Below are positions 1 to 64,000 of a stretch of DNA of 64,000 nucleotides, one piece after another. The position numbers and the translations under genes were made by a program. This DNA is from an uncultured Bradyrhizobium sp. (GTDB taxonomy: Bacteria; Pseudomonadota; Alphaproteobacteria; Rhizobiales; Xanthobacteraceae): contig NZ_CANSMR010000002.1 of NCBI RefSeq assembly GCF_947648125.1, positions 558,001 to 622,000 on the forward strand, in the 5' to 3' direction. Numbering within the stretch: the stretch's first letter is position 1; each line of letters begins with the position of its first letter. The notes below the pieces were generated by a model. The model did not search any database. It was not told the DNA's origin and worked only from the letters and a program-made list of their open reading frames with translations.

Positions 1-690
1 CTGATGAGCCGGCTGTTGCGCAGCCTCGAGGACGAGGGGCTGATCGAAACGACCGCGCACGGCGACGATGCGCGCCGGCGCATCGCGAAGCTGACGCCTG
101 CGGGCAAGCGCGAGTTCAACGCCTATGAGGCGATCTCCAACCGGCAGGCCAAGGACTTCCTTAGCCATCACACCCAACGCGAGGCGCTGCTGGCGGCAAT
201 GGATTTGATCGCGTCTGCGCTCGGACGCGACGGCACCGCCCTGCACGAGATGGACCCGCGCAGCGAGCCGGCGCGCTACTGCCTCGGCGAATATTATGCC
301 GAGCTGGCGCGACGCTTCAAACAGGGTTTTGACGTCAAGCTGTCGCGCGATCCCAATGCCAAGGACATGGTGCCCCCGCGCGGCAGCTTCATCGTGGCGA
401 TGTCTGACGGCTTGCCGATCGGCTGCGTCGGGCTGAAGGGCAGCAGCGGCGACTACGCGGAGATCAAGCGGCTCTGGGTCGCGCCAGCCGCGCGCGGGCT
501 CGGCCTCGGTCGCCGCCTGATGGACGCGGCCGAGCACGCCGCGCGCGAGCTAGGCATCGCGGTGCTGCGGCTCGATACCAACAGCGCACTCGCTGAAGCC
601 GGTCAGCTCTACCGCAGGACCGGCTGGACCGAGATCCCGCGCTTCAACGACGACCCCTACCCCGATCTGTTCTTCGAGAAGCATCTCTGA
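1..690 (+). CDS. MarR family regulator fused to GNAT N-acetyltransferase (5' end missing)
   Basis: The reading frame is open at the window edge, so the N-terminus lies outside. The visible first ~75 residues are the end of a MarR winged helix: recognition helix LMSRLLRSLEDEGLIET, then the wing with RRIAKLTPAGK. From about residue 80 to the end the protein is a GNAT acetyltransferase with the acetyl-CoA loop RGLGLGRRLMDAA and the usual C-terminal LYRRTGW...FFEKHL. MarR-GNAT fusions are a known family; the natural substrate and DNA target cannot be read here. The next gene follows after 69 bases on the same strand. An ATG at position 4 lies inside the helix-turn-helix and is not the true start. 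Confidence 0.85.
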   Translation: MMSRLLRSLEDEGLIETTAHGDDARRRIAKLTPAGKREFNAYEAISNRQAKDFLSHHTQREALLAAMDLIASALGRDGTALHEMDPRSEPARYCLGEYYAELARRFKQGFDVKLSRDPNAKDMVPPRGSFIVAMSDGLPIGCVGLKGSSGDYAEIKRLWVAPAARGLGLGRRLMDAAEHAARELGIAVLRLDTNSALAEAGQLYRRTGWTEIPRFNDDPYPDLFFEKHL

Positions 691-759
691 ACGGCGCATC
701 TCGCGCGGCTGCTGCATGCGCATGTTGTCCAGCGCCGTGCGCTGGCCTATGACGCTGAC

Positions 760-1257
760 ATGACCATCCGCCCCATCGTCCGCTATCCCGATCCACGGCT
801 TGCGCAGCCGGCCGAGCCTGTCAGCCTGTTCGACGACACGCTGCGCGAGCTGGCGCACGACCTGCTTGAGACCATGCATGCGGCGCCGGGCATCGGCATC
901 ACGGCGTCGCATATCGGCGTGTCGCTTCGGGTCGTGGTGCTCGAGCTCGATGCCAGCGAAGGGCCGCGGATTTATGTCAATCCGGAGATCATCTGGGCGT
1001 CGCCGGAAATGATCCTGCACAAGGAAGGCAGCGTCTCGATGCCCGGCGTCACCGACGAGGTCGAGCGCCATGCGCGGGTCCGCATCCGCTATCAGGATCT
1101 CGACGGCAACATGCAGACCGAGGAGTCGGACGGGCTGCGCGCGGTGTGCCATCAGCACGAGATCGATCAGCTCGACGGCGTGTTCTGGATCAGGCGCTTG
1201 TCCCGCCTGAAGCGGGAGCGCCTGATCAAGCGGTTCGAGAAGCTGTCGCGCACGTAA
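760..1257 (+). CDS. Peptide deformylase-like protein with altered metal ligands
   Basis: 165 residues with overall peptide deformylase layout; true deformylases remove the formyl group from nascent Met using a metal bound by Cys and two His. The three signature motifs are recognisable but changed: motif 1 is GIGITASHIG (residues 44-53, usual Gln replaced by His), motif 2 is EGSVS (89-93, the metal-ligand Cys is Ser91), and motif 3 is HEIDQLDG (133-140, the second metal-ligand His is Gln137). His133 and the catalytic Glu134 are kept. Deformylase activity is therefore doubtful; such divergent paralogues usually accompany a normal def gene elsewhere (inference). No clear ribosome binding site precedes the ATG. 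Confidence 0.85.
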   Translation: MTIRPIVRYPDPRLAQPAEPVSLFDDTLRELAHDLLETMHAAPGIGITASHIGVSLRVVVLELDASEGPRIYVNPEIIWASPEMILHKEGSVSMPGVTDEVERHARVRIRYQDLDGNMQTEESDGLRAVCHQHEIDQLDGVFWIRRLSRLKRERLIKRFEKLSRT

Positions 1258-1314
1258 CTCGACCTCACCCTCCCGCCGTCAAATCCTTCGCCAGCGCCAT
1301 ATAGGCCGGCAGCG

Positions 1315-2523
1315 TCACGGGGTCGCAGCATTGCCGGCGGCGTGGTGCGAGGCGTAACGCGCGATCACCATCTCGGCCTTCGGATCGATGTAGATGCCCT
1401 GGCCGTGCACGCCGCGCGCCATGTAGGCGCCGTGCGCATTGTGCGTCACCCACCACTGATTGCGGTAGGAGGCGCCGGGCAAGGTGGTGTAGCCGGCCGG
1501 CTTGAACTTTTCGGGATCGCCGCCGCGCGCGATGTCCTCGACTACCGTTGACGGCACGATCTGGCGGCCGTTGAAACGGCCGTGATTGCGGATCGTCTCG
1601 CCGAAGCGGGCGAGATCGCGCAGCGTGGTCGACAATCCGCCGCCACCGCTTTCGGTGCCGATGCGATCGACGTGATAATGCGCGTCCTCCTCCGCGCCCA
1701 TCGGGGCCCAGATCCGCTCGGAGAGCAGATCGGACAACGTCATGCCGCTGGCGCGCCGGCAGATGAAGGCCAGCACGTCGGTGTTGACGGTCTTGTAGGC
1801 GAAGGCCTTGCCGTGCTCACCCTGCTTCTGCTGCGCGCAGAGGAAATCGAAGATGTTGGTCGCGCCTTCATAGCCCGGCGGAATCGGCGCCATGCCGTTG
1901 GCGCGCCGCAATCCCCACACATCGGAATTCCTGTCGGTATAGACCTCGGTGTATTTGAGGCCCGTGGTCATATCCATCACCTGGTGCACACGCGCATCGC
2001 CGAACGCGCTTACCTTCAGCTCCGGCACATAGTCGGTCACCGGTGCCTGCGGATCGATCTTGCCCTCGGCGACCAGCATGCCGGCCAGCACGCCGGTGAA
2101 CGACTTCGTCACCGACATCGCGATATGCGGCTTGTGCGGCTTCAACGCGCCGAAATAGCGCTCGTAGATCAATTTGCCCCGGTGCAGCACGGCGATGCCG
2201 TCGGCATAGCTCTCCTCGAGCATGCGCGCAAAAGTCTGCGGGCGGCCGTCCATCGTCACCGACGCGGAGGCGCCGATGTCATGATCTTCGCGCGGCAGCA
2301 CCGACGCCGGCCCGGCGCCGCGCCAGACATTCACCGTCGGCACCAGCTGGCGAATGTTGCTCCAGGCCCAGCGCAATTCGGGAAAGCTGCGGAACGAGCC
2401 GTTCTGGAATGTGATGGTCTTGTCCTGCGGCGGCGGAAAGCCCTGCATCCAGCCAAGCATCTCGGGATCGGACTTCGCGGCGGTGGGCGTTTGTTGCTGA
2501 TTGGCGGCGGCTGCGACGGACAT
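1315..2523 (-). CDS. Serine hydrolase, beta-lactamase class C / 6-aminohexanoate-dimer hydrolase type, 3' frameshift
   Basis: About 402 residues with the class C fold: nucleophile motif SVTK (Ser137, Lys140), YKTVN (Tyr243 the likely catalytic Tyr) and a C-terminal HGQG. No signal peptide is evident. Start taken at ATG 2523 with GGAG upstream; the TTG one codon earlier is less likely. The frame stops at 1315 just after GNAATP, but a different frame continues with DPVTLPAYMALAKDLTAGG to position 1265, which reads like the normal C-terminus of this family. One missing G near 1325 would explain it, so the gene either lost its last ~18 residues or contains a sequencing error. Substrate unknown. 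Confidence 0.85.
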   Translation of the reverse strand: MSVAAAANQQQTPTAAKSDPEMLGWMQGFPPPQDKTITFQNGSFRSFPELRWAWSNIRQLVPTVNVWRGAGPASVLPREDHDIGASASVTMDGRPQTFARMLEESYADGIAVLHRGKLIYERYFGALKPHKPHIAMSVTKSFTGVLAGMLVAEGKIDPQAPVTDYVPELKVSAFGDARVHQVMDMTTGLKYTEVYTDRNSDVWGLRRANGMAPIPPGYEGATNIFDFLCAQQKQGEHGKAFAYKTVNTDVLAFICRRASGMTLSDLLSERIWAPMGAEEDAHYHVDRIGTESGGGGLSTTLRDLARFGETIRNHGRFNGRQIVPSTVVEDIARGGDPEKFKPAGYTTLPGASYRNQWWVTHNAHGAYMARGVHGQGIYIDPKAEMVIARYASHHAAGNAATP

Positions 2524-2710
2524 CAATGCTGGCTCCAGAGCTGCGGAGCGAAATGCGTATCATGCGACGGCAAAGGGCACATCCCGTGTTTGCGCCGGGG
2601 TGACCGTCGTCGCATGCGCATGCCGATGCACGAATGGCTGTGCGGCCGCACAATTCGCTTGATCGGACACCTGACTGTCGCGCTCGGGCCAGATCATTCC
2701 AGCGCGCGGA

Positions 2711-3184
2711 TTACCCGGCAGCCGCCCGCTCGATCGCCGCGATGTCGATGTTCTTCATCGTCATCATCGCCTCCATGGCGCGCTTGCCGGCGGCGCGATC
2801 GGCGCCGTTGACGAGCTCCAGCAACCGCCGCGGCGTGATCTGCCAGGTAAAGCCCCAGCGATCCCGGCACCAGCCGCACGGCAATTCCTTGCCGCCATTG
2901 CCAGTGACCGCATTCCAATAACGATCGGTCTCGTCCTGGCTGTCGGTCAGCACCATGAAACTCACCGCCTCGTTCGGCGTGAAGTTGGAGCCGCCATTCA
3001 GCCCGACGAAGCAGCGGCCGAGCACGGTGAACTCGACCGTCAGCTCATCGCCCTGCCCGATGCCCGGTATCGGCGAGACATGGCCCGCATCGACATGGCT
3101 GTCGGGAAACGTCGCGGCGTAGAATTCCGCCGCTGCGCGCGCCTGGCCCTGATCGAACCAAAGGCATGTGACGAGATCGGTCAT
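2711..3184 (-). CDS. VOC family protein (PhnB / 3-demethylubiquinone-9 methyltransferase-like fold)
   Basis: 157 residues from ATG 3184, preceded by AGGAGA. The sequence has the pattern of the PhnB-like glyoxalase-fold family: [20 protein letters not shown] at the N-terminus, then [23 protein letters not shown], and [17 protein letters not shown]. Members bind small molecules but are mostly uncharacterised; the missing metal-ligand pattern of true glyoxalases argues against lactoylglutathione lyase activity. A longer frame to 3250 exists, but the 22 extra residues show no family pattern and lack a ribosome binding site. Transcribed in the same direction as the serine hydrolase downstream, with a 184-base gap. 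Confidence 0.85.
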
Positions 3185-3304
3185 TTGCAGTCTCCTGGTT
3201 TTTGCGAAGGACGCTTGGCCGAGGCGCCAGCCGACAGCGGGGCAACACACCGATGAAAATAATTCAGGATGGCATTTGTCAAAGTTCCGCCTCTACACGC
3301 ACAG

Positions 3305-3440
3305 TGTCGTCCTGGCGAAAGTCAGGAGGAACTCAGGTGACCCATAACCACCGAATTTGGTTATGAACGAGATCATGGCCCCGGCGTCGCATGACAAATT
3401 GCCATTTGGGGTAATGGGTCCTAGCTTCTGCCAGGACGAC
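3305..3440. repeat. Palindromic intergenic repeat, family F
   Basis: A 136-base segment bounded by imperfect inverted repeats of about 22 bases: GTCGTCCTGGCGAAAG at the left and, read on the other strand, GTCGTCCTGGCAGAAG at the right. Inside it is a perfect 8-base dyad CATAACCA (3342-3349) / TGGTTATG (3357-3364). It resembles the noncoding palindromic units common in Bradyrhizobium genomes. No open frame of note. Only copy seen in this window. Confidence 0.6.
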
Positions 3441-3480
3441 GATGAGGATGGCTCTCGATTCAAGTTGTCACACCACGCGG

Positions 3481-3581
3481 TGTCATCACCCGCGCATGCG
3501 GGTGATCCAGTATTCCAGAGACTATGCTCGAGCCGAGAGGCCGCGGCGTACTGGATCGCCCGGTCGAGCCGGGCGATGACA
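3481..3581. repeat. Palindromic intergenic repeat, family B (copy 1)
   Basis: About 101 bases beginning TGTCATCACCCGCGCATGCG and ending in the complement GGGCGATGACA, with an internal GATCCAGTATTCCAGAGAC and CGTACTGGATCGCCCG. A second copy with the same order of parts lies at 26294-26396. The ends and the two GATCCAGTA/TACTGGATC blocks pair, so the transcript would fold into a long hairpin. It sits 89 bases upstream of the GST gene. The remaining DNA of this 486-base gap shows nothing else. Confidence 0.75.
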
Positions 3582-3670
3582 CCTGAGAATAAGGACGCAG
3601 CTTCCAGGATCGGCTGTCGGGGCGCGCGCCGCTCGTTCGTCCTCGGGACGCAAGGACATGGAGTGAAGCG

Positions 3671-4324
3671 ATGACCCCCACCATCACCGCCTTCGAACGG
3701 TCCCCCGACGGCGGCAAGGGGCTGGCGCGCGATACGCGGGTTCGCTGGGCGCTGGAAGAAGTGGGCCAGCCCTACGCGGTTCGCCTGGTTTCGTTCCAGG
3801 CGATGAAGCAGCCGGCACATCTGGCGCTGCATCCCTTCGGCCAGATTCCAACCTATCAGGAAAGTGATCTCGCGCTGTTCGAGACAGGCTCTATCGTGCT
3901 CCATATCGCCGGGCGTCATGCGGGCCTGCTGCCTAACGAAGCCAATGCCCGCGCCCGCGCAATCAGCTGGATGTTTGCCGCGGTCAACACCGTGGAACCA
4001 CCGATCCTCGAACTCGCAACCGCCAGGGTTCTGGAGAGCGACAAGCCATGGACCAAGGAGCGCCTGCCCCTGGTCATGGATCGCGTCCGCGACCGGCTGA
4101 AGCAGCTCGCCGCCCGCCTCGGCGATGCCGACTGGCTCGACGGCGCGTTCAGCGCCGGCGACCTGATGATGGTGTCGGTGCTGCTCAGGCTAAGAATGTC
4201 GGGCATCCTGAATGAATTTCCGAACCTTTCCGCTTACGTCGCCCGCGGCGAAGCACGACCTGCCTACAAGCGGGCTTTCGAGGCTCAGCTGGCGGTTAAC
4301 ACGGGCAAGCAACCGACCGGCTGA
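3671..4324 (+). CDS. Glutathione S-transferase family protein
   Basis: 217 residues with the two-domain GST layout: N-terminal thioredoxin-like part with RWALEEVGQPY and HPFGQIPTYQESDLALFETGSI (the cis-Pro and the Glu-Thr/Ser pair that binds the glutathione gamma-Glu), then an all-helical C-terminal domain ending with the SAGDLMM N-capping motif and LSAYVARGEARPAYKRA. Cytosolic; the likely role is conjugation or reduction with glutathione, substrate unknown. ATG at 3671 has GGAG eleven bases upstream. Standing alone between a repeat element and a small exported protein. Confidence 0.9.
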   Translation: MTPTITAFERSPDGGKGLARDTRVRWALEEVGQPYAVRLVSFQAMKQPAHLALHPFGQIPTYQESDLALFETGSIVLHIAGRHAGLLPNEANARARAISWMFAAVNTVEPPILELATARVLESDKPWTKERLPLVMDRVRDRLKQLAARLGDADWLDGAFSAGDLMMVSVLLRLRMSGILNEFPNLSAYVARGEARPAYKRAFEAQLAVNTGKQPTG

Positions 4325-4534
4325 GGTTTGCGACAGGCGGGACAGAGCCCTCGTGCAGTTGCACAACACCACTGCACCACATGCAGTTCCGGCACAACGA
4401 TTACGATCGCGTCGAAGCCCTCACGCAGCATTGAGCCGGCGTGAGCAAGGATTGCATTCAAATGCGCCCGCTCCGCGCACATCTATCAGACGAGGCCGGA
4501 CTCCTCGGCCCCTTAAGCAAAACGGAGAAACTCA

Positions 4535-4771
4535 ATGACGAACGTCAAACTGTTGTCGGCTGCTTTCATCGCGGTTGCCATGATCGCGACACCGGCGATG
4601 GCGCGTGAAACGCACGCTGTTTCCAGGCATGTGGCCGAAGCCAATGCCGCCGCGCCGGCCGAGCCCGTCTATGTCGATGGTCGCGCCTGCATCCCGGCAC
4701 CGCGTGTCGGTTCATTCGCGACCGCACCCTGGACTGGCGGCAATATCCCCTGCGAACCGGGTCCGTATTGA
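4535..4771 (+). CDS. Small exported protein of unknown function
   Basis: 78 residues. The first 24 form a clear Sec signal peptide (MTNVKLLSAAFIAVAMIATP, then AMA before the cleavage site). The mature part is about 54 residues, rich in Ala and Pro with two Cys (RACIPAP and NIPCEPG) that could form one disulfide. A good ribosome binding site, ACGGAG, precedes the ATG. No family recognised. Predicted periplasmic. The 120 bases after it are noncoding. Confidence 0.7.
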   Translation: MTNVKLLSAAFIAVAMIATPAMARETHAVSRHVAEANAAAPAEPVYVDGRACIPAPRVGSFATAPWTGGNIPCEPGPY

Positions 4772-4893
4772 TCGCTGCGCGCGACAGCTAACGAAACAGC
4801 AAATTGCCGTATGGCGGGTTAGCGACACGCTACCCGCCATTCTGCGCACCGACCGATGAGACGGTGGAATACGTTTCGCTACACCCTACGCGC

Positions 4894-5796
4894 TCATTGC
4901 TTAAAGCAATGCTCACGGTGCCATCTTAGGAAATGCGGATGCGGACGGTCAGACACGCGCTGCGGCGCGAGCGCGTGGCCTGACTTGTTGATTATTGATC
5001 GTATGCCTTGCGGATCATTTGTCTGCCGCGAGATCAATATTTCCAAATTGTCGGCCAAGCTGATCAAGCCGCGATCAAACATCCAATGCGCTGTGCCAGA
5101 AAGAGCGATCCCGTTGCTAACAATATCGGGTCCGCTCGCCTCCACTGGCCGAATGTGCGCAGCAGCGACTTCCGCGCGCCCTCTCCCATTGATCAGTTTT
5201 AGTCCTGTGATCGCACACCGCTCGTCGTAGGCGCGCAGAACCACACGACGAAAGACCCGGTCGCGCATAATCCTCGACATCGTAACGCTCACGCGGTCGC
5301 GTTGCTGGTCATATGTGAAGGGCGCTTGTGCTCCTTCGCCAATATCGAGCGATGGCACGTCAGTGTCGGAACGCGGCAACAGAGGCACATCTTCCTCGAA
5401 GCCCAGTTCGACTATTCTGGCAAAATCATCAGGTGAGAGTGGACGAACCGCAGATTGAGCCCGTCCGGATATGCGTCCCTGGTCATTGAGAACACCCCGC
5501 TCGACTGGTCCCGTTGCACCGTTGAACGGGACCGGATTTGCGAAGTCGAGATAGGTTCGTGGCTCGATCAGCGCGAGGTACATCCCCGAAATGCCGGGAT
5601 CGGGAATAACCTGACGAACCTTGGCGATCGCAAAGTAACCTTTTGTCTCGGCCACTTTGCTTGGCTCGTAGTAGACAATCCAGTCACCGACACAGGCCTC
5701 GACACGGCGCAAATACTGGCTGGGGAATTGATACTGTTCCGCAGGACTATCGTCGTAGATCGAGTCCGACCGATGAATGAATACGCCAAACCCCAT
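4894..5796 (-). CDS. HNH_2 endonuclease with N-terminal PUA/EVE-like region
   Basis: 300 residues from ATG 5796 (MGFGVFIHRSDSIYDD); the frame runs on to a TTG at 5844 but the conserved-looking region starts at the ATG, with GGAGGT 15 bases upstream, so the start is not settled. The C-terminal third matches the HNH_2 nuclease pattern: CAITGLKLINGRGRAEVAAA, then HIRP, NGIALSGTAHWMFDRGLISL. The N-terminal ~100 residues (GDWIVYYEP, YFAIAKVRQVIPD) look like a PUA/EVE-type small-domain fold, which in related nucleases reads modified bases; that assignment is inference. Lower G+C than its neighbours and no methyltransferase nearby. A modification-dependent restriction role is possible but unproven. 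Confidence 0.75.
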   Translation of the reverse strand: MGFGVFIHRSDSIYDDSPAEQYQFPSQYLRRVEACVGDWIVYYEPSKVAETKGYFAIAKVRQVIPDPGISGMYLALIEPRTYLDFANPVPFNGATGPVERGVLNDQGRISGRAQSAVRPLSPDDFARIVELGFEEDVPLLPRSDTDVPSLDIGEGAQAPFTYDQQRDRVSVTMSRIMRDRVFRRVVLRAYDERCAITGLKLINGRGRAEVAAAHIRPVEASGPDIVSNGIALSGTAHWMFDRGLISLADNLEILISRQTNDPQGIRSIINKSGHALAPQRVSDRPHPHFLRWHREHCFKQ

Positions 5797-5888
5797 AGCT
5801 GCTTCGGCCCCACCTCCCCGAAATCCATTTAGATTACGTGACAACGCTCCAAGAAGTCATCATGGGATCTGCTTTTTCGCGCGTGACC

Positions 5889-7487
5889 TCACTCCCACTC
5901 AATCGTCCCCGGCGGCTTCGACGTCACGTCGTACACCACCCGGTTCACGCCCTTCACCTCGTTGATGATGCGCGTCGCGGTCTCGGCCAAAAACTTCATG
6001 TCGAACTGGTAGAAGTCGGCGGTCATGCCGTCGGTCGAGGTGACGGCGCGGAGGCCGACGACGTATTCGTAAGTTCTGCCGTCGCCCATCACGCCGACGG
6101 TCTTGACCGGCAGCAGCACGGCGAAGGCCTGCCAGATTGCGTCATAGAGGCCGTGCTTGCGGATCTGGTCGATATAGACCGCATCGGCGTTACGCAGGAT
6201 GTCGAGCTTTTCTTTGGTGATGTCGCCGGGGCAGCGGATCGCAAGGCCGGGGCCCGGGAACGGGTGGCGGCCGACGAAGACTTCGGGCAGGCCGAGCTCG
6301 CGGCCGAGCACGCGCACCTCGTCCTTGAACAATTCGCGCAGCGGCTCGACCAGCTTCATGTTCATGCGATCAGGAAGGCCGCCGACATTGTGGTGCGACT
6401 TGATGGTGACAGACGGTCCGCCGGTGAAGGAGACACTCTCGATCACGTCGGGGTAGAGCGTGCCCTGCGCCAGGAATGCGGCGCCGCCGATCTTCTTGGC
6501 CTCCGCCTCGAACACGTCGATGAAGAGCCGCCCGATGGTCTTGCGCTTCACTTCGGGATCGGTGACGCCTTCGAGCTCGCCCAGAAACTCTTTCGACGCG
6601 TCCACATGGACCAGCGGGATGTTGTAGTGGTTGCGGAACAGGTCGACGACGGTCTTCGCCTCGTCGAGCCGCAGCAGGCCGTGATCGACGAACACGCAGG
6701 TGAGCTGGTCGCCGATCGCTTCATGGATCAGGACCGCGGCGACGGCGGAATCGACGCCACCCGACAGGCCGCAGATCACCTTGCCCTTGCCGACCTGGGC
6801 GCGGATCTTCTCGATCGCCTCCTCGCGGAAGGCGCGCATGGTCCAGTCGCCGGTCAGGCCCGCGACCTTGCGGACGAAGTTGCGCAAGAGCTTTGCGCCG
6901 TCCGGCGTGTGCACCACCTCAGGGTGGAACATCAGGCCGTAATACTTCCGCTTCTCGTCCTGGATGATCGCGAACGGCGCATTCGGCGAGGTGCCGGCGA
7001 CCGAGAAGCCGGGCGGCATCTTGGTGATGCGGTCGCCATGGCTCATCCACACCTGATGCTTTTCGCCGTGGCCCCAGACGCCGTCGAACAGTTGGCTCTC
7101 GGTCTTGACCTCGACATCGGCGCGGCCGAATTCGCGGTGGTGGCCGCCCTCGACCTCGCCGCCGAGCTGGGCGGCCAGGGTCATCTGGCCGTAGCAGATG
7201 CCGAGCACGGGAACGCCTGACTCGAAGATCAGCTGCGGGGCGCGCGGCGAGCCGGTCTCGTGCACCGACTCCGGCCCGCCGGACAGGATCACCGCCTTCG
7301 GCTTCATCTCCTTGAAGGCGGCCTCCGCCTTCTGGAACGGCACGATCTCGGAATAGACGCCCATCTCGCGGACGCGGCGGGCGATCAGTTGCGTCACCTG
7401 GCTGCCGAAATCGACAATCAGAATCTTGTCATGCGCCGAGGCCACCGTGGGCGCCGACGAGTCATGGGCTGTGTGCTGGGCTGTCAT
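5889..7487 (-). CDS. guaA: GMP synthase (glutamine-hydrolysing)
   Basis: 532 residues from ATG 7487; the 19 residues upstream in frame are not family-like. Converts XMP to GMP with ATP and glutamine. Class I glutamine amidotransferase domain at residues ~20-205: ILSGGPESV, nucleophile Cys98 in GICYG, His188 and Glu190 in [12 protein letters not shown] pyrophosphatase domain with the PP-loop SGGVDS (242-247), then the GMP synthase dimerisation domain with [10 protein letters not shown] and the terminal KPPGTIEWE. Normal length. The partner guaB lies 9 kb away on the same strand, so the two are not one operon. Cytosolic, essential purine step. Confidence 0.97.
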
Positions 7488-7573
7488 GGCAAGCAGATAC
7501 GCGACGGCGCCCGCCCCCGCAACCGCGCAGCGCGGGGCGCCCACATTCTTCTTTGGGCATGGACAAATCTATA

Positions 7574-7594
7574 TAGGTCAATACTATTGACCTA
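7574..7594. promoter_or_regulatory. Perfect 21-base palindrome, candidate repressor operator
   Basis: Arms TAGGTCAATA and TATTGACCTA are exact complements around a single central C. It lies between guaA (start 7487, leftward) and the SnoaL-like gene (start 7624, rightward), 30 bases before the latter ATG and in AT-rich DNA, so it could cover either promoter. Size and symmetry fit a dimeric winged-helix repressor such as a MarR protein; the binder is unknown. Confidence 0.6.
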
Positions 7595-7623
7595 ATTTGG
7601 CCGGAACCGATGGGAGGAAACCA

Positions 7624-7995
7624 ATGCCGGATTTTCACGAACCGTCCCGCCTCGCGGCCCTCGGCCGCGACTGGGTCGCCGCCTGGAACGCGCGCGACCT
7701 CGAGCGCGTGCTGGCGATGTATTCGGAGGATACCGAGATGACCTCGGACCGGATCCCGGCGTTCGGGTTCGGCGCGTCGGGCACGGTGCGCGGCAAGGCG
7801 CAATTGCGGGCGTATTGGAGCGCTGCGCTCGCCAAACTGCCCGAGCTGCGTTTCGAGCTGATCGACCTCTATGTCTCGCCCGACAGCGTCGTGGTGTTCT
7901 ACCAGAATGAGCGCGGCAAGAAGATCTGCGAGTATCTGCGGTGTGACGCCGAGGGCAAGATCAGGCAGGGTTCGGCGAACCATCTGGTGGGTTGA
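7624..7995 (+). CDS. SnoaL-like / NTF2-fold protein
   Basis: 123 residues. The pattern LGRDWVAAWNARDLERVLAMYSEDTEMTSD...GTVRGKAQLRAYWSAALAKLPELRFE is typical of the SnoaL-like NTF2 fold, small alpha+beta barrels that serve as isomerases, hydrolases or binding proteins. Catalytic identity cannot be told from sequence. Start chosen at ATG 7624 because of the strong GGGAGGAAA just upstream; an in-frame TTG at 7597 has none. A palindromic site lies immediately upstream, so it is probably regulated. Followed by a palindromic repeat and a cupin gene. Confidence 0.85.
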   Translation: MPDFHEPSRLAALGRDWVAAWNARDLERVLAMYSEDTEMTSDRIPAFGFGASGTVRGKAQLRAYWSAALAKLPELRFELIDLYVSPDSVVVFYQNERGKKICEYLRCDAEGKIRQGSANHLVG

Positions 7996-8014
7996 ACGCG
8001 ATCTCTCACCCCCC

Positions 8015-8104
8015 GTCATTGCGAGCGAAGCGAAGCAATCCATGGCTCCTTCCCCCCTCGCGCGGAAGCATGGATTGCTTCGTCGCTTCGCTCCTCGCAA
8101 TGAC
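8015..8104. repeat. Palindromic intergenic repeat, family A (copy 1)
   Basis: 90 bases from GTCATTGCGAGCGAAGCGAA to the complementary TCGCTCCTCGCAATGAC. The two halves (GAAGCAATCCATGG and CATGGATTGCTTC) pair into a long stem. Shortest form of a family with five copies in this window (also 8498, 10464, 29708, 41529). Confidence 0.9.
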
Positions 8105-8147
8105 AGCGAAGAATTCGTAGGATGAGCGAAGCATCAGGACCACCCAC

Positions 8148-8480
8148 ATGAAAATCCCGGCCCTGCCCTTCACCGTCACCGACTGGAGCAACGTCGAACC
8201 TTCGGTGCATCCCGGCGAGACCGGGCAAGCGCTGTGGCGCACGCTCGACATCGGCGAGCTGCGGGTGCGGATGGTCGAGTATTCGCCGGGCTACCTCGCC
8301 GATCACTGGTGCGATCGCGGCCATGTGCTCTTTGTCGTCACGGGCGAGCTCGACACCGAGCTGCGCGACGGCCGCAAATTCACGCTGAAGCCGGGCATGA
8401 GCTACCAGGTCTCCGATTTCGGCGACGCCGCGCACCGCTCGTCGACGGCGGTGGGTGCGACGCTATTTATTGTGGATTGA
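8148..8480 (+). CDS. DHCW-motif cupin-fold protein
   Basis: 110 residues forming one small cupin barrel. The family hallmark is visible as YLADHWCDRGHVLFVVTGEL around residues 48-67, followed by LRDGRKFTLKPGMSYQVSD and AHRSSTAVGATLFIVD. The His and Cys of this motif could bind a metal; no enzymatic function is established for the family. The ATG lies 44 bases after repeat copy A1 and has no strong ribosome binding site. Cytosolic. Converges with the HxlR regulator gene across repeat copy A2. Confidence 0.85.
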   Translation: MKIPALPFTVTDWSNVEPSVHPGETGQALWRTLDIGELRVRMVEYSPGYLADHWCDRGHVLFVVTGELDTELRDGRKFTLKPGMSYQVSDFGDAAHRSSTAVGATLFIVD

Positions 8481-8497
8481 GCTGATGTAGTTCCTCA

Positions 8498-8615
8498 GTC
8501 ATTGCGAGCCACCCGGTCGGCGCGAAGCGCCGCCGGATGACAGGCTCCGCGAAGCAATCCATAGCGCCGCTTGGTGAGACATGGATTGCTTCGTCGCTTC
8601 GCTCCTCGCAATGAC
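8498..8615. repeat. Palindromic intergenic repeat, family A (copy 2, long form)
   Basis: Same ends as copy 1 (GTCATTGCGAG ... CTCCTCGCAATGAC) but with about 36-42 extra bases (8509-8550, CACCCGGTCGGCGCGAAGCG onward) nested in the left arm. Copy 3 at 10464 carries the same extra block at the same point. It lies between the convergent cupin and HxlR genes and may act as a shared transcript end. Confidence 0.9.
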
Positions 8616-8633
8616 GTGGAGAGAGTCACGCAC

Positions 8634-9086
8634 TCACCGCCTCCGCGCCGCAACCTTCCTCACCTTGGTATCCGCCCAGCTCAGCGGCTTGCCGCTCTTC
8701 GACGGCAGCACGAGTTGCCCGACGGCCTGCCCGGCCTGGTCCAGCAGCACCGAATGCGCTTCGCCGCGCGCATAGAGATGCGCCTCACCCCATTGCCGCA
8801 AGGAGACCACGATCGGGAACAGGTCGTGTCCCCGCTTCGTCAGCGCATATTCGAGGTAGGCGCTGCCGTCGGACGCCGCGACCTGCTCGAGCACGCCGGC
8901 TTCGACCAGCTTGCGCAACCGCGCCGTCAACATGCCCTTGGCGATGCCGAGATTCTTCTGGAAGTCGCCGAACCGGCGCAGGCCGTCGAACGCGTCGCGC
9001 ACGATCAGCAGCGACCACCAGTCGCCGATCGCATCCAGCGCGCGCGCCACCGGGCATTCCGCCTTTGCGAATGCAGTCCGCTTCAT
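8634..9086 (-). CDS. HxlR family transcriptional regulator
   Basis: 150 residues with the HxlR winged-helix pattern: CPVARALDAIGDWWSLLIVRDAFDGLRRFGDFQKNLGIAKGMLTARL, then LVEAGVLE and the wing YLEYALTKRGHDLFPIV. It carries the single N-terminal Cys (Cys11) through which several HxlR proteins sense electrophiles or oxidants; whether it does so here is unknown. ATG 9086 is preceded by AAGGAG. It is divergent from an MFS exporter across 111 bases holding two related 18-base sites, so it most likely controls that exporter and itself. Confidence 0.92.
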   Translation of the reverse strand: MKRTAFAKAECPVARALDAIGDWWSLLIVRDAFDGLRRFGDFQKNLGIAKGMLTARLRKLVEAGVLEQVAASDGSAYLEYALTKRGHDLFPIVVSLRQWGEAHLYARGEAHSVLLDQAGQAVGQLVLPSKSGKPLSWADTKVRKVAARRR

Positions 9087-9120
9087 CGCGGCCTATCTCC
9101 TTCGATCACGATTCCGAACT

Positions 9121-9175
9121 GGTATTAAAATAGGACTAGACAGCATCCGGCGCAACTGGTCTCATTATAAGACTA
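9121..9175. promoter_or_regulatory. Pair of related 18-base sites between hxlR-type gene and MFS exporter
   Basis: GGTATTAAAATAGGACTA (9121-9138) and GGTCTCATTATAAGACTA (9158-9175) match at 13 of 18 positions in the same orientation, 37 bases apart. They occupy the AT-rich centre of the divergent intergenic region. Tandem sites of this kind suit binding of two regulator dimers; the HxlR protein next door is the obvious candidate. Confidence 0.55.
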
Positions 9176-9197
9176 GATTGAACTTGCAACGGAGGCG

Positions 9198-10451
9198 ATG
9201 ATGAGCACCCAGGATGTGACGACAGCGGAACCGGCAAAGTCGGCCGACATCGCCGGAGGCCGGCTTTCGCCCGCGATCGTGCTGCTGTTTGCGGTCGCTT
9301 GCGGGCTCAGCGTCGCCAACATCTATTCCGCCCAGCCGCTGCTCGACACCATGGCGCAGGATCTCGGCATTACCCCCGCCGCGATCGGCATCGTGGTGAC
9401 GCTGACCCAGGTCGGCCTCGCCTTCGGCCTGATGCTGATCGTGCCGCTCGGCGACCTCTGGGACCGCCGCAAGCTGATCGTCGGCCAGATCATGCTGTCA
9501 TCCGTCGCGCTCGTCGTGGTCGGCACCGCGCCGAACGCGGTCGTGCTGTTTTGCGCAATGGCGCTGGTCGGGCTGCTCGCCGTCGTCATCCAGGTGATCG
9601 TCGCCTTTGCCGCGACATCGGCCTCGCCGGCCGAGCGCGGACGGACCATCGGCACCATCCAAAGCGGCGTCGTGTCGGGCATCCTGCTCGCGCGCTTTGC
9701 CTCGGGCACACTCGCCGATATCGGCGGATGGCGCATGGTCTACCTGACCTCGGCGGTGCTGATGCTCGCAATGGCCGCGCTGCTCGCCTATGTGCTGCCG
9801 CGGCAGCAGCCGCGGGCGTTGACCGGATCATCCTGTGCCAAGCTGCTGCGCTCGACGGCCGCGCTGTTCGCCGAGGAGCCGGTGTTGCGCGAGCGCGCCG
9901 TATTCGCATTCCTGATTTTTGCAAGCTTCAGCGCGTTCTGGAGCTCGGTGGTGCTGCCGCTCGCCGCACCGCCGCTGTCGCTGTCGCACACCACGATCGG
10001 CATGCTCGGCATTGCCGGCCTCGCCGGCGCGCTGGCGGCGCGCAATTCGGGCCGCCTCGCCGATCGCGGCTGGGGCCAGCGCACCACCGGATTGTCGCTG
10101 CTGCTGATGCTCGCCGGCTGGGCGCCGATCGCCTGCATGCACGCGTCGCTGTGGCTGGTGCTCGCCGGCGTCGTCATGATCGACTTCGCGGTGCAGGCCG
10201 TCCACGTCACCAACCAGAGCCTGATCGTCGCGGCGCGCCCCGACGCGTCGAGCCGCCTGATCGGCGTCTACATGGTGTTCTACTCGGTCGGCAGCGGGCT
10301 CGGCGCGATCTCTTCGACGATGGCCTATGCCGCCGCCGGCTGGCTCGGCGTCTGCGCGCTGGGCGCTGCGATCAGCGCCTGCGCGCTGCTGTTCTGGGTC
10401 ATCGTGGTGAGCAGGACACCGGCGCCGGCGGGCGTGTGCTCCGAGGCGTAG
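9198..10451 (+). CDS. MFS transporter, drug/sugar efflux type
   Basis: 417 residues with 12 predicted hydrophobic segments. The MFS A-like motif is seen after TM2 (PLGDLWDRRKLIVGQ), and TM1 carries NIYSAQPLLDTMAQDLGI, typical of the arabinose-efflux-like permeases. Central cytoplasmic loop near residues 205-225. Starts at ATG 9198 after ACGGAGG. Inner-membrane exporter; substrate unknown, but its pairing with a divergent HxlR regulator suggests export of a toxic or electrophilic small molecule (inference). Confidence 0.92.
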   Translation: MMSTQDVTTAEPAKSADIAGGRLSPAIVLLFAVACGLSVANIYSAQPLLDTMAQDLGITPAAIGIVVTLTQVGLAFGLMLIVPLGDLWDRRKLIVGQIMLSSVALVVVGTAPNAVVLFCAMALVGLLAVVIQVIVAFAATSASPAERGRTIGTIQSGVVSGILLARFASGTLADIGGWRMVYLTSAVLMLAMAALLAYVLPRQQPRALTGSSCAKLLRSTAALFAEEPVLRERAVFAFLIFASFSAFWSSVVLPLAAPPLSLSHTTIGMLGIAGLAGALAARNSGRLADRGWGQRTTGLSLLLMLAGWAPIACMHASLWLVLAGVVMIDFAVQAVHVTNQSLIVAARPDASSRLIGVYMVFYSVGSGLGAISSTMAYAAAGWLGVCALGAAISACALLFWVIVVSRTPAPAGVCSEA

Positions 10452-10463
10452 GGTACCCAACCC

Positions 10464-10583
10464 GTCATTGCGAGCCACCCGGTCGGCGCGAAGCGCCGCC
10501 GGATGACAGGCTCCGCGAAGCAATCCATCGTGCCGCATGTGCGGAGCCATGGATTGCTTCGTCGCTACGCTCCTCGCAATGAC
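10464..10583. repeat. Palindromic intergenic repeat, family A (copy 3, long form)
   Basis: 120 bases, ends GTCATTGCGAG and CTCCTCGCAATGAC, with the same nested block as copy 2 (10475-10516). Lies between the convergent MFS and rsmB genes. Confidence 0.9.
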
Positions 10584-10596
10584 GGCGGAAAAAGCC

Positions 10597-11895
10597 TCAC
10601 GCCTTCCTCAGCACCGAGACGAAGAACCCGTCGGTGCCGGTGCGGCGCGGCGTCATCAGCAGGCCCTCCGCCGATTGCAGGGCGGCCTCTGCGAATGGCT
10701 CGGCCTTGTCCCACAACACCGATGCGGTCTGCTCCGGCGGCTGCACGGAAAACTCCGGGTGCCGCGCGATGAACGCCTTGACCTGCTCGCCGTTCTCCTC
10801 CGACAGCACCGAGCAGGTGATGTACGCGATGCGGCCACCGCCCTTCACCAGCGGCGCGGCGCGCTCCAGCACCTCGGCCTGATCCTTCAGCCGCACCTCG
10901 AGCGCGCCGGGGCGCATGCGCCATTTGGCGTCGGGATTGCGGCGCCAGGTGCCGGTGCCCGTACAAGGCGCGTCGATCAGCACGAGATCGGCGGAGGCCT
11001 TGATGTCGGCCAGCACCTCCTCCTCGCCGCGCGGCGTGCGCACGTCGCAATTGTGCACGCCGGCGCGCGACAGCCGTTCATGGATCGGCGCGAGCTGGCG
11101 CTTGTCGCTGTCGGTCGCGATCAGCCGGCCCTTGCCTTGCATCTGAGCTGCCACCGCCAGCGTCTTGCCGCCGGCGCCGGCGCAGAGATCGATCACCTGC
11201 TCGCCGGGCTTGGCCGCCGAGAACAGCGCGGCGAGCTGCGAGCCCTCGTCCTGAACTTCGATAGCGCCCTTGATGAAATCCTCCTCGGCATGGATGCCGG
11301 GGTTGCGCGCGTCGGCGCCGAGCTCGATGCGCAGGCCGAGCGGCGACCACGGCGTTTCCTTCGCACCAAGATGCGACAATCGCGGCAGCACCTTCTCGCG
11401 CTTGCCACGCAGCGTGTTGACGCGCAGATCGAGCGGCGCGCGGCTCGCCATCGCTGTTGCTTCGGCGGCGCGGTCGTCGCCGAACACTCTTGCCAGATAC
11501 GGGTCGAGCCAGTCCGGATAGTCGCCCGCGACATGCGCCGGCGCATCCGCAAGCGAACGCGAGGCCAATGCAGCCTCCTCGGCCGCGGTCAGCGGTTCCG
11601 GCGCGAACCGGCCGCCGTCGCACAGCGCCGAGATCGTCGGGATGTCCATGCCGCGCTCGAGCTTGAGCATGCCGAGCACCCGCGACCGGGCGCTGGCGTC
11701 GTCCATCAGATAGGCCGCGGAGGATTGCCGGCGCAGCACGTCCCAGATCAGGCCGGAGATCGCGGCGCGATCGCCGGAGCCGGCATAGCGGTGCGCGGTG
11801 CCCCATTCCTTGAGCGCTTTCGCGGCGGGAATGCGCTGTGCGTCGATGGTGGCGATCAGCTCGATCGCGGCGGAGAGCCGGGCAGCGGGGGTCAT
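10597..11895 (-). CDS. RsmB/NOP family RNA (cytosine-5) methyltransferase
   Basis: 432 residues. N-terminal NusB-like helical RNA-binding domain (residues 1-~140), then a Rossmann methyltransferase domain: SAM motif VIDLCAGAGGKTLAVAA (~240), acidic motif ATDSDKRQL, catalytic-Pro-Cys motif DAPCTGTGTWRRNPDAKWR (~305) and the nucleophilic Cys in ITCSVLSEENGEQV (~355). The C-terminus TGTDGFFVSVLRKA is standard. Methylates cytosine in rRNA (m5C967 in the E. coli RsmB case); which base is modified here is not shown. Convergent with the MFS gene; the MAPEG gene lies 22 bases upstream on the same strand and may share its transcript. Confidence 0.92.
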   Translation of the reverse strand: MTPAARLSAAIELIATIDAQRIPAAKALKEWGTAHRYAGSGDRAAISGLIWDVLRRQSSAAYLMDDASARSRVLGMLKLERGMDIPTISALCDGGRFAPEPLTAAEEAALASRSLADAPAHVAGDYPDWLDPYLARVFGDDRAAEATAMASRAPLDLRVNTLRGKREKVLPRLSHLGAKETPWSPLGLRIELGADARNPGIHAEEDFIKGAIEVQDEGSQLAALFSAAKPGEQVIDLCAGAGGKTLAVAAQMQGKGRLIATDSDKRQLAPIHERLSRAGVHNCDVRTPRGEEEVLADIKASADLVLIDAPCTGTGTWRRNPDAKWRMRPGALEVRLKDQAEVLERAAPLVKGGGRIAYITCSVLSEENGEQVKAFIARHPEFSVQPPEQTASVLWDKAEPFAEAALQSAEGLLMTPRRTGTDGFFVSVLRKA

Positions 11896-11917
11896 AGAAC
11901 TCTTTCGGTTGGGCGCA

Positions 11918-12340
11918 TCAGATCAGCAGCAGGAGCTTGAGCGCGAAATACAGCCACATCGCCGCCAGTACCAGTACGCCGGCGAACCAGGCAAGCGAGC
12001 GCGGCCGCACATCGTTGGAGCTGACGAATACCCCGGCATGGGCAAACCGCGTCACCACGAACACCCAGGACATCAGCACGATGAACAGATCGGCACGGCG
12101 CAGCGGCAGCGCAATGGCGATCAGGACATAGAACAGCACCGGCAGCTCGAACTGGTTGGCAAAGCAGTTACCGAGTTGGGTGGCACGCTCCGGCCAGTTC
12201 GACTCGCGCAGCGCGATATCCTTCATCTTGGTTTCGCCGCTTTTGAGCGCCCGGCCCCGCGTCACCGCCATGCCGAACAAAAGCGCGAAGGTGAGCCCAA
12301 TCTGGATGAAGACCGGCAACAGAACCATTTGAACCGACAT
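11918..12340 (-). CDS. MAPEG family membrane protein
   Basis: 140 residues from ATG 12340, with GGGAG upstream; the TTG at 12343 is an alternative. Four hydrophobic segments with the MAPEG pattern: GRALKSGETKMKDIALRES, ATQLGNCFANQFELPVLFYVLIAIAL, and FVVTRFAHAGVF. MAPEG proteins are inner-membrane trimers acting on glutathione or lipophilic substrates; bacterial members are mostly uncharacterised. It ends 22 bases before rsmB, so co-transcription is likely. Confidence 0.85.
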   Translation of the reverse strand: MSVQMVLLPVFIQIGLTFALLFGMAVTRGRALKSGETKMKDIALRESNWPERATQLGNCFANQFELPVLFYVLIAIALPLRRADLFIVLMSWVFVVTRFAHAGVFVSSNDVRPRSLAWFAGVLVLAAMWLYFALKLLLLI

Positions 12341-12509
12341 CAAGAATCTCCCTTAAGCCGGGCGCCCGGCCGCCCTCTTAGCCGCCACGGCCGCGCAACA
12401 CAATGAAGCCTGCCGATAACGCGCCTGGGCAATCCGTTGAACCATCATCCAAGCCTGGGTGACCAACCCCCAGGAATAATGACGGTTTCAGTTCCCCACG
12501 GCTGACGCG

Positions 12510-12947
12510 ATGGGCATCATCACCCCGATCCTGGACGGCGCGACCCTGGCCGCCGAGAGCCTCGGCGATCTCCTCACCTCCATGCTGAAGGCGATCGACC
12601 CCGGCATCGGCTGGTTCGACGACGCGGCGGATGGCGGGCTCGGCATAGTGCTGTCGGGGCTCGCCGGCGTCGCCACAGCGCTCCTGGTCGCAATCCTGCT
12701 CTTGGTTTATTTCCGCAGCGGCTATCGCTCGGCGCGCGACATCGTCAGGCACAGCCTCGCCACGGCGCTGGTGCTCAGCCTGCTCGGCTATGCGGCCTAC
12801 GACATGGGGCACGATGCGCTTGCCTATCTCGGGCTCAACGCATCGCCGGCCGCGACGGGAACGAACTCGCCTGATACGAGACTGCTCGGAGGCCGCAGCG
12901 GTCCGCCTACCCTATCCATCCGCGCGGACAAGCAGCTTGCGATCTAG
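12510..12947 (+). CDS. Hypothetical membrane protein
   Basis: 145 residues, family not recognised. An N-terminal amphipathic stretch is followed by two strongly hydrophobic segments (GIVLSGLAGVATALLVAILL at ~46-70 and HSLATALVLSLLGYAAYDMG at ~83-103) separated by a basic loop YFRSGYRSARDIVR. The C-terminal 40 residues are polar. No convincing ribosome binding site precedes ATG 12510, so the start is uncertain. The strand opposite has a similar-length open frame, but its composition (many Arg, Asp, Gln, no hydrophobic pattern) marks it as a shadow. Confidence 0.55.
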   Translation: MGIITPILDGATLAAESLGDLLTSMLKAIDPGIGWFDDAADGGLGIVLSGLAGVATALLVAILLLVYFRSGYRSARDIVRHSLATALVLSLLGYAAYDMGHDALAYLGLNASPAATGTNSPDTRLLGGRSGPPTLSIRADKQLAI

Positions 12948-12962
12948 CGCCTGCGCCGCCGG

Positions 12963-12998
12963 ATCAAACAAGACATCAAACAACGCATCAAACAGAGC
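12963..12998. repeat. Three tandem 12-base repeats
   Basis: ATCAAACAAGAC, ATCAAACAACGC and ATCAAACAGAGC follow one another without gaps in the 125-base space before the metallophosphoesterase gene. Function unknown; too short to say more. Confidence 0.5.
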
Positions 12999-13072
12999 AG
13001 CGAAGAACACAGCGAAATCGTCATCGTTCCGACTTTGCGCCGAGGCTATAATTCGGGCGAAAGGATCGATGC

Positions 13073-13909
13073 ATGCCCCAGTTTCGCCTGACACAAATCT
13101 CCGACACCCACCTCGCGCGTCGCTTCAAGCCGCTCGTCGACAACTTTCATCGCGTCAGCGAGCACATCGACGCGACGCGTCCCGATCTCGTGCTCAACTC
13201 CGGCGACGTCTCGTTCGATGGGCCGACCAGCCGCGACGATCTAATGTTCGCCAAGGAACTGCACAACGCGCTGCCGGTCGATTGCCTCTATCTGCCGGGC
13301 AATCACGACATCGGCGACAATCCGACCGCGGTCGGCCCGGTGCCGGCGCAACTGCCGACCGAAGAAACGCGCCGCGCTTTCACCTCGGTGCTCGGCGAGG
13401 ATCGCTGGCATTTCGACGCCGCCGGCTGGTGCTTCATCGGCCTCAATTCGCTGATCATGAATACCGGCCTCGACAGCGAGGCCGCGCAGTTCGACTGGCT
13501 CGCCTCGGCGCTCGACAAGGCCGTCGGCAGACCGGTCGCGCTGTTCCTGCACAAGCCGCTGTATCTCGACGTGCCGTACGATGCCGAACGCGTCGAGACC
13601 GCGATCCGCTACGTGCCGCAGCCGGCGCGCCGCCGCCTGATCGAGATGTTCGGCAAGGTCGATTGGCGCCTGGTCGGCAGCGGCCATGTGCACCAGCGCC
13701 GCGACTACACATTCGAGCATGTCAGGCAGATCTGGGCGCCCTCGGCCGGCTTCATCATTTCAGATGCGCGACAGGAAGTGATCGGCATCAAGGAAGTCGG
13801 CCTGGTCGAGTACCGCTTCCAGCCGGACAGTTTTGAAGTGCGTCACGTCAGGGCCAAGGGACAGGTCGATGTCGACCTGGACATGCTGCTCGGCAAGCAG
13901 CCGGCGTGA
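13073..13909 (+). CDS. Metallophosphoesterase, calcineurin-like (Icc/CpdA type)
   Basis: 278 residues with every metal-binding motif of the family: SDTH (Asp11, His13), GDV (Asp45), GNHD (Asn77, His78), LFLHKPL (His160) and GHVH (His205, His207). This arrangement is that of Icc/CpdA-like enzymes that cleave cyclic nucleotides or other phosphodiesters with two metal ions. Cytosolic, no signal peptide. AAGGATCG precedes the ATG. Substrate (3',5'-cAMP or other) cannot be settled from sequence. It converges with a small membrane protein gene 6 bases away. Confidence 0.92.
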   Translation: MPQFRLTQISDTHLARRFKPLVDNFHRVSEHIDATRPDLVLNSGDVSFDGPTSRDDLMFAKELHNALPVDCLYLPGNHDIGDNPTAVGPVPAQLPTEETRRAFTSVLGEDRWHFDAAGWCFIGLNSLIMNTGLDSEAAQFDWLASALDKAVGRPVALFLHKPLYLDVPYDAERVETAIRYVPQPARRRLIEMFGKVDWRLVGSGHVHQRRDYTFEHVRQIWAPSAGFIISDARQEVIGIKEVGLVEYRFQPDSFEVRHVRAKGQVDVDLDMLLGKQPA

Positions 13910-13915
13910 GGCGTC

Positions 13916-14158
13916 TCAGCTCCGCGCCGCGTCGTGCAGGTCCTGCTTGATGACGGTGAGCAGCGCCTGCAGCGAGTCCTTGTTCGGCCGCGGCGCCGCC
14001 GGCCGCGCACGCGGCATGAAGCGGACCGGCTCGGCGGCCGGCTCGTCCTCGACAAATTTTCCATGCAAGACGTCGTCGCGGCGGCCCATGACGAACATCG
14101 TCGCCCAATAGCCGAGGGCGAGGAGAATGACCCCGAAAACAATAGCTTCAAAAACCAT
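13916..14158 (-). CDS. Small single-pass membrane protein, unknown function
   Basis: 80 residues from ATG 14158, preceded by AGGTG. One N-terminal membrane segment (FEAIVFGVILLALGYWATMFVMG), then a cytoplasmic basic and Pro-rich tail and a short amphipathic helix NKDSLQALLTVIKQDLHDAAR. No family recognised. A longer frame to 14248 lacks a ribosome binding site. Its end almost touches the end of the metallophosphoesterase gene on the other strand. Confidence 0.65.
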   Translation of the reverse strand: MVFEAIVFGVILLALGYWATMFVMGRRDDVLHGKFVEDEPAAEPVRFMPRARPAAPRPNKDSLQALLTVIKQDLHDAARS

Positions 14159-14281
14159 GGCTACACCTGAAATATAGCCATATTGAATCAACTGCTCCGG
14201 GTCCCCGTCAAGCAAATGGGGGCCGAAAAGCCCCCAAGAGCCCGCCATTGTGGCGCTTTTGATACTTTGTTGCGCGGAATG

Positions 14282-14316
14282 GGAGCTAGAGCCCCGCAGA
14301 ACGGGGCTCTAGCTCC
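14282..14316. terminator. Strong hairpin, probable transcript end
   Basis: Perfect 14-base stem: GGAGCTAGAGCCCC (14282-14295), loop of 7, then its exact complement (14303-14316), with TTCTTT after it on the + strand. It lies in the 228-base gap downstream of the reductase gene at 14387 (leftward). A second hairpin GGGGGC-CGAAAA-GCCCCC is at 14218-14235. Either may end the leftward transcript. Confidence 0.55.
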
Positions 14317-14322
14317 TTCTTT

Positions 14323-14370
14323 GACGCGTTTTCCTCACGCGAACCGGTACCCACTTCGCTCGAAAACGCT
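14323..14370. repeat. Short palindromic repeat, family G
   Basis: GACGCGTTTTCCTCACGCGA followed by ACCGGTACCCACTTCGCTCG and AAAACGCT. The ends GCGTTTTC and GAAAACGC pair. It resembles a small palindromic unit widespread in rhizobial genomes (from memory, not searched). Confidence 0.5.
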
Positions 14371-14386
14371 TTGCCAGCCCCTTAAC

Positions 14387-15409
14387 TCAGGCCTTGTCCG
14401 GCCCGATCCGGACCAGCTGCTTACCGAAATTGGCGCCCTTGAGCAGGCCCATGAAGGCCTCCGGCGCGCTGTCCAGTCCCTCGGTCACGAACTCCTTGTA
14501 CTTGACCTTGCCCTCGCGCACCCATTGCGACATGTCGCGCAGGAAGTCGCCATGCATGGCGGCGAAGTCGCTGACGATGAAGCCGCGGAAGGTCAGCCGC
14601 TTGGTCAGGATGTTGCGCATCATCGCGCCGGCCCATTTCGGGGCGAGCGCCTCCGTGTCGTTGTAATGCGCGATCAGGCCGCAGACCGGAATCCGCGCGA
14701 ACGCATTGAGCAGCGGGAACACCGCGTCGAACACCGCGCCGCCGACATTCTCGAAATAGACGTCGATGCCCTTCGGGCAGGCTTCCTTGAGCTTCGCCGC
14801 AAGGTTGGGATCGCGATGATCGAGGCACTCGTCGAAGCCGAGCTCGTTCTTGACGTAGGCGCATTTGTCCTTGCCGCCGGCGATGCCGATCGCCCGCGCA
14901 CCTTTGATCTTCGCGATTTGCCCGACCGCCGAGCCGACGGCGCCGGACGCGGCCGCAACCACCACCGTCTCGCCCGCCTGCGGCTTGCCGATCTCGAGCA
15001 GTCCCGTATAGGCGGTCATGCCGGGCATGCCGAGCACGCCGACCGCGGTCGAGATCGGTGCGATCTTCGGATCGATCTTGGCGAGCCCCTTGCCGTCGGA
15101 CAGCACATGCGTCTGCCAGCCTGCGCGCGACAGCACGATATCGCCCTTGGCGAAGGCGGGATTGTTGGACGCGACCACCTCGCTCACCGTGCCGCCTTCC
15201 ATCACCCCGCCGACCGGCACCGGTGCGGCATAGGACGGACCATCGGCCATGCGGCCGCGCATATAGGGATCGAGTGACAGCCAGATGGTGCGCAGCAGCA
15301 CCTCGCCCGCGCCCGGTGTCGGCGGCGTGTAATCCTCGAGCCTGAAATTGGCCGGCGTGGGCTCGCCATGCGGGCGCGAGGCCAGAACGATGCGCTTTCC
15401 TTGGGACAT
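14387..15409 (-). CDS. NADP-dependent oxidoreductase, MDR family (leukotriene B4 dehydrogenase / CurA type)
   Basis: 340 residues from ATG 15409, with AGAGGAAA upstream. The N-terminal GroES-like region has LEDYTPPTPGAGEVLLRTIWLSLDPYMRGRM. The nucleotide-binding domain has AAASGAVGSAVGQIAKIKGA and IGIAGGKDKCAYVKNELGFD, then IDVYFENVGGAVFDAV and PVCGLIAHYNDTE. No zinc ligands, as expected for this subgroup, which reduces enals and enones with NADPH (CurA, PTGR-like, YncB). Cytosolic. Residues 1-30 of the longer frame to 15499 are not family-like. Single gene. Confidence 0.93.
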   Translation of the reverse strand: MSQGKRIVLASRPHGEPTPANFRLEDYTPPTPGAGEVLLRTIWLSLDPYMRGRMADGPSYAAPVPVGGVMEGGTVSEVVASNNPAFAKGDIVLSRAGWQTHVLSDGKGLAKIDPKIAPISTAVGVLGMPGMTAYTGLLEIGKPQAGETVVVAAASGAVGSAVGQIAKIKGARAIGIAGGKDKCAYVKNELGFDECLDHRDPNLAAKLKEACPKGIDVYFENVGGAVFDAVFPLLNAFARIPVCGLIAHYNDTEALAPKWAGAMMRNILTKRLTFRGFIVSDFAAMHGDFLRDMSQWVREGKVKYKEFVTEGLDSAPEAFMGLLKGANFGKQLVRIGPDKA

Positions 15410-15601
15410 GATTTCCTCTTGAGGTGATTGGTTCGTGGCGCACACGTAGTCATGCAATCCAGCTCCCCGCAAGGGAGATGGATTTGCTCTTTCGCGCACG
15501 CCTGTTTGAAATTCTGTTTAAAATGATGCCCGTCATGCCGGGAGCATGCCGCCCGGCAGACCCGTCATTGCGGGGCAGTCCGCCTGGCTCCCGCGCGATC
15601 G

Positions 15602-16027
15602 CTAGTCAGCCGGGATGAAGCGGAGGGTGCCTGCGCGACGCGTCGGCTTGCCGGTGTCGTTGGTATGATTGACGCCGTCCATGACAGGCACCTCAGGGAA
15701 ATCGAATGGGCTTACGCCGTCGAGGCACGCCACGTTGACAGCATACAGGCTCTGGTTCGATCGTCGCTGATGATGCGTGTAGATTCCGCAGCGAGAACAG
15801 AAGAAGTGCTGTGCCGATCCGGTGTGGAAGCGGTAGCTTGTCAGCGCCTCCTCGCCCTGCAGGAACCTGATCCCACCCATCTCCGCCATGACGACGACGG
15901 CACCGCGCATCCGGCAGTAAGAGCAGGTGCAGCGGCGGATCGAACTGAAACCGTCGCTGAGCGTCGCCTCGAAGCGCACCGCACCGCAATGGCACTGGCC
16001 GGCCCGAACATTCGTGTCGTTCACCAT
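15602..16027 (-). CDS. GFA (glutathione-dependent formaldehyde-activating enzyme-like) / CENP-V family protein
   Basis: 141 residues from ATG 16027 (GAGGCGAG upstream). The zinc-binding Cys pattern of the GFA fold is present: GQCHCGAVRFE (two Cys), RCTCSYCRMRGA (three Cys), and HFFCSRCGIYTHHQRR (two Cys), with the typical LTSYRF between. Members bind zinc and sometimes glutathione; most are not formaldehyde enzymes. Normal length. It lies just downstream of guaB on the same strand, separated by a hairpin, so it probably has its own promoter or depends on read-through. Confidence 0.88.
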   Translation of the reverse strand: MVNDTNVRAGQCHCGAVRFEATLSDGFSSIRRCTCSYCRMRGAVVVMAEMGGIRFLQGEEALTSYRFHTGSAQHFFCSRCGIYTHHQRRSNQSLYAVNVACLDGVSPFDFPEVPVMDGVNHTNDTGKPTRRAGTLRFIPAD

Positions 16028-16051
16028 CTCGCCTCGGTCCCCTGTCAAGAG

Positions 16052-16084
16052 ATTCCGGGGCGGTCCCGTGGACCGACCCGGAAT
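16052..16084. terminator. Hairpin between guaB and the GFA gene
   Basis: ATTCCGGGGCGGTCC and GGACCGACCCGGAAT pair except for one mismatch, around a CGT loop. It begins 15 bases after the guaB stop. There is no long T run, so it may slow rather than stop transcription entering the GFA gene. Confidence 0.5.
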
Positions 16085-16098
16085 GACGAACGAGGTGC

Positions 16099-17625
<1,527 letters not shown>

Positions 17626-17790
17626 TTACGGATGAACGCCGCCTGCGGCGACGCTCGCTGCGTCACCGTCGAATCGGCGCCCATCGGTGGGGTTGACGCT
17701 GGTCGATAGCATGGCGGCATGACGAATCAAAGTGTTTGCCAGCCATGCACAGGCTTTTTACGGGCCGGTTCAGGGGGCCCTATAGCCTGC

Positions 17791-18036
17791 TTAGCGATAT
17801 CCCTGCGGCGGCCCGTGCCGGCGGATCGCCTCGACCACCTCGCGGTGGCGCCGGTCCTCGCGCTTCAGGTGCACCGCGATGACCGCATGGGCCGACGGCA
17901 CCAGCAGCAAGACGTGGAAAAACAGCCCGAAAATCGCGCAAAACACGATCAGGACCAGATTGAAGATGGCCGAAAACGGCTGTCCGTTCAGGAGCAGCCC
18001 GATCGGCGGCAGCAGAGCGGCAAGGACGTAGATCAC
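17791..18036 (-). CDS. Small membrane protein, YqaE/Pmp3-like
   Basis: 81 residues from GTG 18036, which has GAGGTG eight bases upstream; a longer frame to 18078 lacks one. Two membrane segments (VIYVLAALLPPIGLLLNG and AIFNLVLIVFCAIFGLFFHV) with the LLPPIGLLL motif recall the Pmp3/YqaE family of small stress-linked membrane proteins, though the second half is longer and ends in a charged cytoplasmic tail KREDRRHREVVEAIRRHG. Function unknown. Downstream of nothing; guaB begins 201 bases away in the same direction. Confidence 0.65.
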   Translation of the reverse strand: MIYVLAALLPPIGLLLNGQPFSAIFNLVLIVFCAIFGLFFHVLLLVPSAHAVIAVHLKREDRRHREVVEAIRRHGPPQGYR

Positions 18037-18178
18037 GGCACAGCACCTCAAACGCCGGGGGATGCATACCAGCGTCACGCAGGATTTAGGGCGTTTGCCC
18101 GGTTCCGCAATAGCGTGGTCCGGGGCAGGATGATATGGCCCCCTCGCCCGCCTTTTTCAGCACGGCTGTCCTGTTTTG

Positions 18179-19666
18179 ATGAACAAACAACGCCTGATCC
18201 CGCTCATCGTCGCTACCGCGCTTTTCATGGAAAACATGGACTCCACGGTCATTGCGACCTCGCTGCCGGCGATCGCCGCCGATATCGGCACGAGCCCCCT
18301 GACGCTGAAACTCGCGATCACGTCCTATCTGCTGTCGCTCGCGGTGTTCATTCCGGCCAGCGGCTGGACCGCGGACCGCTTCGGCGCCCGCATCGTGTTT
18401 GCCGGCGCCGTCGCCGTGTTCATGCTGGGCTCGATCGGCTGCGCGCTGTCCTCCTCGGTGACCGATTTCGTATTCGCCCGCATCCTGCAGGGCCTCGGCG
18501 GAGCGATGATGACCCCGGTCGGGCGGCTGGTGCTGCTGCGGTCGGTCGACAAGAGCGCGTTGGTCAACGCGATGGCCTGGGTGACGGTGCCGGCGCTGAT
18601 CGGCCCGGTGATCGGGCCGCCGCTCGGCGGCTTCATCACCACCTATTTCTCCTGGCACTGGATCTTCCTGATCAACATCCCGATCGGGCTGCTCGGCATC
18701 TTCCTGGCGCTGAAATATATCGACCCGATCAAGAGCGAGGATCCCGAGCGCTTCGACCTGATGGGACTGGTGCTGGCCGGCATCGGGCTTGCCGGCATCG
18801 CTTTCGGGCTGTCCGTCGCCGGGCTCAATCTCCTGCCGTGGCCAATCGTCGCCGGCCTGGTCGGGGTCGGCACAGTGTCGATGACGCTCTACATCATCCA
18901 CGCCCGGCGCACCGGTTCGCCGGTGCTCGATTTCGGGCTGCTGCGACTGCCGACCATGCGGGCCTCGATCGTCGGCGGCTTCATGTTCCGGCTCGGTATC
19001 GGCGCGTTGCCGTTCCTGCTGCCGCTGCTGATGCAAGTCGGCTTCGGCCTGTCGCCGTTCCAGTCCGGTCTTGTCACCTTTGCCTCCGCGGTCGGCGCCA
19101 TGGGCATGAAGACGCTGGCGGCGCGCATCATCAAGGCCTTCGGCTTCCGCAACATGATGACGGTGAACGCGGTGGTGAGCTCGGCCTTCCTCGCCGCCTG
19201 CGCTCTGTTCACGATCTCGACGCCGCTGATGCTGATCTTCACCATCCTGGTGGTCGGCGGCTTCTTCCGCTCGCTGCAATTCACCGCGATCAACACCGTG
19301 GCCTATGCCGAGGTCGAGGCGCCGCAGATGAGCCGCGCCACCACCCTCGTCAGCGTCAACCAGCAGCTCGCGGTGTCCGCGGGCGTCGCGGTCGGCGCGT
19401 TCTCCGTCGAAACCACGCTGGCGCTGCATCACCAGACCGAGCTGTCCGCCGACGTGTTTGGGCCGGCGTTCATCGTGGTGTCGCTGATCTCGGCAGCGTC
19501 CGCCTGGTTCTTCTGGCAAATGCCGGTTGACGCCGGCAACGAAATCGCCGGCCGCAAGGCGATCGACATCTCGAGCCGCAAGGGCGCCGAGAAGCGCGCC
19601 GCGGCTGAAGCGGTCAAGGTCGCGACCGAGGATACGCAGAACGCGCGCGACCAGCGGCTCGGCTAG
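18179..19666 (+). CDS. MFS transporter, DHA2 (EmrB/QacA-like) drug exporter
   Basis: 495 residues from ATG 18179. TM1 carries the DHA2 motif LFMENMDSTVIATSLPAIAADI, loop 2-3 has SGWTADRFGARIVF, and TM5 holds the antiporter motif C PALIGPVIGPPLGGFI. The number of hydrophobic segments fits the 14-TM class. The C-terminal ~35 residues are polar, EKRAAAEAVKVATED. An inner-membrane proton-driven exporter; no membrane-fusion protein (EmrA) gene is adjacent, so it may work alone. No regulator gene is adjacent. Confidence 0.92.
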   Translation: MNKQRLIPLIVATALFMENMDSTVIATSLPAIAADIGTSPLTLKLAITSYLLSLAVFIPASGWTADRFGARIVFAGAVAVFMLGSIGCALSSSVTDFVFARILQGLGGAMMTPVGRLVLLRSVDKSALVNAMAWVTVPALIGPVIGPPLGGFITTYFSWHWIFLINIPIGLLGIFLALKYIDPIKSEDPERFDLMGLVLAGIGLAGIAFGLSVAGLNLLPWPIVAGLVGVGTVSMTLYIIHARRTGSPVLDFGLLRLPTMRASIVGGFMFRLGIGALPFLLPLLMQVGFGLSPFQSGLVTFASAVGAMGMKTLAARIIKAFGFRNMMTVNAVVSSAFLAACALFTISTPLMLIFTILVVGGFFRSLQFTAINTVAYAEVEAPQMSRATTLVSVNQQLAVSAGVAVGAFSVETTLALHHQTELSADVFGPAFIVVSLISAASAWFFWQMPVDAGNEIAGRKAIDISSRKGAEKRAAAEAVKVATEDTQNARDQRLG

Positions 19667-19731
19667 TTGATCGAACGAGCCGTTTCCGAAGCACGGACAC
19701 TGCAAGCCGCCGTCCGGTCACGGCCAGGCCC

Positions 19732-19935
19732 TTAGGGGTGGCCGGTGATTCCGCCTGGCTGTCCTCGATCCGGACGTTCAATCAGTTCGTATGCGGGAAC
19801 GTGGGTCGCTTCCAGCCACGATTCCAGTGCAGCTCCGCAGACCGTGCAGATCGCGTCACCCGTATGCGGCACCAAGAACTTCTCTTCAGTGCGTCTGTAC
19901 TCAGCGCCGCAATTGCATTGAACAATGGTCGCCAT
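19732..19935 (-). CDS. Small putative zinc-ribbon protein
   Basis: 67 residues from ATG 19935. Two Cys pairs, QCNCGAEYRR and CTVCGAALESW, separated by a Lys/Glu-rich strand, suggest a small zinc ribbon; the rest is HVPAYELIERPDRG. No family name recognised. The start codon has no clear ribosome binding site and a longer frame to 20025 exists, so the start is uncertain. Convergent with the upstream MFS gene. Confidence 0.5.
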   Translation of the reverse strand: MATIVQCNCGAEYRRTEEKFLVPHTGDAICTVCGAALESWLEATHVPAYELIERPDRGQPGGITGHP

Positions 19936-20160
19936 ATGAGAGATATGCGCCTGCGATATCAGATTTTCCAGCCCCGCAAGAAACGGCCCCAATGCGCGAA
20001 ACCCGACACTGCACGAAGCCGCCAACCCGGTCGCCGGCGCTCACCGTCGCCGGCACGTAGCGCTCGGAGCAGTCCAGCCGGCCCGGCTCAAGCTTTGTTG
20101 AACGGCCTGTCGAAACCGTGCTGGCTTTGCAGGATAAGCCCGCAGGCTCCGCAGGAGGGA

Positions 20161-20380
20161 CCTCGATCTCGCGCGTGGCGCTGTTCTGGCTGGCCTTCAT
20201 GCTGTCGCGGCCGCTGGGCGCCACGGTCGGCGACTTCCTCGACAAGCCGGTCAGCGATGGCGGTCTTGCCTGAGCCGCCCGATCGCGTCGGCGGTTCTCG
20301 CGATCTTCATCATCGTCTGTGTGCTGGTGCTGCCGCAGCGCGCCGGATCGCATCCGGCGGTCTCCGGCACGACGGCGTGA
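20161..20380 (+). pseudogene. Fragment of a COG4705-type membrane protein gene, frameshifted
   Basis: TSISRVALFWLAFMLSRPLG, then ATVGDFLDKPVSDGGLA, is read from 20161 to a TGA at 20272; after one missing base the next frame continues SRPIASAVLAIFIIVCVLVL PQRAG to the TGA at 20380. Together these look like the last ~70 residues (final repeat and helix) of the multi-pass COG4705 protein. The first three quarters of the gene are absent, so this is a relic. The rest of the 19936-20481 stretch holds no gene. Confidence 0.6.
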
Positions 20381-20481
20381 TTGAGGGCACGGCTGGAGTC
20401 TGCTCCGTTCCGATGGAATCGGAACGGAGCGCGAGAGTCATGCGAAGCTGAAGCCCACTTCGCTCCAAAGCGCTGTTGTCA

Positions 20482-20805
20482 TCAAGTCGGAGCCACTTGC
20501 TTGGAGCGCGCTGTCCAAGTCCTGTCCTGGATCACCGTGCAGATCTGGAACTTGTAGTGGCTGAAGAAGTCCGCAATGCCGCGCCTCTTGGCCTTCGCGT
20601 GCTCGGGGTGACGGCGCCATTGGTCCAGGGCTTGTTCGGTTTCGAACTCGACGATCGTCACGCGCTCACCGTCTTCGGCAACAAAGCCCTTGTGGGCGAC
20701 GTAGCCGGGCACGGTCCGCGCCAGCTCGCTCATCTGCTTTGCCATTGGGCCGTACTCGTCCTGAACGCCGGGGTTCAGTCGCGAGCGAAATATGGTGACG
20801 ATCAT
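20482..20805 (-). CDS. Antibiotic biosynthesis monooxygenase (ABM) domain protein
   Basis: 107 residues from ATG 20805, preceded by AGGAAGG. One ABM ferredoxin-like fold: MIVTIFRSRLNPGVQDEYGP, then PGYVAHKGFVAEDGERVTIVEFETEQALDQWRRHPEHAKAK, typical of the single-domain dimeric ABM proteins that act as cofactor-free oxygenases or binding proteins. The His of RHPEH is conserved in the family. It lies downstream of a LysR gene but has a dyad at 20899-20922 in front of it that closely matches one in front of the LysR gene, so it is the likely target. Confidence 0.87.
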   Translation of the reverse strand: MIVTIFRSRLNPGVQDEYGPMAKQMSELARTVPGYVAHKGFVAEDGERVTIVEFETEQALDQWRRHPEHAKAKRRGIADFFSHYKFQICTVIQDRTWTARSKQVAPT

Positions 20806-20898
20806 TGGCGCCTTCCTGTGCACGGTCGTTCGAGGTCATCGGAGGCGTCGCCCCCGGGGTGCCGCTGACCTTGCGATCAGGAATAACATAAATCAAAT

Positions 20899-20922
20899 GC
20901 ATATATCAGATTATGATTATGC
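20899..20922. promoter_or_regulatory. Candidate LysR operator in front of the ABM gene
   Basis: The 24-base segment starts GCATATATCAGATT and ends GATTATGC. With two small changes it is the same as the dyad at 21834-21856 in front of the LysR gene. It sits 94 bases before the ABM start and 8 bases beyond the LysR stop. Confidence 0.6.
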
Positions 20923-20930
20923 AAAATGAT

Positions 20931-21824
20931 CTAAGCCAGCTTCGCTTTCAATTCACCAGCCAACAACGCGATCGCCGGATCGAAACGGCCTGGAGCGACG
21001 TTGCGGATCAAGGTCACCACGGCGGGCAAGGTGAAGTCCAGAACGTCCAATACGCGCAACACATTCCGGTGCGGGCTTTGCTCGAACTGACGCCGCGGCA
21101 CCAGACCCAACCCGCCACTATGGGCAAGCAGCGCCAGTTGGAGGTCTTCACCGAACACCTCGGCCGCGACGCGGATCGGCAGTTGCAGCCGGTCGAAGGC
21201 TTTCATGAGAGCAGCGCGGCAGCCGCACCCGGGCGGGTTGAGGAACCAGCCCTGCCCGGAAAGGTCGCGCAGCCGATAACGATTGCGCTTCGCTGGTGAT
21301 TTGACCGGGCCCACGATGACAATCCGTTCGACGCCCAGCGCAATGCCCGCCAGCCCTGGCGGTAGAGTATGGGCATCGGTCAACAGGCCAACCGCGCAAT
21401 CGAGCGCCCCGCTGCGCACGTCCTCGATGAGACCGGCGCTCCAGTTTGAACTGATCTGTAGTTTGATCCGAGGGAACGCCCGGTGCAGGGCATCAAGTGG
21501 CGTGGTCAGGACCATTTCGCCCAGACCATGCGCAATCCCGGCCTTCAGGTCGCCGGCAGGATCGGCTGCGCTCGTCGTGCAGGCTTGCAGCTCCGCGACC
21601 GCGGTCAGGACTCTCCTGCAATGTTCCAGGACATGATTCCCAAGCGCCGTAAGAACAGCCGGTTTCACCGCGCGATTGAACAGCGGCGCGTCGCCGATCG
21701 CAGCCTCAAAGTTCTGGATGCGCCGCGTGGCGGCCGGCTGCGTCAGGTTGAGGCGTGCGGCCGCCCGGTTCACCGACCCCGTTTCAGCGACCGCGACAAA
21801 GGCTTGGATATCTTGCAGGTTCAT
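20931..21824 (-). CDS. LysR family transcriptional regulator
   Basis: 297 residues with a standard LysR N-terminus: MNLQDIQAFVAVAETGSVNR, AAARLNLTQPAATRRIQNFE, and a C-terminal effector domain (from ~90) of the periplasmic-binding-protein type (LKAGIAHGLGEMVL...IKLQISSNWSAGLIEDVRSGALDCAVGLL). ATG 21824 has no obvious ribosome binding site. Two near-identical dyads flank it, one in front of itself and one in front of the ABM gene downstream, suggesting that it controls both. Effector unknown. Confidence 0.93.
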   Translation of the reverse strand: MNLQDIQAFVAVAETGSVNRAAARLNLTQPAATRRIQNFEAAIGDAPLFNRAVKPAVLTALGNHVLEHCRRVLTAVAELQACTTSAADPAGDLKAGIAHGLGEMVLTTPLDALHRAFPRIKLQISSNWSAGLIEDVRSGALDCAVGLLTDAHTLPPGLAGIALGVERIVIVGPVKSPAKRNRYRLRDLSGQGWFLNPPGCGCRAALMKAFDRLQLPIRVAAEVFGEDLQLALLAHSGGLGLVPRRQFEQSPHRNVLRVLDVLDFTLPAVVTLIRNVAPGRFDPAIALLAGELKAKLA

Positions 21825-21833
21825 AAGCAGGAA

Positions 21834-21856
21834 GCATAATCAGATTTCGATTATGC
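21834..21856. promoter_or_regulatory. Candidate LysR autoregulatory operator
   Basis: GCATAATC (21834-21841) and GATTATGC (21849-21856) are exact complements spaced by 7 bases, 10 bases before the LysR ATG. The span and AT content are those of a LysR box (T-N11-A type). Confidence 0.65.
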
Positions 21857-21890
21857 AGGAAGTAGAAAGGCTGGAGCCGCTGCTGAGCGC

Positions 21891-22583
21891 TCACGACATT
21901 GGCTTTTGGGCAGCACGAAACCCCGTGGCCAGCACGTAGCGCTCAGAGGAATCCTGCCGGCTGGCGGCCGGCTTGACGTGACGCACGCTGGCGAAATCGC
22001 GCTTCAACTGCGCCACCAGCTCGGCGTCGGCGCCGCTCTGGAACACTTTTGCCAGGAACGTGCCGCCGGGATTGAGCACCTCGCCGGCGAAGTGCGCGGC
22101 GGTCTCGACCAGGCCGATGATGCGCAGCTGATCGGTCTTGCGATGGCCCGTGGTGTTGGCGGCCATGTCGGACATCACGAAATCGGCGCGGCCGCCCATC
22201 ATCGCGATCAGCTTCTCAGGCGCGTCATGGTCGAGGAAGTCGAGCTGCGCGAACGTCACGCCGGGGATCTCGCCCATCTCCAGCAGATCGATCGCGACCA
22301 CCTTGCCCTTGCCGTCGGCGGCACCGGTACGCTTGGCCGCGATCTGGCTCCAGCCGCCGGGCGCAGCGCCAAGGTCGACGACCGTCATGCCCGGCTTGAG
22401 CAGGCGATATTTGTCGTCGATCTCGAGCAGCTTGAAGGCCGCACGCGAGCGGTAACCCATCGCCTTGGCCTTGGCGACGTAGGGATCGTTGAGCTGGCGC
22501 TCGAGCCAGAGTTTTGACGACAATTTGCGTTTGCCGCCGCTCTTGACCGTGACGTGCAGCCGCCCGGTGGTGTCTTTCGCCAT
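21891..22583 (-). CDS. rlmE: 23S rRNA (uridine-2'-O-) methyltransferase
   Basis: 230 residues. Methylates the 2'-OH of U2552 of 23S rRNA (E. coli numbering) late in 50S assembly. The catalytic set is visible: Lys51 in [11 protein letters not shown], Asp139 in [11 protein letters not shown], Lys179 in [11 protein letters not shown] and Glu214 in [14 protein letters not shown] site [14 protein letters not shown] 20-residue basic N-terminal extension is usual in alphaproteobacteria. It starts 33 bases after the ppx gene, so the two form an operon, an arrangement seen across the order. Confidence 0.96.
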
Positions 22584-22616
22584 GATCTTTCTTGGATTGG
22601 AGTGATTGGGCGTGTT

Positions 22617-23660
22617 CTAGCACGCCCGCAGCGCGCCGTCCTCGCGCATCATCTCGACCAGCATGCCCTCGCGCAGGCCGCGATCGGCGACGCGAAGCCG
22701 CGGCATCGGGAACGCGTTGCGGATCGCATCGAGGATCGCGCAGCCGGCCAGAACCAGGTCAGCCCGCTCGACGCTGATGCAGTTGTTGTTGACGCGCGCC
22801 TCGTAGCTCATGCCGAGCAGCTTCTGGATCGTCGCGGTGACGTCGCCGTCGTTCATCCAGATGCCGTCGATGCGGCGGCGATCGTAGCGCGACAGATTGA
22901 GGAACACGCCGGCGAGCGTGGTCACCGTGCCCGAGGTGCCGAGCATGTGCATGTCGCGCAGATCGCGGCCGTGCTCGGCCGCGAACGGCGCGACGTGCCG
23001 GGCGACCTCATCGATCATCCGCGCATACATGTCCCTGGTGACGTTCTTGCCGCCGAAATGCTCGGCGAGCGTAACGACGCCGAGCGGGATCGACATCCAC
23101 GCCTTGATGCGCGGCGGCGCATCGGGCGCGGCAGGATCGCGCTCGATCCGCACCAGCTCGGTCGAGCCGCCGCCGATGTCGAACAGGATGGCGCCCCGCC
23201 CTTTCGGGTCGAGCAGCGGCGAGCAGCCGATCACGGCGAGCGTCGCCTCGGTCTCGCGATCGATCACCTCGAGCTCGATGCCGGTCTCGGCTGCGACGCG
23301 CGCGCGAAAGCTCTCGGCGTTGCCGGCAGCGCGGCAGGCCTCGGTCGCGATCAGCCGCAGCCGGCGCGCCTTGCGATAGCGGATCTTGTCGCTGCAAATG
23401 GCAAGCGCAGCGATCGCCCGCTCGATCGCGGCTTCGCTGATCGAGCCGGTCGCGGCGATGCCCTCGCCGAGTCGGATGATGCGCGAGAAGGAATCGACCA
23501 CGCGGAACCCGTCGCCGGTGGGACAGGCGATCAGGAGCCGGCAATTGTTGGTGCCGAGGTCGAGCGCGGCGTAGACGCCGCTTTCCGCGGTCGCCGCAAT
23601 CAGCCCTGACGGGGCTTCGCCGGCCGGAGGGCCGTCGCAAAGCCGCACATAGTCATTCAT
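22617..23660 (-). CDS. Ppx/GppA family phosphatase (exopolyphosphatase-like)
   Basis: 347 residues from ATG 23660. Shows the actin-like ATPase fold of the family: phosphate-1 motif YAALDLGTNNCRLLIACP, then EGIAATGSISEAAIERAI, RLIATEACRAAGN, and phosphate-2 motif ILFDIGGGSTELV, with LGTSGTVTTLAGV later. It hydrolyses polyphosphate and/or pppGpp in the known members. It lacks the C-terminal HD-like domain of the longer E. coli Ppx, which is normal for this short class. First gene of an operon with rlmE. Confidence 0.93.
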   Translation of the reverse strand: MNDYVRLCDGPPAGEAPSGLIAATAESGVYAALDLGTNNCRLLIACPTGDGFRVVDSFSRIIRLGEGIAATGSISEAAIERAIAALAICSDKIRYRKARRLRLIATEACRAAGNAESFRARVAAETGIELEVIDRETEATLAVIGCSPLLDPKGRGAILFDIGGGSTELVRIERDPAAPDAPPRIKAWMSIPLGVVTLAEHFGGKNVTRDMYARMIDEVARHVAPFAAEHGRDLRDMHMLGTSGTVTTLAGVFLNLSRYDRRRIDGIWMNDGDVTATIQKLLGMSYEARVNNNCISVERADLVLAGCAILDAIRNAFPMPRLRVADRGLREGMLVEMMREDGALRAC

Positions 23661-23872
23661 CAAAACACTGTCTTTCCGCAGGACCCCAAGGGCAATCCAT
23701 GGGCCTGCCGAATAATTGTCCGTTCACGGAAACTTTAGCAGCGTCAAAGCCCTGCGCAAACTCCGTTCACATTGGGTCCATGCCCAATCGGGCGTTGTCG
23801 TTAAGGGGGGCGTGCGTTATCTCCTCAGCGCCCCCAAACTCCAGCAAATCAGGGCATTTCAGGTCATTTTCG

Positions 23873-26248
23873 ATGCAAGATCACACGCCGCCCGCCTCTC
23901 TCGAGAACGCTATCGCACTGCAAAAATACGGTGTCGGACAGCCCGTTCGACGAAAGGAGGACGACACCCTGGTGCGCGGCAAGGGCAAATACACCGACGA
24001 TTTCTCCCTTCCCGGCCAGGCCATCTGCTGGATGGTCCGCTCGTCCCATGCCCACGGAATCATCAAGGGGATCGACACGGCGGCCGCCAAGGCGATGCCG
24101 GGCGTGCTCGACGTCTGGACCGGCGCGGACCTTGCGGCCGCCGGCTACAACCCCTTCACCTGCGGCCTGCCGCTGAAGAACCGCGACGGCTCACCCCTCA
24201 AGCAGACCAACCGCCCGGCGCTTGTGACCGACAAGGTGCGCTTCGTCGGCGATCCCGTCGCCTTCGTGGTGGCGGAGACCGCGGCACAGGCCCGCGATGC
24301 GGCCGAGGCCGTCGAGGTCGATATCGAACCGCTGCCGGCGGTGACCGACGCAGCCGAAGCGTCCAAGCCCGGCGCGCCGCAGCTCTATGACAACATCCCC
24401 GATAACGTCGCGCTCGATTATCATTATGGCGACACCGCCAGGATCGAGGCGGCGTTTGCCAGCGCCGCGCATGTGACCAGGCTCGACATCGTCAACACCC
24501 GCGTCGCCGTGGTCTCGATGGAGCCGCGCGTCGCGCTCGCGCATTACGACAACAAGACCGAACGCTTCACGCTGCAGGTGCCGACCCAGGGCGTCTCCGG
24601 CAACAAGGCGATCCTGGCGCGCCTGCTCAACGTGCCCGCCGACAAGGTCCGCATCCTCACCGGCAATGTCGGCGGCTCGTTCGGGATGAAGAACCTCAAC
24701 TATCCCGAATACACCTGCATCGCGCATGCGGCGCGCCAGCTCGGCCGTCCGGTGAAGTGGCTGGACGAGCGCTCGACCAGCTTCCTGTCCGACAGCCAGG
24801 GCCGCGCGCAGCTGATCCACGCCGAGCTCGCGCTCGATGCCGACGGCAAGTTCCTCGCGGTGCGGCTCTCCGGCTACGGCAATCTCGGCGCCTACATCAC
24901 CGGCGTCGCCCCGGGCCCGCTGTCGCTCAACACAGGCAAGAACCTCGCCAGCGTGTATCGCACGCCGCTGCTCGGCGTCGACATCAAGACGGTCGTGACC
25001 AACACCACGCTGATGGGCGCCTATCGCGGCGCCGGCCGGCCCGAGGCCAATTATTATATGGAGCGACTGATCGACGCCGCTGCCGACGAGATGGGCATCA
25101 ACCGCTTCACGCTGCGCAAGCGCAACTTCATCAAGCCGTCGCAGCTGCCGTTCCCGGCAGCCTCCGGCGTCACCTATGACAGCGGAGATTTCGCCGGCGT
25201 GTTTCAGAAGGCGCTCGAAATCTCCGACTATGAGAACTTCGCCAAGCGCAAGAAGGAGAGCAGGAAGAGCGGCAAGCTGCGCGGCATCGCCGTCGGCTCC
25301 TATCTCGAGGTCACCGCGCCGCCGAGCGGCGAGCTCGGCAAGATCACCTTCGAGCCCGACGGCTCGGTGAAGCTCACCACCGGCACGCTGGATTACGGCC
25401 AGGGCCACGCCACGCCGTTCGCGCAGGTGCTGTCCGACCAGCTCGGCGTACCCTTCGAGAAGATCACGCTCGAACAGGGCGACAGCGATCTGGTGCGCTT
25501 CGGCAACGGCACCGGCGGCTCGCGCTCGATCACCGCGACTGGCCAGGCGATCGTCGAGGCTTCCGCGCTCGTCGTGGAGAAGGGCAAGAAGGCGGCCGCG
25601 CACATGCTGGAGGCCTCCGAGGCCGACATCGAATTCGGCCAGGGCCGCTTCACCATCGCCGGCACCGACCGCTCGATCGGCATCATGGAGCTCGCCGAGC
25701 GGATGCGCGACAGCAAGATGCCGGAGGGCACGCCGGAGACGCTCGACGTCGATCACGCCACCAAGGAGACCGCGTCGACCTTCCCGAACGGCTGCCACGT
25801 CGCCGAGGTCGAGATCGATCCCGACACCGGCGTGACGCGGATCGTGCGTTACTCGGCGGTCAACGATTTCGGCACCGTGGTCAACCCGATGATCGTCGCC
25901 GGCCAGTTGCACGGCGGCGTTGCACAGGGCATCGGCCAGGCGCTGATGGAGGAAGTCAGCTACGACGGCTCGGGCCAGCCGATCACCGGCTCCTTCATGG
26001 ACTACGCGCTGCCGCGTGCCGGCGACGTGCCGTCGATGCTGGTCGGCGATCACCCCTCGCCGGCGAAGTCCAACCCGCTCGGCACCAAGGGCTGCGGCGA
26101 AGCCGGCTGCGCCGGCAGCCTCGTCTGCATCGTCAACGCCGTGGTGGACGCGCTGTCGGAGTACGGCATCAAGCACATCAACATGCCGCTGACGCCCGAA
26201 CGCGTCTGGCGCGCGATCCAGGACGCCAAGGCGAACGCGGCGGCTTGA
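23873..26248 (+). CDS. Xanthine dehydrogenase-family molybdopterin-binding (large) subunit
   Basis: 791 residues from ATG 23873. Binds the molybdenum-cytosine dinucleotide cofactor: [26 protein letters not shown] at the N-terminus, [64 protein letters not shown] and the active-site Glu in [13 protein letters not shown]. The loop AYRGAGR lacks the CODH-specific Cys (AYRCSFR), so this is not a CO dehydrogenase; aldehydes or N-heterocycles are likely substrates. The FAD and 2Fe-2S subunit genes normally beside it are missing from the whole window. The 58-residue frame extension upstream is not family-like. Confidence 0.92.
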
Positions 26249-26293
26249 AGCAGGCGCTGTCGCCACAAACAACGCTGTCGCCGCCAACACCGC

Positions 26294-26396
26294 TGTCATC
26301 GCCCGCGAAGGCGGGCGATCCAGTATCCCAGAGACGATCGTGCTTGAGCCGAAAGGCCCCGGCGTACTGGATCCCCCGCATGCGCGGGGGATGACA
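26294..26396. repeat. Palindromic intergenic repeat, family B (copy 2)
   Basis: 103 bases from TGTCATCGCCCGCGAAGGCG to GCGGGGGATGACA, with inner blocks GATCCAGTATCCCAGAGAC and CGTACTGGATCC as in copy 1 at 3481. It lies between the convergent molybdoenzyme and MaoC-like genes and probably serves as hairpin terminator for both. Confidence 0.8.
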
Positions 26397-26436
26397 GTTG
26401 TGGGCGGGAGGCGCTGCGCCTCTTCCCGAATATCCG

Positions 26437-27240
26437 CTACGCCGCGGCCTGCTCGCGCGGCTGGGTGATCGCGATGTGCCAGCAATGCGCGAGCGGCACG
26501 CCATTGCCGAGCACCAGCGCGTCGAGCTCGACGAAGCGGTGGCCCTTCTTGTCGTAATTGCCGGTCACCTTGGCTCGCGCGGTCAGCTCGTCGCCGATCT
26601 TGCCCGCCGACAGCAGCTGCATGCGGGTGCCGACATGGATCCACGGCCCCAGGATCGCATTGTCGACCAAAACCTTGTTCATCACCCGCGGCAGCAGGCC
26701 GGGATGGCCGAGACCTTCGCGCAAGTAGATCGGGTCGGTCTCGCGGATATCGGCGAGATATTCCTTGGCGGCGTCGCCGGACCAGTCGCGTGGGATCACG
26801 CCGAGCCACTTGCCTTCTTCATATGACGACGCGCTGACCGGCTTGCGTTCGGCGACGGCCGCGACCTGCTTGTAATCGTCGAGCACAAATTTCGGCGCTG
26901 AGGCGGGCAGCGACGCGGTGCCGGTGGCGCAGAGCTCGCCGCGGCTATGGAGCTCGATCGTGAGCCCATTGCCGGTCTCCCGTCCGGTCAATTCCGCGAT
27001 CTCGCCGTCATAGACCGGCTTCACGAAGCGGGCATCGATCAGACCACGATCCAGGAAATCGCGGCCCCACTTCTCGACCGGCAGGTGCATCATGTAGGCC
27101 ATCACATCGACGCCGGGCACCAGACCGCCGGAAAAGCCGAACTTCCGCGCCACCGCGTCGTCGTGGATCTTGTTCTCCGACAGTTTCGAGGTGTTGTACG
27201 CCGAGACGCGGTAGGTCTGCGAAGGCGTCTGCGAGTTCAT
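26437..27240 (-). CDS. Hot-dog-fold protein, MaoC-like, function unknown
   Basis: 267 residues from ATG 27240 (AAGGGA upstream). The N-terminal half (YNTSKLSENKIHDDAVARKFGFSGGLVPGVDVMAYMM, then GREDFLDRG-like WGRDFLDRGLIDARFVKPVYDGE) reads like a MaoC/hot-dog dehydratase or thioesterase domain. The C-terminal half (LLSAGKIGDELTARAKVTGNYDKKGHRFVELDALVL) resembles a second one, so it is probably a double hot-dog. The Asp/His catalytic pair of true MaoC hydratases is not obvious. It may act on an acyl-CoA. Divergent from the DUF188 gene. Confidence 0.7.
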   Translation of the reverse strand: MNSQTPSQTYRVSAYNTSKLSENKIHDDAVARKFGFSGGLVPGVDVMAYMMHLPVEKWGRDFLDRGLIDARFVKPVYDGEIAELTGRETGNGLTIELHSRGELCATGTASLPASAPKFVLDDYKQVAAVAERKPVSASSYEEGKWLGVIPRDWSGDAAKEYLADIRETDPIYLREGLGHPGLLPRVMNKVLVDNAILGPWIHVGTRMQLLSAGKIGDELTARAKVTGNYDKKGHRFVELDALVLGNGVPLAHCWHIAITQPREQAAA

Positions 27241-27376
27241 GGGGTTTTCCCTTATTTCCGTTGCTTTTCTGGCGACAATGGTAGTCGAACGAAAAGGCAT
27301 GGCAAGCGTCTCGTTTTGCTCGCAATTTTCCGCACCATGGAGTACACGCAGGCCGCGCCTGCCAACCAATGAATCG

Positions 27377-27871
27377 ATGACTGAAACCCCTGCCCCCACC
27401 CGCATCTATGTCGACGCCGACGCCTGCCCGGTGAAGGACGAAATCTATCGCGTCGCGATCCGGCTCGGCGTGCCCGTCAGCGTCGTCGCAGGCAATTTCA
27501 TCCGCGTGCCGCAGGATCCCCTGATCGAGCGCATCGCCGCCGGTTCCGGCATGGATGCCGCCGACGACTGGATCGCGGAACGCGCGCATGAGGGCGACGT
27601 CGTGATCACCGCCGACATTCCGCTGGCGAGCCGCTGCGTCAAGGCCGGCGCCGAGGTGATCGCGCCGAACGGCAAGCCGTTCACAGAGCAATCGATCGGG
27701 ATGACGCTCGCGGTGCGCAATTTGATGACCGACCTCCGCTCGTCGGGTGAGATCACCGGCGGGCCGAAATCATACTCGCCGCGCGACCGCTCGAATTTCC
27801 TGTCGGCGCTCGACCAGACCATTCGCCGCATCCAGCGCCGACGCGCCGAGCAATCGGCGAGCCAGGGTTAG
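27377..27871 (+). CDS. DUF188 (YaiI/YqxD) family protein
   Basis: 164 residues from ATG 27377. Family signature is clear: IYVDADACPVKDEIYRVAIR at the N-terminus, GMDAADDWIAERAHEGDVVITADIPLASRCV, and GSGMD. The fold is PIN-like with a cluster of acidic residues (Asp11, Asp13 and the DD of AADD), which suggests a nuclease-type metal site; biochemical role unproven. Stops 4 bases before the ABC-F gene, so both are translated from one message. The longer frame from 27239 runs through the promoter region. Confidence 0.92.
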   Translation: MTETPAPTRIYVDADACPVKDEIYRVAIRLGVPVSVVAGNFIRVPQDPLIERIAAGSGMDAADDWIAERAHEGDVVITADIPLASRCVKAGAEVIAPNGKPFTEQSIGMTLAVRNLMTDLRSSGEITGGPKSYSPRDRSNFLSALDQTIRRIQRRRAEQSASQG

Positions 27872-27875
27872 CGCG

Positions 27876-29690
27876 ATGGCTCCTCCTCTTATCCAGCTCA
27901 AGGACATCAGCCTGACCTTCGGCGGCACACCGCTGCTGACCGGCGTCGAACTGTCGGTCTCCGCGGGCGAGCGCGTCTGCCTGATCGGCCGCAACGGCTC
28001 CGGCAAGTCGACCTTGCTGCGGATCGCGGCCGGCCTGGTCGAGCCCGATGCGGGCAGCCGTTTCGTGCAGCCCGGCGCCACCATCCGCTATCTGCCGCAG
28101 GAGCCGGATTTCGGCGAGCACAAGACGACGCTGGCCTATGTCGAGGCCGGCCTTGGCCCCGGCGACGACCACTACCAGGCGCGCTATCTGCTCGAACAGC
28201 TCGGCCTCAGCGGCGAGGAGGATCCCGCGCATGTCTCCGGCGGCGAGGCGCGCCGCGCGGCGCTGGCACGCGTGCTGGCGCCCTCGCCCGACATCCTGCT
28301 GCTGGACGAGCCGACCAACCATCTCGATTTGCCGACCATCGAATGGCTCGAAGGCGAACTGGAAAGCCGGCGCTGCGCGCTGGTCCTGATCAGCCACGAC
28401 CGCCGCTTCCTGACCAATCTGTCGCGCACCACCGCCTGGCTCGACCGCGGCCAGATCCGGCAGATCGAGCGCGGCTTCGGCGCCTTCGAGGCGTGGCGCG
28501 ACGAGGTGCTGGCCGAGGAAGAGCGTGAGCAACACAAGCTCGACCGCAAGATCGTCAACGAGGAGCACTGGCTGCGCTACGGCGTCTCCGGCCGCCGCAA
28601 GCGCAACGTCAAGCGGCTCGGCAATCTCTTTGCGCTGCGCGACCAGCGCCGCAACTATCGCGGCGCCACCGGCAATGCCACGCTCGCCGCCGCCGAAGCC
28701 GAGAAGTCCGGACGGCTGGTGATCGAGGCGAAGACCATCACCAAGGCCTATGGCGAGCGCACGATCGTCGATACCTTCTCGACCCGGATCCAGCGCGGCG
28801 ACCGCGTCGGCATCGTCGGCCCGAACGGCGCCGGCAAGACCACATTGGTGCACCTTCTGATCGGCAACGATCCGCCTGATTCCGGTTCGGTGCGGCTCGG
28901 GGCCAATATCGAGATGGCAACGCTCGACCAGCATCGCGAAAGCCTCGATCCGAAGCTGACCTTGGCCGAGGCGCTCACCGGCGGCCGCGGCGATCACGTC
29001 ATGGTCGGCGACAAGTCGAAGCACGTCATCGGCTACATGAAGGACTTCCTGTTCGCGCAGGAGCAGCGCGGCACGCCGCTGGAAGCCCTTTCCGGCGGCG
29101 AGCGCGGACGCCTGATGCTGGCGCGCGCGCTGGCCAAGCCGTCGAACTTGCTGATCCTGGACGAGCCGACCAACGACCTCGATCTCGAAACCCTCGACGT
29201 GCTCGAGGACATGCTCGGCGACTACGAGGGCACGGTGATCCTGATCAGCCACGACCGCGACTTCCTCGACCGCGTGGTGACCTCGGTAATCGTGCCCGAA
29301 GGCCAGGGCCACTGGATCGAATATGCCGGCGGCTATTCCGACATGCTGGCGCAGCGCGGCGCCGACGTGAAACGCGAGGCGGTGAAGGCGGACGCCGCGG
29401 TCGAGGAGAAGAAGGAAGCCAGGGCCGCCGCACCCGAAGCGGCCCCCAGGCGCCGGCTGAGCTTCAACGAGAAGCACGCGCTGGAAACTTTGCCGAAGAC
29501 GATCGACAAACTGCACGCCGAAATCGCAAAACAGCAGAAGCTGCTCGACGATCCCGACCTCTATGCGAAGGATCGCAAGAAATTCGACGCAGCCTCAGCG
29601 GCGATCGCCAAGGCGCAGAACGAACTCGCCGCCGCCGAGGACCGCTGGCTCGAACTCGAAGTGCTGCGCGAAGAGATTGAACAGGCATGA
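27876..29690 (+). CDS. uup: ABC-F family ATPase (Uup type)
   Basis: 604 residues. Two ABC ATPase domains without membrane segments: domain 1 with Walker A GRNGSGKST (~38), signature HVSGGEARRAAL, Walker B ILLLDEPTNHLD; domain 2 with Walker A GPNGAGKTT (~317), signature ALSGGERGRLML, Walker B LLILDEPTNDLD. A C-terminal coiled coil (RRRLSFNEKHALETLPKTID, then EIAKQQKLLDDPDLY) matches the Uup tail that binds DNA/rRNA. Works on ribosomes or in replication fidelity in the known members. Begins 4 bases after DUF188. Normal length. Confidence 0.9.
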   Translation: MAPPLIQLKDISLTFGGTPLLTGVELSVSAGERVCLIGRNGSGKSTLLRIAAGLVEPDAGSRFVQPGATIRYLPQEPDFGEHKTTLAYVEAGLGPGDDHYQARYLLEQLGLSGEEDPAHVSGGEARRAALARVLAPSPDILLLDEPTNHLDLPTIEWLEGELESRRCALVLISHDRRFLTNLSRTTAWLDRGQIRQIERGFGAFEAWRDEVLAEEEREQHKLDRKIVNEEHWLRYGVSGRRKRNVKRLGNLFALRDQRRNYRGATGNATLAAAEAEKSGRLVIEAKTITKAYGERTIVDTFSTRIQRGDRVGIVGPNGAGKTTLVHLLIGNDPPDSGSVRLGANIEMATLDQHRESLDPKLTLAEALTGGRGDHVMVGDKSKHVIGYMKDFLFAQEQRGTPLEALSGGERGRLMLARALAKPSNLLILDEPTNDLDLETLDVLEDMLGDYEGTVILISHDRDFLDRVVTSVIVPEGQGHWIEYAGGYSDMLAQRGADVKREAVKADAAVEEKKEARAAAPEAAPRRRLSFNEKHALETLPKTIDKLHAEIAKQQKLLDDPDLYAKDRKKFDAASAAIAKAQNELAAAEDRWLELEVLREEIEQA

Positions 29691-29707
29691 ACCTAACGGC
29701 CATTGCC

Positions 29708-29789
29708 GTCATTGCGAGCGGAGCGAAGCAATCCATTTCGCCGCTTGCCGAGAGATGGATTGCTTCGTCGCTGCGCTCCTCGCAATGAC
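29708..29789. repeat. Palindromic intergenic repeat, family A (copy 4)
   Basis: 82 bases, GTCATTGCGAGCGGAGCGAA to CTCCTCGCAATGAC, short form. It lies between uup and the D-threonine aldolase-like gene, which are in the same direction, only 26 bases before the start of the latter. Confidence 0.9.
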
Positions 29790-29815
29790 GCGAAGGTGAA
29801 ACCGGAGTTGACCCG

Positions 29816-30895
29816 ATGACCACGCCCCTCGCCGCCAAGATCGCCAAGGAATACGGCACGCCCTGCGCCGTGATCGACATGGACCGGGTCGAGCGCAACA
29901 TCGCGCGCATCCAGAAGGCCTGCGACGAAGCCGGCATCGCCAACCGGCCACACATCAAGACGCACAAGAACCCGATGCTGGCGCAGCTCCAGATCAAGGC
30001 CGGCGCCAAGGGCATCACCTGCCAGAAGCTCGGTGAGGCCGAGATCATGGCCGATAGCGGCATCGACGACATCCTGATCAGCTACAATCTGCTCGGCGAC
30101 GAGAAGATGGCGCGGCTCGGCGCCCTGCAGGGCAAGGCCAACGTCACCGTCGCCGCGGATAATTCCGTCGTCATCGGCGACCTGCCGAAGGCGGCAGCCG
30201 CCTCGGGGCGTCCGCTCCCGGTCGTGGTCGAATGCGACACCGGCCGCAAGCGCGCCGGGGTCGAGACCCCGGCCGAGGCGATCGCGCTGGCGCGCGAGAT
30301 CGCGGGCTCCAAGGGCCTGAGCTTCGCGGGCTTCATGCTGTACCCGACCGAGACCGGCTGGGCGGATGCGCAGAAATTCTATGACGAGGCGCAGGCCGGC
30401 GTGCGCGCCCACGGCCTCGATGCGACCATCGTCTCGACCGGGGGCACGCCGAACCTCGTCAATCTCGGCAAACTGAAGGGCGGCACCGAGCACCGCTTCG
30501 GCACTTATATCTACAATGACCGCATGCAGGTCGCGGCCGGCGTTGCCACCTGGGACGATTGCGCGCTGCATATCTATTCCACCGTGGTCAGCCGCGCCGG
30601 CCCCGAGCGCGGCATCCTCGATGCCGGCTCCAAGACGCTGACCTCGGACACCGGCGGCCTCGAAGGCCATGGCCTGATCCTCGAACATCCCGAGGCCAAG
30701 ATCGCGCGCTTTGCCGAGGAGCACGGCTTCCTCGATCTCTCCCGCAGCAACACCCGGCCGAATGTCGGCGACGTCGTGCGGATCGTGCCCAATCACGTCT
30801 GCGTCGTCGTCAACATGATGGACGAGGTGGTGATGGTGCGCGGCGACGAGATCATCGGCGCGTTGCCGGTGACGGCAAGGGGCAAGCTGCGCTGA
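29816..30895 (+). CDS. PLP-dependent D-threonine aldolase-like enzyme (alanine racemase fold)
   Basis: 359 residues. N-terminal alanine-racemase barrel with PLP-lysine Lys48 in RPHIKTHKNP, followed by GAKGITCQKLGEAEIMA, VVVECDTGRKRAGVE and GGTPN for phosphate binding. The C-terminal domain has EEHGFLDLS and PNHVCVVVNMMDEV, where His and Cys bind the divalent metal in D-threonine aldolases and D-serine dehydratases. Cleaves D-3-hydroxyamino acids to glycine and an aldehyde in known members; exact substrate not known. Full length. Cytosolic. No strong ribosome binding site is seen next to ATG 29816 (GGAGTTGACCCG upstream). Confidence 0.9.
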   Translation: MTTPLAAKIAKEYGTPCAVIDMDRVERNIARIQKACDEAGIANRPHIKTHKNPMLAQLQIKAGAKGITCQKLGEAEIMADSGIDDILISYNLLGDEKMARLGALQGKANVTVAADNSVVIGDLPKAAAASGRPLPVVVECDTGRKRAGVETPAEAIALAREIAGSKGLSFAGFMLYPTETGWADAQKFYDEAQAGVRAHGLDATIVSTGGTPNLVNLGKLKGGTEHRFGTYIYNDRMQVAAGVATWDDCALHIYSTVVSRAGPERGILDAGSKTLTSDTGGLEGHGLILEHPEAKIARFAEEHGFLDLSRSNTRPNVGDVVRIVPNHVCVVVNMMDEVVMVRGDEIIGALPVTARGKLR

Positions 30896-30907
30896 GTGCA
30901 ATCTTGC

Positions 30908-30991
30908 ACGATGGGTAGAGCGCAGCGAAACCCATCATCTCGCCGCGCGGATCGAAGTTGATGGGTTTCGCTTCGCTCTGCCCATCCTACG
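30908..30991. repeat. Palindromic intergenic repeat, family C (copy 1)
   Basis: GATGGGTAGAGCGCAGCGAA, then ACCCATCATCTCG, mirrored by GATGGGTTTCGCTTCGCTCT and GCCCATCCTAC. Copy 2 is at 33218. Between the convergent aldolase-like and LysR genes. Confidence 0.85.
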
Positions 30992-30994
30992 GAT

Positions 30995-31897
30995 CTACCC
31001 GCGGATCAGCGCCTGCAGCTCGCGGTCCAGCGCTGCGCGAAACACCTCGATCGGCCGCGCCAGGCGGCCCGCGGGTGGGCGATGCACGATCCAGGCGCGC
31101 ACCGCCGGATTGAAATCGGCGATCTTCACGGTCTTGAGCCGGCTGCGGATCGGGCTTCGTTTCAGCGCCACCGGCGTGACGAGGCCGATGCCGAGCCCGC
31201 GCGCCACCAGCGACAGGCGCAATTCGCTGTCGAGCGCCTCGACCGCGATGGTGAACGGCAGATGCGCCGCATCGAAATGGCGTTTCAGCGTCTGGCGGAA
31301 GCCGCAACCGTCCTGGTTGATCACCCATCCGGTCCGCGACAGCCATTCGAGGTCGACGAATTTCGGCGTCTTCGTCTCGCGCGCGACGACGAACACCACC
31401 GGCTGTGCGCCGAGATCGTCGGCCGCGAGATCGTCGGGCGGCGCGGTGCCGTCGGGCAGGCAGATCGCGGCCGCGTCGAGCTCGTTGCGGCTGACCCGCT
31501 CCATGTGATTGGGCGACCAGCCCGAGACGACGCGCAGCGCGAGCGCGGGGAATTCGCCGCGCACCGCATCGAGCGGACCGGTGAGCCCCGCCTCTGACAG
31601 GAACGGCGTCAGGCCGAGCCTGAACTCGCCGCGGACCATGCCGTCATTGGCGACACCTGACTTGAGGTCGTCGAGCATGCGCAGCACGCGGCGGCCCTGC
31701 TCATAGGCCTCGATGCCCGCAGCCGTCGGCTTCAGCGGCTTCGACAGCCGGTCGAGCAGCTGCGCACCGAGCATCTCCTCGAGATTCTGGATCCGCCGCG
31801 TCACGCCGGGCTGGGTCAGGTTCAGCCGCGCTGAGGCCGCGACGATCGATCCGGTCTCCACCACGGCGACGAACGCCACAAGGTCATGGGTATTCAT
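30995..31897 (-). CDS. LysR family transcriptional regulator
   Basis: 300 residues; N-terminal helix-turn-helix MNTHDLVAFVAVVETGSIVA, ASARLNLTQPGVTRRIQNLE, effector domain from ~90 (GEFRLGLTPFLSEAGLTGPLD...). The N-terminal half resembles the LysR at 20931 (same ETGS, LNLTQP, TRRIQN), so the two are probably paralogues. It is divergent from an MFS exporter across 92 AT-rich bases that hold a TTCA-N10-TGAA dyad, so it most likely regulates that exporter. Confidence 0.93.
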   Translation of the reverse strand: MNTHDLVAFVAVVETGSIVAASARLNLTQPGVTRRIQNLEEMLGAQLLDRLSKPLKPTAAGIEAYEQGRRVLRMLDDLKSGVANDGMVRGEFRLGLTPFLSEAGLTGPLDAVRGEFPALALRVVSGWSPNHMERVSRNELDAAAICLPDGTAPPDDLAADDLGAQPVVFVVARETKTPKFVDLEWLSRTGWVINQDGCGFRQTLKRHFDAAHLPFTIAVEALDSELRLSLVARGLGIGLVTPVALKRSPIRSRLKTVKIADFNPAVRAWIVHRPPAGRLARPIEVFRAALDRELQALIRG

Positions 31898-31914
31898 AAC
31901 AATCTCGCATATTC

Positions 31915-31932
31915 TTCATAAACTTATTTGAA
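31915..31932. promoter_or_regulatory. Possible LysR box between LysR and MFS genes
   Basis: TTCA and TGAA separated by 10 bases, with partial further pairing, 18 bases upstream of the LysR start and about 58 before the MFS start. A weak dyad; placement rather than strength supports it. Confidence 0.35.
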
Positions 31933-31989
31933 TTGTAGCATATTACGCCGATCCCCTAAAGGGGTCTCGCCACTCCATCGCGAGGTCCC

Positions 31990-33207
31990 ATGACGATTTC
32001 CGAAGCCACCAAACTCTCCCCGGCGCGCCCCGTCTCGGTGCGCCCCCTGATCTGGATCGGCGCCGTCACCACCGGCACCGTCGTCACCAATCTGTTTGCC
32101 CCGCAGATCCTGGTTGGCCTGATGAGCCGATCGCTCGACATGACCGCGCTGCAGGCCGGGCTGATCTCGACGCTGACCCTGCTCGGCTACGCGCTCGGGC
32201 TGTTGCTGCTAGTGCCGCTGGTCGATCTCGTCGAGAACAAGCGGCTGATCCTGCGCACATTGGCCTGCGCCATCGTCGCGGCGGTCGGCACCGCAATGGC
32301 GCCGACGCCGCTGATCTTGTTGGCCGCCACCTTCGTCCTCGGCGCGTCCTGCGCCGCGATCCAGATGGTGGTGCCGCTGGTCGCCTCGATGGTCCCGCCG
32401 GAGCGCCGGGGACAAGCGATCGGCGATGTCATGAGCGGCCTGATGATCGGCATCCTGCTGTCGCGGCCGATGGCGAGCCTGATCGCGGACAGCTGGAACT
32501 GGCGCGGCTACTACCTCACCTCGGCCGTCCTGATGACCGTGCTCGGTTGCGCGCTGGCGCGCTATCTGCCGACGCTGCAGCCCCCGACGAAGGTCAGCTA
32601 CGGCGCGATGCTGCGTTCATTCCCAAGATTGCTGCGCGAGGAGCCGGTGCTGCGCGTTCGGTCCTGGACCGCGGCACTGGTGATGGCATCGTTCACCGCG
32701 TTCTGGGCCGCTGTCGCGCTGCGGCTGCCGGATGCGCCGTTCAAGCTCGACGCCAAGGGGATCGCGCTGTTCGCGCTGATCGGCGTCGCCGGGGCAGCGG
32801 CGACACCGATCGCCGGCCGTTGGGGCGACCGAGGTTTCGCGCGGCCGTTGCTGATCGTCTCGCATCTTCTCATCGTCGGCGCGCTGGCGCTGTGCGCCTG
32901 GGCCGGCATGATCGAGTCGCGGATCACGGCCCTCACGCTACTTGGCGTCGGCGCCGTGCTGCTCGATTTCGGCATCACCACCGACCAGACGCTCGGCCGC
33001 CGCGCCGTCAATCTGTTGCAGCCGGAAGCGCGCGGCCGGATCAACGGCCTGTTCGTGGCGCTGTTCTTCATCGGCGGCGCGGTCGGCGCGGCGGCGGCGT
33101 CCGTGGCGTGGAGTTATGGTGGATGGACGGCGGTCTGCGCGGTGGCTGCGACGTTCGGTGTGCTCGGCTTCATCACCGACATTGCGACGAAGACGGGGTC
33201 GGAGTGA
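31990..33207 (+). CDS. MFS transporter
   Basis: 405 residues with 12 hydrophobic segments. TM1 region FAPQILVGLMSRSLDMTALQ and the loop 2-3 motif PLVDLVENKRLIL are of the same subfamily as the exporter at 9198, although the conserved Asp-Arg-Arg of motif A is changed to Glu-Asn-Lys-Arg. Mid-loop at ~190-215, then SFTAFWAAVALRLPDAPF, similar to the FSAFWSSVVLPLAAPP of the 9198 protein. The substrate is unknown; control by the divergent LysR is likely. Inner membrane. Confidence 0.92.
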   Translation: MTISEATKLSPARPVSVRPLIWIGAVTTGTVVTNLFAPQILVGLMSRSLDMTALQAGLISTLTLLGYALGLLLLVPLVDLVENKRLILRTLACAIVAAVGTAMAPTPLILLAATFVLGASCAAIQMVVPLVASMVPPERRGQAIGDVMSGLMIGILLSRPMASLIADSWNWRGYYLTSAVLMTVLGCALARYLPTLQPPTKVSYGAMLRSFPRLLREEPVLRVRSWTAALVMASFTAFWAAVALRLPDAPFKLDAKGIALFALIGVAGAAATPIAGRWGDRGFARPLLIVSHLLIVGALALCAWAGMIESRITALTLLGVGAVLLDFGITTDQTLGRRAVNLLQPEARGRINGLFVALFFIGGAVGAAAASVAWSYGGWTAVCAVAATFGVLGFITDIATKTGSE

Positions 33208-33217
33208 GTGGCAACGT

Positions 33218-33302
33218 GTAGGATGGGTAGAGCGCAGCGAAACCCATCATCTCGCAGCGCGGATCGAAGTCGATGGGTTTCGCTTCGCTCTACCCATCCT
33301 AC
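33218..33302. repeat. Palindromic intergenic repeat, family C (copy 2)
   Basis: GTAGGATGGGTAGAGCGCAG at the left and CTACCCATCCTAC at the right, inner CGATGGGTTTCGCTTCGCTC. Ends pair exactly. Between convergent MFS and flavoprotein genes. Confidence 0.88.
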
Positions 33303-33306
33303 GAAG

Positions 33307-34521
33307 CTACGACTTCAACCAATTCAACGCGCCCTTCCCCGCTGCGGCACCCGTTGCAAACGACGCCTGCAACAGATAGCCGCCGGTCGGTGCTTCCCAG
33401 TCGAGCATTTCGCCGGCGGCGAAAACGCCAGGCAAACGCCGCAGCATGAAATGTTCGTCGAGCTCGTCGAACCTGATCCCGCCGGCGCTCGAGATCGCGC
33501 GATCGATCGGCGCGACGCCCGTGAGCTGCACCGGAATCGCGTTGATCAGCTGCGCAAGCTCTGCCGGCGAGAACGATGCCAGTGGCCGGCCAGACGCAAT
33601 CGCTGTCTCCTGCATCAGGCCGATGCCGACAGGAGAGAGCTGCGCCGCCTTGCGCAGGAAATTCGCGAACGACTGCTTGCCACGCGTCCCGGACAAGCGG
33701 GTGGTCAGCGCGGCGGCGTCGAGGTCCGGACGCAACGCGATTGTCAGCGTCGCCTGCCCGATACCCAGCACCGCCTCACGCAATTCCGCCGACAACGCGT
33801 AGATGGCGCCACCTTCGATGCCCGCACGGGTGACGACGGCCTCGCCGCGCACCGTGTGCGGACCAATCGTCAATGCGATGCCCTTCAGCGGCTGCCCTTC
33901 GAAGCGATCACGGAAGACATCCGACCACGCGACCGCGAAGCCGGAATTGGCCGGCCGTATCGGTGCGACGGCGATGCCCTTCGCTGCGACGGTCACCGTC
34001 CACGTCCCGTCGGAGCCAAGCCGCGGCCAGCTCGCGCCGCCGAGCGCAAGCACCGACGCGTCGGCATTGACCACGCGCGGACCATCCGGCGTTGCAAACA
34101 ACAATCCGCCGCTCTCGTCCCACCCAATCCAGCGATGCCGGAACGTAAACGCAACGCCCGCGGCATCGAGCCGCCGCAGCCAGGCACGCAGCAACGGCGA
34201 TGCCTTGAACACTTTTGGAAACACGCGGCCGCTGGTGCCGACGAAGGTGGGCTGCCCCAGCGCCGCGCTCCAGGCGCGCAGGGCGTCGGGCGGAAACGCC
34301 TCGACCGCGGCCGTCAGATGCGGCATCGCCTCGCGATAGCGCGCGAGGAAATCCGGCAGCGGCTCGCTGTGGGTGAGATTGAGCCCGCCGCGGCCGGCCA
34401 TTAGGAACTTGCGGCCGGCCGACGGCATCGCGTCGTAGACGGTGACCTGTGCACCGCCCGCCGCAAGGGTTTCGGCCGCCATCAGGCCGGCAGGTCCGGC
34501 TCCGATGACGGCGACGCTCAT
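33307..34521 (-). CDS. TIGR03862-type FAD-dependent flavoprotein (HI0933/BaiN-like)
   Basis: 404 residues from ATG 34521. FAD-binding Rossmann motif MSVAVIGAGPAGLMAAETLA, then the family hallmark SAGRKFLMAGRGGLNLTHSE, GTSGRVFPKVFKASPLLRAW, ADASVLALGGASWPRLGSDG, and C-terminal GVFAAGEMLDWEAPTGGYLLQ. It is an oxidoreductase of unknown substrate. Its start is 2 bases after the stop of the SDR gene upstream, so the two are translationally coupled, hinting at a joint role, although the flavoprotein family is not known for acyl-CoA work. Confidence 0.9.
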   Translation of the reverse strand: MSVAVIGAGPAGLMAAETLAAGGAQVTVYDAMPSAGRKFLMAGRGGLNLTHSEPLPDFLARYREAMPHLTAAVEAFPPDALRAWSAALGQPTFVGTSGRVFPKVFKASPLLRAWLRRLDAAGVAFTFRHRWIGWDESGGLLFATPDGPRVVNADASVLALGGASWPRLGSDGTWTVTVAAKGIAVAPIRPANSGFAVAWSDVFRDRFEGQPLKGIALTIGPHTVRGEAVVTRAGIEGGAIYALSAELREAVLGIGQATLTIALRPDLDAAALTTRLSGTRGKQSFANFLRKAAQLSPVGIGLMQETAIASGRPLASFSPAELAQLINAIPVQLTGVAPIDRAISSAGGIRFDELDEHFMLRRLPGVFAAGEMLDWEAPTGGYLLQASFATGAAAGKGALNWLKS

Positions 34522-34523
34522 GC

Positions 34524-35441
34524 TCAGAGCTTGATCCCGGCCCGCGCCGCGGCCTGGGCGACGTACTTCTGGGTCTGCTCGAACGCACCCTGCAGCGCCT
34601 TCGCGGTCGACATGTCGCTGATCGCGTTGAAGTGCGCGGCGACGCCGTCGGGCGTCCATTCCGATTGCGGCAGGTTGACGCCTTCGGTCTCCAGCACGCG
34701 GATCACCGCGAACGAGCCGGCACCGGCGCCCATGATGGTGCGGGTCGGCGCGTCCTCCGAGAGTAGGAACTCCACTGCCGGCGTGATCGCTTCCGGCTTC
34801 ATCAGCGCCAGCGCCTGCGGCGGCAGCAGCTCCTCGGTCATGCGGGTCGCCGCCGTCGGCGAGATGGTGTTGACCTTAATGTTGTTCTTGCGGCCCTCTT
34901 CCGCGAGCACATTCATCAGGCCGACCATGCCGGCCTTCGCCGCGCCGTAATTGGCCTGGCCGAAATTACCGAACAGGCCGGACGACGAGGTCGTCAGCAC
35001 GATGCGGCCGTAATTGCGCTCACGCATGCCGGCCCACACAGCCTTGCAGCAATAGAAGGTGCCGGTGAGATGCACGTCGAGCACCTTGGCCCAGTCGGCG
35101 ACCTCGAGCTTGGTGAATGACTTGTCGCGCAGGATGCCGGCATTGGCGCAGAGCAGATCGACGCTGCCCCACTCCTTCGTGGCGCGCTCGACCATCGCGG
35201 TGACCTGCTCGAAGTTCGAGACGTCGGCGCCGTCGGCCATCGCGGTGCCGCCGGCCTTGCGGATCTCCTCGACCACGGTCTCGGCCGGCGACAGCGAGCC
35301 GCCGGTGCCGTCGCGCGCGCCGCCGAAATCGTTGACCACGACCTTGGCGCCGCGGCTGGCGAGCCCCAGCGCATGCGCCCGCCCAAGACCGTTGCCCGCG
35401 CCGGTGACGATAGCGACGCGTCCGTCAAACCTGATTGCCAT
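34524..35441 (-). CDS. SDR family 3-hydroxyacyl-CoA dehydrogenase-like
   Basis: 305 residues from ATG 35441. NAD-binding motif TGAGNGLG (13-20) and VVVNDFGGARDGTGGS are typical of the 17-beta-HSD type 4 / peroxisomal multifunctional (2E-enoyl) dehydrogenase domain. NAG motif LLCANAGILRDKSF; catalytic Ser-Tyr-Lys in TTSSSGLFGNFGQANYGAAK. It oxidises 3-hydroxyacyl-CoA with NAD in the family. Together with the MaoC hydratase and acyl-CoA synthetase 0.5-1.5 kb upstream it would give the hydration and dehydrogenation steps of a beta-oxidation-like route. The frame extension to 35537 overlaps a repeat and is not real. Confidence 0.92.
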   Translation of the reverse strand: MAIRFDGRVAIVTGAGNGLGRAHALGLASRGAKVVVNDFGGARDGTGGSLSPAETVVEEIRKAGGTAMADGADVSNFEQVTAMVERATKEWGSVDLLCANAGILRDKSFTKLEVADWAKVLDVHLTGTFYCCKAVWAGMRERNYGRIVLTTSSSGLFGNFGQANYGAAKAGMVGLMNVLAEEGRKNNIKVNTISPTAATRMTEELLPPQALALMKPEAITPAVEFLLSEDAPTRTIMGAGAGSFAVIRVLETEGVNLPQSEWTPDGVAAHFNAISDMSTAKALQGAFEQTQKYVAQAAARAGIKL

Positions 35442-35463
35442 GCTTGTCGTTCCTGCTCTTAAT

Positions 35464-35613
35464 TCCCTTCTCCCCTTGTGGGAGAAGGTGGCGCGCACAA
35501 GCGCGCCGGATGAGGGGTTCTCTCCACGGATGAGCACGCGGAGAGAGACCCCTCACCCGGCTCCATCTCGCTCCGCTCGATTTCGCCACCCTCTCCCACA
35601 AGGGGAGAGGGTG
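35464..35613. repeat. Long palindromic intergenic repeat, family E
   Basis: CCCTTCTCCCCTTGTGGGAG...GCGCCGGATGAGGGGT at the left is mirrored by ACCCCTCACCCGGC...CCCTCTCCCACAAGGGGAGA. A common rhizobial repeat (family knowledge, not searched). It sits 23 bases before the SDR start, so it is probably transcribed with that gene. Confidence 0.85.
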
Positions 35614-35710
35614 AGTGCCCGAACGGCATGAAAAGATTGGAGACTTTTGATCAGCGATGGATGGCCGGGTCAAGCCCGGCCAGTACCATCCACGTCAGCC
35701 ACCGGGCGCG

Positions 35711-35857
35711 CTAGACGGAAGGGGTCATCGATCCGCAGGGTTTCAGGCTTTTGAGCAGGTGCCCACTCCAGCACTCGTGATGCTCTTGGGCGTAGCTCAT
35801 CGAGCCAATCACAATCAAACCGACCACGACAAGTCCGGCGACGATGTTCTGCACCAT
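35711..35857 (-). CDS. Small exported or membrane peptide with two Cys
   Basis: 48 residues from ATG 35857, with GGGAG nine bases before it. One hydrophobic N-terminal segment MVQNIVAGLVVVGLIVIGSM with SYAQ after it looks like a signal peptide or anchor (possible cleavage after Ala), then HHECWSGHLLKSLKPCGSMTP with two Cys. No family recognised. Stands alone between the SDR and MaoC genes. Coding status rests on the ribosome binding site and the signal-like N-terminus. Confidence 0.5.
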   Translation of the reverse strand: MVQNIVAGLVVVGLIVIGSMSYAQEHHECWSGHLLKSLKPCGSMTPSV

Positions 35858-35998
35858 GGCTGCCACTCCCGGGACCGCACCGCCTGAAGGGCGTATGATG
35901 GACACCAGGGATCAAAGCCGTCAATGGACTACTTGGACCAGGCGAGCTCGCTCCCACCTCTCCCGCTTGCGGGAAAAGTGGAGCTACTCAACCATCCC

Positions 35999-36478
35999 TC
36001 AGTTGAAATAGATCAGGCCGAGCCAGTCGGCGACCAGCGCGGGCTTTTCCTCGCCCTCGATCTCGACCGTGACGTTGGTGCGCGACAGCAGTTCCTTCGG
36101 CTTGCGCAGCGTGGCTTCCGCGAGCACGAAGCGGCCGCGAACGCGCTTGCCCGAGCGCACCGGCGAGATGAAGCGCAGCTTGTCGAAGCCGTAATTGACG
36201 CCCATCGCGGTGCCCTCGAGCACCGGCATCACCTCGTAGGACATGATCGACAGCAGCGACATCGTCAGGAAGCCATGGGCGATCGTGGTGCCGAACGCGG
36301 TCTCCTTCTTGGCGCGCTCGGGATCGACATGGATGAACTGGTGATCCTCGATCACGTCGGCATAGGTGTCGATGCGGCCCTGATCCAGCAGGTGCCACGA
36401 GGACACGCCGATCTCCTTGCCGACCATGCCCTGGTAGGTTTCCAGCGACACCGGCGGCTTCTTCCAGACTTCGTTCAT
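35999..36478 (-). CDS. MaoC family dehydratase
   Basis: 159 residues, single hot-dog domain. The hydratase-2 catalytic pattern is clear: YADVIEDHQFIHVDPERAKKETAFGTTIAHGFLTMSLL, with Asp and His in EDHQFIHVDP and the HGFLT loop. It hydrates trans-2-enoyl-CoA (R-specific) in the family. The N-terminus MNEVWKKPPVSLETYQGMVGKEIGVSSWHLLDQGRID is normal. Thirteen bases separate it from the acyl-CoA synthetase stop, so the two are in one operon. Confidence 0.92.
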   Translation of the reverse strand: MNEVWKKPPVSLETYQGMVGKEIGVSSWHLLDQGRIDTYADVIEDHQFIHVDPERAKKETAFGTTIAHGFLTMSLLSIMSYEVMPVLEGTAMGVNYGFDKLRFISPVRSGKRVRGRFVLAEATLRKPKELLSRTNVTVEIEGEEKPALVADWLGLIYFN

Positions 36479-36491
36479 TGGCTAACCTCTG

Positions 36492-38216
36492 CTAACCGGA
36501 GGTCCGCACCTTCTGCAGCTCCGGAAATTCTTCCTCGCGGAACTCGGCTCCGCGCAACGCATCGCTTCTGACATCGTCATGTTCGAGCCGGCGCAACTGC
36601 ACGCGACGAATCTTTCCAGAAATCGTCTTGGGCAGTTCGGTGACCAGCTCGATCTTGCGGATGCGTTTAAACGGTGCGAGCCGCGTGTGCAAATGTTTGA
36701 AGATCGACAGCGCCGTCTCCGGGCTGCGCTCGACACCGGAGACCAGCAACACATAAGCCTTGGGGACCGCCAGCCGGATCGGGTCCGGGCTCGGCACCAC
36801 GGCGGCTTCCGCCACCGCATCATGTTCGAGCAGGACGCTCTCCAATTCGAACGGCGAGATGCGATAGTCGGAGGATTTGAACACGTCGTCGGTGCGGCCG
36901 ACGAAGGTCAGATAGCCCTCGTCATCGGTAAACACGACGTCGCCGCTGCGATAGATCTCGCCATCGGTGCCGATCAGTCTGCCGTCGTCGCCCTGGTAGC
37001 CCTGCATCAGGCCCGCTGGCCGGTCCGCGCCGAGCAGCAAGGTCACCTCGCCCTCCTTCGCGGCATGGCCGTCATTGTCGGTGACCTGCACGCGATAGCC
37101 GGGTAGCGGACGGCCCATCGAGCCGACCTTGACCTTCTGACCCGGCGAGTTGCCGGCGAGCGCCGTGGTCTCGGTCTGGCCGTAGCCGTCGCGGATGGTC
37201 AGGCCCCAGGCCGATTTGACCTGGTCGATGATCTCAGGGTTGAGCGGCTCGCCGGCACCGCAGACCTCGCGCAGCGAGACCTTGAAGCTTGCTAGCTGCT
37301 CCTGGATGAACATCCGCCACACCGTCGGCGGCGCGCACAGCGTCGTGACACCGCAGCGGGCGATGGTCGCGAGCAGTCCCTTCGCCTCGAAGCGTGGCTG
37401 GTTGGCGATGAAGATCGTTGCACCGGCATTCCAAGGCGCGAAGAAGCAGCTCCAGGCATGCTTGGCCCAGCCGGGCGACGAGATATTGAGATGAATATCG
37501 CCGGGCTGCAGCCCGATCCAGTACATGGTCGAGAGATGCCCGACCGGATAGCTGCGCTGGCTGTGCCGCACCAGTTTTGGCTTGGCCGTGGTGCCCGAGG
37601 TGAAATACAGCAACATCGGGTCGTCGGCGTTGGTCGGGCCGTCGGGCGTGAATGCGTCGGACGCCTTGGTCGCCTCCTCGAACGGCAGCCAGCCGTCCTG
37701 CGTCTGCGTCGCCCCGACCACGATGCGGACGAGCTTGTCGCTGCCGAGCCCTTCGAACTTCGCGACCTGATCCTGCGTCGCGACCACTGCCTTCGCCTTG
37801 CCGCGATCGAGCCGGTCGCGCAATTCATCCGCGGTCAACAGCGTGGTCGCGGGGATCACGACCACGCCGAGCTTCATCGCCGCCAGCATGGTCTCCCACA
37901 GTGGCACGACATTGCCGAGCAGCAGCAACAGATGATCGCCGCGCTTCAGCCCCTGCGCGCGCAGGAAGTTCGCCACCCGGTTGGAACGGCGCGACAGCTC
38001 GGCGAACGACAGCTTGGTCTCGTTGCCGGTGGCGGCATCGACGATCCAAAGCGCCGGCCGGTCCCGGCTGTCGGCATTGTGCGCGAGTTCGGCGTCGAAC
38101 CAGTCCAGCGCCCAGTTGAACGGCACGGGATCCGGCCAGCGAAATCCCTTCACCGCGGCATCGTAGTCGGTGCGGTGCTTGAGCAGAAAGGCGCGTGCGT
38201 CCTGAAATGTGGTCAT
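36492..38216 (-). CDS. AMP-binding acyl-CoA synthetase (ANL superfamily)
   Basis: 574 residues from ATG 38216 with GGAAGAAG upstream. Adenylate-forming motifs: P-loop YFTSGTTAKPKLVRHSQ (~200), SPGWAKHAWSCFFAPWNAGA, GAGEPLN, RDGYGQTETT (A5), the A7/A8 hinge YRSGDVVFTDDEGYLTFVGRTDD, and the catalytic Lys in ELPKTISGKIRRVQLR (A10). The subfamily resembles the medium-chain acyl-CoA / benzoate-CoA-type ligases. It activates a carboxylic acid to its CoA thioester with ATP. Operon with the MaoC gene. The substrate is not determined. Confidence 0.92.
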   Translation of the reverse strand: MTTFQDARAFLLKHRTDYDAAVKGFRWPDPVPFNWALDWFDAELAHNADSRDRPALWIVDAATGNETKLSFAELSRRSNRVANFLRAQGLKRGDHLLLLLGNVVPLWETMLAAMKLGVVVIPATTLLTADELRDRLDRGKAKAVVATQDQVAKFEGLGSDKLVRIVVGATQTQDGWLPFEEATKASDAFTPDGPTNADDPMLLYFTSGTTAKPKLVRHSQRSYPVGHLSTMYWIGLQPGDIHLNISSPGWAKHAWSCFFAPWNAGATIFIANQPRFEAKGLLATIARCGVTTLCAPPTVWRMFIQEQLASFKVSLREVCGAGEPLNPEIIDQVKSAWGLTIRDGYGQTETTALAGNSPGQKVKVGSMGRPLPGYRVQVTDNDGHAAKEGEVTLLLGADRPAGLMQGYQGDDGRLIGTDGEIYRSGDVVFTDDEGYLTFVGRTDDVFKSSDYRISPFELESVLLEHDAVAEAAVVPSPDPIRLAVPKAYVLLVSGVERSPETALSIFKHLHTRLAPFKRIRKIELVTELPKTISGKIRRVQLRRLEHDDVRSDALRGAEFREEEFPELQKVRTSG

Positions 38217-38260
38217 CTTCTTCCGAGCCCGTTGATTGGCAACCAGCGTCACCGTCAAGC

Positions 38261-38349
38261 GTAGCCCGGATGGAGCGAAGCGCAATCCGGGGGCGGTCGC
38301 GCCAGTAGATAAAGCAGTCCCGGATTTCGCTGCGCTCCATCCGGGCTAC
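38261..38349. repeat. Palindromic intergenic repeat, family D (copy 1)
   Basis: 89 bases, GTAGCCCGGATGGAGCGAAG at the left and CTGCGCTCCATCCGGGCTAC at the right, exact mirror ends. Splits the mmsB stop from the acyl-CoA synthetase start. Other copies at 49137, 54645 and a divergent one at 52728. Confidence 0.9.
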
Positions 38350-38359
38350 GAGTGGCCCG

Positions 38360-39247
38360 CTATTTCCCAGCGAGGCTCCGAACGTGCTGGATAATTCCGG
38401 AAAAGTCGACCCCGCCGTGGCCGGACGCGTCGAAGGTCTTATAGAGCTCCTGCGCATGCTTGCCGAGCGGCGTCACCGCGCCCGCGGCATTGGCGGCGTC
38501 CTGCGCCAGGGTCAGGTCCTTGACCATCAGGTTGGAGGCGAAACCCGGCTTGTAGTCGTTGTTGGCCGGCGAGGTCGGCACTGGACCTGGAACCGGGCAA
38601 TAGGTCGTCAGCGACCAGCACTGGCCCGACGAGGTCGAGGCGACGTCGAACAGCGCCTGATGCGACAGGCCGAGCTTTTCGGCCAGCACGAAAGCCTCGC
38701 CGACCGCGATCATCGAAATGCCGAGGATCATGTTGTTGCAGATCTTCGCCGCCTGCCCTGCGCCGCCGGCACCGCAATGCACGATCTTCTTGCCCATGTT
38801 GGCCAGCATCGGCTGGGCCGCCGCGAACGCCTTCGCCTCACCGCCGCACATGAAGGTCAGCGTTGCGCCCTTGGCGCCGCCGGTGCCGCCGGAAACCGGC
38901 GCATCGACCGAAGCCATGCCGTGCTTGGCGGCGAGCACGTGCGCCTGCTTGGCGCTTTCGACGTCGATGGTCGAGCAGTCGATGATCAGCGCGCCCTTGG
39001 CCATCGCGGGCAGCACTTCGTTCCAGACGCCGAGCACATGCTTGCCGGCCGGCAGCATGGTGATGACGACATCGGCACCCTTCACCGCGCTGACGCCGCT
39101 CTCGGCGATCGCGGCGCCGTCGCTCTTGGCCTGATCGCGGGATGCTGCGACCAGATCGAACGCGGTCACCTTGTGGCCGGCCTTGACCAGATTGGCCGCC
39201 ATCGGCCCACCCATATTGCCGAGCCCGATGAATGCGACGTTTGCCAT
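38360..39247 (-). CDS. mmsB: 3-hydroxyisobutyrate dehydrogenase
   Basis: 295 residues. NAD motif FIGLGNMGGPMAANLVKAGH, substrate motif DAPVSGGTGGAKGATLTFM, catalytic Lys in AGQAAKICNNMILG and the C-terminal KDLTLAQDAANAAGAVTPLG are all those of 3-hydroxyisobutyrate dehydrogenase. It oxidises 3-hydroxyisobutyrate to methylmalonate semialdehyde, which MmsA then converts to propionyl-CoA. It is the last gene of the valine-degradation block and follows the HIBYL-CoA hydrolase by 25 bases. Confidence 0.96.
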   Translation of the reverse strand: MANVAFIGLGNMGGPMAANLVKAGHKVTAFDLVAASRDQAKSDGAAIAESGVSAVKGADVVITMLPAGKHVLGVWNEVLPAMAKGALIIDCSTIDVESAKQAHVLAAKHGMASVDAPVSGGTGGAKGATLTFMCGGEAKAFAAAQPMLANMGKKIVHCGAGGAGQAAKICNNMILGISMIAVGEAFVLAEKLGLSHQALFDVASTSSGQCWSLTTYCPVPGPVPTSPANNDYKPGFASNLMVKDLTLAQDAANAAGAVTPLGKHAQELYKTFDASGHGGVDFSGIIQHVRSLAGK

Positions 39248-39272
39248 GGGAAGTCCTCCGCTTGCGACGTTT

Positions 39273-40355
39273 CTATTTGCTGTCAGGAAATTTCAGTTCG
39301 TCGGCGCCGATCTCGGCGAAGTAAGGCACCAGCATCTCCGCCGTCACGTCCTCGATTCGGGCGGGCTGCCATTTCGGATTGCGGTCCTTGTCGATCACGG
39401 CGGCGCGCACGCCCTCGCGGAAATCGTCGCTGGCGAACACTTCGAGGGCCGCGCGATATTCGCGCACCAGACACTCTTCCAGCGTCTCGGTCGCCCGCGC
39501 CAGCCGCAGCAGCTTGAGCGTCACCACCATGCCGCGCGGTGACTTCTCACTGAGCGTCTTCAACGTGGCCTGCGCGAGCTCCGATCCGTCGGCCTCGAGC
39601 GCGGCGACAACGTCCTCCATCCGTCCGCGCGCGAACCAGCCGTCGATCCTGGCCTGCATCGCAGCCACAGGGCCGGATTTTTCGCCGGTGGCAAAGCCTG
39701 CAATCAGCCGGTCGATTTCGATGGACGTCGTGCCCGGCGCAATTTTGGTCAGCGCCTCGCGCAGCGCCGGAAGCTTGGCGCTCGGCACCACCGCATCGGC
39801 GAACTTGGCATAGATCGCATCGGGGCCGTTCATCGTGGTACCGGTGAGACCAAAATAGGTGCCGATCTCGCCCGGCGAACGCGACAGCAGATAGGTGCCG
39901 CCGACGTCGGGGAAGAACCCGAGCCCGACTTCGGGCATCGCAAGCTTGGTTCGCTCGGTCACCACGCGGTGTCGGCTGTGCGCCGACAGGCCGACGCCGC
40001 CGCCCATCACGATGCCGTCCATGAAGGCGACATAAGGCTTCGGAAATTTCTTGATCCGCGCGTTGAGGATGTACTCGTCGCGCCACAGGATCTTGCCGAG
40101 GTCGCCCTTGACCTTCGAGCTTTCCCAGAGCGCGCGGATGTCGCCGCCGGCGCACAGGCCGCGCTCGCCGGCCCCTTCCAGCACGATGACCGCGACATCG
40201 GGATCGGCCTCGAACGCATCGAGCGCCTTGTCTATGTCGTGGAACATCTCCAGCGTCACGGCATTGATCGCCTTCGGCCGGTTGAGCCGGATGATGCCGG
40301 CCGATCCCTCCTTGCGCGCAATCAGATCGCCTTCGGCAACGGCCGCATCATTCAT
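39273..40355 (-). CDS. 3-hydroxyisobutyryl-CoA hydrolase (enoyl-CoA hydratase/isomerase fold)
   Basis: 360 residues, longer than a simple enoyl-CoA hydratase, as usual for this hydrolase. Crotonase-fold motifs: GLCAGGDIRALWE (oxyanion hole), YVAFMDGIVMGGGVGLSAHS, MPEVGLGFFPDVGGTYLLS with the catalytic Glu, and the C-terminal family-specific LVREYRAALEVFASDDFREGVRAAVIDKDRNPKW. It releases free 3-hydroxyisobutyrate in valine catabolism, feeding MmsB. Its start overlaps the acyl-CoA dehydrogenase stop (ATGA), so translation is coupled. Confidence 0.94.
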   Translation of the reverse strand: MNDAAVAEGDLIARKEGSAGIIRLNRPKAINAVTLEMFHDIDKALDAFEADPDVAVIVLEGAGERGLCAGGDIRALWESSKVKGDLGKILWRDEYILNARIKKFPKPYVAFMDGIVMGGGVGLSAHSRHRVVTERTKLAMPEVGLGFFPDVGGTYLLSRSPGEIGTYFGLTGTTMNGPDAIYAKFADAVVPSAKLPALREALTKIAPGTTSIEIDRLIAGFATGEKSGPVAAMQARIDGWFARGRMEDVVAALEADGSELAQATLKTLSEKSPRGMVVTLKLLRLARATETLEECLVREYRAALEVFASDDFREGVRAAVIDKDRNPKWQPARIEDVTAEMLVPYFAEIGADELKFPDSK

Positions 40356-41497
40356 CGCGCGCCCTCGATCAATTTGCGCGACACGATCAGCCGCATGATT
40401 TCATTGGTGCCTTCGAGGATCTGGTGCACGCGCAGATCGCGCACGATCTTCTCGACGCCGTATTCGCTGAGATAGCCGTAACCGCCGTGGAGCTGCAGCG
40501 CCTGGTTGGCGACCTCGAAGCCGACATCGGTGCCGAACCGCTTCGCCATCGCGCACAGCATGGAGGCGTCCGGATCCTTGCGGTCGAGCGCGGCCGCCGC
40601 ACGCCACAGGAAGGTGCGTGCGGCTTCGAGCTCGGTCGCCATGTCGGCGATCTTGAACTGCAACGCCTGGAATTCGTCGAGCCGCTTTCCAAAGGCCTTG
40701 CGGTCCTTCATGTAGGCCAGCGCCTTGTCGAGCGCCGCCTGCGCGCCGCCGAGCGAGCACGCTGCGATGTTGAGACGGCCGCCGTCGAGGCCGGCCATCG
40801 CGATCTTGAAACCGATGCCCTCCTCGCCGAGCCGGTTTTCGACCGGCACGCGCGCATTCTCGAACACCACGGCGCGGGTCGGCTGTGCATTCCAGCCCAT
40901 CTTGCGCTCGTTGGCGCCGAACGACACGCCCGGCGTCTTGCCGTCGATCACGATCGTCGAGACGCCGCCGGGGCCATCGCCGCCGGTGCGCACCATCGCC
41001 ACCAGGAGATCGGTGCTGCCGGCGCCGGAGATAAACTGCTTCTGCCCGTTGAGCACGTAATGATCGCCGTCGCGCACGGCGCGGGTGCGGAGCGCCGCGG
41101 CATCAGAGCCGGCGCCCGGCTCGGTCAGGCAGTAGCTCGCGATCAGCTCCATGGTGCAGAGCTTCGGCAGCCATCTGTGGCGCTGGGTGTCGTTGCCATA
41201 GGCATCGATCATCCAGGACGCCATGTTGTGGATCGAGATGAAGGCGGACGTGGTCGGACAGCCCGTCGCCAAGGCCTCGAAGATCAGCGCCGCGTCGAAG
41301 CGCGTCATCGCCGAGCCGCCGACATCGTCCTTGATATAGATGCCTCCGATGCCGAGGCCAGCGGCCTCGCGCATCACGTCCACCGGAAAGTGCTTCTTCT
41401 CGTCCCATTCGAGCGCATGCGGCGCGATCTTCTCCGCCGCAAACGCCCGCGCCATGTCGCGAACCGCGATCTGGTCCTCGTTGAGAGCGAACTGCAT
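40352..41497 (-). CDS. Acyl-CoA dehydrogenase (isobutyryl-CoA dehydrogenase likely)
   Basis: 381 residues. FAD-dependent: YCLTEPGAGSDAAALRTRA, ISGAGSTDLLVAMVRTG, LDEFQALQFKIADMATELEA, LHGGYGYLSEYGVEKIVRDL and the catalytic Glu in HQILEGTNEIMRL. Sits between mmsA and the HIBYL-CoA hydrolase, so the isobutyryl-CoA to methacrylyl-CoA step of valine degradation is the best reading; substrate assignment is from context. Electrons go to ETF. The next gene overlaps by 4 bases. Confidence 0.92.
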   Translation of the reverse strand: MQFALNEDQIAVRDMARAFAAEKIAPHALEWDEKKHFPVDVMREAAGLGIGGIYIKDDVGGSAMTRFDAALIFEALATGCPTTSAFISIHNMASWMIDAYGNDTQRHRWLPKLCTMELIASYCLTEPGAGSDAAALRTRAVRDGDHYVLNGQKQFISGAGSTDLLVAMVRTGGDGPGGVSTIVIDGKTPGVSFGANERKMGWNAQPTRAVVFENARVPVENRLGEEGIGFKIAMAGLDGGRLNIAACSLGGAQAALDKALAYMKDRKAFGKRLDEFQALQFKIADMATELEAARTFLWRAAAALDRKDPDASMLCAMAKRFGTDVGFEVANQALQLHGGYGYLSEYGVEKIVRDLRVHQILEGTNEIMRLIVSRKLIEGAR

Positions 41498-41528
41498 CTC
41501 GCCGCCTAGCCCTGAAGGTTACCCCATC

Positions 41529-41611
41529 GTCATTGCGAGGAGCGAAGCGACCAAGCAATCCATTCTTCCACGCGGGGGATGGGTGGATTGCTTCGCTGCG
41601 CTCGCAATGAC
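41529..41611. repeat. Palindromic intergenic repeat, family A (copy 5)
   Basis: 83 bases, GTCATTGCGAGGAGCGAAGC to GCGCTCGCAATGAC. It lies in the 125-base gap between mmsA and the acyl-CoA dehydrogenase gene, so it would be part of their joint transcript. Confidence 0.88.
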
Positions 41612-41622
41612 GTTCCCGGAAA

Positions 41623-43119
41623 TCACTTCATCGTCGGGATCGAGAACTCCGCGCCGTCCTTGACACCGGACGGCCAACGCGAGGTCACCGTCTTGGTCTT
41701 GGTATAGAAGCGAACCGAGTCCGGGCCGTGCTGGTTGAGATCGCCGAAGCCGGACTTCTTCCAGCCGCCGAAGGTGTAATAGGCGATCGGCACCGGGATC
41801 GGCACATTGACGCCGACCATGCCGACATTGACCTTGGCCGCGAAGTCGCGCGCCGCGTCGCCGTCACGGGTGAAGATCGCAACGCCGTTGCCATAGTCGT
41901 GGTCGGACGGCAGCGCCAGCGCCTCGTGATAGTCCTTGGCCCGCACCACCGAGAGCACCGGGCCAAAGATTTCTTCCTTGTAGATCCGCATGTCCTTGGT
42001 GACGTTGTCGAACAGCGAACCGCCGAGATAGAAGCCGTTCTCGTAGCCCTGCATCTTGAAGCCGCGGCCGTCGACCGCGAGCGTCGCGCCTTCCTTGACG
42101 CCGATGTCGATGTAGCTCTTGACCTTCTCGACCGCCTCGCGGGTCACCAGCGGGCCGTAATCGGCCGACGGATCGACCGAGGTGCCGATCTTGAGCGACT
42201 CGACGCGCGGGATCAGCTTTTCCATCAGCCGGTCGGCGGTGGTCTTGCCGACGGGGACCGCAACCGACACCGCCATGCAGCGCTCGCCGGCCGAGCCGTA
42301 GCCGGCACCGATCAGCGCGTCGACCGCCTGGTCCATGTCGGCGTCGGGCATGATGATGGCGTGGTTCTTGGCACCACCGAAGCACTGGCAGCGCTTGCCG
42401 GTCTGCGCGGCGCGCTCGTAGATGTACTGCGCGATCGGGGTCGAGCCGACGAAACCGATCGCCTTGACGTCGGGATCATCCAGGATGGCGTCGACCGCTT
42501 CCTTGTCGCCGTTGACGACGTTGAGGATGCCGGCCGGCAGGCCCGCCTCGATCATCAGCTCGGCAAGCTTCATCGGCACGCCGGGATCGCGCTCGGACGG
42601 CTTCAGGATGAAGGCGTTGCCGCAGGCGATCGCGGGCGCGAACTTCCACATCGGGATCATCGCCGGGAAGTTGAACGGCGTGATGCCGGCGACCACGCCG
42701 AGCGGCTGGCGCATCGAATAGATGTCGATGCCGGGGCCGGCGCCTTCGGTGTACTCGCCCTTCATCAGATGCGGGATGCCGCAGGCGAACTCGGCGACCT
42801 CGAGGCCGCGCTGGATGTCGCCCTTGGCGTCGGGAACGGTCTTGCCGTGCTCGCGCGCCAGCAGTTCGGCGAGCTTGTCGTAGTCGCGCTGCACCAGCTC
42901 GACGAATTTCATCATGACGCGGGCGCGGCGCTGCGGGTTGGTGGCGGCCCACTCCGGCTGAGCGGCGCGGGCGTTCTCCACCGCGGCGCGGACCTCGGCC
43001 TTGGAGGCCAGCGCCACCTTGGCCTGGACGTCGCCGGTCATCGGCTCGAAGACGTCAGCCGTACGGCCCGAGGTGCCCTTGACCTCCTTGCCACCGATGA
43101 AATGTCCGATCGAGCGCAT
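41623..43119 (-). CDS. mmsA: Methylmalonate-semialdehyde dehydrogenase (CoA-acylating)
   Basis: 498 residues, start ATG 43119 with GGGAGGATATTC upstream. Aldehyde dehydrogenase with CoA-dependent signatures: GITPFNFPAMIPMWKF (Asn150), ILKPSERDPGVPMKLAELM, GFVGSTPIAQYIYERAAQTG, GAKNHAIIMPDAD and catalytic Cys281 in GSAGERCMAVSVAVPVG (the typical Arg-Cys-Met-Ala of MmsA). Converts methylmalonate semialdehyde to propionyl-CoA. It is the first gene of the valine block; a LysR gene is divergent with a large palindrome between them. Confidence 0.97.
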   Translation of the reverse strand: MRSIGHFIGGKEVKGTSGRTADVFEPMTGDVQAKVALASKAEVRAAVENARAAQPEWAATNPQRRARVMMKFVELVQRDYDKLAELLAREHGKTVPDAKGDIQRGLEVAEFACGIPHLMKGEYTEGAGPGIDIYSMRQPLGVVAGITPFNFPAMIPMWKFAPAIACGNAFILKPSERDPGVPMKLAELMIEAGLPAGILNVVNGDKEAVDAILDDPDVKAIGFVGSTPIAQYIYERAAQTGKRCQCFGGAKNHAIIMPDADMDQAVDALIGAGYGSAGERCMAVSVAVPVGKTTADRLMEKLIPRVESLKIGTSVDPSADYGPLVTREAVEKVKSYIDIGVKEGATLAVDGRGFKMQGYENGFYLGGSLFDNVTKDMRIYKEEIFGPVLSVVRAKDYHEALALPSDHDYGNGVAIFTRDGDAARDFAAKVNVGMVGVNVPIPVPIAYYTFGGWKKSGFGDLNQHGPDSVRFYTKTKTVTSRWPSGVKDGAEFSIPTMK

Positions 43120-43189
43120 GAATATCCTCCCTTGAAGACGTGAATCGCCGCTCCTCGCGGCGAGATCGCTTTACAAACCCTAATGACCC

Positions 43190-43223
43190 TGCATTTTATA
43201 GGATTCAAGTCCGATAAATTGCA
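43190..43223. promoter_or_regulatory. 34-base imperfect palindrome, candidate operator of the mmsA/LysR intergenic region
   Basis: The left half starts TGCATTTTATAGGA and the right half, read on the other strand, starts TGCAATTTATCGGA; about 28 of the 34 positions are symmetrical. It is 71 bases upstream of mmsA and 16 bases before ATG 43240 of the LysR gene, consistent with a LysR-type operator that controls both. Confidence 0.6.
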
Positions 43224-43239
43224 CCATAGATGTGCGGAA

Positions 43240-44154
43240 ATGCAGGATCAAGGCGGCGACACGATCGACTGGGACGACTTCCGTTTCGTGCTTGCCATCG
43301 TGCGCGGCGGGTCGGTGTCGGCTGCCGCCAAGCAGCTCGGCGTCGATCATGCCACAGTGATCCGGCGTGTCGACCGGCTGGAAGGCCACCTCTCCGCAAA
43401 ACTGTTTGATCGCCGCAAGACCGGCTACCTGCTGACCGAGGCCGGCCAGCGCGTCGCTGATAGCGCCGAGGCGATGGAATCGACCATCGTCGCCAACCAG
43501 GAGGCGGTCGGCGGCTCGCGCGCGCACCTCACCGGCACGGTGCGGATCGGCGCGCCCGACGGCTTCGGCAGCCACTTTTTGGCTTCGCGGCTGGTCAAGT
43601 TCACCGAGCGGTATCCCGATCTCGATTTGCAGCTCGTCGCCACCGCGCGGCTGTTCTCGCTCTCCAAGCGCGAGGCCGACATCGCGATCAGCCTGACCAT
43701 GCCGAAAGAAGGCCGCATCGTCGGCCGCAAGCTGCTCGACTACACGCTCGGGCTTTATGCCGCACCCAGCTATCTGGCGCAGGCACCGAGCATTGCCGCG
43801 CGCGCCGACCTGCCGCGGCATCGCTTCGTCGGCTACATCGAGGAACTGCTGTTCACCCCGGAACTGGACTATCTGCCGCAGGTCTCGCCGAAGATCTCGG
43901 CGAAATTCCGCAGCGCCAACCTGATCGCGCAGCTCAACGCCACCATCGCCGGCTTCGGCATCGCCGTGCTGCCGCACTTCATGGCGACCGCCCACCCCGA
44001 ATTGCAGCCGGTGCTGCGCGACGAGGTGCGGATCTCGCGCACCTTCTGGCTATTGATGCACGCCGACAGCAAAGACCTCGCCCGCATCCGCGCGGTGGCG
44101 GATTATATCTATGAGACCGTGGAAGCCGAGCGGGCACTGTTTGCCGGGGTGTAG
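43240..44154 (+). CDS. LysR family transcriptional regulator, probable regulator of the mms operon
   Basis: 304 residues. Helix-turn-helix IDWDDFRFVLAIVRGGSVSA, AAKQLGVDHATVIRRVDRLE, then GSRAHLTGTVRIGAPDGFGS and an effector domain. The HTH subtype (IDWDDFRF) is that of the LysR group often found divergent from mmsA in alphaproteobacteria. The ATG at 43240 is preferred because the in-frame ATG at 43183 would bury the palindrome inside the coding region; GCGGA precedes it. A diverged copy of its last 20 codons recurs at 46185-46247. Confidence 0.92.
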   Translation: MQDQGGDTIDWDDFRFVLAIVRGGSVSAAAKQLGVDHATVIRRVDRLEGHLSAKLFDRRKTGYLLTEAGQRVADSAEAMESTIVANQEAVGGSRAHLTGTVRIGAPDGFGSHFLASRLVKFTERYPDLDLQLVATARLFSLSKREADIAISLTMPKEGRIVGRKLLDYTLGLYAAPSYLAQAPSIAARADLPRHRFVGYIEELLFTPELDYLPQVSPKISAKFRSANLIAQLNATIAGFGIAVLPHFMATAHPELQPVLRDEVRISRTFWLLMHADSKDLARIRAVADYIYETVEAERALFAGV

Positions 44155-44166
44155 GGCATATCGACG

Positions 44167-44409
44167 TCATCCGGCGGATCGGATGCCTCGCGGGTCCGAG
44201 TCCCGGTTCGATGCAACGTAGTCGACCTCGCCGCGCGAAATCCCGATGTCCATGAGCTCCCGATCACTCAAGCTGCTGAGATCGGCGCGCAGCCGCTCCC
44301 ATTTGCGCCATTCCTGAGCTGCATCCCAAAATCCCTTGAATACGCTGAAGACCCGCGGCATCGATGCGGTCGGCTGGGCTGAGCTCGTTGGACTGTAGGT
44401 CGTGCTCAT
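44167..44409 (-). CDS. DUF1127 domain-containing small protein
   Basis: 80 residues from ATG 44409 (GGAGAT upstream). The last 45 residues have the DUF1127/YjiS pattern: W-x-x-W-x-R-x-R (EWRKWERLRADLSSLSDREL) and MDIGISRGEVDYVA. DUF1127 proteins are short, often stress-induced, and some bind RNA; the role here is unknown. The N-terminal 35 residues are low-complexity Ser/Thr. Divergent from the TPR regulator; the 170 bases between carry both promoters. Confidence 0.85.
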   Translation of the reverse strand: MSTTYSPTSSAQPTASMPRVFSVFKGFWDAAQEWRKWERLRADLSSLSDRELMDIGISRGEVDYVASNRDSDPRGIRSAG

Positions 44410-44579
44410 TGCAGCATCTCCAAGGTACGTTCTTCCACTTGGACAGGTTGCCGCGGCGTCGGCGCGCGCGCTTAACACGCTGCTTACATTTTCCTCACCA
44501 GCGGCTTATTCTTGGCGTTCCAAGCGGTGCCAAGGCGCCTCACGACGATCGTTTGAGGCACACCCAAGGGATTCGCAGC

Positions 44580-46151
44580 TTGCGCTATCTCTTCGAGGAG
44601 TACGCACTCGACACGGACCGGCGCGAGTTGCATCGCGGGGCGGACGTGGTCTCGGTCGCGCCACAGGTATTCGACCTGCTCGACTTCCTGATCCGCAACC
44701 GGGAGCGCGTCGTCAGTAAGGACAACGTCATCGACGCCATCTGGAACGGGCGCAGCGTGTCCGATGCAGCCCTGACCACACGCCTCAACGCCGCGCGGAG
44801 CGCAATCGGCGATTCCGGCGAGGAGCAGCGCCTCATCAAGACCCTGCCGCGCAGAGGTTTCCGGTTCGTCGGCGTGGTCCGCGAAGAGCATGCGCCGGCA
44901 GCCGCGGCGACGGCCGGCGCCGCGACGGAACCACCGCAGGCGTCCCCTAAGCTTCCCGACAAGCCCTCGATTGCCGTGCTGCCGTTCCAGAACCTGAGCG
45001 CCGACCCCGAGCAGGAGTATTTCGCCGACGGCGTCGTCGAAGACATCACGATGGCATTGTCGCGGTTTCGCTGGCTGCTTGTGATCGCGCGCAATTCGAG
45101 TTTCACCTACAAGGGCCGGCCCGTGGACATCAAGCAGGTCGGCCGCGAACTCGCGGTGCGCTATGTCCTCGAAGGGAGCGTGCGCAAGGCCGGAAATCGT
45201 ATCCGCATCGCAGGTCAGCTCATCGATGCCGAGACCGGCGCACACCTCTGGGCTGACCGTTTTGATGGTGCGCTCGAGGATATCTTCGATCTGCAGGACC
45301 AGGTGACCTCTATGGTGGTGGGCGCGATCGCGCCCATGTTGCAACGCGAGGAGATCAAGCGGGCCAGGCGCAAGCCAACCGAGAACCTGGATGCATACGA
45401 CTATTACCTGCGTGGCCTGGCGAGCGTTCGTCGATGGACCAGGGAAACCAACAACGAAGCGCTCCTGCTCTTTCGCAAGGCGATCGAGCTCGACCCCGGT
45501 CTGGCGTGCGCCTATGGCATGGCCGGGTGGTGCTACATCCAACGCAAAGCACGCCGCTGGATGATCGATCCTGCCCAGGAATCTGCCGAAGCTACGCGGC
45601 TGGGCCGGAAAGCAGTGCATCTGGGAGCAGATGACCCGGCAGCGATGTGCATGGGTGCCTACGTGCTCGCCTTTATTGCCCATGAGTTCGACGATGCTAT
45701 CGCATTCGTTGATCGCGGACTGGCGATCAACCCGAACCTGGCGCAAGCCTGGAATCTTGGTGCCTGGGTGAGAGCTTTTGGAGGCGAGCCCGACCTCGCA
45801 CTTGACTACGCTGCGCGCGCCATGCGCTTGAGCCCGATCGATCCGGCGATGCACACAATGCACGCAGCCGTGTCGTACGCTCACTTTCTCTCGGGCCGCT
45901 ACGACATGGCGCTGTCATCGGCCGAAAAAGCGCTGCGCGACAATCCGGATTTCCTGCTGGCAATCTGCATGTTCGCGGCCAGCAATGCGTTCACCGGACG
46001 CCTCGAGCGAGCACGGGAAGGCATCGCACGCGCACGCGAACGCAATCCCGATTTGCGCATCTCCAATCTGGGAGATCTGGCCCCATTCCGCCGGGCGGAG
46101 CATCTTGCGCTCTTTGCCAAAGGCCTTCGCGAAGCGGGGCTTCCGGACTGA
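44580..46151 (+). CDS. Winged-helix regulator with TolB-like and TPR domains
   Basis: 523 residues from TTG 44580, chosen because family members begin at this RYLFEEYALDTDRRELHRG position and the frame upstream runs into the DUF1127 region; AAGGGA lies ten bases before it. Residues 1-~97 are an OmpR/CadC-type winged helix (VFDLLDFLIRNRERVVSKDN, LIKTLPRRGFRFVG). Residues ~120-250 form a TolB-like domain (PSIAVLPFQNLSADPEQEYF, ADGVVEDITMALSRFRWLLV, YVLEGSVRKAGNRIRIAGQL). From ~280 to the end are TPR repeats. No membrane segment. Common in Bradyrhizobium; signal and target are unknown. Confidence 0.88.
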   Translation: MRYLFEEYALDTDRRELHRGADVVSVAPQVFDLLDFLIRNRERVVSKDNVIDAIWNGRSVSDAALTTRLNAARSAIGDSGEEQRLIKTLPRRGFRFVGVVREEHAPAAAATAGAATEPPQASPKLPDKPSIAVLPFQNLSADPEQEYFADGVVEDITMALSRFRWLLVIARNSSFTYKGRPVDIKQVGRELAVRYVLEGSVRKAGNRIRIAGQLIDAETGAHLWADRFDGALEDIFDLQDQVTSMVVGAIAPMLQREEIKRARRKPTENLDAYDYYLRGLASVRRWTRETNNEALLLFRKAIELDPGLACAYGMAGWCYIQRKARRWMIDPAQESAEATRLGRKAVHLGADDPAAMCMGAYVLAFIAHEFDDAIAFVDRGLAINPNLAQAWNLGAWVRAFGGEPDLALDYAARAMRLSPIDPAMHTMHAAVSYAHFLSGRYDMALSSAEKALRDNPDFLLAICMFAASNAFTGRLERAREGIARARERNPDLRISNLGDLAPFRRAEHLALFAKGLREAGLPD

Positions 46152-46184
46152 TCGCCAGTTCGCGGCCCGCCCCGTAACAGCGCC

Positions 46185-46247
46185 GTGGCGGACTGCATCT
46201 ACGAGACAGTGGAAGCCGAGCGGGCGCTGTTCAGCGGAGCGACCTGA
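46185..46247 (+). pseudogene. Relic of the 3' end of a LysR gene
   Basis: Twenty codons, VADCIYETVEAERALFSGAT and stop, match the last codons of the LysR gene at 43240-44154 (VADYIYETVEAERALFAGV) with mostly third-position changes in the DNA (about 80 percent identical over 60 bases). No start or upstream LysR sequence accompanies it. It lies downstream of the TPR regulator, so the 44155-46184 segment is flanked by two versions of the same gene end. Confidence 0.65.
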
Positions 46248-46347
46248 CTGGCGCTGGCCCTCGAGCTCGGTTTGAGAAATGCCTTGGCGGTGTGGCGCTT
46301 CATCCTTATACCGCATTTTGGACGGATCCTGAGTAGGGAGTAACACT

Positions 46348-46860
46348 GTGCCCGACCCGGAAAGTCTTCCAATCGATCAGATTTACGTACCCGTCAAGAA
46401 ACGGAAAACCCTCAGGCCTGAGCTCGTTCAAGAAATTGCGGCGAGTATCCTGGAAGTTGGGCAACAAGTCCCCATTCTCGTTCGGCCTGATGAGGGCCGC
46501 CTCGTTTTGCTCGAGGGGTTACATCGGCTCGAGGCCTGCAAGGCGCTTGGCGAGACAACCATCATCGGAGTCTGGGGTTCAGCAGAGACTGCTCACCACA
46601 AGACGCTGTTGTCCGACGGAGCTGAGACAGAGGCCAAGCGGGACAAAATGGCGCGATTGAAGAAGCTGCGCCTCGAGAGAGAAGCTGCCGAGAGATCGCC
46701 GGCTTCCGCAGACGCGATCGTGGAAACTGAATCAGCCAAGCTTCGGTCGGCTCGCTCCGGAACGAGTATCAGACGAGGGTCGTCGGACGATCCACGATCA
46801 AAAACGAGGACGCTGTCGGAATGGCTCACACAACAAAAGCGCGATGGTGGTCGTTATTGA
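46348..46860 (+). CDS. ParB/sulfiredoxin-fold domain protein
   Basis: 170 residues from GTG 46348, with GGGAG eight bases upstream. Residues 5-75 have the ParB N-terminal (ParB/Srx) pattern: LPIDQIYVPVKKRKTLRPEL, then EIAASILEVGQQVPILVRPD and LLEGLHRLEACKALGE, the GxHRxEA box that binds nucleotide. The remainder is charged and Ser/Arg-rich with no helix-turn-helix, so it is not a plasmid-partition ParB. Solitary ParB-like proteins of this size often occur on mobile DNA; function unknown. Confidence 0.78.
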   Translation: MPDPESLPIDQIYVPVKKRKTLRPELVQEIAASILEVGQQVPILVRPDEGRLVLLEGLHRLEACKALGETTIIGVWGSAETAHHKTLLSDGAETEAKRDKMARLKKLRLEREAAERSPASADAIVETESAKLRSARSGTSIRRGSSDDPRSKTRTLSEWLTQQKRDGGRY

Positions 46861-47013
46861 TTACCGCCTCCGCCATCAAGGTCGGAGGGAGCATGCGAAG
46901 GGCCATCACTCCGGAAGCCTCGCAGGGCTGAGGCCTTCCAAGGGGTGCCTCATGCCTTCGTTGCCGACGAAAACTGAACCGGTGAGATCCGGCGCCTCGT
47001 CGCAGGAACTCCG

Positions 47014-47622
47014 CTAATTCGGTCTGGCACGCGGCTTCTTCGTCACCGCCGCCCGCCCCATCACCGCCTCGCGGCCCGCGCTCAGGATCTCGTCGGACAT
47101 CTCGCCATTGCCCGCGATCCGCGACATCACGATGGTGCCCAGCATGGTCGCGAGCGTGGCCATCGCCTGCTTGCGCGCGGTCTTGCGCGGCACGTCCTGG
47201 ATCTGGTCGGTGATCATGTCGATCATCTGGTCGAGCTTGAGCGCAAAGGCCTTGCGGGTCTTCAGGCTTTCGCGGGCGATCTCGGCGCCGAGCGCCGGCA
47301 CCGCGCAGCCCTGGCCGGGATCGTCGCGATGGGTCGCGGAAAGATAGCCGTCGACGATGGTCGCAAGCCGCTTCTCCGGCGGCACCTCCGCCGTGATCTT
47401 GCGCCAGCGCTCGTTGGCGCGGTCCATGGCGTAGTTGAACGCCTCGATCACCAGCGCCTCGCGCGAGTCGAAATGCGCGTAGAAGCCGCCATGGGTCAGG
47501 CCGGCGTCCTTCATCAGGTCGGCGACGCCGATGCCATGGGCGCCCTTCTCGCGCAGCCGCGTCGCGGCCTTCTTCACGATCCGCGCGTGGGTCTCCTGCT
47601 TGTGTTCTTTCGAATAGCGCAT
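47014..47622 (-). CDS. TetR/AcrR family transcriptional regulator
   Basis: 202 residues. Helix-turn-helix in THARIVKKAATRLREKGAHG, IGVADLMKDAGLTHGGFYAHF, SREALVIEAF is of the YcdC/AefR-like group (AGLTHGGFYAHF). C-terminal ligand domain contains DDPGQGCAVPALGAEIARES, a pattern of the TetR_C_33-like class. It precedes a PaaI thioesterase gene on the same strand, 60 bases away (the thioesterase is transcribed first), which may be its target or partner. Confidence 0.92.
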   Translation of the reverse strand: MRYSKEHKQETHARIVKKAATRLREKGAHGIGVADLMKDAGLTHGGFYAHFDSREALVIEAFNYAMDRANERWRKITAEVPPEKRLATIVDGYLSATHRDDPGQGCAVPALGAEIARESLKTRKAFALKLDQMIDMITDQIQDVPRKTARKQAMATLATMLGTIVMSRIAGNGEMSDEILSAGREAVMGRAAVTKKPRARPN

Positions 47623-47682
47623 GCCGCTCTCATGGAATGTTTCTAATCATACAATAGCAGATTTGCGCCAGGAATGCTGCAG

Positions 47683-48222
47683 TTATTTCGCTTTTGGTTC
47701 CCCGCCCAGCATGGAAAACGTCGCGGTCGCGTGCACCGCAAGATTGCCTTTGCCGTCGCGGCCGAAGCCCTCGGTGTAGCTGGTCTGGCGGCCGAGCTTG
47801 ATCACCTTGCCCTCGGCCGAAATGGTTCCCGAGCGCGCCGAGAGCGGGCGCAGATAGGTCAGCTTGAGGTCGAGCGTGACCGAGGTCTGCCCGGCCGGCA
47901 GCAGGGTCGAGATCGCACAGCCCATCGCGGTATCGAGCAGCGCGGCGGCGGTGGCGCCGTGCAGCAGGCCGATGGTGTTCTCCAGGCTCTCATGCGGCTC
48001 GAGTTCCATCACGATCCGCCCCTCCTCGACAACCGCCATGCGGAAGCCGATCAGTTTTGCCATCGGCGGCGGCGGCAGGCGGCCGTCGCGGATCGCGCGC
48101 ATCGCGGCGATCCCGGACATCGGCATCGCCGCCTTGGCGACCGGTCCGGGCGCCTGCCATTCCACCACGCGCGTGCGCGTCAGATCGAGCGAATGCAGGT
48201 CTGATGTCTCGGCGGCGGTCAT
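47683..48222 (-). CDS. PaaI family thioesterase
   Basis: 179 residues, single hot-dog domain with the PaaI pattern: HESLENTIGLLHGATAAALLDTAMGCAIST, then VTLDLKLTYLRPLSARSGTISAEGKVIKLGRQTSYTEG. The Asp of LLDTAMG and His of LLHGA form the usual catalytic pair. It hydrolyses acyl- or aryl-CoA thioesters. N-terminal 55 residues precede the domain and include a hydrophobic-basic stretch. Probably co-transcribed with the TetR gene 60 bases downstream. Confidence 0.9.
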   Translation of the reverse strand: MTAAETSDLHSLDLTRTRVVEWQAPGPVAKAAMPMSGIAAMRAIRDGRLPPPPMAKLIGFRMAVVEEGRIVMELEPHESLENTIGLLHGATAAALLDTAMGCAISTLLPAGQTSVTLDLKLTYLRPLSARSGTISAEGKVIKLGRQTSYTEGFGRDGKGNLAVHATATFSMLGGEPKAK

Positions 48223-48354
48223 GACGGCTCCATTTATATGATAACAATAATTCTATATGTCCGCGCCCCGCAGTGCAACCGCCGGTCCGGTGCTTGACAG
48301 CGGCGGGCTTTGTCCGGGACATGGCGCCATCATTTCCTGCGCCGGGACCTTTCC

Positions 48355-49125
48355 ATGGACATGCTCAATCCTCACTGCGGCATCGACCGCGACAGCAGAG
48401 GCGTCGTCCGCCTCACAATCTGCAACGCCGGCAAGCTGAACATCGTCAGCTCGGCCGTGACCAACGGCGTGCGCGAAGGCTTTGAGCACCTCGCCGCCGA
48501 CAGCAGTATCCGCGCGGTGATCCTAGCCGGCGAAAGCGGGCGCAGCATGATCGGCGGCGCCGATATCAAGGAGATGGCGACGCTCGACCCGAAATCAGCC
48601 GAGCAATTCATCAGCCGCCTCCGCGATCTCTGCGAGGCCGTGCGCCAATTCCCGGCGCCGGTCATCGCGCGCCTGCCCGGCTGGTGCCTCGGCGGCGGCC
48701 TCGAGGTCGCGGCCGCCTGCGACGTCCGCGTCGCGGCGCATGACGCGATGTTCGGCATGCCCGAGGTGCGCGTCGGCATCCCTTCGGTGATTCATGCGGC
48801 GTTGTTGCCGCGCCTGATCGGCTGGGGCCGCGCCCGCTGGCTGATGATGACCGCGGAGAACATCGACGCCCCGACCGCGCTCGCCTGGGGCCTGGTCGAC
48901 ACGGTGGCAAAACCCGGCGGCCTCGACGAGGCGGTCGAGCACACCGTGAAGGCCCTGCTGGAATGCGGCCCCGAAGCGCTGCGCATACAGAAGGATTTGC
49001 TGCGGCAATGGGAAGAGCTGCCGCTGACCGAGTCGGTCAACCTCAGTGTCGGCGTGTTCGGCAAATCGTTCCAGTCCGGCGAGCCGCAGCGGTTGATGCA
49101 GGGTTTTCTGGATCGCAAGCGCTAA
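48355..49125 (+). CDS. Enoyl-CoA hydratase/isomerase family protein
   Basis: 256 residues from ATG 48355. Crotonase fold: oxyanion hole GRSMIGGADIKEM, then PVIARLPGWCLGGGLEVAAACDVRVA and FGMPEVRVGIPSVIHAALLPRLIG. At the catalytic Glu site GMPEV is kept but the second Glu of crotonases is replaced in the GIPSVIH loop, so activity could be isomerase or other. Divergent from the PaaI gene; a different regulator is not adjacent. No clear ribosome binding site (GGGACC upstream). Confidence 0.9.
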   Translation: MDMLNPHCGIDRDSRGVVRLTICNAGKLNIVSSAVTNGVREGFEHLAADSSIRAVILAGESGRSMIGGADIKEMATLDPKSAEQFISRLRDLCEAVRQFPAPVIARLPGWCLGGGLEVAAACDVRVAAHDAMFGMPEVRVGIPSVIHAALLPRLIGWGRARWLMMTAENIDAPTALAWGLVDTVAKPGGLDEAVEHTVKALLECGPEALRIQKDLLRQWEELPLTESVNLSVGVFGKSFQSGEPQRLMQGFLDRKR

Positions 49126-49136
49126 GTCCAACACCT

Positions 49137-49223
49137 GTAGCCCGGATGGAGCGCAGCGAAATCCGGGAAACCTCGTCCGCGAAACGAGTGGTCCCGGATT
49201 GCGCTTCGCTTCATCCGGGCTAC
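49137..49223. repeat. Palindromic intergenic repeat, family D (copy 2)
   Basis: 87 bases, GTAGCCCGGATGGAGCGCAG at the left and CGCTTCATCCGGGCTAC at the right. Lies 11 bases after the enoyl-CoA hydratase stop and ahead of the TIR gene. Confidence 0.9.
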
Positions 49224-49412
49224 GCTTGGCAGCGAATTAAACGGCAACGTCACTTGTAGAAACGATTTACCTCCCTCCACGTACAAGAAGCAAAGGGACG
49301 GACTCCCCAGTTGGGTTAGACGATCGAGTACCGCTCTTTTTTGATCGCGCCCCTGTACGGCGCCGCAACTTCTGATAGCATAGTAATGCTTGTTGTATAG
49401 CGCGGAGGATCG

Positions 49413-50138
49413 ATGGCAAAGCCCAAGAAAATCTTCATCAGCTACAACCACAAGGACCAAAACAAAGCGGTTCGAGTCCTCAACCGTCTGGAGGAATTAG
49501 AACCGCACTATACGATTTGGTTCGATCGGCACGTAATCGAACCTGGGCGGCGACTTGCGGATCAAATTCTAGAGGGGCTGAACGGAGCCAATTACTACGT
49601 TATTCTTATAAGCGAGAATTCAAACAAGTCCCAGTGGGTCAAGCGAGAGCTTTCCACGGCGTTTGATTTGTCCAAGAAGAAGGATTTAGCTCTCGTACCA
49701 TTCATGATCGACGATGCAGAAACGCCGCTTGAGTTCAGAGGACAGTTGACGATCAATGCACGCGGCAAAGAGTTTGAGAGTGGACTTGACGAACTGGTCG
49801 ATTTCTTCAAGCGCCAAAATGAGCCGGGCAGCCGGATCCTTTATGATCTCAAGCCAGGTGCTCCCGCTCCAAAGCTGCCCTGCGAAGACGAACTCGGCTC
49901 GTTGGACCTTGGCGACCTCCGATTCCTTCTAACCAAACGGCTCACCGTTCAGGATGTAGGTGTCCTTTGGTTCGATCTGTTTACACAAACAATGGAAAAT
50001 GAAGTCGCCCCAACAACTCTGGCACAGTATTGTGTGACGCTCATCGCGAAATCTCAAAGGGAAGAGCTATTGCTAAAGCTCTACAAGCTACTTTGCCGCA
50101 ATCATCCCCGATTGGCTGAATTGGCTAAGCTGCAATAG
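49413..50138 (+). CDS. TIR-domain protein with C-terminal effector-associated-like domain
   Basis: 241 residues. Residues 5-135 are a TIR domain: box 1 KKIFISYNHKDQ, then HYTIWFDRHVIEPGRRLADQ, YYVILISENSNKSQWVKREL with candidate catalytic Glu79, and LALVPFMIDD. Bacterial TIR domains cleave NAD or make cyclic ADP-ribose signals in anti-phage defence. Residues ~165-235 (LGDLRFLLTKRLTVQDVGVL, WFDLF, ELLLKLYKLLCRNHPRLAEL) look like an all-helical effector-associated adaptor domain; this part is inference. Lower G+C than neighbours, own AT-rich promoter region, no partner gene adjacent. Possibly recently acquired. Confidence 0.82.
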   Translation: MAKPKKIFISYNHKDQNKAVRVLNRLEELEPHYTIWFDRHVIEPGRRLADQILEGLNGANYYVILISENSNKSQWVKRELSTAFDLSKKKDLALVPFMIDDAETPLEFRGQLTINARGKEFESGLDELVDFFKRQNEPGSRILYDLKPGAPAPKLPCEDELGSLDLGDLRFLLTKRLTVQDVGVLWFDLFTQTMENEVAPTTLAQYCVTLIAKSQREELLLKLYKLLCRNHPRLAELAKLQ

Positions 50139-50430
50139 ACAGTTGCAATCCGCATGAGCAGCAACATGCGTTGCTGCCAGCGCGGATATTGGCGTCGCCT
50201 ACCCTTCGAACTGTAGCGGGTAGGGGCTTATAGGGACTTTCAGCCGGCTGACGGAATGTTGACCGCGGGCGTCAGCGGACTAATCTACCCTCCATCGCGA
50301 GACGGGCGCTCCGGATCGAGAACGTCGATCGGAACACGCTCTCTCGCGGATCGCCGCGCGCGCGGCCAACAAAACAATCACTTTCGGGACAAACGCACGA
50401 GGTCAGAACTCAAGAGCTGCAGGAGGACAT

Positions 50431-52710
50431 ATGGTCCAAAAGCGCGACGTTCCCGGTATTCGTCCTTACAATGCTCCGGCTGGCGGCTGGGGTGCCCTCA
50501 AGGCCACCGCGACAGCGGTTCGCGACCAGATGGATCTGGTCGAGGCGCCGATCACGCTGCTCCGCACCAACAAGCCCGACGGATTCGATTGTCCGGGCTG
50601 CGCCTGGCCGGACAAGGAACACACCTCCACTTTCCAGTTCTGCGAGAACGGCGCCAAGGCCGTGACCTGGGAGGCGACCAGCAAGCGCGTCACGCCCCAA
50701 TTTTTTGCCGACCACACCGTCACCGAGCTGCTGACCTGGAGCGACTTCCATCTCGAGAACGAGGGCCGGCTGACCGAGCCGCTCGCCTATGACTCCGCGA
50801 GCGACACCTACCAGCCGATCAGCTGGGACAGCGCCTTCGCGCGGATCGGCGAGAGCCTGCGCAGCCTGCCCGATCCTGACATGGCCGAGTTCTACACCTC
50901 CGGCCGCGCCTCGAACGAGGCCGCGTTCCTGTTCCAGATCTTCGCGCGCGAATACGGCAGCAACAATTTCCCCGATTGCTCCAACATGTGCCACGAGGCG
51001 ACCAGCGTCGGGCTGCCGCAATCAATCGGCATCGGCAAGGGCACGGTGTCGCTGGACGATTTCGACCATTGCGAGCTGATCATCGCGATGGGCCACAACC
51101 CCGGCACCAACCATCCACGCATGATGGGCACGCTGTGGGAGGTCTCGCGCCGCGGCGTGCCGATCATCGTGTTCAACCCGCTGCGCGAGCGCGCGCTGGA
51201 GCGCTTCGCCGATCCGCAGGATCCGATCGAGATGGCGACCCTCGGCTCGACGCGGATCGCCTCGACCTATTACCAGCCCAAGGTCGGCGCTGACGCCGCG
51301 GTGCTGAAAGGCGTCATGAAGGCGCTGATCGAGAAGGATGACGCGACACACGACGTGCTCGACCACGCCTTCATCGCCGAGCACACCAACGGTTTTGCCG
51401 CGTTCGCCGCCGACCTGCGCGCGACGGCGTGGGAGGCGATCGAGACCGTTTCCGGCTTCAGCCGCGCCCAGCTCGGCGAGGTCGCCGCCGCCTACGCGAA
51501 GTCCAACGCGACCATCGTCACCTATGGCATGGGCATCACCCAGCACAGCCGCGGCACCGACAATGTCCAGCAGATCGCAAACCTGCTGCTGCTGAAGGGC
51601 AATTACGGCAAGCCGGGCGCCGGCATCTGCCCGCTGCGCGGCCACTCCAACGTGCAAGGCAATCGCACCGTCGGCATCACCGAGAAGCCCAACATCCCGA
51701 TGTTCGAAGGCATCGAGCGCACCTTCGGCTTCAAGCCGCCGCGCCAACACGGCCATGACGCGGTCGCTGCGATGGAAGCGATCGACGACGGAAGGTCCAA
51801 GGTCCTGGTCTGTCTCGGCGGCAATTTTGCCATCGCCCTACCCGACCCCGAGCGATGCACCGCCGCCATGCGCAAGCTCGAGCTCGCTGTGCATCTCGGC
51901 ACCAAGCTCAACCGCTCGCATCTCCTGGTCGGCAAGCAGTCGATCATCCTGCCGGTGCTGGGACGCACCGAGCGCGACATCCAGGCCTCGGGGCCGCAGG
52001 TCGTCACCGTCGAGGATTCGATGTCGATGGTGCACGCCTCGCGTGGCAAGCTGACCCCGGCCTCCGAAAACCTGCTTTCGGAATCGGCGATCATTGCCGG
52101 CATGGCGATGGCGACCTTGCCTTCAAGCAAGGTGCCGTGGACCGATCTGATCGCCGACTACGACCGCATCCGCGACGCCATCGAGGGCGTATTCCCCGAC
52201 TTTCGGGATTACAACGCGCGGATCCGGATTCCAGGCGGCTTCCGCCTGCCGCTGCCGCCGACCGAGCGCAAGTGGACGACGCCATCGGGCAAGGCCGAGT
52301 TCCTGATCTTCGATGGCCTTGAAGAAGATCCGGTGCTGTCGGACGAGACCATCCTCAAGCTCGCCACCATCCGCAGCCACGATCAATACAACACCACGAT
52401 CTATGGGCTGAACGACCGCTATCGCGGCGTGTTCGGGCGGCGCGACGTGCTGTTCGCCAACGAGGCGGACCTCACCGCGCGCGGGCTCGCCCATGGCGAT
52501 CTCGTCGAGATCGAGACCGCGCTGCCCTCGGGCGCGCCGCGCCGCCTCACCCTGACCGCGATCGTCTACGACATCGCCCGCGGCTCGGTCGCCGCCTACT
52601 ATCCGGAAGCAAACGGCCTCGTGCCGCTCGACTATCAGGACAAGGAGAGCGGCACGCCGTCGTACAAGTCGGTGCCGGTGCACATTCGCCGCGTCGCGCC
52701 GGCGGCGTAG
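50431..52710 (+). CDS. FdhF/YdeP family molybdopterin oxidoreductase
   Basis: 759 residues from ATG 50431 after a strong AGGAGG. Formate-dehydrogenase-like large subunit of the YdeP type: Cys pair NKPDGFDCPGCAWPD (Cys54, Cys57), then FYTSGRASNEAAFLFQIFAR, DCSNMCHEATSVGL, MGHNPGTNHPRMMGTLWEVS, GMGITQHSRGTDNVQQIANL, and the C-terminal molybdopterin-dinucleotide domain with IRSHDQYNTTIYGLNDRYRG. No twin-arginine signal, so cytosolic. Family role in E. coli is linked to acid resistance; substrate unknown. No FdhD or beta-subunit gene nearby. The 292 bases before it hold nothing recognisable. Confidence 0.93.
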   Translation: MVQKRDVPGIRPYNAPAGGWGALKATATAVRDQMDLVEAPITLLRTNKPDGFDCPGCAWPDKEHTSTFQFCENGAKAVTWEATSKRVTPQFFADHTVTELLTWSDFHLENEGRLTEPLAYDSASDTYQPISWDSAFARIGESLRSLPDPDMAEFYTSGRASNEAAFLFQIFAREYGSNNFPDCSNMCHEATSVGLPQSIGIGKGTVSLDDFDHCELIIAMGHNPGTNHPRMMGTLWEVSRRGVPIIVFNPLRERALERFADPQDPIEMATLGSTRIASTYYQPKVGADAAVLKGVMKALIEKDDATHDVLDHAFIAEHTNGFAAFAADLRATAWEAIETVSGFSRAQLGEVAAAYAKSNATIVTYGMGITQHSRGTDNVQQIANLLLLKGNYGKPGAGICPLRGHSNVQGNRTVGITEKPNIPMFEGIERTFGFKPPRQHGHDAVAAMEAIDDGRSKVLVCLGGNFAIALPDPERCTAAMRKLELAVHLGTKLNRSHLLVGKQSIILPVLGRTERDIQASGPQVVTVEDSMSMVHASRGKLTPASENLLSESAIIAGMAMATLPSSKVPWTDLIADYDRIRDAIEGVFPDFRDYNARIRIPGGFRLPLPPTERKWTTPSGKAEFLIFDGLEEDPVLSDETILKLATIRSHDQYNTTIYGLNDRYRGVFGRRDVLFANEADLTARGLAHGDLVEIETALPSGAPRRLTLTAIVYDIARGSVAAYYPEANGLVPLDYQDKESGTPSYKSVPVHIRRVAPAA

Positions 52711-52727
52711 CGGCCGCGTCGCAGGAC

Positions 52728-52800
52728 GTAGCCCCGCATGAGCGACGCGGCATGCGGGACCGCCCTTCCGATATCGCTTCGCTCATCGGGCCACGCCTAC
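52728..52800. repeat. Divergent palindromic repeat, family D-like
   Basis: GTAGCCCCGCATGAGCGACG at the left and CGCTTCGCTCATCGGGC plus CACGCCTAC at the right, with an inner CGGCATGCGGGACC. Shares outline but not detail with the other family D copies. Confidence 0.6.
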
Positions 52801-52822
52801 AGCAACGCGGCAAGATGGCAAC

Positions 52823-52859
52823 GGTCGCGGATCGAGGCGTTCAACCTCGATCCGCGACC
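52823..52859. terminator. Hairpin between convergent genes, likely bidirectional terminator
   Basis: Exact 15-base stem GGTCGCGGATCGAGG (52823-52837) with its complement (52845-52859) around a 7-base loop, followed by TTGTTGG on the + strand. It sits between the ends of the FdhF-like gene and the leftward secreted-protein gene. Confidence 0.65.
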
Positions 52860-52889
52860 TTGTTGGATTGCTGCGGCTTCAGCCTGTAG

Positions 52890-54476
52890 CTAGTCCTCGG
52901 ATTCGACGAAGGGCGGCCTGAAATAGCCGGGCTGGACGCCAAGCTGGAATCGGCCGATCGATCGGTAGTCACCGAGATTGCTGCTCGGCTGCGGCGTGTT
53001 GTAGCCGGCGAACACGATCGTCACGGTCCGCTCGTCGGTCAACACCGCCTGCGGATCGTAGACCCGGCCGCTGAAGAAGTTCGTGGTGTAGCCCTGCGCC
53101 GGCGGCACGAATGGCGCGACCTGCGCTGCCGTCAGCGCGTCGGCGCCCAGAACATTCACGAGCGGCGCGTTCAACGGATACGAGCGCGGGCCCGCAGGAT
53201 CGACCACCTTATCCGTGGACAGGATCGGATTGTCGAAACCGTTGACCACGTGCCACTTCAGCAGATCGGCGGCGCTGCGAACCGGATTGTCGGTTTCGGC
53301 ATAGCCGACGAAGTGGAAGCCGTCGGAATCGTTGTCCAGGCAATTTCCGGCGCCGAAGAACATGCCGAAGCGCCCGTCATGGATCCGCAGGATGCTGCCG
53401 CTGCCGAGCCAGCGAATCCCGTTGAGCGCAACCGTGGTCTGGTCGTTGAGGCCGGTCGCCGCACCGACGTCGGTAAAGTTCACGCCGTCCGAGGTCGTTG
53501 CGACACGAATCGTGATGACGTCGTGGTTGGTCTTCCTCGGCTTCTTGTTGACGAGGTTGGTCAGCGCAAAGGCCGGCGTCGCCGGGCACACCTGGCTTGC
53601 CGGGAAGTTCTTGTCGCCGGGGGTGAGGTTCTTGGAAACGTAGACGACGGCCGTCTTCTCGCCGATGTGCACGGAGCCCAAAATGGCATCGGCATCGGTC
53701 AGGCCGGTGGTCGCACTCGCCGTCGCCTCGAGCTTCGGATAACCGCCGGACGCCAGCGGGCTGACATATCCGAATTCCGGAAGGCCGAACAGCGAGAAAT
53801 CCTCCTCACCGCGGTGAAGCGGATGGACCACGAGCTGATCGCTGTCGATGTGACCGTCGGCACGGTTGAGATGATAGATCCGTTGCTTGCCCTTCACGGA
53901 CAACACGAAGGCGTGTCCAAGCCCGTTGTCGGCGGCGTTCGCGTTCGACGAGCCATACGCCGTCTTCACGCCATTGACGCTGACGTTGAGATTGTCCGGG
54001 TCGGTCGCATCCCACGGGCAGTAGGGGTTGAGCGCCAGGGCCTTGCCCCTGAACTGCCAGGTCGCACCCCAGTCCGTCGAGATCGCAGCGACCGTCGCCT
54101 CCTGCTCGTTTCGCGGGCGGTAGTCAAACAGGCCTTCGAGAACGGCCCCGCGACGGCGCACGAACGGAAAGTAGTACGGCTGCATCACGCTCTTGCCGTG
54201 ATTGATCGTGGCTTGTCCGCTTGCCGAGCAATAGTCGGCATAGGGCGTCCCGTAGAGGGCCGGATTGTAGGGCGGCGTGAGACTGCCGGGCGGCACGATG
54301 CCGGACGCATCATGATGGAAATGTTGTCCGGACTGATGCAGCGTCCACGGCCCGTGTTCGATCACGGATTCTGTCAAGCTGTTGGGAACGTATGAGAATG
54401 TGGGGCCGGCATGGGCGGTCGATGCAGCCGCAAGCAGGACACCGGCAGCGGCAGTGCCAAAGAGCAAGCGCGTCAT
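52890..54476 (-). CDS. Secreted protein of unknown function, about 528 residues
   Basis: Start ATG 54476 chosen because the first 24 residues are a signal peptide (MTRLLFGTAAAGVLLAAAST, AHA at the cleavage site). The mature protein is about 505 residues with Cys pairs, Asp- and Gly-rich strands and Asn-Asp-Ser-Asp (CLDNDSDGFHFVGYAETDNP) that may bind calcium. Repeated motifs of the DGVNFTDVG and STDWGATWQFRG type resemble Asp-box or beta-propeller blades such as in sialidases and glycosidases. I cannot name the family. It does not look like an enzyme with a recognisable active site. Periplasmic or extracellular. Confidence 0.75.
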   Translation of the reverse strand: MTRLLFGTAAAGVLLAAASTAHAGPTFSYVPNSLTESVIEHGPWTLHQSGQHFHHDASGIVPPGSLTPPYNPALYGTPYADYCSASGQATINHGKSVMQPYYFPFVRRRGAVLEGLFDYRPRNEQEATVAAISTDWGATWQFRGKALALNPYCPWDATDPDNLNVSVNGVKTAYGSSNANAADNGLGHAFVLSVKGKQRIYHLNRADGHIDSDQLVVHPLHRGEEDFSLFGLPEFGYVSPLASGGYPKLEATASATTGLTDADAILGSVHIGEKTAVVYVSKNLTPGDKNFPASQVCPATPAFALTNLVNKKPRKTNHDVITIRVATTSDGVNFTDVGAATGLNDQTTVALNGIRWLGSGSILRIHDGRFGMFFGAGNCLDNDSDGFHFVGYAETDNPVRSAADLLKWHVVNGFDNPILSTDKVVDPAGPRSYPLNAPLVNVLGADALTAAQVAPFVPPAQGYTTNFFSGRVYDPQAVLTDERTVTIVFAGYNTPQPSSNLGDYRSIGRFQLGVQPGYFRPPFVESED

Positions 54477-54644
54477 GGAGCTGAGCCTTTTTTCATGGGG
54501 GCAATTCGATCGATCAGGCAATGCGGAGGGCACCCCGGAAATATGCGGAGCGTTGCAAGCCGGACCGATCCCTAACACCGGCCTCCGACAGACATGTGAC
54601 GCCTGGATGTCTTTCACAGCCAATGCGCGTCGGCTTCGCTGTTC

Positions 54645-54730
54645 GTAGCGCGGATGGAGGGAAGCGAAATCCGGAGCGTACCGTCCGCGGATAGGGTTTC
54701 CCGGATTGCGGTTCGCTCCATCCGGGCTAC
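54645..54730. repeat. Palindromic intergenic repeat, family D (copy 3)
   Basis: 86 bases, GTAGCGCGGATGGAGGGAAG at the left and GCTCCATCCGGGCTAC at the right. Between the secreted-protein start and the MFS stop; both genes run leftward. Confidence 0.85.
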
Positions 54731-54745
54731 GCTGACCTCATCCCC

Positions 54746-56161
54746 TCACCGCGCGTTCGCCGGCGCATGCACCGGCCAGAGATCGGCGCGCCAGTGCAGC
54801 GCGATCGCCAGCATCGCGATGAAGCCGGCCGCCGCAAGCAGCGTGCCGGTCGCGGTGTAGCCGATCAGGTCGATCAGGCTGCCGGCCGCGAGCAGGCCGA
54901 GCGGCAGGCCGTAGATCACCATCATGCGCACGCCCATCACGCGGCCGCGCAGATGCGCGCTGGCGTTGCGCATCAGCATCACGGCGGCCGAGATCATCGA
55001 CATGCTCTGCGCGATGCCGGCCAGCACCAGGCAGGCCATCGCCACCGGCATGGTCCTGAGCTCGACGAACACCAGCAGCATCGCATACCAGGCGAGCGTC
55101 GCGCCGATCAAAAGCCGCGCGATGCGCACCCCGCCGGCCATGCTGAGCGTGATCGAGCCGATCAGCGAACCCACCGCAAAACTTGCGGAGAGATAGCCGA
55201 GCCCGGTCTGGTCGGTGTGGAAGATGTCGCGCGCCACGTAAGGCAGCAATCCGTTGGTCAGCGGAAACGCGGTGAGATTGGCGAGGAACGCGACGCAGAG
55301 CGCCGCGCGCATGCCCGGGCCGCTCCAGGCATAGACAATGCCCTCCTTGAGGTCGTGCAGCAGCTTCGAGCCCGGCAGGTCGCCGGGCTCGAGATCGACC
55401 GTGCTGTGCGACTTCGGACGGCCCATGCAGAGCATCAGGATGGCGGCGACGAAGTAGAAGCTGGCGATCCCGACATAGACATAGCCGATGCCGAGCGCCG
55501 CGAACAATCCCGCCCCGGTCAGCGCGCCGGCGATGCGCGCGCTATCCTGCGTCGTGCGCGCCAGGCTGATGGCGCCGACCAGCTGCTCCGGCGGCATGAT
55601 GTCGGCGAGCAGCGCGCCGCGCACACCGAGGTCCGACGGACGGATCACGCCCATCAGCGCGACGATGATCATGACATTCAGCGGAGCAAGATGTCCGGTC
55701 AGCGCCAGCGTCATGATTGTCCCGGCGAGCGCCGTGTAGGCAAAGCGCATCACGGCGAGCAGGTCGCGATGTCCCACGCGATCGCCGATCATGCCGACCA
55801 CTGGGGCGACCAGGGTGCCGACATATTGCAGCGAGGCGAGCACGGTCAGCAGCAGCACCGAGCCGGTCTCGACCATGATGTACCAGCCGAGCACCAGCGT
55901 CTCGACCTCGAACGCCCAGGAGGTGAGCAGGTCGGACGGCCATTGAAAGCGATAGCTGCGGATGCGGAATGGCGCGAGTGCGGAGGTCCGCGTGGTCCCG
56001 CTCAAGACGCGATGACGCGTGTCACGGCGTGTCCTGCCCTTTTCTTGGCTCTTCTGGGTCTTGAATCCGGATTTGGATCCCGGCCGCTGATTCTGTTGGG
56101 AAAACGCCCTATTCCGCGAGCGTAGCGCCGAGCCTGCCGGTGTCAATTGAAGCCACCGCAT
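54746..56161 (-). CDS. MFS transporter, enterobactin-exporter-like (MFS_3)
   Basis: 471 residues in the longest frame, but the alignable transporter starts near residue 60 (FRIRSYRFQWPSDLLTSWAFEVETLVLGWYI), so the first ~52 residues, very polar and basic, may be untranslated; the true start may be TTG 56005. TM segments: about 12, with the loop 2-3 motif GMIGDRVGHRDLLAVMR. GVRGALLADIMPPEQLVGAISLARTTQDSARIAGALTGAGLF is typical of the MFS_3 group that exports siderophores or drugs. Substrate unknown. No adjacent siderophore genes. Confidence 0.85.
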   Translation of the reverse strand: MRWLQLTPAGSALRSRNRAFSQQNQRPGSKSGFKTQKSQEKGRTRRDTRHRVLSGTTRTSALAPFRIRSYRFQWPSDLLTSWAFEVETLVLGWYIMVETGSVLLLTVLASLQYVGTLVAPVVGMIGDRVGHRDLLAVMRFAYTALAGTIMTLALTGHLAPLNVMIIVALMGVIRPSDLGVRGALLADIMPPEQLVGAISLARTTQDSARIAGALTGAGLFAALGIGYVYVGIASFYFVAAILMLCMGRPKSHSTVDLEPGDLPGSKLLHDLKEGIVYAWSGPGMRAALCVAFLANLTAFPLTNGLLPYVARDIFHTDQTGLGYLSASFAVGSLIGSITLSMAGGVRIARLLIGATLAWYAMLLVFVELRTMPVAMACLVLAGIAQSMSMISAAVMLMRNASAHLRGRVMGVRMMVIYGLPLGLLAAGSLIDLIGYTATGTLLAAAGFIAMLAIALHWRADLWPVHAPANAR

Positions 56162-56300
56162 GCGGCCATGCGCGACGGCATCGCGGCAGCGTGCTGCGGT
56201 GCTCGCCTGGTTCGCCCAGCGCGCGGCCCCCGGTCGGCCGCCCCTCCGCCCCGCGCGATAACTGTGCTAGCATGCTCGCACCGGAACCGCGGAGGACGCC

Positions 56301-56468
56301 ATGACAGCCTTCGAAGTTTTCGCGATCTATGTGACGCCCTTTGTGATCATCGGGATCGCCATCAAGCTATTGATGAAGCGCTACGCCGTCGACCTGCCCG
56401 ATGTGCAGAAGCAGGCGGGCGCCGCACCGAAGCGGCGGTTCTTACTCGGCGCCTGGCGGTCGGAATAG
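56301..56468 (+). CDS. Small single-pass membrane protein, 55 residues
   Basis: MTAFEVFAIYVTPFVIIGIA, then IKLLMKRYAVDLPDVQKQ, AGAAPKRRFLLGAWRSE. One N-terminal membrane segment and a basic cytoplasmic tail. A strong GGAGGACGCC precedes ATG 56301. Not a recognised family. It is the last ordinary chromosomal gene before the mobile element begins. Confidence 0.6.
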   Translation: MTAFEVFAIYVTPFVIIGIAIKLLMKRYAVDLPDVQKQAGAAPKRRFLLGAWRSE

Positions 56469-57090
56469 GTCACGTTGCAGGCCATCCGGGACGCGCCGCC
56501 TCCACGGAGAAATTCTCAATCACTGATTTGCCCGACGGCGCAAGCCCTTGCAACAAAGATATTTCGCTTTATCAGAATTGCAACTCAGTGTATGGTTCGC
56601 CCGTCTCACCTGATCGAGGGGCGCTTCGCGGTCGTCACGAACGTGGGTCGAGATGCGGTGGACGCCGAGTGTGCAACTGACGAGTGCGCATGAGGCGGAC
56701 GGTCAAGTCGTGTGGACTTGCTGTCCAGCGCTTTTTTCAGCCTGCTGAAAATGAAAGAAACCCCTGTGACACAGGGGTTTTTCGAATTTGTCCGGAGCGG
56801 CATGGGTCCGCCTGAAAAGTGCCGGGACCTGTATAGGCCCTGAAAATCACCGTGCCGCTCGCTGCCGGGCCGAGACGCTCGCCTGACTGATCAAGTTTTG
56901 TTTCTGACGCCGCACTATAAATTTTTTGTTTATCGAGAGCGGCACGACAATCATTGGCGTTTTCATTTTAGCTACGACAGCCAGTCGTATTTTGCGCGCT
57001 CCTACCTCATAAAAAATTACGCCTGCGTTCGTTTTGTGCCGTTGTGCGGCGGGGCCATAGTCTCTCGCGTTGACGCAGGGAGACGCCACA
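56469..57090. other. 622-base noncoding left boundary of the mobile element, with a hairpin terminator
   Basis: No gene is seen. A hairpin at 56758-56780 has AAACCCCTGTG and CACAGGGGTTT as exact complements followed by TTTTT, a strong rho-independent terminator on the + strand. Another hairpin TTTTCAGC-CT-GCTGAAAA lies at 56734-56751. Together they could end a short noncoding RNA or a transcript from the 55-residue gene. From about 56900 the DNA becomes AT-rich up to the AlpA-like gene. No tRNA, integrase or obvious direct repeat was found here. Confidence 0.5.
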
Positions 57091-57378
57091 ATGAGCGCAC
57101 GAGAGGACGGCGGTTCGATCGAACTTCTCCAGATGATCACACAGGACGAAGTGCTCCAGCGCATCCCGATCTCGCGGAAGTCGCTGGATCGGATGGAAAA
57201 TCGCGGGCGCTTCCCGAGGGGCCGGTACGTGACCCCGAACCGCAAGGCGTACATTCTGGCCGAGGTCGTGAAGTGGCAGGCCGCCGTTGACGAATACGAC
57301 CCGCACCGTGGCCGTGGCCGTCACAAGCCCAAGCCCAAGGCTGACGCGCCGGCAGCGGCTGCGGCAGAGGAATGCTGA
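57091..57378 (+). CDS. AlpA-like excisionase/transcriptional regulator
   Basis: 95 residues from ATG 57091, preceded by AGGGAGACG. The pattern MITQDEVLQRIPISRKSLDRMENRGRFPRGRYVTPNRKAYILAEVVKWQAA is that of the AlpA/MerR-like helix-turn-helix used by satellites and prophages to activate excision or early genes. The tail is Lys/Pro/Ala-rich and likely flexible. First gene of the rightward block, 194 bases before the next convincing start, which includes a short coding-like stretch (57372 onward) that is frameshifted. Confidence 0.85.
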   Translation: MSAREDGGSIELLQMITQDEVLQRIPISRKSLDRMENRGRFPRGRYVTPNRKAYILAEVVKWQAAVDEYDPHRGRGRHKPKPKADAPAAAAAEEC

Positions 57379-57571
57379 CGCCTGAAGAGCTGGAGCGCCG
57401 TCACGGAAGGGGGCCGAGGCGACGCTCCTGCAGATGACCGACCCGGACCGGCAAGGTTTCTAGGTCGGAGAGCCCGAGCGAAGGGCTGACCCCTGACACG
57501 GAGGTCGAGGTCGCCGTCCTTCTAGCACGCTCGGCGATCCGGTCCAAGGCGGCACGGAGGGACACCGAGCG

Positions 57572-57634
57572 ATGACCGACATCACCACGTCAAACTCCCT
57601 CACCGATCTCGCCACGCGCGAGGCCGCGCCATGA
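57572..57634 (+). CDS. 20-residue leader peptide overlapping the RepA-like gene
   Basis: MTDITTSNSLTDLATREAAP and stop, with GGAGG ten bases before its ATG. Its stop TGA overlaps the ATG of the next gene (ATGA), the usual form of translational coupling. The following gene has no ribosome binding site of its own, so this peptide probably drives its translation. No function beyond that is claimed. Confidence 0.4.
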   Translation: MTDITTSNSLTDLATREAAP

Positions 57635-59028
57635 CCGACCCGTTCGATGGCCGGGACGAGAGCGAGGTCGAGATACCGGCCGGCAAGGACGCTGCGCCGG
57701 ACTTCACCGTCAACTTGAAATATCTGGACGAAGACAATGAACTGATCGTCCCCGGCGACACGGAAAACCTCCATGTCTGCCGTGATGGCGACAGGTTGAT
57801 GATCAGGCGCGAGCCGCACCCGCCGCGCGGCGGCCCTAGCCCGGCTGCTTCACCGAAAGGTCTCGGCGAGTGGAACGCCGGTCTCGACACCGGCAAGCCA
57901 CCGCCGCGCGGCTGGCTGCTCGGCAACAGCTTCTGCCGCAAGTTCATCAGCTCGTTGATCGCCGATGGTGGCGTCGGCAAGACCGCGCTGCGCATCGCGC
58001 AGGCGCTGGCGCTTGCGACCGGGCGCGCGCTCACTGGCGAGCATGTCTTCCAGCGCTCTCGCGTGCTGCTCGTCTCTCTTGAGGACGATGCCGAAGAGCT
58101 GAAGCGCCGGGTTCTCGCCGCGCGCTTGCATTTCAACATCGAGGCTTCCGAGCTGGACGGTTGGCTATTCCTCGCCTGTCCGGGCGCGGCAGGCGGCAAG
58201 TTGAAGTCCATGAACGCCAAGGGCCAGATTGTCGATGGCCAGCTCAAGGCCAATCTTGAAGCGGCGGTCAAGGCGCACAGCATCGATCTCGTCAGCCTCG
58301 ACCCCTTCGTGAAGAGCCACGGCGTCGCTGAGAACGATAACAATGCCCTCGACGAGGTCGCGCAGCTCTTGAGCGATCTCGCCGCCGAGCGCGACATCGC
58401 GATCGATGTTCCGCACCATGTTTCCAAGGGCGCGCCGGAGCCGGGCAACGCGCAGCGCGGGCGCGGCGCATCCGCGCTCGTTGATGCGGGGCGGCTTTGC
58501 TACACGTTGACGCCGATGTCGGAGGAGGAGGCGAAGAGCTTCGGCATTCCCGACGAAGAGCGGCGGCAGTACGTGCGGCTCGACAAGGCCAAGGTCAATC
58601 TCGTCCGGGCCGGTGGTCCGGCGCGATGGTTCAGGCTGTTCGGCGTGAGCCTCCACAACGCGACCGATCTCTATCCGCAGGGCGACGAGGTACAGGCGAT
58701 CGAGCCGTGGAAGCCGAAGAGCCCATGGGCCGACCTCGATGAGAAATCCCTCAACAGCATCCTGAACAGGATCAGCGCCGGCCTTGGCGACGGCAACTTC
58801 TACACGGCAAGGCCGAACGCCGGCCGCCGGGCCGTGGTGCCGCTGGTCCGCAGGTTGACCGTGAGCAAGACCGAAGAACAGGCCCGCCAGATCGTCCGGG
58901 CGTGGCTCAAAAACGGCGTGCTGGTCGAGTTCGAGTACCACAATCCGGAGACCCGGAAGCCCGCAATGGGGCTCCGTGTCGAGTTCAGCAAGAGACCGGG
59001 AGAAACCGCGCCACTGGAAAAAATCTAG
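57631..59028 (+). CDS. RepA-like AAA family ATPase (DNA helicase/replication)
   Basis: 465 residues. Hexameric RecA/RepA-like ATPase: Walker A ADGGVGKTAL (113-120), Walker B IDLVSLDPF (Asp224 with a following Pro), then HHVSKG (262-) as a sensor, GRGASALVDAGR and a C-terminal region of winged-helix type (SVSKTEEQARQIVRAWLKNG). Such proteins unwind DNA or load the replisome in phage satellites and plasmids. A row of repeats of GTGRCGC begins at its stop codon. Its start is coupled to the leader peptide upstream. Confidence 0.85.
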   Translation: MTDPFDGRDESEVEIPAGKDAAPDFTVNLKYLDEDNELIVPGDTENLHVCRDGDRLMIRREPHPPRGGPSPAASPKGLGEWNAGLDTGKPPPRGWLLGNSFCRKFISSLIADGGVGKTALRIAQALALATGRALTGEHVFQRSRVLLVSLEDDAEELKRRVLAARLHFNIEASELDGWLFLACPGAAGGKLKSMNAKGQIVDGQLKANLEAAVKAHSIDLVSLDPFVKSHGVAENDNNALDEVAQLLSDLAAERDIAIDVPHHVSKGAPEPGNAQRGRGASALVDAGRLCYTLTPMSEEEAKSFGIPDEERRQYVRLDKAKVNLVRAGGPARWFRLFGVSLHNATDLYPQGDEVQAIEPWKPKSPWADLDEKSLNSILNRISAGLGDGNFYTARPNAGRRAVVPLVRRLTVSKTEEQARQIVRAWLKNGVLVEFEYHNPETRKPAMGLRVEFSKRPGETAPLEKI

Positions 59029-59131
59029 TGGCGCACAGTGACGCAACCGGGTCTGCGCCACCACTACCGGTGCGTTAGTAGAAAGTAGTGGCGCACTCGC
59101 GCGCGCCACTGACTTTCTTTAAGTGACGCAC
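59008..59131. repeat. Iteron-like cluster of GTGRCGC repeats after the RepA-like gene
   Basis: AGTGGCGCAC at 59027-59036 and 59087-59096, AGTGACGCAA at 59037-59046, AGTGACGCAC at 59122-59131. The reverse complement GCGCCACT occurs at 59008-59015, GCGCCAC at 59055-59061 and GCGCCACT at 59103-59110. Two make exact 8-base hairpins, 59008-59015 with 59027-59034 and 59087-59094 with 59103-59110. Such clusters beside a RepA gene are typical of replication origins or their control elements. A role as transcript end is the alternative. Confidence 0.65.
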
Positions 59132-59181
59132 CGATGGCGCAGTGGATGCGCACACAAGTTGTTGTGCAAAGGAGGAAAGAG

Positions 59182-59808
59182 ATGAAACCGTTTCATTCGT
59201 CGGAGGAAATGTTGGATGCACACGAACTAATGTTTGGCGAGGCCGGGCGGCGTTGCGCGGAGATCATCCTGAAATGGGCGACGACGTTGTTCGCGGTCCC
59301 GCTCGACGTGCTCAACATCCGGGTCGTGCTCGCGCCGGTCGAGCTTGGCCCTTACAATCGGCATACGGGTTATCACTATGGCAGTGAGGGGTCTGGCACC
59401 TTTATCCTCGGTAACCGGCATATCGTGAAGCTCAGTAGCGGCACGCTCGTTTTGACCGAGCAATCTGATGAGTTTCTGATCGGGTTTGAAGACTTCATCG
59501 TGCATGAGCTTACCCACGCCCGTCAGGCGTGTTTGGAGCGCCAGCATGGGTGGAAGAGAACGCGCGGCGCGCATCGTGATCAGGGTTGGTACGCCGCCGT
59601 TGCCGAGGCCTGCCCGCGCTATCTCGGTGTCGAGCTTCCTCGGTCATCGTGGCCGAAGGGGCCGCGCACGCCTGAAAGCACACTAACTGAAGTGCAGATG
59701 TGCCACTGGCCAATGTCGCTACGGCTGCTTGCCACGAGCGACGATCCGCGCCTGCCGAAGGTCGGTAACACACCTACTGTTGTGCATGATCGGCTTGAGG
59801 TTTGCTGA
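59182..59808 (+). CDS. SprT-like zinc metalloprotease-type protein
   Basis: 208 residues from ATG 59182, with AGGAGG upstream; the longer frame from 59134 overlaps the repeat cluster and lacks a ribosome binding site. Contains HELTHARQACLER (HExxH, about residues 115-120) with a downstream His (GAHRDQGW) and Glu that could complete a gluzincin or SprT site. Not recognised as a named family. Lies between the repeat cluster and the small genes of the capsid block. It could process capsid or other phage proteins, but nothing here shows that. Confidence 0.65.
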   Translation: MKPFHSSEEMLDAHELMFGEAGRRCAEIILKWATTLFAVPLDVLNIRVVLAPVELGPYNRHTGYHYGSEGSGTFILGNRHIVKLSSGTLVLTEQSDEFLIGFEDFIVHELTHARQACLERQHGWKRTRGAHRDQGWYAAVAEACPRYLGVELPRSSWPKGPRTPESTLTEVQMCHWPMSLRLLATSDDPRLPKVGNTPTVVHDRLEVC

Positions 59809-60071
59809 TGCTCCGCCGCTCACCATCGCGTTCGTCTGCCGCCGAGAAAGAGCGGCAGCGGCAGCGCGAGGGCAAACGTGAAGCGCAGCGGCGCTGGCGC
59901 AAGAACGTCGAGGATGGCAAGCGGTGCGCCTCGACGCCCATCAGCGCGCTGATCCTGTGCTGGCTCGATCGCCGTTATCCGGGCCGATGTAATCTCGACG
60001 ACCTCGGCGATGTAGGCCGGTTGATCGGCGACATCCTCGAAGCGAGCGCGCGTGCCGATACCGATCAGTGA
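59808..60071 (+). CDS. Small basic protein of the mobile element
   Basis: 87 residues from ATG 59808 (TGATG overlap with the previous gene). Strongly basic N-terminal half: SRSSAAEKERQRQREGKREA, QRRWRKNVEDGKR, then a hydrophobic-acidic C-terminal half LILCWLDRRYPGRCNLDDLG. Could be a nucleic-acid binding protein. No family recognised; coding is supported by the overlap. Confidence 0.55.
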   Translation: MLRRSPSRSSAAEKERQRQREGKREAQRRWRKNVEDGKRCASTPISALILCWLDRRYPGRCNLDDLGDVGRLIGDILEASARADTDQ

Positions 60072-60157
60072 TCCGAAAATTTTCGCGTCCCGATGTAGAT
60101 CGATCTACGTCGTCCGCCTCCGGACTGTGCCATTGTCGCCGGCAGGAGGTGCGGCCC

Positions 60158-61228
60158 ATGAACCTCGATCGATCCCCTATCACTCCGTTGAGGCCCGACC
60201 GTGGCGAGGCCATCCGAGCCGAGGGTCGGGCATGGTCTCGTGCCATCGCCGCGCAGGCGCTGTCGTCGCCGCAGCGGAGTGCCGAGAAAATATTGCGCGC
60301 CAATTGGCCACACGACAGCCGCGCCGCCACGAAATTGAAATCGGCGGTGTCGCCGACCTCGACCACCAACAGCGGCCTGCCGCCTCACGATCTGGTCGAA
60401 GCGTTTCGCAGCTTGGCACCAGCATCAGCGGCGTGGAAATTGTTTGCCCACGACGCCGCGCTCAAGCTCGACCTGACCGGCGTCCATAGCATCAACATCC
60501 CGCACGTCGCGAACTTCCCGCCGCAGCCGGTTTTCGTCGGTGAAGGCAGCGCCGGTCCTGTCGCGCAATGGTCGCTGATGAAGTCGGCGGTTGGTCCGGC
60601 GCGAAAAATATTGGTGATCTCGTGCGTCAGTGAGGAGTTGGAAGCCGCCTCGCCGCAATCGGTCAGCGGCGTGATTGCTCGCGTGCTCGCGGACAGCTCC
60701 AACAAGAGCATCGACGCGACTGCGTTCGATGCCAATCCCGACGACGGCATCAGGCCAGCGGGATTGTTGTTCGGCGTGACGCCGACGCCTGCCGCTGCAG
60801 CCGGCGCGTTCGTGGCCGAAACGATTGCCGCTGACGTGTCCAATCTGGTCGGCGCGATTGCCGCCAACGGCATCGATCCGAGCGACACCGTGTTCATCGC
60901 TGGCGCGCGGGAAGCGTCGCTGATGCAGACCCTCGCAGGCGTCGATGCGATCATGTCCCTGGCTGTACCGCCTAAAACCGTGATCGCCTGCGCGCCTGCA
61001 GGCATCGCCAGCGGTTTTGAAGGCGGACCCGAGATCGACACCAGCAAGGAAGCCGTGGTGCATCGCGAGGGTGCGAGCCCCGGTGAGATCGTGAGCACGC
61101 CGGGCGTCTCGGCCTCGCCGAGCACATCGCTGTTTCAGAGCGGCCTGATCGCCGTCCGGGTTCGGGCGAATGCAGCATGGGCCGCCGCACCGGGTGCGGT
61201 GCAGGTCGTTTCAGGCGTCAATTGGTAG
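60158..61228 (+). CDS. HK97-fold phage major capsid-like protein
   Basis: 356 residues from ATG 60158 (AGGAGGT upstream). After an N-terminal part of about 75 residues it shows the capsid pattern: INIPHVANFPPQPVFVGEGS, then KSAVGPARKILVISCVSEEL, FDANPDDGIRPAGLLFG, DPSDTVFIAGAREASLM, MSLAVPPKTVIACAP and the C-terminal AVRVRANAAWAAAPGAVQVV. These correspond to the E-loop, spine helix and A-domain strand order of HK97 capsids. No protease or scaffold is adjacent. The fold is recognised by pattern only. Confidence 0.75.
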   Translation: MNLDRSPITPLRPDRGEAIRAEGRAWSRAIAAQALSSPQRSAEKILRANWPHDSRAATKLKSAVSPTSTTNSGLPPHDLVEAFRSLAPASAAWKLFAHDAALKLDLTGVHSINIPHVANFPPQPVFVGEGSAGPVAQWSLMKSAVGPARKILVISCVSEELEAASPQSVSGVIARVLADSSNKSIDATAFDANPDDGIRPAGLLFGVTPTPAAAAGAFVAETIAADVSNLVGAIAANGIDPSDTVFIAGAREASLMQTLAGVDAIMSLAVPPKTVIACAPAGIASGFEGGPEIDTSKEAVVHREGASPGEIVSTPGVSASPSTSLFQSGLIAVRVRANAAWAAAPGAVQVVSGVNW

Positions 61229-61235
61229 GTGAGCC

Positions 61236-61748
61236 ATGAGCAGCTACAGCGACGAACAGGCGCGGCGCTGCATCGACGAAGCGCGCAGGACCATCTCCCG
61301 CGTCGATGCGATGACGCCGCATCAGGTCGAGAGCGAGAGCGGAGCGGAAGATGATGGAATCATCCGCAGGGAGATCGATCTGTCCGAGCCGCGCGTCGTT
61401 TCTAGAATGCAAGGCGTCCACGATCGCCATATCCGCCAGATCACCGAACGCGACGAACAATGGGCGCGTCAAGCCGAGCTGGCGCGAGCGAGGCAGGAGC
61501 GCGACAAGCAAGAGCGCGCCGAGGCCGCCGCCAGCGCCGATGCCGTGCAGCGCATCGCCGCGCTGGAGGCTCGCCTCGCCGGCCTCGAACACGACGCCGA
61601 GACGTGGCGGGACGTCGTCCGCGCGTTGGCTGATGGCACCGAACGCATCGACGAGCGTTTGCGCGAGCTGCGATCCGAGATCGGAGCCGATCGCAAGGCG
61701 GTGCTCGATCTGCCGGCGGTGTTGCCATCGTCGAGACTAGTGCAATGA
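61236..61748 (+). CDS. Coiled-coil protein of the mobile element
   Basis: 170 residues, ATG 61236 eight bases after the capsid-like stop, with GGTGAG upstream. Residues 60-155 are almost entirely charged helix (ITERDEQWARQAELARARQE, AALEARLAGLEHDAETWRDV), predicted coiled coil. It could be a scaffold or a structural component by position right after the capsid gene; no sequence motif proves this. Overlaps the next gene by 4 bases (ATGA). Confidence 0.55.
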   Translation: MSSYSDEQARRCIDEARRTISRVDAMTPHQVESESGAEDDGIIRREIDLSEPRVVSRMQGVHDRHIRQITERDEQWARQAELARARQERDKQERAEAAASADAVQRIAALEARLAGLEHDAETWRDVVRALADGTERIDERLRELRSEIGADRKAVLDLPAVLPSSRLVQ

Positions 61749-61957
61749 TCAGCGCCAATCAGATCGCCAACACGGTGCGCGACATCCGCATCGAGGCGCG
61801 ACTGGTCGCGCTGCGCTGGCTCGCGCGAGACACCGCGCTGGCCTATGACCGGTTGGTCCGGCATGGCGTGCCGCCAGCCCTCGCGCACGACTATTTCGCC
61901 GTCGAGATGCTGCGGCAAAGGTTGGACGAGGAGCGCGATCGGGAGATCGATCTCTGA
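61745..61957 (+). CDS. Small helical protein of the mobile element
   Basis: 70 residues, MISANQIANTVRDIRIEARL and on to LRQRLDEERDREIDL. Alpha-helical, charged, no motif recognised. Overlaps the preceding and following genes (ATGA and TGATG), so it belongs to the same translational unit. Confidence 0.55.
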   Translation: MISANQIANTVRDIRIEARLVALRWLARDTALAYDRLVRHGVPPALAHDYFAVEMLRQRLDEERDREIDL

Positions 61958-62196
61958 TGTTATACAGCGTGCGCAACGTGGTGTGGGTCGGCGATAGGCT
62001 GAAGATGGCCGGCAACGCCGAGCCAAAGGGTCTTGTGATCGAGCTTGTCCCAGAGCCCGCATCGCCGGGCCAGCGCAGGCTCTACAGCGTGCGAACGCCT
62101 GATGGCTTGATGTCACCGCCGATGCTTCGGCCACGCGCCCGTTGGCGCGCGGAGCAAGTGCTGCTCGACATCGCCAACGCACCGGAAGTGTTTTGA
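61957..62196 (+). CDS. Small protein of the mobile element, unknown function
   Basis: 79 residues, MLYSVRNVVWVGDRLKMAGN, later RRLYSVRTPDGLMSPPMLRP. Mostly beta-strand-like, with the short motif LYSVR twice. No family recognised. It overlaps the previous gene at TGATG and is followed by 122 noncoding bases with GGGAGGA at about 62235. Confidence 0.55.
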   Translation: MLYSVRNVVWVGDRLKMAGNAEPKGLVIELVPEPASPGQRRLYSVRTPDGLMSPPMLRPRARWRAEQVLLDIANAPEVF

Positions 62197-62318
62197 TGAG
62201 GGCCGGGGGGACTGTTATTCGGATAAGCCGAAGGGAGGAATCGAGCGGCTGCACGCTTTTGTTAGCGTCCAAATATTCGGTTTTGGGTAAAGCGCGCGAT
62301 CAGCAGTAAGATCAGCTC

Positions 62319-62696
62319 ATGACAGCCCAAAAACCCATCCCGATCGCCGCTTGTCGGCCCGGAACCACCCCGGAACCGCCGGAGACCTTGGGCGTCACCG
62401 GCTCGAAGTTGTGGCGCGACGTGCTGGAGGAATGGACGCTCGACGATGCCGCCGGCTTGGCCGTGCTGGAGCAGGCCGCGCAGGCCTACGACCGCGCCGA
62501 GAGCCTGCGTCGGCAGATTCAGATCACCGGAGAGGTGGTCGAGACCGGCAATGGCGGGATGAAGGCCAACCCGCTGATCATGTGCGAGATCGCCGCCCGG
62601 AGCCTCGTGGCGCGCCTACTGGGTCGGCTCGGCGTGCTCGACCGTGAGGACAAGCGCGGTCCAGGCCGGCCGCCCGGAAAGGGCAATCCATGGTAA
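62319..62696 (+). CDS. P27-type phage terminase small subunit
   Basis: 125 residues: AACRPGTTPEPPETLGVTGS, KLWRDVLEEWTLDDAAGLAV, LEQAAQAYDRAESLRRQIQI, TGEVVETGNGGMKANPLIMC, EIAARSLVARLLGRLGVLDR and the Arg/Gly tail. The GGMKANPLI and RLLGRLGV segments are the P27 hallmark. Small terminase recognises the pac/cos end and brings the large subunit. No large subunit follows; the next gene is a short unknown and the following two run the other way. Confidence 0.85.
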   Translation: MTAQKPIPIAACRPGTTPEPPETLGVTGSKLWRDVLEEWTLDDAAGLAVLEQAAQAYDRAESLRRQIQITGEVVETGNGGMKANPLIMCEIAARSLVARLLGRLGVLDREDKRGPGRPPGKGNPW

Positions 62697-62980
62697 CGGC
62701 CACGCCCCGGACTCGAATTTCGCCGGCTGCACTCGCGCTGTTCGCCGAGCTTGAGCACACACAGCATGATCGACCCTTCGACGACAAAGCGCGGGAGCTG
62801 ATGCGCCTGCTCGGCCTGACTGCGGAATGGTGGAGTGGCTGCTCAGTGCTCGACCGGAGCGACGGTCCCGTACACAGCTCGCCGAACTACTGCGAGTATC
62901 ACGATTGGCATCGCTGCCGGGCGGCGCGCAACGAGCTGCTGGCCGCGCTGGAGGCGCGGGGCAAGCCTCGAACCGCCTAA
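62690..62980 (+). CDS. Hypothetical protein of the mobile element, with Cys/His cluster
   Basis: 96 residues, overlaps the P27 gene by 7 bases (AAAGGGC upstream). The central part GCSVLDRSDGPVHSSPNYCE, YHDWHRCRAARNELLA has three Cys and several His that could bind zinc. No family recognised. Its end overlaps the next gene on the opposite strand by 4 bases. Confidence 0.55.
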   Translation: MVTATPRTRISPAALALFAELEHTQHDRPFDDKARELMRLLGLTAEWWSGCSVLDRSDGPVHSSPNYCEYHDWHRCRAARNELLAALEARGKPRTA

Positions 62981-63468
62981 GACTGTCTAAAACCGCGCCC
63001 CACCCAAAGTAAACTATACCCCAAGATGAACAGCAGGATGCACGGCAGGAACGCCCAAGCCGCTATCACGCCAGCAGCATATCCCCAGCGTCTCCACCGC
63101 TGATCCCAAAATTGTTGTGCGATGTAGTTCTTGTCCGCTTCGTTGTACTGATCATGCATGTAAAGGCGGCTGCCGTCAGGCATGTCGACCACGGCCATTG
63201 AGCCGTCCTTGTCCCATTCGCTTCGGTCTCTCCATTCAACCTCACGAAATTGCAAGCTTAGCTTCTCGGCGGACGGTGAGCGCATCGTTTCATAAAAGGG
63301 CTTCTTAAGGTCGAACGGGTCCACGAAGCCTTTTGTTGCTCCAATCGGTTGGAATGCGCCACGTACTGTGTCCGGCGTAGCTATCGTATAGGCGACGAAA
63401 CCCGCACCCATGATCCAGAGAAGCGAGATCAAGACCCAAGCGCGAAACAGCCCCCTGCTGATGTTCAT
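62977..63468 (-). CDS. Two-TM membrane protein, unknown function
   Basis: 163 residues from ATG 63468 with GAGGATTTC upstream. N-terminal membrane segment AWVLISLLWIMGAGFVAYTIA, a 90-residue extracytoplasmic polar part (YETMRSPSAEKLSLQFREVE), and a second membrane segment GVIAAWAFLPCILLFILGYS near the C-terminus. Clearly lower G+C than the rightward genes, opposite strand; perhaps a passenger or defence gene of the element. No family recognised. Confidence 0.65.
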   Translation of the reverse strand: MNISRGLFRAWVLISLLWIMGAGFVAYTIATPDTVRGAFQPIGATKGFVDPFDLKKPFYETMRSPSAEKLSLQFREVEWRDRSEWDKDGSMAVVDMPDGSRLYMHDQYNEADKNYIAQQFWDQRWRRWGYAAGVIAAWAFLPCILLFILGYSLLWVGRGFRQS

Positions 63469-63486
63469 TTTGAAATCCTCTCGGCT

Positions 63487-64000
63487 CTAAGTATCAAGCA
63501 TATCCCACTCGTCGCCGAGCACCCACCTAAGCGCTGACAGCTTCCCGTTGATCATGCCCCACTCGAAATCATCCCAAGGCCCCAATTCGCCGGGGCCGTA
63601 CTGCTCCTCCTTCCTTCTAGCCGAGTGCTCGGCCATCTCCCAAATGGACCGATTTGTCGTCAATCCAAAGGGGTCCTTGCCTCGTTCCTCGTGGTCCTCG
63701 ATCAGCACCGCTTCGCCGCTCTGAAGTTTTTCGTTCCAGACCTGATGCCGGTTGTACCAGACCTGATCAATTAATTTTTCGATCGCTTCCGTTATCTCGA
63801 CGAATCGGCGCGGAGGAAAGTCGATCGTGTGCTCGACCATGATGTCCCGAAATTCGACGGGACGGTATGTGTTGAGAGCATTCCCCAGCTTGGTAAAATA
63901 TCGCGATCTGCTCTTGGGAAAGAACTTGGCGATGTCCGGATGCGGCTCCTGTTCGTTGACGCCGACGTTGCTGAAGTCCTTGATGTTGTGGCTCACGAAC
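63487..64000 (-). CDS. PIN-like (DUF4935-type) protein, partial: C-terminal part
   Basis: The frame stays open to the end of the window, so the N-terminus is missing (a GTG at 63996 is not believed to be the start). The visible C-terminal 171 residues begin FVSHNIKDFSNVGVNEQEP, HPDIAKFFPKS, which fits the last acidic strand of a PIN-like nuclease domain of the DUF4935 group; the rest is a charged helical region. Low G+C and leftward like its neighbour, from which it is separated by 18 bases. PIN domains are metal-dependent ribonucleases; toxin or defence function is possible. Confidence 0.5.
   Translation of the reverse strand, partial: FVSHNIKDFSNVGVNEQEPHPDIAKFFPKSRSRYFTKLGNALNTYRPVEFRDIMVEHTIDFPPRRFVEITEAIEKLIDQVWYNRHQVWNEKLQSGEAVLIEDHEERGKDPFGLTTNRSIWEMAEHSARRKEEQYGPGELGPWDDFEWGMINGKLSALRWVLGDEWDMLDT

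What the first reader, a model, noticed from the sequence alone, without database searches (positions are those of the whole stretch)
56900..64000. Satellite-like element: AlpA, RepA-like ATPase, capsid and P27 small terminase without other phage structural genes
Seen: AlpA-like regulator, RepA-like ATPase with a repeat cluster, HExxH protein, HK97-fold capsid-like protein, four small overlapping genes, P27 small terminase, then two leftward AT-richer genes. Capsid lies before the small terminase, the reverse of HK97-type prophages. No large terminase, portal, protease, head-tail, tail, lysis or integrase gene is in the window. Established: capsid-forming phage-inducible islands and other satellites carry AlpA, Rep and their own capsid or terminase genes. 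Inference: this is a related or new class of satellite.
Basis: partly seen in the sequence, partly recalled or inferred. Interest (0 to 1): 0.75.

Follow-up and report, generated by a model that had tools for sequence, protein, structure and literature searches.

The report
Bradyrhizobium phage satellite with own capsid
A 10.8-kb element in a Bradyrhizobium chromosome looks like a parasite of bacterial viruses: it carries its own coat-protein copy and packaging adaptor but no other virus-particle genes that could be recognised, and appears to belong to a family of satellites that would steal virus particles to spread.

Summary
The element runs beyond the window: 10,821 bp, window 56706 to 67536 counted on past the window end. 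It is bounded by a 10-bp direct repeat; a near relative (G004) holds the uninterrupted site with one copy. To the right lie a PIN-domain gene, a membrane protein, a small protein and a tyrosine integrase, then chromosome. The capsid-like gene is an HK97-fold coat protein without a protease domain; the small terminase is P27-like. No large terminase, portal, protease or tail gene was recognised. Related loci occur in other Bradyrhizobium and Hyphomicrobiales genomes; several carry defence genes (PD-T7-4, AbiV, OLD/Gabija-like). The anatomy fits phage-inducible chromosomal islands with a capsid homologue (PmCI172, EcCICFT073; compare Ccm of SaPIbov5). Best reading: it excises, replicates, diverts helper capsid assembly and is packaged with the helper's large terminase and tail. 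Mobilisation is untested and no helper is known. New points: a satellite-type capsid clade apart from the long, protease-type capsids of local prophages; prophages with a second capsid nested in that clade; integration into a multi-copy dispersed repeat.

The parts
56706..56715 (+). attL core AGTCGTGTGG (left end of element); the partner attR core lies outside the window at L003:3527-3536 (= 67527-67536 counted on from the window)
   Evidence: Empty site in G004 (L083) aligns to the left flank up to 56715 and to the right flank from 67527, sharing exactly these 10 bp; the core occurs only at these two places in the 84 kb of window plus L003
57070..57378 (+). AlpA/Xis-like DNA-binding regulator
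   Evidence: phrog_2790 1.8e-9, phrog_66 2.4e-8; Pfam AlpA below cut-off
57631..59028 (+). Rep-like AAA ATPase (RepA/DnaB-like), putative satellite replication protein
   Evidence: AAA_25 3.1e-32, phrog_25693 9.5e-61
59134..59808 (+). HExxH-motif protein, unknown; no partner among the loci clustered
   Evidence: no family match; no cluster partner
59808..60071 (+). C4: small basic protein directly upstream of the capsid gene
   Evidence: profile hit 4.2e-8; C4 profile hits 13 of 21 satellite-type loci (4 training rows included) and 0 of 10 phage-type loci; no NCBIfam match
60158..61228 (+). stand-alone HK97-fold capsid protein homologue, 356 aa, with short N-terminal helical region and no protease domain
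61236..61748 (+). protein after the capsid, putative scaffold or capsid partner; coiled-coil character judged from the sequence and weak Pfam hits, not computed
   Evidence: two subgroups with profile hits in 7 and 4 of 21 satellite-type loci; subgroups align only over residues 1-31, hhalign probability 73%, E 3e-5
61745..61957 (+). C10: small protein, 70 aa
   Evidence: profile hits in 8 of 21 satellite-type loci, training rows included
61957..62196 (+). small open frame, 79 aa, unknown
   Evidence: open frame; weak coding score
62319..62696 (+). P27-like terminase small subunit
   Evidence: PF05119 1.7e-6, phrog_83 6.6e-10, TIGR01558 5.1e-5, below cut-off
62690..62980 (+). 96-aa open frame overlapping the TerS end, unknown
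   Evidence: open frame; no family match
62977..63468 (-). putative membrane protein, 163 aa, cargo region
   Evidence: open frame; two hydrophobic stretches, 19-residue hydropathy up to 2.5; no family match
63487..64000 (-). C-terminal part of a 347-aa PIN-domain protein that runs to 64530 beyond the window; possible defence or toxin cargo
   Evidence: PIN_12 7.3e-24 on L134:7490-8530; no PADLOC match

Best explanation
It is a phage satellite of the phage-inducible chromosomal island type (10,821 bp). Shown: a discrete element integrated at a 10-bp core, with integrase, AlpA/Xis-like, Rep-like, capsid homologue, TerS and cargo genes, and without recognisable genes for the rest of a phage. Inferred: a helper phage triggers AlpA-dependent excision; the Rep protein copies the element; the capsid homologue, perhaps with the protein encoded after it and C4, joins the helper's coat protein during assembly and biases it to small shells that fit about 11 kb (the way Ccm pentamers of SaPIbov5 act); TerS brings the helper's large terminase to satellite DNA; the helper supplies portal, protease, large terminase, tail and lysis. 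The PIN and membrane genes between TerS and integrase are probably anti-phage or host-benefit cargo. Likelihood: satellite about 0.88; Ccm-like co-assembly as the capsid's role about 0.5. The confidence below is for the satellite reading with the capsid's exact role left open.
For: Empty site and att repeats. Integrase at the far end, PF00589 1.2e-14. No match to portal PF04860 or TerL PF03354/PF20441 in the own genome. The gene set recurs: own-built profiles for TerL and portal hit 0 of 21 satellite-type loci, while integrase hits 18, AlpA/Xis 14, C4 13, TerS 12, the post-capsid protein 11, Rep 7 of 21 (training rows included). Capsids of 17 satellite-type loci plus the second capsids of four prophages form one clade, 95/95, apart from seven long prophage capsids, 99/97. 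Of five relatives whose cargo genes were scanned with PADLOC, three have defence-type matches: PD-T7-4 in L050 (4.1e-76), OLD/Gabija-like ATPases in L044 and L056; L019 and L046 have none; L047 has AbiV by Pfam (1.1e-26). Model: N-terminal helices 15-63, low-confidence stretch 64-77, then the HK97 core, which could be a delta domain that a helper protease removes. Precedents: Ccm is a coat-protein homologue that takes the pentamers and cannot form shells alone (PMC8569155, parts of Results and Discussion); PmCI172 makes small capsids and carries a capsid homologue (PMC6092414 passages).
Against: No evidence of induction, excision, packaging or transfer. The own genome has no recognisable HK97-type helper, so none is named. 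In EcCICFT073, deleting the capsid homologue did not abolish transfer or interference (PMC6092414 passages), so such a gene need not redirect size. AlpA is weak by Pfam. TerS was found in only 12 and Rep in only 7 of 21 related loci. The satellite-type set was chosen by short capsid frame and context: L124 looked alike by capsid length but has a portal and was moved to the phages, so short capsid frames also occur in phages (L124; L149, 461-aa frame, with TerL and portal). The TerS profile is not satellite-specific: it also hits phage-type L150 and L142. Some related loci are near contig ends (L045, L047), so genes beyond cannot be excluded.
Confidence: 0.78

Rival explanations
1. A satellite whose capsid protein builds the whole small shell by itself, with the protein encoded after it as scaffold, and borrows portal, protease, large terminase and tail from the helper. 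(Shares the satellite part with the best explanation; the odds are not exclusive.)
For: The capsid is followed by a protein with a conserved N-terminal helix and is in a clade apart from the long prophage capsids; capsid-forming PICIs make own shells (PMC10690885, PMC11389934 passages).
Against: No portal, protease or large terminase recognised in the element; the shell would have to fit the helper's portal; the nearest precedent, Ccm, cannot form shells alone (PMC8569155).
Confidence: 0.28
2. A decayed prophage that happens to retain integrase, regulator, Rep, capsid and TerS.
For: Isolated phage genes without a full particle set; the own genome has no match to the phage families searched.
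Against: A similar gene set, again without TerL or portal, in related loci of other genomes; the capsid belongs to a clade apart from the long prophage capsids; precise att ends.
Confidence: 0.06
3. An integrative genomic island that uses phage genes only as passenger or defence genes (for example the capsid homologue as a poison of phage assembly) and is not packaged.
For: Defence genes in the cargo slot of some relatives; no proof of packaging.
Against: TerS, Rep and an AlpA-type regulator next to a capsid homologue are the published satellite set (PMC6092414 passages); IMG/VR contig L141 carries integrase, Rep, capsid and TerS, L144 and L145 carry C4, capsid and a weak TerS match, though a place in a viral collection does not prove a virion.
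Confidence: 0.12
4. The HK97-fold protein is an encapsulin-type compartment protein, not a phage capsid.
Against: Best fold match is HK97 prohead I, 13.9; sequence families and PDB profile hits are phage capsids; lies beside TerS in an element with an integrase.
Confidence: 0.02

Closest known systems
Gram-negative PICIs PmCI172 (Pasteurella) and EcCICFT073 (E. coli)
   Same: Integrase, AlpA, replication gene, capsid homologue, in some PICIs a TerS, no full structural or lytic set (PMC6092414 and PMC6893505, passages read)
   Different: Those of the 2018 paper were all in Gammaproteobacteria; here Bradyrhizobium and other Hyphomicrobiales, a P27-like TerS after the capsid, C4 and another protein around the capsid, 10.8 kb rather than about 15 kb, att site in a dispersed repeat. 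Sequence relatedness to those PICIs was not tested
SaPIbov5 and its capsid homologue Ccm
   Same: A satellite-encoded coat-protein homologue without protease, with an N-terminal region before the HK97 core (PMC8569155, parts read)
   Different: Different host and (by recall) different regulation genes; Ccm works on a prolate helper; no structural or functional proof here
Capsid-forming PICIs (cf-PICI) and Mulch/Flayer satellites
   Different: They encode head and packaging sets with portal and large terminase; in this element none of these was recognised

Membership tests
PICI (Gram-negative type) | integrase at one end of a discrete element with att repeats | tested here: met
   PF00589; 10-bp repeats and empty site in G004
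PICI (Gram-negative type) | AlpA-type (or MerR) regulator | tested here: met
   phrog_2790 1.8e-9; Pfam AlpA 0.0057, below cut-off
PICI (Gram-negative type) | own primase/replication module | tested here: met
   Rep-like AAA_25 3.1e-32; no primase domain here, one in relative L022
PICI (Gram-negative type) | no lytic and no tail genes; TerS and capsid homologue in some | tested here: met
   none recognised in open frames and family scans of the element; small frames of unknown kind remain
PICI (Gram-negative type) | att site not used by prophages | not tested
   att lies in a dispersed repeat; prophage att sites were not surveyed
PICI (Gram-negative type) | induced and packaged by, and interfering with, a helper phage | not testable with these tools
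   needs culture and phage
PICI (Gram-negative type) | sequence descent from known PICIs | not tested
   E. coli and Pasteurella PICI proteins were not compared
Capsid-forming PICI | portal, protease, large and small terminase, connectors with the capsid | tested here: not met
   no PF04860, PF03354 or PF20441 match in the own genome; TerS and capsid only
Ordinary HK97-type prophage | TerL, portal, protease, tail and lysis genes | tested here: not met
   not recognised in element and right flank
HK97-fold capsid proteins | sequence and fold match | tested here: met
Ccm-type size-redirecting capsid homologue | occupies pentamers in helper shell and shifts size | not testable with these tools
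   needs particles and cryo-EM; Ccm not among the 50 rows shown, which decides nothing

The most novel reading that the evidence does not exclude
A satellite-specific capsid lineage exists in Hyphomicrobiales that co-assembles with the long, protease-type coat protein of helper phages as a pentamer (vertex) protein, and some Bradyrhizobium phages have captured this satellite capsid as a second coat gene next to their own, perhaps to resist or to use size redirection. Capsid genes would then flow from parasite back to host phage.
Probability: 0.3. Interest if true: 0.75.

Novelty: new variant of a known kind. Interest (0 to 1): 0.55.

Why it matters
From the papers seen, satellites have been worked out mainly in Enterobacteria, Vibrio and Gram-positive cocci. 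Here a group of capsid-carrying, satellite-like elements is visible in nitrogen-fixing Bradyrhizobium and other Hyphomicrobiales, some with defence genes as cargo. Its recurring C4-capsid-TerS module would make the open question of what capsid homologues do in Gram-negative satellites testable in a non-pathogen. The prophages with a second, satellite-type capsid offer a natural experiment on capsid size control and on gene flow between phage and satellite.

Tried and rejected
Looked for att by matching short words between flanks alone: no convincing repeat (longest 15 bp, not at the ends); the empty-site comparison found it. Tested circular contigs as a sign of excised forms: L045 and L047 have no exact terminal overlap of 15-399 bp. 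Tested whether the dispersed att repeat is a known RNA: no credible Rfam match. Phage GenBank collection by tblastn with the capsid: no match. IMG/VR with the window's own capsid group: none of 26 stretches confirmed; with the sister group 5 of 86 confirmed, of which L141 has integrase, Rep and TerS, L144 and L145 have C4 and a weak TerS match (0.0033), and L142 and L143 have TerL and portal. L124 was first labelled a satellite and relabelled phage after the portal search; the tree carries the old label, another the new one. The clade tests were chosen after the tree was seen. Rep 'repeat cluster' as an iteron origin: not supported. Encapsulin reading rejected. A Foldseek search of the PDB or of viral models was not obtained. 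An earlier count gave TerS as 13 of 21; the recount gives 12. Literature: the searches were made; two were swamped by taxonomy papers and say little. Most listed papers were seen as listings only. PMC12949522 (passages) says that recent findings suggest integrons and phage satellites are widespread in plant microbiomes, without describing such elements in Bradyrhizobium in the passages seen; PMC12946183 and PMC8628069 (passages) describe none. The NAR 2023 satellite survey is not held; a passage of PMC10690885 cites that survey for satellites being widespread across Pseudomonadota, so Alphaproteobacterial ones may be listed there.
Full report
Where it is. The window is G000:C2:558001-622000 in an 8.57-Mb genome of 71 contigs. 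The 40 kb to the right were fetched. Positions past 64000 below are counted on from the window (L003 position + 64000).

Limits of the element. Blast of the region against G004 shows the left flank matching up to 56715 and the right flank from 67527, on touching stretches of one uninterrupted site; the two share the 10 bp AGTCGTGTGG, present once in G004's site. The other three relatives fetched (G010, G461, G447) show no match to the element at this place either, though their sites differ more. The core occurs at exactly these two places in the 84 kb of window plus L003. The element is 10,821 bp, GC 0.626 against 0.641 in the flanks.

Content. From left: AlpA-like gene, Rep-like AAA ATPase, HExxH protein, C4, capsid homologue, a coiled-coil-like protein, three small frames around the P27-like TerS, then on the other strand a membrane protein and a PIN-domain protein (63487-64530, PIN_12 7.3e-24), a membrane protein forward, a small protein and the tyrosine integrase (65954-67342, PF00589 1.2e-14), then chromosome with a thiolase. 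In the circular form integrase and AlpA would lie on both sides of attP, divergent. No gene for large terminase, portal, protease, tail or lysis was recognised. The own genome has no match to PF05065, PF03354, PF04860 or PF20441; each model covers one family, and PF05065 also misses the present capsid at that threshold, so a helper of another type is not excluded.

Relatives. The capsid protein matched in 8 of 60 genomes and in 17 of 391 genomes of the family; a profile matched in 19 of 397 genomes of the order. The own genome is counted in each, and the counts mix satellites and prophages. I fetched stretches for part of these matches and studied 21 satellite-type loci (the window included) and 10 phage-type loci. 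The sorting was by capsid frame and context: L124, with a stand-alone-length frame, was first taken as a satellite and moved to the phages when a portal was found beside it. Profiles built here from members gave, in satellite-type loci: integrase 18, AlpA/Xis 14, C4 13, TerS 12, post-capsid protein 11 (two subgroups, 7 and 4), C10 8, Rep 7, C11 6, TerL 0, portal 0 of 21; in phage-type loci: portal 10, TerL 8, integrase 1, Rep 1 (both L124), the others 0 of 10. Training members are included, so the positive numbers are partly by construction; the zeros for TerL and portal in the satellite-type loci are the informative ones, with the L124 choice in mind. In later loci the TerS profile also hit phage-type L150 and L142 and the Rep profile hit phage-type L148, so neither gene is confined to satellites. 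Pfam searches of 23 genomes place a portal near such a capsid only in G017, G386, G390 and G793, and PF20441 TerL near it only in G017, G386 and G390. Some loci end at contig ends (L045, L047).

Capsid tree. With 35 capsids, 17 satellite-type capsids and 4 second capsids of prophages form one clade (95/95); seven long prophage capsids (638-783-aa frames; the protease half was confirmed by family search only for L021) form another (99/97), among them the long capsids of those same four prophages. Four further stand-alone capsids (L125-L128) belong elsewhere, with L131, L132 and L124. The prophage second capsids lie inside the satellite clade (92/91 and 93/92 at the two forks): a satellite clade without them is rejected (AU p 0.007), and so is a joint clade with the phages' own long capsids (p 0.00012). 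These tests were set after seeing the tree, two long branches are present, and the root is not inferred, so the direction of transfer is inference. Among six Bradyrhizobium prophages of this capsid type looked at, five carry both genes (L021, L023 and L147, all from G017; L053; L054) and one (L146, G019) only the long one; in eight prophage loci outside the genus (L057, L129-L132 by gene-call search; L148-L150 by profile) no second capsid was seen.

Integration site. attR begins a stretch of a dispersed repeat; the empty-site sequence has 21 matches in the own genome at E below 0.001, from short pieces to full length, the two halves beside the element included. Of six other copies checked, five keep the exact 10-bp core. 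Satellites L056, L047 and L044 show the same core or close variants on both sides, and L046 the left side of the repeat; the other loci searched gave no such match on both sides. So at least this group of satellites uses a multi-copy site, which would give several possible landing places per genome.

Cargo. In relatives the cargo slot holds PD-T7-4 (L050, 4.1e-76), AbiV (L047, 1.1e-26) and OLD/Gabija-like ATPases (L044, L056); the cargo genes tested in L019 and L046 had no PADLOC match. The window's PIN, membrane and HExxH proteins have none either; a defence role for them is inference.

Comparison with the literature. Seen: passages of PMC6092414 and PMC6893505, parts of the Results and Discussion of PMC8569155, passages of PMC11389934, PMC10690885, PMC12949522, PMC12946183 and PMC8628069. 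Gram-negative PICIs carry integrase, AlpA or MerR, primase/Rep, and in two studied cases a capsid homologue; PmCI172 makes small heads; in EcCICFT073 deletion of the capsid homologue did not affect transfer by the resident prophages and did not relieve interference. Ccm of SaPIbov5 takes the pentamers of small shells, with helper protein in the hexamers. In the searches made, read mostly as listings, no description of such satellites in Bradyrhizobium or Hyphomicrobiales appeared; two of these searches were too broad to say much, the main satellite survey (NAR 2023) is not held, and two passages say satellites are widespread in Pseudomonadota and in plant microbiomes. This is no proof of absence.

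Mechanism. Shown: integrated, bounded element; gene set; related loci; lack of recognisable particle genes. Inferred: excision and replication on helper infection, capsid diversion by co-assembly, TerS-directed packaging by the helper's large terminase. I hold the satellite reading at about 0.88 and the co-assembly reading at about 0.5, with own-shell assembly as the main rival; the odds overlap and are not exclusive.

Noticed in passing
L021:10937-11995, L053:8962-10020, L054:10403-11461, L023:5125-6183, L147:7744-8895: Bradyrhizobium HK97-type prophages carry a second, stand-alone capsid gene upstream of their own long capsid gene; in the tree the four that were included (not L147) fall inside the satellite capsids.
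   Followed up: partly
L003:3527-4110 and 21 matches in G000: A dispersed repeat of several hundred bp, unknown kind, serves as the integration site of this satellite group.
   Followed up: partly
L125:6151-8466: A protein with VanY peptidase (9.3e-15) and minor-tail-protein-like (7.3e-6, below cut-off) matches lies near a stand-alone capsid in G625, so that locus may be another kind of satellite or a reduced phage.
   Followed up: no
window 59134-59808: HExxH-motif protein without any family match, between Rep and the capsid module.
   Followed up: partly
L125, L126, L127, L128: A second group of stand-alone capsids in other Hyphomicrobiales families, related to different prophage capsids, suggests that capsid homologues were taken up more than once.
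   Followed up: partly
L141, L144, L145 (IMG/VR contigs): Viral-collection contigs of 6 to 11 kb with the same kind of capsid plus TerS (weak in L144 and L145) and, in L141, integrase and Rep.
   Followed up: partly
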